Shown here one piece after another: positions 1 through 24,732 of a DNA stretch of 24,732 bases. Made by a program: the position numbers and the translations under genes. The notes beneath the pieces are model-generated. The model had not been told where the DNA came from. It searched no databases and worked only from the letters and a program-made list of their open reading frames with translations. How positions within the stretch are numbered: position 1 is the first letter of the stretch; the number at the start of each line of letters is the position of its first letter. The stretch is taken from the NCBI GenBank assembly GCA_025996865.1, contig BNTV01000074.1, forward strand, positions 1 through 24,732, given 5' to 3'. This DNA comes from Bacteroidia bacterium (GTDB lineage Bacteria > Bacteroidota > Bacteroidia > Bacteroidales > Azobacteroidaceae).

Positions 1-127
1 TAATGTGACAAAATTATTACTTGTCATCAAGAGAAAAAAGTCTTTGAAAACGCCAAGTCGCTCCACTATAAGACCATAGATTACAGCCTGTTATCTGTCA
101 AATCGTGTGCAAAATTAGGCATTTTTT

Positions 128-162
128 CGGCTTTGGTTGTCCTCACAACCTTTTGCCGTTTT
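128..162 (+). terminator. Two-tier hairpin terminator, plus strand
   Basis: The outer stem CGGC/GCCG (128-131 with 155-158) encloses an inner 6-bp stem GGTTGT/ACAACC (135-140 with 145-150) with a CCTC loop. TTTT follows at 159-162. The T-run is on the plus strand, so this would end a plus-strand gene lying left of the window and converging on ssrA. On the minus strand the hairpin is followed by A's, so it is a poor terminator for tmRNA. The rest of 1-173 holds no gene that I can support. Confidence 0.45.
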
Positions 163-173
163 GTTGGCGTTAG

Positions 174-570
174 TGGACCTGGAGGGATTCGAACCCTCGT
201 CCAAACGAGGAATTAATTTGCTTTCTACATGCTTATCCTTATTTTAGTTTTCGACTCAATACAAGACCAAGGCTGCCGATTATTGAGCTTATTCCCTGAA
301 TTTCATTTGAAAGCCGGGACATTTTTCAAACTATCTCCGATATTCCTGCGCCACCGATTCGGATTGCTTCGAAGCCACAGCTTCCGGGTGACGTCTCGTT
401 CCGATTCCTTGAACCGGAATAAAGCTTATGATCTACTATGCTTCGATCAAGCAGCGAGAGCGTAATTATTTTCGCCAATTAATGGTTATCATCCGAGATT
501 ATAGTGCCGAACAACGACGCACTGCATGCTTACAAACCACTTCTGCCCGCTGTCAAAACCAGTCAAGCCC
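174..570 (-). ncRNA. ssrA: tmRNA (transfer-messenger RNA)
   Basis: This RNA rescues stalled ribosomes and tags the unfinished protein for degradation. Read on the minus strand, the 5' end at 570 begins GGGCTTGACTGG, the usual tmRNA start. Its first seven bases pair with CAGGTCC at 181-175, including G-U pairs, to form the acceptor stem. The T arm is GAGGG-TTCGAAT-CCCTC (198-182). The discriminator is A174, and CCA is not encoded. The tag reading frame at 476-447 reads GENNYALAA and then TGA. That ending (YALAA) is the universal degradation signal, and this tag matches my memory of the Porphyromonas gingivalis tag. The length of 397 nt is normal. A 43-bp part of the tag region is repeated at 14874-14916. 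Confidence 0.95.
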
Positions 571-583
571 ATGTTTCGTTTGG

Positions 584-591
584 CAAAGATA
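584..591 (-). promoter_or_regulatory. Promoter -7 box of ssrA
   Basis: TATCTTTG on the minus strand matches the Bacteroidota -7 consensus TAnnTTTG. It lies 14 nt upstream of the mature tmRNA 5' end, which leaves a short precursor leader. I see no clean TTTG -33 box at the expected distance. Confidence 0.6.
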
Positions 592-753
592 CGAATAAGT
601 TGGGAATTGGGGATTAGAAAATAGAATTTTTTTCAATATCCACTTTTCACTCTACGTATAAATTGATGATTGTCAATGCAGTGCAAGTTTTTATAAAGAA
701 AAATTTGTGCGCCTGATTGAAATGTTGAAAAAAAGATGTAATTTTGCATTTGG

Positions 754-935
754 AAAAATAAAAACTCTTTGCGAGGAGAAGCGGAATTTCCGGCTTCTTC
801 AGAAAAGAAAAATTGATAAATGAATTGTTGAACAAAGTCCAACTTTCTGTCTAAAGAAAGGGACACGGAACCAAGACCTTGGTCTTAAAACTCTGTCTGA
901 ATTTTCTTCTCATTGTTTTCGTTTTTTTAAATGAT
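754..935 (-). ncRNA. Candidate structured small RNA, about 180 nt
   Basis: A perfect -7 box, TATCTTTG, sits at 949-942 on the minus strand. About 180 nt further on, a small hairpin (CTC-GCAAA-GAG, 775-765) is followed by TTTTTATTTTT (764-754), which looks like a terminator. Between them, GAGAAG (911-906) can pair with CTTCTC (781-776), and TTCAGA (901-896) with TCTGAA (803-798). A further hairpin, CTTTCT/AGAAAG, lies near 861-844. No protein frame fits. A 6S-like RNA is one possibility, because it would be a promoter-proximal RNA with a long closing stem, but I cannot match a 6S consensus. The 5' end is inferred from the promoter. Confidence 0.3.
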
Positions 936-941
936 TTTTGC

Positions 942-949
942 AAAGATAC
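942..949 (-). promoter_or_regulatory. Minus-strand -7 box with an overlapping inverted repeat upstream
   Basis: TATCTTTG on the minus strand reads leftwards into the 754-935 region. An inverted repeat, AACGGA-TTG-TCCGTT (957-971), falls where the -33 region of this promoter would be, so it could be an operator. On the plus strand the same repeat is followed by T's and could instead be a weak terminator. Confidence 0.35.
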
Positions 950-983
950 GCACTTTAACGGATTGTCCGTTTTTTCGAGAGTA

Positions 984-1014
984 TTGTATTAATTGTGACA
1001 TTATGAGAAGTTTG
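984..1014 (+). promoter_or_regulatory. Likely promoter of the sigma/FecR fusion gene
   Basis: TTG (984-986) lies 20 nt before GAAGTTTG (1007-1014), which is one base off the TAnnTTTG box. The spacing suits Bacteroidota promoters. Transcription would start near 1021, just before the ATG at 1036. Confidence 0.35.
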
Positions 1015-1035
1015 TCTGTTTAAAACGCTAATTGA

Positions 1036-2295
1036 ATGATATTATTCAAACAGGATCTGAAACTAAACGAAGAATTCGGAAAATTTTTTATTGAAAATTA
1101 TCCCAGAGTAAAATCTTTTGCCAAACGTATCCTTATGTCCGAGCAAGATGCGGAAGATATTGCGCAAGATGTATTTTTGAAACTGATCGATAAACCTGAA
1201 ATATGGAAAGATGAAGAAAAGAAAAATAATTATCTGTACAAGATAACCAAAAATCATATCTTCAATTTAATCAAGCACCGGGATATAGAACGTAGATACC
1301 AGGAAGAACTGGCGCAAAAAAACCAGGTAGCGGAAGAGTTTGGTCTGGACGATAAGTTACATGCCAAAGAAATAGAGTTGATTATTGCCGGTGTTGTAGA
1401 GCAAATGCCCGAACAACGCAAAAAAATCTTTAAGATGAGCCGTTATGAAGGAAAAGCCAATCAACAGATAGCAGAATCATTGAATATGTCTATCCGCACC
1501 GTAGAGCGGCATCTCTATTTGGCGTTGTCCGATTTTAAAAAAAATGTTAAATCTTTTCTTCCCAATGCTGCGGCTGTTATATTTATCACAGCTGTTTCTT
1601 CAGCGTTTATTTTTACGAATAGAATATCTTCATCTTCTGCTCCCGGATTCATAGAATATTATTCCCGTGCAGAACAAACCGACACCCTGACACTGCCTGA
1701 CGGCAGTTTAATACAGGTCAATTCGGGTACGCTTGTGTTGTATCCGGAATCGTATGGGAAAGATACGCGAACTGTTTACTTGTATGGGGAAGCCAATTTT
1801 AAGGTTCAAAAGAATGCCAACGTGCCTTTCATCGTTAAATCCAGGAATTTTTCGGTTACAGCTCTCGGTACGGAGTTTAATGTGGCGGCCTATTCCGATG
1901 AATCGTATTTCAAGACAACATTGATAACCGGAAGCATAAAAGTGCAGAAAAACAACTGCCCGTCGGATTCCTATATCCTGACTGTTAACGAACAATTTGT
2001 TTACAACGAAATTACCGAATTGCACACCATCGGGCTGGTCGATGTATTTGAAACAACGGCATGGCAACGCGGAGAACTCTTATTTCGGGGAGCTACCATC
2101 GGAGAAATATTCAGTGTGTTGGAACGCAAATACGCCGTATCCTTCCAATATAAATCAACGATGTTTAATGACGATAAATATAATTTCCGATTTAAAAAAG
2201 AATCATCCCTTTCCGACATCATAGATGTTATAAAGAAAGCGTCCGAAAATTTTACCTGCCATAAGATTGGAGATTCGTATTATATAAGCGAATGA
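1036..2295 (+). CDS. ECF sigma factor fused to a FecR-type transmembrane anti-sigma region
   Basis: One uninterrupted 419-residue frame joins two proteins that are normally separate. Residues 1-170 are an ECF sigma-70 factor. Region 2 is around 17-85, with the stretch EQDAEDIAQDVFLKL. Region 4 is around 118-170, with a helix-turn-helix at NQQIAESLNMSIRTVERHL. A hydrophobic segment at about 176-194 is a probable membrane span. The remainder should be periplasmic: a FecR domain (about 212-310, including LPDGSLIQVNSGT and TALGTEFNV) and a C-terminal DUF4974-like module (about 347-417). The usual cytoplasmic anti-sigma domain of FecR is absent, as the sigma factor occupies its place. The STN-bearing SusC gene follows 99 bp later, the typical target and signal source of such regulators. 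Inference: it is a membrane-tethered sigma factor released or activated by an outer-membrane signal, possibly through proteolysis. Confidence 0.88.
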   Translation: MILFKQDLKLNEEFGKFFIENYPRVKSFAKRILMSEQDAEDIAQDVFLKLIDKPEIWKDEEKKNNYLYKITKNHIFNLIKHRDIERRYQEELAQKNQVAEEFGLDDKLHAKEIELIIAGVVEQMPEQRKKIFKMSRYEGKANQQIAESLNMSIRTVERHLYLALSDFKKNVKSFLPNAAAVIFITAVSSAFIFTNRISSSSAPGFIEYYSRAEQTDTLTLPDGSLIQVNSGTLVLYPESYGKDTRTVYLYGEANFKVQKNANVPFIVKSRNFSVTALGTEFNVAAYSDESYFKTTLITGSIKVQKNNCPSDSYILTVNEQFVYNEITELHTIGLVDVFETTAWQRGELLFRGATIGEIFSVLERKYAVSFQYKSTMFNDDKYNFRFKKESSLSDIIDVIKKASENFTCHKIGDSYYISE

Positions 2296-2394
2296 ATATA
2301 TTGTTAAATCCTTTAAATAAAATGTAAAATAAACACAGACACAATAGAATAATTATAATAACCATAGTATTAACATTTTAATTCCACTCACTTA

Positions 2395-5150
2395 ATGAAT
2401 TATTTTTGCAGAAAACTACATTTTAATTTATTTCTTTTATTATGCCTGCTCTTTATGCAAACAGTGTCTTTCGCACAAAATAATGCGAAGATATCGTTCA
2501 AAAAGAGCGACATAACGGTTAAAGAGGCCTTGAAAGAAATTGAGAAACAATCAAACATGTCTGTTGCCTATAATGAGTCTAAACTTAATGGTGGCAAACA
2601 GATTCGAGTAAGTATCGCAGAACAATCTTTGGAAGAGGCTTTGCATGCCGTACTCTCCGGAACCGGTTTTGACCACCAGTTGAAAGATGAGTACATTATC
2701 ATCGTTCCTCAGAAAAAAGAACAAGCGGAGAACAAGACTATAACCGGTCGGATAGTGGATGAAACGGGAGAACCCTTGATTGGGGCAACTGTAAGCGTAA
2801 AAGGTTTCAGTACGGGAACCGTTGTCGATACAGACGGTAATTTCAAACTTTCCGTACCGAAAGGCAGCGTCTTGATTTTCTCTTATTTAGGTTATGTATC
2901 CTCAAATGTAACGGTAACCGACGAAGATGTTTACAACATCAAAATGCGGTCCGATACAAAGATGCTGGAAACAGTAGTTGTAACGGCCTTAGGTATCAAA
3001 CGTATGGAAAAAGCATTGAGTTACAACGTGCAGAAAGTTTCCAACGAAGATATTACTACCGTAAAGAGCGCCAACTTTATGAATGCCTTGGCGGGTAAAG
3101 TTGCCGGCGTTGCTATCAACAGCAGTGCTGCGGGACCGGGATCCGCAGTGAAAGTTGTCATGCGAGGCGCGAAATCGCTGTCCAAAAACAACAATGCCCT
3201 GTATGTAATAGACGGGGTACCGATGTATAATTCCAGTTATGGAAATGATACGAAAGAAGGATCGTTTTCCAGCCAACCGGGTAGTGAAAGCGCCGCCGAC
3301 ATCAATCCCGATGATATTGAAAGCATCTCATTGCTTACCGGCCCATCTGCCGCTGCGCTTTATGGCTACGAAGGCGCCAATGGGGTTGTGCTTATCACTA
3401 CTAAAAAAGGACGTGCGGACAAAACGTCTGTTACCGTAAGTAACAGCACTACTTTTTCAACTCCGTTAATGATGCCGGAATTTCAAAACATTTATGGAAA
3501 TGTTCCCGGAGAAACTACCAGTTGGAGCGGAAAAACCGGTGTCAACTATGATCCTGCCAAATTTTTTAACACAGGCAGCAATGTAACGAACTCCGCATCT
3601 TTATCTACCGGAAATGACAGGAGCCAGACTTATTTTTCGGCGGCTTCTACCAATGCGCAAGGCATTCTTCCCAATAATAAATACAACAGGTATAATTTTT
3701 TCTTCCGTAATACCGCTTCATTTTTGCAGAACAAATTCGTATGGGATGCAAGCGCCAATCTTATTGTCCAAGACGATAAGAATATGGTTTCGCAAGGCCA
3801 GTATTTTAACCCGCTACCGTCGCTTTATCTTTTTCCACGCGGCGAAGATTTCGGTGAAGTGCAGTTGTTTGACCGCTACGATGAGCTTTCCGATGTGAAC
3901 ACGCAATATTGGCATTTTCCGAATCGGGCGACAAATCGTTCTTCTACCCGTCGATAGGATTGTCGGGCATCGTTTCACAAATGGTGAAGTTACCCGATTG
4001 GTTTTCTTTCATGAAAGTACGTTTGTCTTATACATCTGTAGGTACTGCTTACAACATGTATATCACACGGGAGATTTATGAATATAACGATCAGACGAAT
4101 CAATATAATACACTCTTGTTGTATCCCAACAGGAATCTGCAACCGGAACTTACCAATTCGTATGAAGCCGGTTTCAACATGCGTTTCTTCAAGGGTGCGC
4201 TTAATCTGGATGCTACCTACTACAAATCCAACACGTTGCACCAGACATTTGTCGCCAACGTTCCCTCTACGTCGGGTTACAACGGCGTATATGTTCAAGC
4301 GGGCAATGTACAGAATACCGGTGTAGAACTGTCTTTAGGTTATAACAACAAATGGAACGGTTTCTCCTGGTCAAGCAATGTAACATTCAGTTATAACGAA
4401 AACAAGGTAAAAAAATTAGCCGACGGGATTACAAACCCTGTTACGGGCGAGGCTATTTTCATGCCTTACCTGGATAAGGCTACGCTCGGCAGTACCGGTT
4501 CGCCGATAGTCCGCCTTACCGAAGGCGGCAGTATGGGAGATATTTACGTAAACCGTGACTGGAAACGGAATGAAAACGGTTATGTTCTCCTCGATCCGAA
4601 AACTTTCTTACCTTCAATGGTTGATACGGAATATAAAAAGGCAGGCTCTTTGCTTCCCAAAACACATGCAGGATGGAGAAATTCTTTCTCATACAAAGGC
4701 GCAACCCTGAATATATTGTTTAGCGGCCGTTTCGGCGGATTGGTAGTCTCCAATACGCAAGCGATCTTAGACCGTTACGGAGTATCGAAAGCCAGTGCCG
4801 GAGTGCGCGAAGCGGGTGGTGTAAGCATCAGCAATATAAATGTATCTGCCAAAGACTACCTGAACGCAGTAGCGGCCGGTACCGGACAGGGCGCTCATTA
4901 CATATACGATGCAAGCAACATCCGCCTGGGCGAAGTCAGCCTCGAATATGCAATACCAAAGAAATGGGTGTCTAATATTGCCGATGTTACCATAGGACTT
5001 GTAGCGAACAACCTGGCCATGATTTATTGCAAAGCTCCTTTCGATCCCGAATTGGTGGCTTCGGCTTCTAATACATTCTATACCGGAGTGGATTACTTCA
5101 TGCAACCCAGTTTGCGCAACCTTGGGTTTAGTTTAAAATTACAATTCTAA
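2395..5150 (+). pseudogene. SusC/RagA TonB-dependent transducer, broken by internal deletion and frameshift
   Basis: Two frames together make one damaged SusC. The first (2395-3957, 520 aa) has a signal peptide ending VSFAQ, an STN signalling domain (about 29-110), a carboxypeptidase-D-like domain (from ITGRIVDETGEPLIGATVSV), the Ton-box-like METVVVTALG stretch and a complete plug (YVIDGVPMYN, YGYEGANGVVLITTKKG). It leaves frame after LSDVNTQYW and stops at 3957. The second frame (3909-5150) resumes inside the barrel at LAFSESGDKSFFYPSIGLSG and runs to a normal SusC end (LGFSLKLQF). From family knowledge, about 150-180 residues of barrel are missing at the junction near 3905-3915, so a one-base sequencing error alone does not explain the break. 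The STN domain fits regulation by the upstream sigma/FecR protein. As it stands the protein should not form a barrel. Confidence 0.88.
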
Positions 5151-5167
5151 AAAAACAAATTAATCAC

Positions 5168-6766
5168 ATGAAACAATATAATTTCAAACGAATACGGACG
5201 ACGTTAAGTATTTGCTCATTGCTTTTGTTGGCTTCGTGTATCGGAGACTTTGAAAATTTCAATACACATCCTACAAATCCAGCTCCGGATGATATGACCG
5301 CTCCGGAGAGAGTGGGTACGCTTTTCCCCAGTCTGCTTTACCTGATGCACAACTATCAGGAAAACGATAATCAAATGATAGAACAAATGATCGGCAACCA
5401 GTATGGCGGCTACATGGCTACGACCAACAACTGGCAAGGCACCAATTACGGTACTTTCAATCCCTCTGCCGGTTGGATGGAATATCCCTTCAATAAACTG
5501 TTCTCAGGATTTTACGCCAATTATTTTAAGATAAAGGATATCACCGGCGGTAAAGGATACATCTATGCATGGGCAAACATTGTGCGCGTAGGGGTAATGC
5601 TCCGTGTGACCGATACCTACGGTCCTGTTCCTTATTCCAAAATGGGCGAAGGACAATTGGCCGTAGTATATGACGATATGCAAACCGTGTATCACAATAT
5701 GATTCAAGACTTAGACAACAGCATCGCTTCATTGACCGCATTCTTGGGTGAGAACCAAGGCAAAGCGAATCCTATGGCAGAGTTCGACTTAATTTACAGA
5801 GGTAATTTCAGCAAGTGGATTAAATTTGCCAACTCGCTCAAACTGCGTATGGCTATCCGCATAGCCGCTGTTGATACCGATTATGCCAAAGAAGTCATGG
5901 TGCAAGCCATCGCCGGAGGTACTATTGAGTCCAATGTTGACAATGCATTCCTGCCTACTACCGATAATCCTTATTATAAAGCAGCAATTGATTGGGGCGA
6001 TTTGGCTATAAATGCCGTACTCTCCACATATATGAACGGATATGCCGATCCCCGTTGTCCGGTATATATGACTAAAACGGGTGTTGGAACTTATATCGGC
6101 GTGAGAATGGGTATTAATAATATCAACAAGCAAATCTATAGTATGTCTGCCCTTTTTTCCAAACCTAATTTCACCACCGGTTCGCCCTTGCTGGTTTTTT
6201 GTGCCGCCGAAACACAATTTCTGAAAGCTGAAGCCGCTTTACAAGGTTGGATTGCCGGAGGCGAGGCACAGGCGGGAGCTTATTATCTCAAGGGTATCAA
6301 CACCTCTATGGAGCAACACGAAGTTACCGCCGGTGCATATACGACTACCGTTACTTACCCCGGCGCTTACTCCGACCCGATAAGCGGTATCACCGTCGGC
6401 ATTAGCAACATCAGTGTGCCGTGGAACGATGTAGATGCTGCGGCAAACACCCGGTTGGCCAAGATTATCACTCAAAAATGGCTTGCTAACTATCCGCTGG
6501 GGTTTGAGTCATGGTGCGATTTCCGCCGTACAGGTTATCCGCAGATATTTTCCGCGCAGGACAATCTCAGCACGGATGGTTCCATGGGAACTATAGACAA
6601 CAGCATTTTCAGTGCAACTACTTACAACAGCCGTTTGGTGCGCCGTTTACCTTACCCCGTTTCGGAGTATAACGGTAATCCGGTTAATGTGGCAAACGCC
6701 GTATCAACTATGCTCGGAGGCCCCGATAAGGGAAGCACGAATTTATGGTGGGCAAAAAAACAGTAA
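5168..6766 (+). CDS. SusD/RagB-like nutrient-binding outer-membrane lipoprotein
   Basis: The 532-residue protein has a lipoprotein signal with lipobox LLASC (Cys24). Acidic residues follow the cysteine (CIGDFE), in keeping with the Bacteroidota surface-export signal. The body reads like the SusD-like_2 subfamily: an N-terminal helical part (MHNYQENDNQMIEQMIGNQYGGYM), then VTDTYGPVPYSK, GNFSKWIKFANSLKLRMAIR and ETQFLKAEAALQGW. It would cap the SusC barrel and bind the glycan. It starts 17 bp after the broken SusC and 19 bp before the GH18 gene, so they form one operon. The gene is intact, which contrasts with its partner SusC. Confidence 0.92.
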   Translation: MKQYNFKRIRTTLSICSLLLLASCIGDFENFNTHPTNPAPDDMTAPERVGTLFPSLLYLMHNYQENDNQMIEQMIGNQYGGYMATTNNWQGTNYGTFNPSAGWMEYPFNKLFSGFYANYFKIKDITGGKGYIYAWANIVRVGVMLRVTDTYGPVPYSKMGEGQLAVVYDDMQTVYHNMIQDLDNSIASLTAFLGENQGKANPMAEFDLIYRGNFSKWIKFANSLKLRMAIRIAAVDTDYAKEVMVQAIAGGTIESNVDNAFLPTTDNPYYKAAIDWGDLAINAVLSTYMNGYADPRCPVYMTKTGVGTYIGVRMGINNINKQIYSMSALFSKPNFTTGSPLLVFCAAETQFLKAEAALQGWIAGGEAQAGAYYLKGINTSMEQHEVTAGAYTTTVTYPGAYSDPISGITVGISNISVPWNDVDAAANTRLAKIITQKWLANYPLGFESWCDFRRTGYPQIFSAQDNLSTDGSMGTIDNSIFSATTYNSRLVRRLPYPVSEYNGNPVNVANAVSTMLGGPDKGSTNLWWAKKQ

Positions 6767-6785
6767 CATTTTAAGTTGAAAAATT

Positions 6786-7922
6786 ATGAAAATAAATAGT
6801 TTAAAGGTCATATTGTTGGCCGTTACAGCAGTTGGAGCACTCTTTACAGGATGCAGCGATTGGACGGAAGTCGAAAATATCGGATTCGGCGATTCCGACC
6901 TGAATGAAACAAATAAGAGCGAGGAGTTTTACGCTTCTTTGCGTGCATGGAAACAAACGCCGGATTTACCGCAATCGTTTGTGTGGTTCGACGACTGGAC
7001 GGGTATTTCTCCTATGGGAGCAAACAGTCTGAGAGGATTACCCGATTCATTAACCATAGCTTCCAACTGGGGACAACCCAAATGGGGCTTGACGGAAATG
7101 GCAAAGGCTGATATGAAATATGTACAAGAAGTAAAAGGTACTAAAGTAGTGGTTACACTCTTCTCCGCAGCTTGCGGAGAGGATGTGCCTGAAGATTCTA
7201 TCTATAATATAGGCAACAGCAGCGACCCTGCGGTAATAGGACCTGCTATCCGGAAATATGCGGAAACAATCTACGACCTTGTGGTTAAGGAAGGATATGA
7301 CGGGTTTGACTGGGACTATGAGCCTTCTGGCGGTGGTGGAAGCGGCCATTATCTGTGGACAAACAAAGTACAGCGCAAACTCTTTGTTGAAGAATTATCT
7401 TACTGGTTCGGCAAAGGTTCGCAACGCACCGACCGTGACGGTCGTAAACCTGCAAAACCCGGCCTGCTGTTCCTGATTGATGGAGAAGTCGGTATTGGTG
7501 GCCGCATGGACAAGGATTGGCTTTCTTATTACGTAGATTACTTTGTATTGCAGGCTTACGGCAGCGGCAGCGACTATATATTGCAATATCGTGTTAACGG
7601 CGTGCTTAGTGATATGAGCAACTGGATTTCCAGCGGAATCATCACTGAAAACGAGGTAGTTCGCCGGACAATTGTTACCGAGAATTTTGAATCGTACGCT
7701 TCTACCGGCGGCGGCGTTCTTGTGCAATCCAAATATATTCACAAGACGGACAACATCGACTGTCAAATCGGTGGCTTTGGCATTTACCGTGTAGGTTTCG
7801 ACTACAATCAGGGCATGACGTATAATAATTCTCCGGAATATTATTATTTACGGCAAGGTATTACCAACTTGTACCGAATCTACAATGAGCGGAAAAACGC
7901 ACCGGCGCCCGCAATCAAATAA
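6786..7922 (+). CDS. Glycoside hydrolase family 18 lipoprotein, probable endo-beta-N-acetylglucosaminidase
   Basis: The 378-residue protein has a lipobox ending FTGC (Cys23) followed by SDWTEVE, an acidic stretch fitting surface export. The catalytic signature of GH18, DxxDxDxE, is present as DGFDWDYE at residues 172-179, making Glu179 the expected proton donor. The preceding strand, KVVVTLFSA (about 120-128), and the later YVDYFVLQAYGSG fit the TIM-barrel layout of endoglycosidases. The context (SusC, SusD, GH18, DUF1735-LamG) resembles N-glycan utilization loci in which GH18 enzymes cleave the chitobiose core of glycoproteins. Some GH18 proteins of such loci are only binding proteins that have lost the catalytic Glu; this one keeps it. 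The exact substrate cannot be read from the sequence. Confidence 0.85.
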   Translation: MKINSLKVILLAVTAVGALFTGCSDWTEVENIGFGDSDLNETNKSEEFYASLRAWKQTPDLPQSFVWFDDWTGISPMGANSLRGLPDSLTIASNWGQPKWGLTEMAKADMKYVQEVKGTKVVVTLFSAACGEDVPEDSIYNIGNSSDPAVIGPAIRKYAETIYDLVVKEGYDGFDWDYEPSGGGGSGHYLWTNKVQRKLFVEELSYWFGKGSQRTDRDGRKPAKPGLLFLIDGEVGIGGRMDKDWLSYYVDYFVLQAYGSGSDYILQYRVNGVLSDMSNWISSGIITENEVVRRTIVTENFESYASTGGGVLVQSKYIHKTDNIDCQIGGFGIYRVGFDYNQGMTYNNSPEYYYLRQGITNLYRIYNERKNAPAPAIK

Positions 7923-7950
7923 AATATCAATAATCAAAAAAAGAAGGATT

Positions 7951-9180
7951 ATGAAACGAAAATATAGTATATTAAGTATGATTGTTGCAGTATCAGGACT
8001 ATTTGCCGGCTGCAACGATGCAGAATATGGAATAAAGGATAATAGCATTTATCTTGTGGAAGCGGCCTCTACCGCCAAATCGGCCATGGCTCCCATGATG
8101 CCGGCCGGCGCAGACATAACCGTTACCGTAAGGCTGGCAAAGCCGGTAGCGGAAAACACGGAAGTAAACATCGGCCTCAGTCCTGAAGAACTTGAAAAAT
8201 ACAACAGTGAAAACGGTTCTTTTTACCTCTGCATCCCTCTTGAGCATACCAACTTGGGTGCAAATGCCAAAGTTACCGTCAAGGCGGGTGAGGTGGCTGT
8301 CAGTAAAGAGATACACATAAATTATTTCGATATGCAAGGTAAACGTTATGCCTTGCCGATTGCAATAAACGGTTTGAGCGGTAATGTAGAGACTTCTGCC
8401 AGCCAGTCTAAATTCATATACATTGTAGATAAGAAGCTGTTTGTGCGCACGCCTAACATCAAATACAGGATCAGTGACGGCCCAGCCATAGAGGCGCAGC
8501 CTTTGGAAGTGACCGACCCATCCGGCAATAAATCCGGCGGGTGGAATCTCTCCCTGTCGTCATACACACTTGAATTTTGGGCGCGGCTTGATAAGTACAA
8601 CTCGCAAAACTTTGCCATATTCGGTATTTACGGCAATAACAGTGCGATTCCCGACAATTACGAGTTTTACCTTCGTTTCGGTGATGCCAACTCCAAACCC
8701 AATCCGGAAAACGGTTCACGTAATTATATCAACTGGAAGGCATGGGGTGCACAACTTACCGGTCCATTTGAGCTTATCGCGCAACAATGGAATCATTGGG
8801 CGGCTGTGTACGATGGAACAAACGTTATCCTCTATCGTAACGGTGAAGAGTATCTCAAGTCTTCGGCCAAATATCCGGGGTCCAATTGGATTATGCACAC
8901 GGTAATCCTGATTACGAGCCATACAAGTACAAACAATACGATGAACCTGAGTCAGATCCGCCTTTGGAAAAAAGCATTGTCTTCCACTCAGATAAAAAGT
9001 AACATGTACTACGAGGCTGATCCGTCTCATCCCGATTTGGAAGCATACTGGAAGATGGACGAGGGTCCGGACAATTTCAGGAATATCTTCCACGATGCTA
9101 CCGGACACGGCCACGATGCTATCTTTTATCCCAATCGCGTCTATGACTTTAGTTGGACGGAACCGCAGAATTTCGAATGA
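7951..9180 (+). CDS. DUF1735 and LamG-domain lipoprotein, probable surface glycan-binding protein
   Basis: I place the start at ATG 7951, 28 bp after the GH18 stop, because the protein then begins directly with a lipoprotein signal (MKRKYSILSMIV, lipobox FAGC, Cys21) followed by acidic residues (NDAE). A longer frame from 7885 would bury this signal. The 409-residue product has a DUF1735-like beta domain (about 35-155, with ITVTVRLAKPVAENTEVNI and YALPIAINGLSG). A concanavalin-like LamG domain follows (about 185-400, with YTLEFWARLDKY, WNHWAAVYDGTNVILYRNGE and LSQIRLWKKALS). Such proteins accompany GH18 genes in Bacteroidota uptake loci and are thought to bind the glycan. It is the last gene of the operon; a strong hairpin terminator follows. 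Confidence 0.88.
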   Translation: MKRKYSILSMIVAVSGLFAGCNDAEYGIKDNSIYLVEAASTAKSAMAPMMPAGADITVTVRLAKPVAENTEVNIGLSPEELEKYNSENGSFYLCIPLEHTNLGANAKVTVKAGEVAVSKEIHINYFDMQGKRYALPIAINGLSGNVETSASQSKFIYIVDKKLFVRTPNIKYRISDGPAIEAQPLEVTDPSGNKSGGWNLSLSSYTLEFWARLDKYNSQNFAIFGIYGNNSAIPDNYEFYLRFGDANSKPNPENGSRNYINWKAWGAQLTGPFELIAQQWNHWAAVYDGTNVILYRNGEEYLKSSAKYPGSNWIMHTVILITSHTSTNNTMNLSQIRLWKKALSSTQIKSNMYYEADPSHPDLEAYWKMDEGPDNFRNIFHDATGHGHDAIFYPNRVYDFSWTEPQNFE

Positions 9181-9221
9181 TAATATGACCTGTTAGAGAG
9201 GCTGCCAACGACACACAGACA

Positions 9222-9262
9222 ACACGGATTAGATGGATTTACACACATCTAATCCGTGTTTT
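9222..9262. terminator. Terminator between convergent uptake loci
   Basis: A perfect 14-bp inverted repeat, ACACGGATTAGATG / CATCTAATCCGTGT (9222-9235 with 9246-9259), with a 10-nt loop. It is followed by TTTT on the plus strand. It lies between the stops of the two converging operons and ends the plus-strand one. On the minus strand the run after the stem is weaker, so its effect there is less sure. Confidence 0.85.
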
Positions 9263-9286
9263 ATCAGTTGCTATAACTATTTTAAA

Positions 9287-11011
9287 TCAATACCCCGGAT
9301 TTTGTGGAGTAATACCCAAATCTTGTCCTGTCGAGCTTAAAGGAATCGGGAAACGGTATTGATGTCCGTCGATATTCTTTGTTTTTGCATGCAAGTGTTT
9401 GTAAATTCTTGTATAAAAATCAAATCTTGTCGGGTCTGATTTTACACCATAGTATGAATATGCATCGAACGCTGCTTTATTATTGTACACTTCTTTATAA
9501 TATTCATAAGCAGGTACTTTTTCGAGTACAGATTTAACCAACGTTCTCCAACGTACCAGGTTGATCCAATGTTTTTGTTCAAAAGCAAATTCATAGCCCC
9601 ATTCTTTTTGTATAGCGTCTTCGCTGATATTTGCCAATTCAGCTGCACCTGCTCTTGTGCGGAGTGCATTGACGGCAGCTAAGCCTTTGTCTCCATCGTT
9701 TACATACCATTGCGCTTCAGCTTTGATGAGATATACTTCAGCCAAGCGGAAGTCGATGTGGTCGATGTCATTAAGCTGTGTACTCACACCTGCTGCGTGG
9801 TTGATTCCATCCCATTTTCTGTGAACCCATTTGCCCGGGCGAACAACGCTAAGCGGCCAAGTCAAGGTATCAACTTGTTGGTTGTCGTACGTTACATTGG
9901 TGAGATAAGAGTATAATTTACGAGCATCGCCAAACGGTATTGCATTTTCGAGCGCAATGTCGGCATACTGGATATGAGGATTTGCCCGTTCATTGGTCGG
10001 GAAAGTAAACCCGCAGTGTGTTTGGTGATTGCCTTGTGCATCAATACCATCACCATCGTGGTGGATAGAGAAAATCACTTCAGCATTGTTTTCGTTGGTT
10101 GCACCCCAGATTTTGTTGAAATCGCTCAACAATTTATACTTTTCACTATTGATTACTTCGTTGGCATAGCCAATGGCTAATTGCAATTTAGCATTGTCCA
10201 CTGCCGGTTTTTCAGGGTCGGTTTTAGCTGTCTTAATTGCTTCAACTTGGCTTTGCGAAAGCGGTTTTTGACCCCAAGTGAGGTAAGCCTTAGCTAAAAT
10301 GGTCTTTGCGGCCAATTGCGTAGGGAGTGATTTGTTAGGATCAGCCACCGGCAAATTGGGAATAGAAGCCGTCAAGTCGCTCACGATTTGATTGTAAACA
10401 TCGTCAATAGATTTGCGCGTTGTGCTTTGTGTTGCAATAGTTGCAGGAACAGAACTTAAAATCAACGGTACTTCTCCAAAGAGTTGGACGAGTTGGAAAT
10501 AATCGTAGCCACGGATAAATTTGGCGCGAGCTATCAACAAATCTTTGCCCGCTTGATTCAATGATGCAGACACAGCCGTTGCGCCGATTTCGTCGATAGC
10601 TGTATTGGCTGCGGCAATACTGTTGTATAAGCGATTGAAAACCTTGACGGCATACGAGTTGTCTTCCGCGATTTCAAACAGACTTACCAAGGGACCACCG
10701 GCGTTATCGGCGCCTTCAAAAGAAACCGTAGTTTCGGTTGCCGATTCAAGCAAGAAAGAGTACGAAGAACTGAGGGTTTGCAATGGTCCGTAAACTGCAT
10801 TAACCTTAGCCAAAGCTTCTGTTGAAGTCACAGCGCTCGAAGGTTCTGACAGAACAAGAAAGGTAATGCTGTCAATTTCCGCTACTGTATTTGTAAACAG
10901 CACATTACCATTGTTGCCATACACATATATATTCTCTGTTTGCGCATGTACTTGTGTGCCTGCGACTAATAACAATGTGGCAATCACCACTTTTAATAAA
11001 TTCTTTTTCAT
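9287..11011 (-). CDS. SusD/RagB family protein without a lipobox
   Basis: The 574-residue protein has a plain signal peptide (MKKNLLKVVIATLLLVAG, then VHAQ) and no cysteine near the cleavage site, whereas SusD proteins are normally lipid-anchored. Residues 26-53 carry a short motif (IYVYGNNGNVLFTNTVAEIDSITF) of the type that ends IDSITF and that often caps secreted Bacteroidota proteins. SusD features follow: KFIRGYDYFQLVQLFGEVPL, TQLAAKTILAKAYLTWG, FRLAEVYLIKAEAQWYVNDG, EWGYEFAFEQKHWINLVRW and the C-terminal YRFPIPLSSTGQDLGITPQN. It is the last gene of the second locus, 15 bp after the small type IX tail gene. It probably binds the substrate with the SusC at 11576-14671. How it stays at the surface without a lipid is unclear. 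Confidence 0.9.
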   Translation of the reverse strand: MKKNLLKVVIATLLLVAGTQVHAQTENIYVYGNNGNVLFTNTVAEIDSITFLVLSEPSSAVTSTEALAKVNAVYGPLQTLSSSYSFLLESATETTVSFEGADNAGGPLVSLFEIAEDNSYAVKVFNRLYNSIAAANTAIDEIGATAVSASLNQAGKDLLIARAKFIRGYDYFQLVQLFGEVPLILSSVPATIATQSTTRKSIDDVYNQIVSDLTASIPNLPVADPNKSLPTQLAAKTILAKAYLTWGQKPLSQSQVEAIKTAKTDPEKPAVDNAKLQLAIGYANEVINSEKYKLLSDFNKIWGATNENNAEVIFSIHHDGDGIDAQGNHQTHCGFTFPTNERANPHIQYADIALENAIPFGDARKLYSYLTNVTYDNQQVDTLTWPLSVVRPGKWVHRKWDGINHAAGVSTQLNDIDHIDFRLAEVYLIKAEAQWYVNDGDKGLAAVNALRTRAGAAELANISEDAIQKEWGYEFAFEQKHWINLVRWRTLVKSVLEKVPAYEYYKEVYNNKAAFDAYSYYGVKSDPTRFDFYTRIYKHLHAKTKNIDGHQYRFPIPLSSTGQDLGITPQNPGY

Positions 11012-11026
11012 TGTTTTATAATTTTC

Positions 11027-11527
11027 TTATTGTTTAATAATTTTGTGAGTACTAATAGCGTCTGCACGCTTCACTTGAATAAGGTAAATGCCTTTGGACA
11101 AAAAGCCAAGTGACAATGTTACCGATGATGACTGTTCGTTGTTATGCAATACCACACCACCTTGCAGGTTAAATACGGTAATTGTCTCAATTTTAGAGCC
11201 GCTCGACACAAACAGATCATCGCGCACGGGGTTGGGATAGAATTTGAGTGTTGAAGCCGCTTCCGGCAATCTAATGTCCGTTCCTCCTGTTTCCGAAAAT
11301 GTCAGTTTCGAAATCGTTGAAAGAGCGATGTTATTACTATCCCCATTCTTGAACAACACGCTCGTCGTGCCTTCCGAAAAGGTGATTTTGCCAATGGCAC
11401 TCAATGCAAACGATTGAGGTTCACCGGTTTCACTGTGTACTAACAAGCTCAGTTTTTGTGCTTGCATTGTACCCACACACAACATCATTAATGCTGTGAT
11501 AAATAAAAGAGTCGTTTTTCTTCTCAT
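11027..11527 (-). CDS. Small secreted protein with a type IX secretion C-terminal tail
   Basis: The 166-residue protein has a signal peptide (about 1-23, ending TMQAQ) and two short repeats that end IGKITFSE (about 25-52) and ISKLTFSE (about 53-79). It ends in a Por-secretion tail of about 80 residues (LKFYPNPVRDDLFV, then TVFNLQGGVV, GFLSKGIYLIQVK and HKIIKQ). Such tails send proteins through the type IX system to the cell surface. Nothing lies between the repeats and the tail, so it is a near-bare carrier with no enzyme domain. The repeats resemble the N-terminal motif of the neighbouring SusD. It sits between SusC and SusD, which are normally adjacent. Confidence 0.82.
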   Translation of the reverse strand: MRRKTTLLFITALMMLCVGTMQAQKLSLLVHSETGEPQSFALSAIGKITFSEGTTSVLFKNGDSNNIALSTISKLTFSETGGTDIRLPEAASTLKFYPNPVRDDLFVSSGSKIETITVFNLQGGVVLHNNEQSSSVTLSLGFLSKGIYLIQVKRADAISTHKIIKQ

Positions 11528-11575
11528 TGTTTTCTTAAAATTAAATTGTTAATATTATTAATAAAAGTTTTCTCA

Positions 11576-14500
11576 TTAAAATGTGATGCCGGCGCCGGCC
11601 AAAAACGTTCGGGACGTGGGATAAATTCCCGTATCTATTCCACCCGCTATTTCGGGGTCGTAACCGGTATATTTTGTAAACGTATATAAGTTTTGTGCCG
11701 ACACGAAAATGCGGAATTGCACTGGATTGTTGTCTATTTTTACAGGCACATTATATCCCAATGTGATGTTTCGTATCTTCAAGAAAGAAGCATCTTCCAC
11801 ATAGCGGCTATACAGCGTGTTTGCATTGATATTACCGGTAATGTCGGCACCTGCTCGCGGTGTGTCGGTTGGTTTTTCTTTGGTCCAAGCGTTCAAAATA
11901 TCTGTCGAAAGATTATAGGTCTCATTGCCTTCGGAGAGATGGCGCCGCAGTTTATTATATACCTGGTTGCCATGTGATCCTTGCAATGATACAAACGCAT
12001 CCCAACGACGGCAGGTGAGGTTGGTAGAAAATCCGTAAGTGAAATCGGGCTGTATGCTGCCGACAATGGTACGGTCGCCTCTTGGCATGATTTTGGGATT
12101 GTCGTCCAAGTTACGCAATATAATATCGCCGGTTTCTGCATCCACGCCATCATATATAAAGCCGTAGAACGAGCCAACCGATTCGCCTTCTCTGTATATT
12201 TTTTCTTGTTGGTCACCCACTGTCATATTGTTGCTTTTTTCGCCTAATTTAGTGATTGTATTTATGTTACGGGAAAAATTAGCAGAAGCCGCCCATGTGA
12301 ATCTTTGCTGTGAAATCAGCCGTGCATTCAATGCCAATTCAAAACCTTTGTTGGTTACGTTTCCGAGATTTACGGTTTGCAATGCAGTGCTTGCCGAGCC
12401 AAAAGGCGGTTCTACTTTTACCAATAAATCTTTTGTTTCTTTGGAATAAACATCGGCAACGAGGGTCAAGCGGTCATTTAGAAATCCGGCATCAATACCG
12501 ACATTGTATTCGCTGGTGGTTTCCCAAGTCAGTTCATCATTACCGGGATTTCCGGGGACATAAGCCGCCTCTCCGTTATATCTTCCGCTTGAATCAAAAT
12601 ATGCCAGCGCCTCACTGAAGCCGATTTCCTGATTGCCGGAAGTACCGTAAGTAGCACGCAATTTCAGTGAACTTAAGGTTGGATTCCATGATTCTGCAAA
12701 TTCTTCACCGTCTATATTCCACGAAACACCGACCGAAGGAAAATATCCCCATTGGTGTCCTTCTGCAAAGCGAGTAGATTTATCTGCACGCCAAGTCGCT
12801 GTGAGATTGTATCTTTCTAATAGCGTGTAGTTGACTCTTGCAAGTATGGAGTTCAAAGAAGCATCCTCTGCTCTATTAAAAAGTTTTTTTAGTCCGGTTG
12901 ACATAGCCAAATCGTTGAAATCTTCCAAATGTGTTGTTTGGCTGAGTACAATATTCGTATTGGTTTTTTGATCCGTATATCCGGCTAACAGGTCGATATA
13001 ATGAATATCAGTCAGTCGTTTGGTGTAAGTAAGCAGGTATTCAAATTGCTTTACAGCCGTATATCGATTGCCCACAGCGCCTCTGCCTTGTATATCTTGA
13101 TTGATGCCAAGAACAGTATAAGGAGGTGCAAAAAAGTTTTGCGTAATGTAATTAAGATTTGTTCCCGCACTGAATTTTACAGCCAATCCCTCTATGAACG
13201 GCAGATAATATTTGGCAAAAAAATTACCCAATAAAGATGTACTCAAGGTTTGTCCAATGCTGTTTTTCAAATCCGATACAGGGTTGGCTGCTTGGTCGTA
13301 ATATCGTAATTCGGTCAATTCAAACGGATTATAATAATTATACTCGCCTGTGACAGCATCGTGAACAGGAATTACCGGCGACATAAACAAAGCATAGACC
13401 AACGAATTGGTAATGCCTGATCTAAATGGGTTACTACTTCCTGAATAATCACGGGCAGACAGTGTGGTCAGCGCATCTTGCGTGCTTCTGTCGGCAGAGA
13501 CGGTCACGCCAACCGTAAAATTAGAGAATAATTCCTTGTCTAAATTGATTCGTCCACTGAAACGGCTAAAACCGGAATTAAGAATAATTCCTTTTTGGTC
13601 GGTATAGTTGCCCGATATAAGATAACGGGTTTTTTCATCTCCGCCACTGATGGACAATGCGTGGGTCTGTGTTGATCCGGTTTGTAATACGGCATCCTGC
13701 CAATTAGCATCTGTTGGTTTGCCGGTTGCTTCCAGTTGAGCCGCAGTAAATGCATTGTATTCAGGGTCGCCCCAAGGATTGTTATAGAAATACTGTGGAT
13801 ACTGCTGATGTATTTGTGTCCATTGTTCAGCGTTCAGCAAATTAAGTTTTTTCGCCGATTTGTCTATGCCGATGGAGTATTGATAATGAATCGTGTTGCT
13901 ACCGCGTTTGCCTTTTTTCGTGGTAACGAGTATCACGCCGTTTGCGCCACGAGAGCCATAAATCGCTTTTGCCGATACGTCTTTCAAAATTTCTATGGAT
14001 TCTATGTCGGAGGGATTGATGGATGCTAATGGGTTAAGACTGCTTTCGATGCCGCCGATACCGGCTTGTGTCGCTCCTTTTTCGCTAAAATAAATAAAGC
14101 CGTCAATCACATACAGCGGTTCGTTGCTGGCATAGATAGAGTTACCGCCACGAATACGAATTTCAGAACCGGCACCCGGCTGCCCCGAAGTTTGCGTTAC
14201 ATTGACCCCCGAAATAGCGCCGCCAAGCAAATCGTCAATTGAAGTAGCAAATTGTTGTAAAGTCACTTTGTCAACCGAAGCGACAGAACCGGTTAGCTCT
14301 TTGCGTTTTTGACTGCCGTAGCCCACTACCACTACTTCGCTCAAAGCGTTCTGATTTTCATGTAACTCAATCGTCAGTGGTTTCGTGTATTCAAGTACAT
14401 CTACTTCAAACGGTTTATATCCAATATAGTTGACGGAAATTTTTGCAGGGAACGACTTGACATTGAGAATAAAATTCCCGTCTATGTCGGAGGTGGTTCC

Positions 14501-14671
14501 GGTATTATCGCCCACAATGGAAATACTTGCCCCAATAAGCGGTTCATTTGTTTGAACATCTAAGATTTTTCCCTGTATAGATACTCCATTTTGTTGAGCA
14601 TAAACAGAAAAATGTACGAAGAAAAGCAATACACATATTGTGTATTGAGAAAAAATTATTAATTTTGCCAC
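11576..14671 (-). CDS. SusC/RagA family TonB-dependent outer-membrane transporter
   Basis: This is an intact 1031-residue SusC. It starts at GTG 14671, which gives a proper signal peptide (MAKLIIFSQYTICVLLFFVH, then VYAQ); no better in-frame ATG precedes it. It has a carboxypeptidase-D-like domain (SIQGKILDVQTNEPLIGASI, about 30-110), the Ton-box-like stretch SEVVVVGYGSQKR, a plug (about 125-245, LYVIDGF, YGSRGANGVILVTTKKG) and a 22-strand barrel ending RTFLAGAGITF. Unlike the SusC at 2395 it has no STN domain, so it is a transporter rather than a sigma-factor signaller. A type IX tail protein and SusD follow on the same strand. No regulator or enzyme is in this locus, so the substrate is unknown. 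Confidence 0.95.
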   Translation of the reverse strand: MAKLIIFSQYTICVLLFFVHFSVYAQQNGVSIQGKILDVQTNEPLIGASISIVGDNTGTTSDIDGNFILNVKSFPAKISVNYIGYKPFEVDVLEYTKPLTIELHENQNALSEVVVVGYGSQKRKELTGSVASVDKVTLQQFATSIDDLLGGAISGVNVTQTSGQPGAGSEIRIRGGNSIYASNEPLYVIDGFIYFSEKGATQAGIGGIESSLNPLASINPSDIESIEILKDVSAKAIYGSRGANGVILVTTKKGKRGSNTIHYQYSIGIDKSAKKLNLLNAEQWTQIHQQYPQYFYNNPWGDPEYNAFTAAQLEATGKPTDANWQDAVLQTGSTQTHALSISGGDEKTRYLISGNYTDQKGIILNSGFSRFSGRINLDKELFSNFTVGVTVSADRSTQDALTTLSARDYSGSSNPFRSGITNSLVYALFMSPVIPVHDAVTGEYNYYNPFELTELRYYDQAANPVSDLKNSIGQTLSTSLLGNFFAKYYLPFIEGLAVKFSAGTNLNYITQNFFAPPYTVLGINQDIQGRGAVGNRYTAVKQFEYLLTYTKRLTDIHYIDLLAGYTDQKTNTNIVLSQTTHLEDFNDLAMSTGLKKLFNRAEDASLNSILARVNYTLLERYNLTATWRADKSTRFAEGHQWGYFPSVGVSWNIDGEEFAESWNPTLSSLKLRATYGTSGNQEIGFSEALAYFDSSGRYNGEAAYVPGNPGNDELTWETTSEYNVGIDAGFLNDRLTLVADVYSKETKDLLVKVEPPFGSASTALQTVNLGNVTNKGFELALNARLISQQRFTWAASANFSRNINTITKLGEKSNNMTVGDQQEKIYREGESVGSFYGFIYDGVDAETGDIILRNLDDNPKIMPRGDRTIVGSIQPDFTYGFSTNLTCRRWDAFVSLQGSHGNQVYNKLRRHLSEGNETYNLSTDILNAWTKEKPTDTPRAGADITGNINANTLYSRYVEDASFLKIRNITLGYNVPVKIDNNPVQFRIFVSAQNLYTFTKYTGYDPEIAGGIDTGIYPTSRTFLAGAGITF

Positions 14672-14694
14672 AGCGTTATATTTTTAAGCGTTGG

Positions 14695-14742
14695 GGCGTC
14701 TCACGAAGTCAATTTCCAGTCGAACAAGTGAGATGCCTTTTT
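14695..14742 (-). promoter_or_regulatory. Long hairpin in the 5' leader of the second susC
   Basis: GGCGTCTCAC (14695-14704) is complementary to GTGAGATGCC (14728-14737) over 10 bp with one G-U pair, around a 23-nt loop. Read on the minus strand it lies between the promoter (14760-14767) and the GTG start (14671), so it is in the mRNA leader, ending about 24 nt before the start codon. It could control translation or transcript stability. On the plus strand the stem is followed by TTTTT (14738-14742) and would also work as a terminator. Confidence 0.55.
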
Positions 14743-14759
14743 ACTTGCGATTACAAATG

Positions 14760-14767
14760 CAAAGATA
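14760..14767 (-). promoter_or_regulatory. Promoter -7 box of the second uptake locus
   Basis: TATCTTTG on the minus strand, a perfect TAnnTTTG match, lies about 90 bp upstream of the SusC start. It would start transcription near 14753 and give a leader of about 80 nt containing the hairpin. I found no TTTG at the ideal -33 spacing. Confidence 0.55.
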
Positions 14768-14873
14768 GATTGTATTTTTATTCTGTTAAATACCACAAAC
14801 AGGGTATTTTTTTAGCCTGTTAATGTGCCACATCAACTGTTTGGAAAGACCGATGGGATTTGGCATTATCCGG

Positions 14874-14916
14874 TGATCTACTATACTTCGATCAAGCAGC
14901 GAGAGCCTAATTATTT
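14874..14916 (-). repeat. Partial copy of the tmRNA tag region, direct repeat of 429-471
   Basis: This segment matches 429-471 inside ssrA at 41 of 43 positions. The differences are g440 to a and g462 to c. It has the same orientation, so the pair forms direct repeats about 14.4 kb apart. On the minus strand the copy would read N-N-stop-A-L-A-A-stop, because the tag tyrosine codon TAC has become TAG. No acceptor stem, T arm or other tmRNA part accompanies it, so it cannot work as tmRNA. It overlaps the last codons and stop of the lactonase gene (14911-16053). Confidence 0.85.
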
Positions 14917-16053
14917 CGGAACCCACTTCAAACAAACCGGCTGACGAAGCTGAATTTCTTTTCCGGTGCCGGTTAATAAACCTGTTTGTTGATCAATAGA
15001 GAAGATTTGAATGTTATTGCTGTCGCGATTGGCGCACAATAAATATTTGCCGTTGGGAGAAATAATAAAGTTTCGCGGATGAATTCCCGTTTTTTGGTAG
15101 CCGACTGTGGTTAACAATCCGCTATTCGAGTCAATGCTAAATATGGCGATTCCGTCATTTTGAAGACGGTTGGAGGTGTACAGGAATTTTCCGCCGGGAC
15201 TTACATGAATATCGGCGCTTCCTTTTTTCTCACTGACGGTTGTTGTATCGGAAGCAATGTACTGAATGGGGGTAAGTTTTCCAGCATCGTATTGAAAAAC
15301 AGTTACTTTTCCTGATAATTCATTGATGCAATAGGCAAATTTTTTTATCGGATGGAAGTCGATATGGCGAGGTCCCGAACCTTTTTCCAAAGTAATGGTA
15401 CCTACTTCTTTTTCCAAAAATAGTTTGTTAATATCAGTCAAATTAATTTTGAACCGGGTGATTTGGTCTTTGCCTAAGTCCGTTGCAAAAACGGATGCAT
15501 AGTCGGGCGAAAATACAACCGTGTGTGCATGGGAAGCTCGCCGGTCATTTTTGTCATTGAAGTCGATTTTCTGAGAAAGCGGCAGGATTTTGCCGCTATC
15601 CGATAATGGAAAAACAGAGAGATTTCCGTCTGAGTAATTGGCTGTCAGAAGAAAATTTTGTTTGTCGTCAATGTTGATGTAACAAGGGTCGGCGCCTTCC
15701 GTGGCTTGCGAATTGACAAAACTCAATGTTCCCGTCGATTTGTCAAACCGGAATGAGCTTACGGCGCCTTGGCTGTTTTCATTGACCGAATAAACCATTT
15801 TTTTATCGGGCGATACAGCCAGATAGGAAGGATTCTGAACGTTTTTTACTTCGCTAACCGGTTTGAAATCGGCGTTTTGCAGATTAAAATCATAAACGGA
15901 AATACCGGGTGTCTCTCCTTTTGAATAGGAACCAACCAATAAATACATACTGTCGTCGGACGAATTTATCAGGGCATCCGGCGACTCTTTTTTTGCCTGG
16001 CAAGCAGGTATGAATAACAGCGCTGTCAATAAAAGGGAGGTATAACTTTTCAT
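14911..16053 (-). CDS. Lactonase-fold (7-bladed beta-propeller) lipoprotein, 6-phosphogluconolactonase-like
   Basis: The 380-residue protein has a lipobox FIPAC (Cys18) followed by QAKKES. There is no acidic stretch after the cysteine, so it more likely faces the periplasm. The body is a repeated propeller, with blades marked by VSPDKKMVYSVNE, VFSPDYASVFATD, GSGPRHIDFHPIKKFAY, VSPGGKFLYTSNR and ISPNGKYLLCANRDSNN. This is the lactonase/YbhE family (PF10282), whose known member hydrolyses 6-phosphogluconolactone in the cytoplasm. An exported version probably has another lactone or carbohydrate substrate. It starts 15 bp after tamB on the same strand, so they are likely co-transcribed. Its stop codon lies within the tmRNA-derived repeat. 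Confidence 0.85.
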   Translation of the reverse strand: MKSYTSLLLTALLFIPACQAKKESPDALINSSDDSMYLLVGSYSKGETPGISVYDFNLQNADFKPVSEVKNVQNPSYLAVSPDKKMVYSVNENSQGAVSSFRFDKSTGTLSFVNSQATEGADPCYINIDDKQNFLLTANYSDGNLSVFPLSDSGKILPLSQKIDFNDKNDRRASHAHTVVFSPDYASVFATDLGKDQITRFKINLTDINKLFLEKEVGTITLEKGSGPRHIDFHPIKKFAYCINELSGKVTVFQYDAGKLTPIQYIASDTTTVSEKKGSADIHVSPGGKFLYTSNRLQNDGIAIFSIDSNSGLLTTVGYQKTGIHPRNFIISPNGKYLLCANRDSNNIQIFSIDQQTGLLTGTGKEIQLRQPVCLKWVPK

Positions 16054-16068
16054 TGTATTGTATTGTTT

Positions 16069-19000
16069 TTATTTTGAATTTACAGTTGTTGTATCGAAAG
16101 AAGGCGGATTATTTTTCTTTTCCGGAAAATCGGATAAGCGGTTGAAATCTTTCCGGAAAAGAATGCCCAATCCCTGAGTCATTTCAGGAGTTAAATTATA
16201 GTAATTACGATAATTGTAGTGATTGAAAAATTTCAGGCGAATATCCCCTTTTTTTGTCAGTTTGTATTCAAGGTCGAAATCGCCTATCCAATGGATATTG
16301 CCCGGAGTTCCGTCCAAATAGGGATTATCTCTATAACCGAAATTTCCGTTAATAATCAATCGGTTATCTAATAGTTGGCTGGACAACAAGAGTTCCATTT
16401 CGGTACTGTTTCCGGATCCTTCGTTCGATTGATGAAACTTGGTGCCGACCAATTGGATTTTATCGGTAAAGGCGTCCAGAATATTAGAAAGCTGTGTGGA
16501 TAAAGTTGAAGTAAGCAGTGACATGTCGTTTCTGTTTCTCGTATTGTTCCCGCCATATTCGGGTGAAGTGTAGAAACTGTTCAGTACCAGCAGGTAAAAA
16601 ATCTGCCGGTTCATCATGTCTTCGGTGCGGATGTAACTTTTGACTTGCCGGTTCAATTCGGGTGTCGAATTGGGAAGATCCAAATCGAAAGAGATGGCCG
16701 GATGTTGCAGTTGTCCCGTCAATTGGAGAATACAGTTGACCGTAGTGTTGCTTCTTTGTTGGTTTTCAATCAATTGCTGATGCAAGTCGCCTAAATTGGC
16801 GGAAAGCCGGTAATTCGCTTTCACGTTCAGGTCTGCGGCATAAGGGTCGCCGCGGAAAGCGACGGTACTTCCTTCCTGGATATCGAAATTACGATAAATC
16901 ACTTGTTGGAGACTAAAATTATACTTTCCTCTTTCGATGGTATAATTGCCCAATACTTTCAACGGTGTTTTTGTCCCGTATTGAATTTGCATATTCCCGG
17001 TTCCGTAACCGCTTATTTTATCACCTGATACAGGATCCAGAATCATTTCAATCGTAGCTTGCGGAGTGGCGTCCAACATAAAGTTGAGACGGATTTCCGT
17101 TCCTGAATTTGAATTGGAAGGTTTGTTTGTTAATGCAAGCGAACGGTTGGTGGTTTTTGCCGGAATCGCGTCTTTTTTAGGCTGGGCAAAACGGATGAAA
17201 TCATAATCAATAACATCCGGTTCTTCCATAAAATTCATTGTCATTTTTGTGTTTTCGGTGTTTTGCATGGTGACATCTATGTTCACCAAATCTTCCGTTC
17301 CCGACAGACTGGCGGTTCCGGTACCGTAAGCTGTTCCGTAAAACATCGGATTATTCGCTTTACCGGCATTGAATATCAATAAGTTATTGAAAGATACATT
17401 CGCCGAGAATTTAAAATCATCGAAAAGATGATGTTTAACATAACCGTTTGCTAAAGCCGACTGCCCTTTTTCGTCGAAAAGATGTATGTTTTCGGCTCGT
17501 ATTTCGTCGGGATAACACCTGATTGTGTCGCTGAAAGTATAATAGGTGTTGAGAAATTCGATGCCGAAACTGCAATCTTTAGCATAAGCCGTGCCTTCGA
17601 CAGTCGGATTGTTCAGATCTCCGAAAAGGCGCATGTGCCCGGTCATATTTCCGGTTAAATTTTGAACTACTTTATCCAGATATTTCCGAAGGAAACGGGC
17701 ATCCATATTCGTTGCGTTAAAATCAATGGATATATATTCCTTTACGGGATAAATGATTCCGTTGATACCGACATGGGTTGAGTCGTTTTTCCAAACAAAA
17801 CCATTCATCAGAACGCCTTGGTTCTCGTCGTCCCATTTGCCGGTCAAATCCAAATCGCCGAAAATAACATTGTTAAAGGCAAAATTTTTCACGTCCAATT
17901 GAGTGGATAATTTTCGGGTTTTATACACGTCTTGGACATTAACGAATCCGGTAGCAATCCCTCCAAATTCCAATGCTTTAATATTTAAAGAGTTAAAAAT
18001 ATATTCCAAATCGACTTTGTTTAATTCGACGAGCAGTTTTTCTTCGGGACTGTGTGAAATCGCTCCGTCTATTTTAAGAAATTGGTCGTTGTGCGCTGCC
18101 AACAAATGATTGATTTTAATTCTCGAAGAATCTGCTGCAATTTCGGTGGGATAAAGTGTCCATATCGAATCGTTGAAAACCAAATCCGATTGTTTGATAT
18201 TGATTTGGGTGTAAAGCGGTGATTTCTCTTTTTCCCTTGAAAATAAAACGTTTAAATTCAAATCTCCCCTGTATTTTTCCGATACATTTCCCCAGTTGAA
18301 GTTGGTATTTATTTGATTGGCAGCTGCATTGAGATTAGCGGCGAATCGCAAAGGATAGTCGTTTTTTTGCAGGCTGTTTCCCGACAGTTTCAGTGATGCT
18401 TTCTCATTCGGATTATTCAGTGTGATTTTCATATTTTCAAAGGTCGAGCCTCCGAATTTTGCATTGTGAATATCGGCATCCAGATTGAATTTATTGTAAA
18501 CACTGTTGTATTGACCGGTAATCAAGGTTTGTTCCCGAAAAGAGAAAGGCAATTCGAGGATACGGGAAAAATGGGTCATGTCTTCAACCGTTAAATCGAA
18601 GGAAAAAATATTTTCTCTCCGGTCGAAAGTTTTTTTATTGTCTTCAAACAGAGAAGGAAGATACAAAGCCAAGGTCTTTTTTATTTCCGGAACGAAGGTG
18701 CTGAACGAATAAATCCCGCAGATTTCGCCGTGAAGGAGTTCCGACTGAATGGTCAAAGTCTTTTCGTTTCCGGACGGAATGGACGTAACGGTTAATTTAT
18801 CCAAGTCGTAACTTCCCTTGGCCGTTTCGAAATGGATATTGTTTAATGTAATGATTCCCAACAGATTGTCGGGATTATTTCCGGTTAAATCGGCATCGGC
18901 TTCGAAAGAAAGTGAAACGTTTTTGTATTTGTGGGTTAAATTCAGTTTATCCAACTGTAAATCAGTTATTTTTGTCGTAAACTCAAATTCGGAATTTGCA

Positions 19001-20529
19001 CCTTGGAACAGGAAAAGGCCTTTGGCCGAAATTTTCCCTTCCGGGCTGTCCAAATCCAAAAGTCCGTTGAAACTTTCGGGAGTGAAATCACCTTTCAGGC
19101 TTAAATTATTATAAGAGTGTCTTTTGTATTCAAATTTCTCAACGTGGCCGTCAATCGAACCTGCGAATTTTTTATCTGCTTGTTGTTTGACATTGAATCC
19201 GATGTTAAAAATCGTTTGGCCGTAATCGTTACTGCCGGTCAAAGTAGCCAGGTTCAGTTTCGGGGAAGCAATTTCTCCTTTGAAAGTAGCGCCGTTTTGG
19301 TTTTCTGCGACGCGTATGATATGGGTGACAAGTGTGCCGATTTCGCTGTCGAGTGTACCGTTGGCAGATAAGTTGTTCGGATTACCGGTTATTTTTCCTT
19401 GAAAATTCAGGCTTTTCATCTGCCGGATTGTCTTCGGTAATTCAAGCGGATTTTTGCTGAAATTGTTCACAATTCGCGCGATAGCTATTGGGGAAAAAAA
19501 TGAGTCGTTGATTTGTCCGTCGATAAAAATGGCTTCAGGATTGGAATCGAAAAGATTTTTTATCCGGGCGTTTGTCTTAATCATCAATTGATTGTAATAC
19601 CTGAAACAGAGATTTTGGATGTTCAGATTATCCAGTGTTCCCGAAAAATCTCCGTCTATGTTTATCTTGTCGTCAAACTGCGATAAGGCGGGAACGAATG
19701 TACTGAAATCTTTCAAATAAATGTCGGAATTATCAATTTTCAACTGAAGGGCTGTTTTTTTGAATTCCGGTTTTTCGCTGTAATTAGCTTCTATATCTTT
19801 GATTGTCAGAGAAGTATTTTCTAATTTCATCGACAACCGACTCATTATGGCTTTTTCTTTGTCGGCTTTTAAGTCGAAAGCCAATTGTTTTATCTTGAAT
19901 CCGTTTTTCTCTTTGAAACTCAGCTGTTTTACAATGACATCCAACGTTTTGTCGCTTTTGAAATCCCGAACCTTGATTTTAGAAGCGATATCGTTTAATT
20001 GAAATGATTTGGGGTTGAATTTTCCGGGCGTTTCGAGTGCGTCTTTTTCGCAGTAAGAAAAACTTCCGGTGCGCAGATTGATGCTTTCTATTTGTAAATC
20101 AATGGGATTGTTGGTTTTTGTTGAATCCGGATTTGTGAAAATATCCAGAATATATTGAATATTCAACGGCGAATCGGGGGTTTCTTTACTCAGATTAAAT
20201 TGAAATGTGTAGAATTGTATGGAATGGATGCGCCATTTTTTTTTGAACAAAGGCAAGATATCAAAATCAGCCATCAACCGCTTGGCTTCGAGGAGCGTAT
20301 CTTGGGAACGGTCTTCGAGATAGACGTCTTTCAGAATGATTTTATTGAGAAATCCCACTTCGATTTGGCCGATGCGGACTTCGGTCTGAAACTTATCGGT
20401 TAAATCGGCGGCTATTTTGTGAGAAATTTTCTTCTGCAGGTAAGGTATTTGCAAAAGGCTGACAGGCAGCACGTAAAATACTGCCATAAAAATAAAAACA
20501 CCCCAAACACTGCGTTTAAAAATCTTCAT
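16069..20529 (-). CDS. tamB: TamB-like translocation and assembly module protein (DUF490)
   Basis: The very long 1486-residue protein is anchored in the inner membrane by one N-terminal span (about 9-28, VWGVFIFMAVFYVLPVSLL) and otherwise lies in the periplasm. The middle is a long series of short beta-strand repeats, as in AsmA/TamB-type proteins that bridge inner and outer membrane and move lipids or help outer-membrane assembly. The C-terminal DUF490 region (about 1170-1440) is recognisable: LKVLGNYTIERGKYNFSLQ, FRGDPYAADLNVKANYRLSA, LQLTGQLQHPAISFDLDLPN, LNRQVKSYIRTEDMMNRQIF and ELLLSSQLLDNRLIINGNFG. Its start is ATG 20529 with a promoter box 34 bp upstream. It is divergent from the M48 protease gene and probably co-transcribed with the lactonase gene. 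Confidence 0.9.
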   Translation of the reverse strand: MKIFKRSVWGVFIFMAVFYVLPVSLLQIPYLQKKISHKIAADLTDKFQTEVRIGQIEVGFLNKIILKDVYLEDRSQDTLLEAKRLMADFDILPLFKKKWRIHSIQFYTFQFNLSKETPDSPLNIQYILDIFTNPDSTKTNNPIDLQIESINLRTGSFSYCEKDALETPGKFNPKSFQLNDIASKIKVRDFKSDKTLDVIVKQLSFKEKNGFKIKQLAFDLKADKEKAIMSRLSMKLENTSLTIKDIEANYSEKPEFKKTALQLKIDNSDIYLKDFSTFVPALSQFDDKINIDGDFSGTLDNLNIQNLCFRYYNQLMIKTNARIKNLFDSNPEAIFIDGQINDSFFSPIAIARIVNNFSKNPLELPKTIRQMKSLNFQGKITGNPNNLSANGTLDSEIGTLVTHIIRVAENQNGATFKGEIASPKLNLATLTGSNDYGQTIFNIGFNVKQQADKKFAGSIDGHVEKFEYKRHSYNNLSLKGDFTPESFNGLLDLDSPEGKISAKGLFLFQGANSEFEFTTKITDLQLDKLNLTHKYKNVSLSFEADADLTGNNPDNLLGIITLNNIHFETAKGSYDLDKLTVTSIPSGNEKTLTIQSELLHGEICGIYSFSTFVPEIKKTLALYLPSLFEDNKKTFDRRENIFSFDLTVEDMTHFSRILELPFSFREQTLITGQYNSVYNKFNLDADIHNAKFGGSTFENMKITLNNPNEKASLKLSGNSLQKNDYPLRFAANLNAAANQINTNFNWGNVSEKYRGDLNLNVLFSREKEKSPLYTQINIKQSDLVFNDSIWTLYPTEIAADSSRIKINHLLAAHNDQFLKIDGAISHSPEEKLLVELNKVDLEYIFNSLNIKALEFGGIATGFVNVQDVYKTRKLSTQLDVKNFAFNNVIFGDLDLTGKWDDENQGVLMNGFVWKNDSTHVGINGIIYPVKEYISIDFNATNMDARFLRKYLDKVVQNLTGNMTGHMRLFGDLNNPTVEGTAYAKDCSFGIEFLNTYYTFSDTIRCYPDEIRAENIHLFDEKGQSALANGYVKHHLFDDFKFSANVSFNNLLIFNAGKANNPMFYGTAYGTGTASLSGTEDLVNIDVTMQNTENTKMTMNFMEEPDVIDYDFIRFAQPKKDAIPAKTTNRSLALTNKPSNSNSGTEIRLNFMLDATPQATIEMILDPVSGDKISGYGTGNMQIQYGTKTPLKVLGNYTIERGKYNFSLQQVIYRNFDIQEGSTVAFRGDPYAADLNVKANYRLSANLGDLHQQLIENQQRSNTTVNCILQLTGQLQHPAISFDLDLPNSTPELNRQVKSYIRTEDMMNRQIFYLLVLNSFYTSPEYGGNNTRNRNDMSLLTSTLSTQLSNILDAFTDKIQLVGTKFHQSNEGSGNSTEMELLLSSQLLDNRLIINGNFGYRDNPYLDGTPGNIHWIGDFDLEYKLTKKGDIRLKFFNHYNYRNYYNLTPEMTQGLGILFRKDFNRLSDFPEKKNNPPSFDTTTVNSK

Positions 20530-20562
20530 TTATTTGTAATTAGCCGGCCTGTTTTTCGAATA

Positions 20563-20570
20563 CAAAGATA
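20563..20570 (-). promoter_or_regulatory. Promoter -7 box of tamB
   Basis: TATCTTTG on the minus strand, 34 bp upstream of the tamB ATG, is a perfect TAnnTTTG match. It lies in the roughly 100-bp region shared with the divergent protease promoter. Confidence 0.6.
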
Positions 20571-20578
20571 ATAAGACA

Positions 20579-20610
20579 TTTGCGTATTCCGAAATTATTT
20601 CCGAAATTTG
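20579..20610 (+). promoter_or_regulatory. Promoter of the M48 protease gene
   Basis: TTTG (20579-20582), then 20 nt, then GAAATTTG (20603-20610), one base off TAnnTTTG. The spacing is right for Bacteroidota. Transcription would start near 20617, giving a very short leader before ATG 20630. Confidence 0.5.
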
Positions 20611-20629
20611 TGCAACTTTTAAACGATAT

Positions 20630-21868
20630 ATGCATAATGTTTATTTCTATATAATTATAGCTGTTTTCGTTCTCAATTTTGCGTGGGAGCAAATCATGTC
20701 TTATTTGAACAGAAAACGCATGAGTCCGCACATACCCAAAGACTTGGAAGGTATTTACAATCCCGGAGAATATGCGCAGCAACAAGCTTACCAAAAAACC
20801 AACAGCCGTTTCGGTTTGATTTCGGGTGGGTTTTCGTTTGTGGTTGTATTAGTCGTTTTGTTGTTTGGCTTGTTTGGTTGGACGGATGATGTGCTTCGGG
20901 AATATACGGTTCATTTTTTATTGTTGCCGCTTTTATTTTTCGGAATCCTGTTTATTATTGGTCAAGTCATAGACTTGCCTTTTGATTGGTACATCGTTTT
21001 CAAGATAGAAGAGCGGTTCGGATTTAATAAATTGACGCCCAAGTTATTTGTTTCTGATTTTATCAAGCAGATTTTGTTGAGTGCAGTTATCGGCGGGATA
21101 CTGTTGTCGGCTGTTTTGTATATTTACCAGTACACGGGTAAATGGTTTTGGCTTTTGGCATGGTTGGTCGTTTCGGGTTTTTCTTTGCTGATAACTTTCT
21201 TTTATTCGGAATGGATTGTGCCGTTGTTCAATAAGCAAACACCTCTGGAAGAAGGAGAATTGCGGACTTCCATCGAGTCTTTTGCCGAAAAAGCCGGATT
21301 CGGTTTGAAAAATATTTACGTGATGGACGGTTCCAAACGTAGTACGAAAGCCAATGCTTATTTTACGGGATTTGGCAAGAAAAAGCGGGTTGTATTGTTC
21401 GATACTTTGATGAAAGAACTTGAAACAGAGGAAATTGTTGCTGTATTGGCGCATGAAATCGGGCACTATAAAAAGAAACATGTTTATCAATCCATGATTA
21501 TTTCCATTTTGACGATGGGGATTACTTTTTATATTTTATCGTTGTTTTTGAATAACTTACAGTTAGCGGAAGCCTTGGGTGGAGAAACCGCTTCTTTTCA
21601 TTTGGGACTAATCGGTTTTGCCTTGCTTGTCACTCCGATTTCGGAAATGTTGGGTTTAGCGATGAACTATATTTCGCGTAAAAACGAATATGAAGCCGAT
21701 AGTTTTGCAGCGCAATTTGGTTTAGGTGATGCATTGATTTCCGCATTGATAAAGATTTCAGTGAAAGCTTTATCCAATTTGAATCCTCATCCGCTCGTGG
21801 TGTTTTGGTATTATTCGCATCCTACTTTGTTGCAGCGAATTGAAAAATGCCGGTCGGTGAAAGTGTAA
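20630..21868 (+). CDS. M48 family (Ste24/CAAX-type) membrane metalloprotease
   Basis: The 412-residue membrane protein has several hydrophobic segments: about 2-18, 60-82, 97-118, 140-160, 168-190, 286-308 and 322-342. It has the zinc motif HEIGH at residues 275-279 (His275, Glu276 and His279) and the third ligand region NEYEADSFA, in which Glu353 is the expected zinc ligand. The N-terminal extension and the YIVFKIEERFGFNKLT stretch are typical of Ste24-type peptidases and distinguish it from HtpX. In bacteria these are thought to act in membrane protein or lipoprotein quality control; CAAX processing itself is not expected. It is divergent from tamB, which suggests an envelope maintenance setting. 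Confidence 0.92.
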   Translation: MHNVYFYIIIAVFVLNFAWEQIMSYLNRKRMSPHIPKDLEGIYNPGEYAQQQAYQKTNSRFGLISGGFSFVVVLVVLLFGLFGWTDDVLREYTVHFLLLPLLFFGILFIIGQVIDLPFDWYIVFKIEERFGFNKLTPKLFVSDFIKQILLSAVIGGILLSAVLYIYQYTGKWFWLLAWLVVSGFSLLITFFYSEWIVPLFNKQTPLEEGELRTSIESFAEKAGFGLKNIYVMDGSKRSTKANAYFTGFGKKKRVVLFDTLMKELETEEIVAVLAHEIGHYKKKHVYQSMIISILTMGITFYILSLFLNNLQLAEALGGETASFHLGLIGFALLVTPISEMLGLAMNYISRKNEYEADSFAAQFGLGDALISALIKISVKALSNLNPHPLVVFWYYSHPTLLQRIEKCRSVKV

Positions 21869-21871
21869 TAT

Positions 21872-22756
21872 TCACCGCATTTGGTTGATTTGCTCGGGAG
21901 TAAGGTCGGTTAGTTCCGAAATGATGTTCACAGAAAAACCCATTTTTAAACACTTTTTAGTAAATTCTTTTGTTTTTGCCAACATGCCTTTTTCTAAGCC
22001 TTTTTCCAACCCTTTTTCCATATTCAATTCACCGAAATCTCGCATACAAATCTTTACGTCCTCATATTCGGTTACGCTTTTTCTATACTCTCCCATTTCT
22101 TTTTCTTTTAATTTGTTTATTCTTGCTGTCTTAAATAATTCATCAAATATTTCATCACGCAATCTTGCCGGCTGTTCTTTTAAATCCCCAAGATGCTTGA
22201 TACAATAAATCCAACTATCCAACCTTGTCTCTGACTGCCTCAGCGTTTTCTTGAACTTCGGCAACTCGATAAAGATAAAGTTCACTTTCCCTGTTGCTTT
22301 TTCCATCGCTTCCCTCCAGATAAAATCGACATGATTCAAATATCCTTCTTTGTCGAATATCTCAAAATTCACAATCGAAATACAATAAAGCGGCTTTAAC
22401 TCAAAGTCCCATTTCCCTTTTATTGCATATTTTTGAATCGGGAAAGTTGAATAGAACAGCATCCTGTCGAGGTAATGCTTTTGATAAACAACCTGCATTT
22501 CAATAATAAAACACTCGTCCCGTTCATTCCTGCAATAAATATCATACACCGCTTTGCGGTCTTCTTCCGTCATTCCCAACTGTTCCGACTTCAAATAATC
22601 TAAACTGATAACTTTGCATTCTTCTTCTAACACTTCATTCAGAAAATCAATCAACAACTTTTCGTTTTCAAAAATCTTCTTGAATGCGAAATCAGTTAGA
22701 AAATTAATGAAAGTTCCCCATTCTCTGTTTTTAAGTTTTGGATTTACCTTTTCCAT
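21872..22756 (-). CDS. Rpn-like PD-(D/E)XK nuclease family protein (putative transposase family)
   Basis: The 294-residue product starts at ATG 22756 (MEKVNPKLKNREWG). The longer frame to 22825 begins upstream of the -7 box (22811-22818), so that extension is unlikely. The N-terminal FLTDFAFKKIFENEKLLIDFLN and the later YDIYCRNERDECFIIEMQVVY are typical of PDDEXK_2/Rpn proteins, annotated as recombination-promoting nucleases. Asp72 and the Glu86-x-Gln88 pair are the likely active-site residues. The C-terminus has a lysine/glutamate repeat (LEKGLEKGLEKG), as in many Rpn proteins, and a coiled or helical tail. It is convergent with the protease gene, 3 bp apart. It is not tied to any visible IS ends, so I regard it as a stand-alone family member. 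Confidence 0.85.
   Translation of the reverse strand: MEKVNPKLKNREWGTFINFLTDFAFKKIFENEKLLIDFLNEVLEEECKVISLDYLKSEQLGMTEEDRKAVYDIYCRNERDECFIIEMQVVYQKHYLDRMLFYSTFPIQKYAIKGKWDFELKPLYCISIVNFEIFDKEGYLNHVDFIWREAMEKATGKVNFIFIELPKFKKTLRQSETRLDSWIYCIKHLGDLKEQPARLRDEIFDELFKTARINKLKEKEMGEYRKSVTEYEDVKICMRDFGELNMEKGLEKGLEKGMLAKTKEFTKKCLKMGFSVNIISELTDLTPEQINQMR
21986..22021 (-). repeat. Three 12-bp tandem repeats in the nuclease gene
   Basis: The units gcctttttctaa, gcctttttccaa and ccctttttccat follow one another on the plus strand and encode the LEKG-type repeats of the protein. Twelve bases keep the frame, so copy number can change without breaking the gene. Confidence 0.8.
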
Positions 22757-22810
22757 ACAAAACCCGTTTTGATTAATCGTTTGATAATTTTCAGTTTGCC
22801 ACTTCGATGG

Positions 22811-22818
22811 CAAAAGTA
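22811..22818 (-). promoter_or_regulatory. Promoter -7 box of the Rpn-like gene
   Basis: TACTTTTG on the minus strand matches TAnnTTTG. It would start transcription near 22804, giving a leader of about 48 nt before ATG 22756, which supports that start. Confidence 0.5.
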
Positions 22819-22953
22819 AAAACAAATTTTTGAAATTAATGTGAACGGTATGTTATTTTTAGGTTAAAATTTCGTTAACATAAAAACACACGATAAAACG
22901 CAGTCGAAATTGATTCATACAAAAGTTCGTAATGCTTCCATTTCATTTGTCTC

Positions 22954-22970
22954 ATTTTTGTCACAAAAAT
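22954..22970. promoter_or_regulatory. Candidate operator, 17-bp perfect palindrome
   Basis: ATTTTTGTCACAAAAAT has 8-bp arms around a central C. It lies 27-43 bp upstream of the TACTTTTG box of the peptide gene, where a regulator could bind. No regulator is encoded nearby. Confidence 0.3.
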
Positions 22971-22996
22971 CTCATCCCGATGTTAAAAACAATCTT

Positions 22997-23004
22997 TACT
23001 TTTG
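22997..23004 (+). promoter_or_regulatory. Likely -7 box of the peptide gene
   Basis: TACTTTTG matches TAnnTTTG. It would give a leader of about 125 nt before ATG 23136, long enough for regulation. No -33 box is at the ideal distance. Confidence 0.4.
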
Positions 23005-23135
23005 CGATACAAGCGGTAATTTTTGTATAATTATTGATATTGCTCTTCTTTTTGCCAATGAAAGACAAAATCACTTGCAAGTGTAAAGTTTTTCAAAAAA
23101 ATATTGTAATATTAACTTTTTTAATTATTTTTGTC

Positions 23136-23333
23136 ATGAAAAAAATGGATTTTGTGCAAATGGAAGTCATCAATGGAGGCTACAGATCGGATGGTTGGAA
23201 ATGGACAGTGGAACAACATATAGGTTGTGCCATTGGTGGGGCGATAGCTGGTTTTGGATTGATGGGGGTAGGTGCTTATGTGGCCTGCCTTTTGGTTTTG
23301 GTAGAGGATGATTCGGTTATGGTAGATAATTAA
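23136..23333 (+). CDS. Small double-glycine-leader peptide, bacteriocin-like
   Basis: I place the start at ATG 23136, since the product then opens with a 15-residue leader, MKKMDFVQMEVINGG, close to the MKKxxFxxMExxxGG leaders of secreted peptides in Bacteroidota. Cleavage after GG would leave a 50-residue core. The core has a polar N-terminal part (YRSDGWKWTVEQHI), then a glycine-rich hydrophobic segment with GxxxG-like spacing (GCAIGGAIAGFGLMGVGAYVAC) and an acidic tail (VEDDSVMVDN). Two cysteines, Cys31 and Cys51, could form a disulfide. Glycine-rich cores of this kind occur in class II bacteriocins. The frame extends upstream to 23034, but that would bury the leader. A hairpin and a DUF5687 transporter gene follow. 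Function is inferred. Confidence 0.7.
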   Translation: MKKMDFVQMEVINGGYRSDGWKWTVEQHIGCAIGGAIAGFGLMGVGAYVACLLVLVEDDSVMVDN

Positions 23334-23343
23334 ATTTAGAAAA

Positions 23344-23377
23344 AGCCTCAAGAACATATGTAATTGTTCTTGAGGTT
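23344..23377 (+). terminator. Hairpin between peptide and transporter genes, terminator or attenuator
   Basis: CCTCAAGAAC (23346-23355) pairs perfectly with GTTCTTGAGG (23366-23375), extended by G-U and A-T pairs. The T-run after it is interrupted (TTCTGTATCATTTTT), so termination may be partial. That would give much peptide mRNA and less transporter mRNA. Confidence 0.6.
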
Positions 23378-23395
23378 CTGTATCATTTTTAGTAT

Positions 23396-24634
23396 ATGCA
23401 TATTTATGATTTAGCTTTGCTACAATGGAAATCATTTTTCCGTTCCCCTTTATTGGAACAAACAATTGTGTTTCGTTTGTTGATAGGGCTATGGACACTC
23501 TCTTTACTCTATTTGCTTTATGTAACAGGTTCTTTTATGGAAGCATACTTTGGGAATAAATTAACTCAACCGTTGATTTTATTTGCCCTTTTCTCTATAT
23601 GTGGATTTGTGATTGACCTGTTGGTAAAATATCTATTCAAAAAGCCTCATTTTCAATTCAAATCATTCTTTCGTTTCCCGGAAAGCAAGAGTAGCATAAA
23701 TTATTATCTAATCATTAGGGAACTATACAGTGTTTGGAATTTTTATTTATTGATTATTTTCTTCCCTTTTTTGTCCGGCAGAATTTATCCGGTTTTGGGA
23801 TTAGTTATAACGATTACATTATTCCTTTTTTTATATCTTGTCCAACTTTCAATCAGTTTGTTGGTAAACCGGTTCAAAGAAAATAGAACATATTCTTCCA
23901 AGACAAAATTGTTTTTTAGAACAAAAATAGAATTGAAAAGCGCTATAGCCAACTATTTATTGCTAAATGTAAAGATGACACTGCGTTCTCCGAGATTAAG
24001 ATACCAAATGTTACTATCCGTAGTCTTATCCGGCTTATACATATATCTGCTTCATCATTCTAAAATTGAATCTTACGGTATGAGACTATTTTTGATTTCT
24101 GTCATTTTTTTAATATTATCTCTTGGACTTAATCAATTTCTATTTTCTGCCGAAGCTGTTTTTTTTGACCACTTGATGATTCTCCCCCGTTTCAGGTTAA
24201 TTTTACAGGCAAAATATCTTTTTTACTTGTTTTTTTCTGTAATTCTATTGGGAACTTTCTTTTTTATTGTACCCATGAATTGGGAGGCGGTTATAGAATT
24301 ATTAGCTATTTTTTGCTATTGTTCGGGAACAATTACTTTAGTTTCTTTCTGTGGAATTTTATTTGTAAATACCAAAATAGATTTGTTTGGCGCTCAATCT
24401 AAAATGATAACTCCCCCACCAACTACACAATCATTGTCAAACTTATTGATTTATGCTGTTTTTCTCGCATTGGCTTATGCTGTTTATTGTTTGTTTTCAA
24501 GAGAAATCAGTATATACTTCATGTTATTTGTTGGCGTAATTTCTATCTTGTACCGCAATATATGGTTTAATTACCTGTATAAATGTTTTTCTGCCAATAA
24601 ATACGAAAAAATGGAAATTTTCAGAATACAATAA
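23396..24634 (+). CDS. DUF5687 family membrane protein, probable ABC transporter permease
   Basis: The 412-residue protein has about ten hydrophobic segments: near 25-46, 56-77, 108-128, 131-158, 205-225, 230-255, 268-290, 295-320, 345-365 and 368-390. Its opening, LLQWKSFFRSPLLEQTIVFRLLIG, looks like the DUF5687 family of Bacteroidota, whose genes are normally followed by an ABC ATPase. One follows here, 11 bp downstream. It is somewhat shorter than I remember for the family. Substrate is unknown; export of, or immunity to, the preceding GG-leader peptide is one possibility. Base composition is more AT-rich than the rest of the window. Confidence 0.72.
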   Translation: MHIYDLALLQWKSFFRSPLLEQTIVFRLLIGLWTLSLLYLLYVTGSFMEAYFGNKLTQPLILFALFSICGFVIDLLVKYLFKKPHFQFKSFFRFPESKSSINYYLIIRELYSVWNFYLLIIFFPFLSGRIYPVLGLVITITLFLFLYLVQLSISLLVNRFKENRTYSSKTKLFFRTKIELKSAIANYLLLNVKMTLRSPRLRYQMLLSVVLSGLYIYLLHHSKIESYGMRLFLISVIFLILSLGLNQFLFSAEAVFFDHLMILPRFRLILQAKYLFYLFFSVILLGTFFFIVPMNWEAVIELLAIFCYCSGTITLVSFCGILFVNTKIDLFGAQSKMITPPPTTQSLSNLLIYAVFLALAYAVYCLFSREISIYFMLFVGVISILYRNIWFNYLYKCFSANKYEKMEIFRIQ

Positions 24635-24645
24635 GAACTAAGTTT

Positions 24646-24732
24646 ATGGAACTCGAAATTAAAAATCTGACAAAAATATATAATAAGCAAACGGTTTTAG
24701 ACATTAAAGAGTTGGCAATTAACAAGGGAGAG
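24646..24732 (+). CDS. ABC transporter ATP-binding protein, 5' part only
   Basis: ATG 24646 opens a frame that runs off the window after 29 codons. It reads MELEIKNLTKIYNKQTVLDI and then KELAINKGE, the standard N-terminus of an ABC ATPase just before the Walker A motif. It lies 11 bp after the DUF5687 gene and should be its energizing partner. Confidence 0.85.
   Translation, partial: MELEIKNLTKIYNKQTVLDIKELAINKGE

Follow-up and report, generated by a model that had tools for sequence, protein, structure and literature searches.

A double-glycine peptide gene followed by a short DUF5687 permease as the likely start of a bacteroidetocin-like operon in Bacteroidales

The closest described systems are the bacteroidetocins of Bacteroidales. 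In the excerpt of the report by Coyne et al. 2019 (PMC6671954), a bacteroidetocin region consists of a transmembrane (TM) protein, the peptide, a thiol oxidoreductase and a peptidase ABC exporter, in that order. The TM protein has five TM regions and unknown function, and the thiol oxidoreductase gene is present in most of the regions. The peptide carries a double-glycine (GG) leader of 15–16 aa and has a mature part of about 35–50 aa with at least two Cys. The same excerpt states that no immunity gene was found, that a sensitive strain gained no protection from either helper and that the producers killed themselves (PMC6671954). The target is BamA according to the excerpt of PMC8546649. A different arrangement is described for enterocin AS-48, in which the second ABC transporter as-48EFGH provides self-protection and exports no new peptide (excerpt of PMC8538875), and bacteriocin immunity genes are often ABC transporters (excerpt of PMC10598978). 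In a survey of RiPP clusters of Bacteroidales most clusters contain C39 exporters, and DUF5687 is not mentioned in the excerpted part of that survey (PMC10352776). Going by its Pfam name, the permease family DUF5687 (PF18940) of Bacteroidota has no assigned function, and a literature text search found no paper on it.

The window analysed here is a stretch of 24,732 bases that forms one entire contig (C74) of the genome G000, a Bacteroidia bacterium with a genome completeness of 88%. The features at its end are collected in Table 1.

Table 1. Coordinates of the peptide gene, the hairpin and the ABC transporter genes in the window.
Feature	Position	Strand	Basis
Precursor ORF, 65 aa	ATG 23136, stop 23331–23333	+	Reading frame
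Double-glycine leader MKKMDFVQMEVINGG, 15 aa	23136..23180	+	Hydrophobic residues at −12, −7 and −4; GG at −2/−1
Core peptide with stop, 50 aa, Gly-rich, hydrophobic, two Cys	23181..23333	+	Reading frame, Pfam scan, alignment
Strong hairpin, 12-bp stem, between peptide and permease genes	23345..23376		Fold z −5.45
Short DUF5687 permease of 412 aa with eight predicted TM segments	23396..24634	+	PF18940; simple hydropathy count for TM
ABC ATPase gene, first 29 codons, cut by contig end	24646..24732	+	Aligns with the start of the relatives' full ATPases

The 65-aa ORF is evidently not a chance ORF, because related proteins exist at 97%, 81% and 57% identity in a set of 5.8 billion proteins; the relative at 97%, whose source is shown as '-', is perhaps the cluster that contains the window's own protein. 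A strict GG-leader pattern gave a single match on both strands of the window (49 kb), at the peptide gene itself, and three matches in 554 kb of control loci. In precursor numbering the two Cys of the core are residues 31 and 51, and both are invariant across six aligned peptides, the window peptide included. Residues 2–48 align with the profile of the Pfam family Bacteriocin_IIc (PF10439; class II, double-glycine leader) at E=4.3e-4 and 20.6 bits, a score below the family cut-off of 27.1. A peptide search of 97 genomes returned some match at E≤1 in 23 of them. Besides G000, convincing matches came only from G040, G030, G036 and G009 (E 2e-15 to 4e-7), and that in G026 is weak. In leader length, core size and number of Cys the window peptide lies within the description of bacteroidetocins in the excerpt cited above.

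The permease scores 103.3 bits against PF18940, the cut-off being 33. It is a clear member of the family, but one of a short divergent subfamily that lacks about 100 central profile positions, as it covers only positions 1–155 and 253–482. Ordinary DUF5687 copies are about 495 aa long. DUF5687 matches were found in 82 of 393 genomes of the order in a survey that scored at most three candidates per genome, so that weak second copies may be missed. In a tree that carries a long-branch warning, the short forms make up one clade with support 100/100, apart from the ordinary copies of the same genomes. The window's genome also has such a separate ordinary copy, on contig C16. One ordinary copy, in L081, adjoins what were judged by reading to be succinate dehydrogenase genes.

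Between the two genes, the hairpin with its flanks folds at −19.7 kcal/mol (z −5.45), and none of 200 shuffles was as good. Eight other loci folded at the equivalent position have hairpins there too, with unlike sequences and z from −2.3 to −6.8; for L031 the stretch had to be extended into the annotated permease ORF, the shorter gap alone giving a weak fold. The hairpin is a candidate attenuator or processing site, and it may set the ratio of peptide to helper transcript high. The promoter consensus TTTG-N17-23-TAnnTTTG has no match upstream of the peptide gene, and a partial match to it lies at 23104–23133.

The initial annotation, made from this stretch of DNA by itself, had described a GG-leader peptide gene with a Gly-rich hydrophobic core and two Cys, then a hairpin, a DUF5687 permease and an ABC ATPase, with no C39 exporter in the window. 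The peptide gene is borne out by its reading frame, its relatives and the rarity of the leader pattern, the hairpin and the permease by the z value and the PF18940 score given above, and the ATPase by the codons that precede the contig end. The C39 exporter is indeed absent from the window: the genome has four C39 peptidase matches, all on other contigs, and no DUF5687 was noticed beside them among the ORFs read there.

The complete arrangement is seen in relatives. In L031, L033 and L096 the order is precursor, DUF5687 permease, ABC ATPase, a membrane protein of about 210 aa, a thioredoxin-like protein and a C39-peptidase ABC exporter, with the genes from the ATPase onward all on one strand and closely spaced except for about 290 nt before the L031 exporter. 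The exporter is about 700 aa long and retains the Cys, His and Asp positions of the C39 motif. It is full length in L031, L033, L096, L078 and L074, is made up of two ORFs in L034 and is reduced in L032 to remnants fused to the thioredoxin-like ORF. The CxxC of the thioredoxin-like protein is invariant in seven aligned sequences, with thioredoxin-fold Pfam matches in L033 and L078 and a weak one in L074. The protein of about 210 aa has five predicted TM segments in 17 of 24 counted sequences (15 of 22 among the kit members defined below). In L078 and L074 the set of parts is the same, with DUF5687 split or distant and with peptides of another kind.

In L031, L033 and L096 three genes separate the permease from the C39 exporter, and so such an exporter probably lies past the contig end in the window's strain. 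The window ends at the contig end, and the genes for the thiol oxidoreductase and the double-glycine-peptidase exporter fall outside it. The membrane protein of about 210 aa had no match in G000 with either of its two profiles, and no ATPase that would complete the locus was found there, the best match being the ordinary C16 copy. The second half of the operon was not found in G000, and we therefore infer its presence in the window's strain from the relatives.

The association of peptide and permease was followed across loci. A scan of a species-genome collection for short DUF5687 forms gave seven loci, in metagenome-assembled genomes (MAGs) named Dysgonamonadaceae, Candidatus Symbiothrix and Candidatus Azobacteroides and in Bacteroidia bacterium MS495-7; six of these were already in our set, and the total is eight distinct loci, window included. 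The names Candidatus Symbiothrix and Candidatus Azobacteroides are known from symbionts of termite-gut flagellates. A GG peptide is encoded 60–110 nt upstream of DUF5687 in six of the eight short-form loci, versus none within 700 nt upstream of 40 ordinary DUF5687 genes (the top 30 by score in the survey of 393 genomes plus 10 with wide context; two of the 40 have less than 200 nt of upstream sequence). The two short-form loci without the peptide are L070 and L077, both on contigs that end soon after, and the L077 gene is in two ORFs. The table of upstream peptides has 62 rows: nine for the eight short loci, the 40 ordinary ones and 13 others, set aside as being split, incomplete, distant or linked to a kit (L035 twice, L071, L072, L073, L074, L075, L076, L078, L079, L128 and L134 twice). 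A pattern peptide lies within 700 nt in three of these 13 (one L035 row, L128 and one L134 row). The pairing on which the initial annotation depended is thus conserved in relatives, and its expectation of peptide genes upstream of other DUF5687 genes holds for the short subfamily and fails for ordinary DUF5687. Judged from these neighbourhoods, the link between GG peptide and DUF5687 is real for the divergent subfamily and was not seen for the ordinary one.

We defined a kit as the membrane protein of about 210 aa with an adjoining thioredoxin-like and/or C39-exporter gene. The protein matched in 18 (first profile) and 17 (second profile) of 393 genomes of the order and in 19 of 395 genomes of the class. 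At the order level, 15 regions from 18 genomes were taken, three with E 0.001–0.009 being left out, and 13 of them were kits. At the class level, 20 regions of 22 matches (one already in the set, one left out) gave 8 kits and 12 regions with the protein but without thioredoxin or strong exporter neighbours. The 29 kits in our set include the termite-type loci and one on a plasmid of Flammeovirga pectinis. The exporter of a Phocaeicola salanitronis plasmid was also considered as of bacteroidetocin type and was rejected, its HlyD/TolC neighbours pointing to another type.

An added permease and ATPase are present in 13 of the 29 kits and absent from 16; by gene content the DUF5687–ATPase pair is an optional added module of the kit. 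The permease is DUF5687-like in L031, L032, L033, L034, L096, L078, L074, L128 and L134, with ATPases scoring 338–410 bits against our own ATPase profile, and in L134 the ATPase gene lies several kb from the permease and not adjacent to it. L124, L129, L132 and L216 have two small membrane ORFs as their permease, with ATPase scores of 112–154 bits; the permease ORFs of L124, L129 and L132 had no Pfam match of note. The DUF5687 of the L128 kit is long and falls on the ordinary side of the tree, with a support of 85/78 that is not strong. Because it groups with ordinary copies, this suggests that DUF5687 was recruited to such kits at least twice.

Peptide properties were compared over 27 kits, with L216 and L130 left out as having no peptide by pattern and one L034 ORF nested in another gene removed by hand. 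Of the 47 peptides, 44 have a leader of 15 aa, and two or more Cys occur in 45 of the cores. All 12 kits with the pair have only membrane-spanning hydrophobic peptides, versus 5 of 15 kits without it, at hydropathy cut-offs of 1.45 and 1.4 that were picked after seeing the data; at a cut-off of 1.6, in an earlier set, the counts were 11 of 12 and 4 of 13. The per-kit maximum of 19-residue hydropathy was 1.86 with and 1.06 without the pair (Mann-Whitney p=0.009; p=0.013 when only a single termite-type short-DUF5687 locus was kept). No significant difference in GRAVY was seen between the two kit classes (maximum, p 0.61; mean, p 0.20), and Gly+Ala was borderline (p 0.067 and 0.032).

The gene that directly follows the peptide varies with the peptide type. 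Of 21 hydrophobic peptide groups with a partner, 20 have a membrane protein next, namely an ABC permease in 12 cases and a tiny protein of 54–117 aa with 1–3 TM segments in 8; within the kits without the pair, the tiny membrane protein stands directly after 8 of 11 hydrophobic groups. After hydrophilic groups with a partner comes a secreted-looking protein of about 190–420 aa (11 of 11), its N-terminus being read by eye as a signal peptide. Partner type and peptide type are associated with Fisher p=9e-8, or 6e-7 with the termite-type loci collapsed, in a hand tally that includes two judgement picks (the second group of L214 and the last group of L126, with a small ORF between); these p-values are a guide only, because the loci are related and both the partner classes and the thresholds were fixed with the data in view. 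No partner lies directly after the peptides of L074, L135, L212 and L213 or after one peptide of L134. Ten of 12 secreted-looking partners were scanned: six match the CarboxypepD_reg-like family PF13715 at E≤0.01 (three above cut-off), one matches Porph_ging PF09697, one has a weak match to DUF4412 and two have no match. A tentative rule, to which we give somewhat less than even odds, is that in the bacteroidetocin-like operons of Bacteroidota each precursor is directly followed by its immunity partner, matched to the site where the peptide acts. A hydrophobic peptide acting at the inner membrane would go with an ABC pump built on DUF5687 or a different permease pair, or else with a tiny 1–3 TM protein, and a hydrophilic, envelope-acting peptide with a secreted CarboxypepD_reg/GLPGLI-like protein. 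The DUF5687–ATPase, present as an ordinary transporter in roughly one Bacteroidales genome in five, would then have been recruited to this role at least twice.

The kits of the relatives share three helper classes with the bacteroidetocin regions of the excerpt, the TM protein, the thiol oxidoreductase and the peptidase ABC exporter. In the described regions, however, the TM gene comes first and there is no immunity gene, whereas here the peptide comes first and is followed by the DUF5687 permease and the ABC ATPase. We name the cluster bacteroidetocin-like and not bacteroidetocin because it was likened by gene classes and published description, none of the protein and plasmid matches listed (25 of 4477 in one plasmid search) being a record named as a bacteroidetocin producer. 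As in the excerpted descriptions of as-48EFGH of AS-48 and LanEFG of lantibiotics, there is a second ABC transporter in the cluster, separate from the exporter. Its permease here is DUF5687, and the ATPases of the relatives lie far below the cut-off of the LanF-type model TIGR03740 (113–129 bits for the full ATPases of L096, L033, L078, L074 and L128; cut-off 309.75). Three ordinary DUF5687 ATPases match this model just as well (115–124 bits), and the ATPase family was therefore dropped as evidence for immunity. PADLOC has no model that matched the peptide, DUF5687 or the protein of about 210 aa at E≤0.001, and its matches to the ATPase and the thioredoxin-like protein look generic.

Taken together, we believe, with a probability of about 0.64, that the window closes with the 5′ part of a bacteriocin operon of bacteroidetocin-like kind (class II, with a double-glycine leader and of disulfide type), cut by the contig end and equipped with a DUF5687-ABC self-immunity pump. 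Gene content, gene order and their conservation in relatives are what the sequences show, and from these we infer the following working. The C39 exporter would cut the leader after GG and export the core, and the thioredoxin-like protein would form or keep a disulfide that joins the two conserved Cys. Once exported, the hydrophobic core would insert into a bacterial membrane, with killing as the expected effect, and the DUF5687–ATPase, as a second ABC transporter, would remove the peptide from the inner membrane of the producer, giving self-immunity as in enterocin AS-48.

It is unlikely, although it would suit the position of the DUF5687–ATPase genes between the precursor and exporter genes of one apparent operon, that the pair takes part in export or maturation of the peptide, as a second export step or in a hand-over to the C39 exporter. 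Such a role might be required only for very hydrophobic peptides. The hydrophobic-peptide kits L125, L131, L214, L215 and L218 are, however, among the 16 kits without the pair, and the tiny 1–3 TM protein that replaces it cannot be an ABC exporter. Because the majority of kits lack the pair and often have a tiny membrane protein where it would be, self-immunity fits better than export. The initial annotation had left a choice between export or immunity by the DUF5687 transporter and a C39 exporter outside the window; the two are better combined, with the exporter probably beyond the contig end and the transporter more probably serving immunity, the export role being the part that fits less well.

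Still less probable is that the peptide is a signal, a pheromone or a factor in interaction with a protist host, for the ABC pair to sense, import or clear. Other bacteria do have pheromones among their GG-leader peptides with C39 exporters, and one type of small HTH-like ORF lies near 9 of the 29 kit loci (five of which built its profile) versus 3 of 22 control loci, with other HTH-like ORFs, found by reading, in L031, L128 and L218. The window itself has no HTH-like ORF of the profiled type, no sensor kinase was noticed among the ORFs adjoining the peptide in L031, L033 and L096, and a 50-aa core with a membrane-spanning hydrophobic stretch and a weak Bacteriocin_IIc match argues for a toxin. 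That the neighbourhood was inherited by chance in one lineage, with an ordinary Bacteroidales envelope transporter beside a peptide gene, is now largely refuted and very improbable. The 40 ordinary DUF5687 genes without a peptide, the L081 copy beside succinate dehydrogenase and the narrow set of MAGs that holds every short-form locus found would agree with it. Against it stand the distinct clade of the short forms, the separate C16 copy in the same genome and the DUF5687 genes of the L128 and L134 kits outside the family, together with the split or distant ones of L078 and L074.

The preferred reading, a bacteriocin operon with its own pump, ties a DUF5687 subfamily to bacteriocin-type operons with a predicted role in immunity, in MAGs that bear names of termite-gut symbionts. 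In the excerpt of PMC6671954 the known bacteroidetocins are without an immunity gene and their producers are self-killed, and a variant with a built-in pump would therefore show how bacteroidetocin-type operons can be self-protected. The rule that links precursor and partner, if true, would make immunity genes predictable in many peptide operons that await study.

In kits (a gene for a membrane protein of ~210 aa plus an adjoining thioredoxin-like and/or C39-exporter gene) that lack the added ABC permease–ATPase pair, hydrophobic double-glycine (GG) peptides are often followed by tiny membrane proteins of 54–117 aa with one to three TM segments. Five of these were scanned against Pfam with no match above the cut-off (0/5), and they are considered candidate small immunity proteins. 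Hydrophilic GG peptides can instead precede a secreted-looking protein that carries a CarboxypepD_reg-like or Porph_ging domain and is a possible envelope partner or immunity protein.

The predicted fold of the ~210-aa membrane protein (L096 and relatives) is confident (pLDDT 91.8), with no clear match among solved structures. Homologs occur outside any kit in 12/20 class-level regions. Small HTH-like ORFs were found by profile search near 9/29 kit loci vs 3/22 control loci, the profile itself having been built from five of these nine positives; the same search found none of this type in the window. By reading, XRE-like ORFs lie near the peptide genes of regions L031 and L128.

Features of the kits and related loci, by fetched region
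Feature	Position	Context
~210-aa membrane protein	L096:3250-3882	relatives in other loci
Tiny membrane protein	L131:4784-5062	after hydrophobic GG peptide, no ABC pair
Tiny membrane protein	L215:9004-9177	same
Tiny membrane protein	L125:7887-8078	same
Tiny membrane protein	L214:11832-12143	same
Tiny membrane protein	L127:7631-7984	same
Secreted-looking protein	L126:4319-5581	3' of hydrophilic GG peptide
Secreted-looking protein	L133:8614-9495	same
Secreted-looking protein	L231:9066-10007	same
Secreted-looking protein	L139:8394-9302	same
HTH-like ORF	L034:5862-6236	near kit
HTH-like ORF	L074:13525-13818	near kit
HTH-like ORF	L078:369-614	near kit
HTH-like ORF	L124:4979-5188	near kit
HTH-like ORF	L127:3971-4363	near kit
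Ordinary DUF5687 and its ATPase	L080:6449-8748	G000:C16; no peptide
Split DUF5687	L078:1072-2447	ABC ATPase adjoins
Split DUF5687	L071:234-1653	ABC ATPase adjoins
Split DUF5687	L073:6905-8238	no adjoining ABC ATPase; contig end there
Split DUF5687	L079:941-2324	ABC ATPase adjoins
Split DUF5687	L035:9654-11062	ABC ATPase adjoins; GG peptide upstream

The source genome G000 encodes four further C39 exporters, on contigs C89 (L090), C5 (L091), C79 (L092) and C7 (L093). By reading only, GG-type peptides lie near at least three of them (L090, L092 and L093), and the L091 exporter has glycosyltransferase-like and LanC-like neighbors. Only remnants of the C39 exporter are left in L032, while L034, L214 and L231 each have it as two ORFs; some of these operons therefore look decayed or misassembled.

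The ordinary DUF5687–ATPase pair is widespread in Bacteroidales and usually single. Five regions carry two half-size ORFs in place of one DUF5687 gene. The L035 one has a GG peptide upstream, and the 18 kb fetched for that region showed no C39 exporter; this split locus is perhaps an orphan immunity locus.
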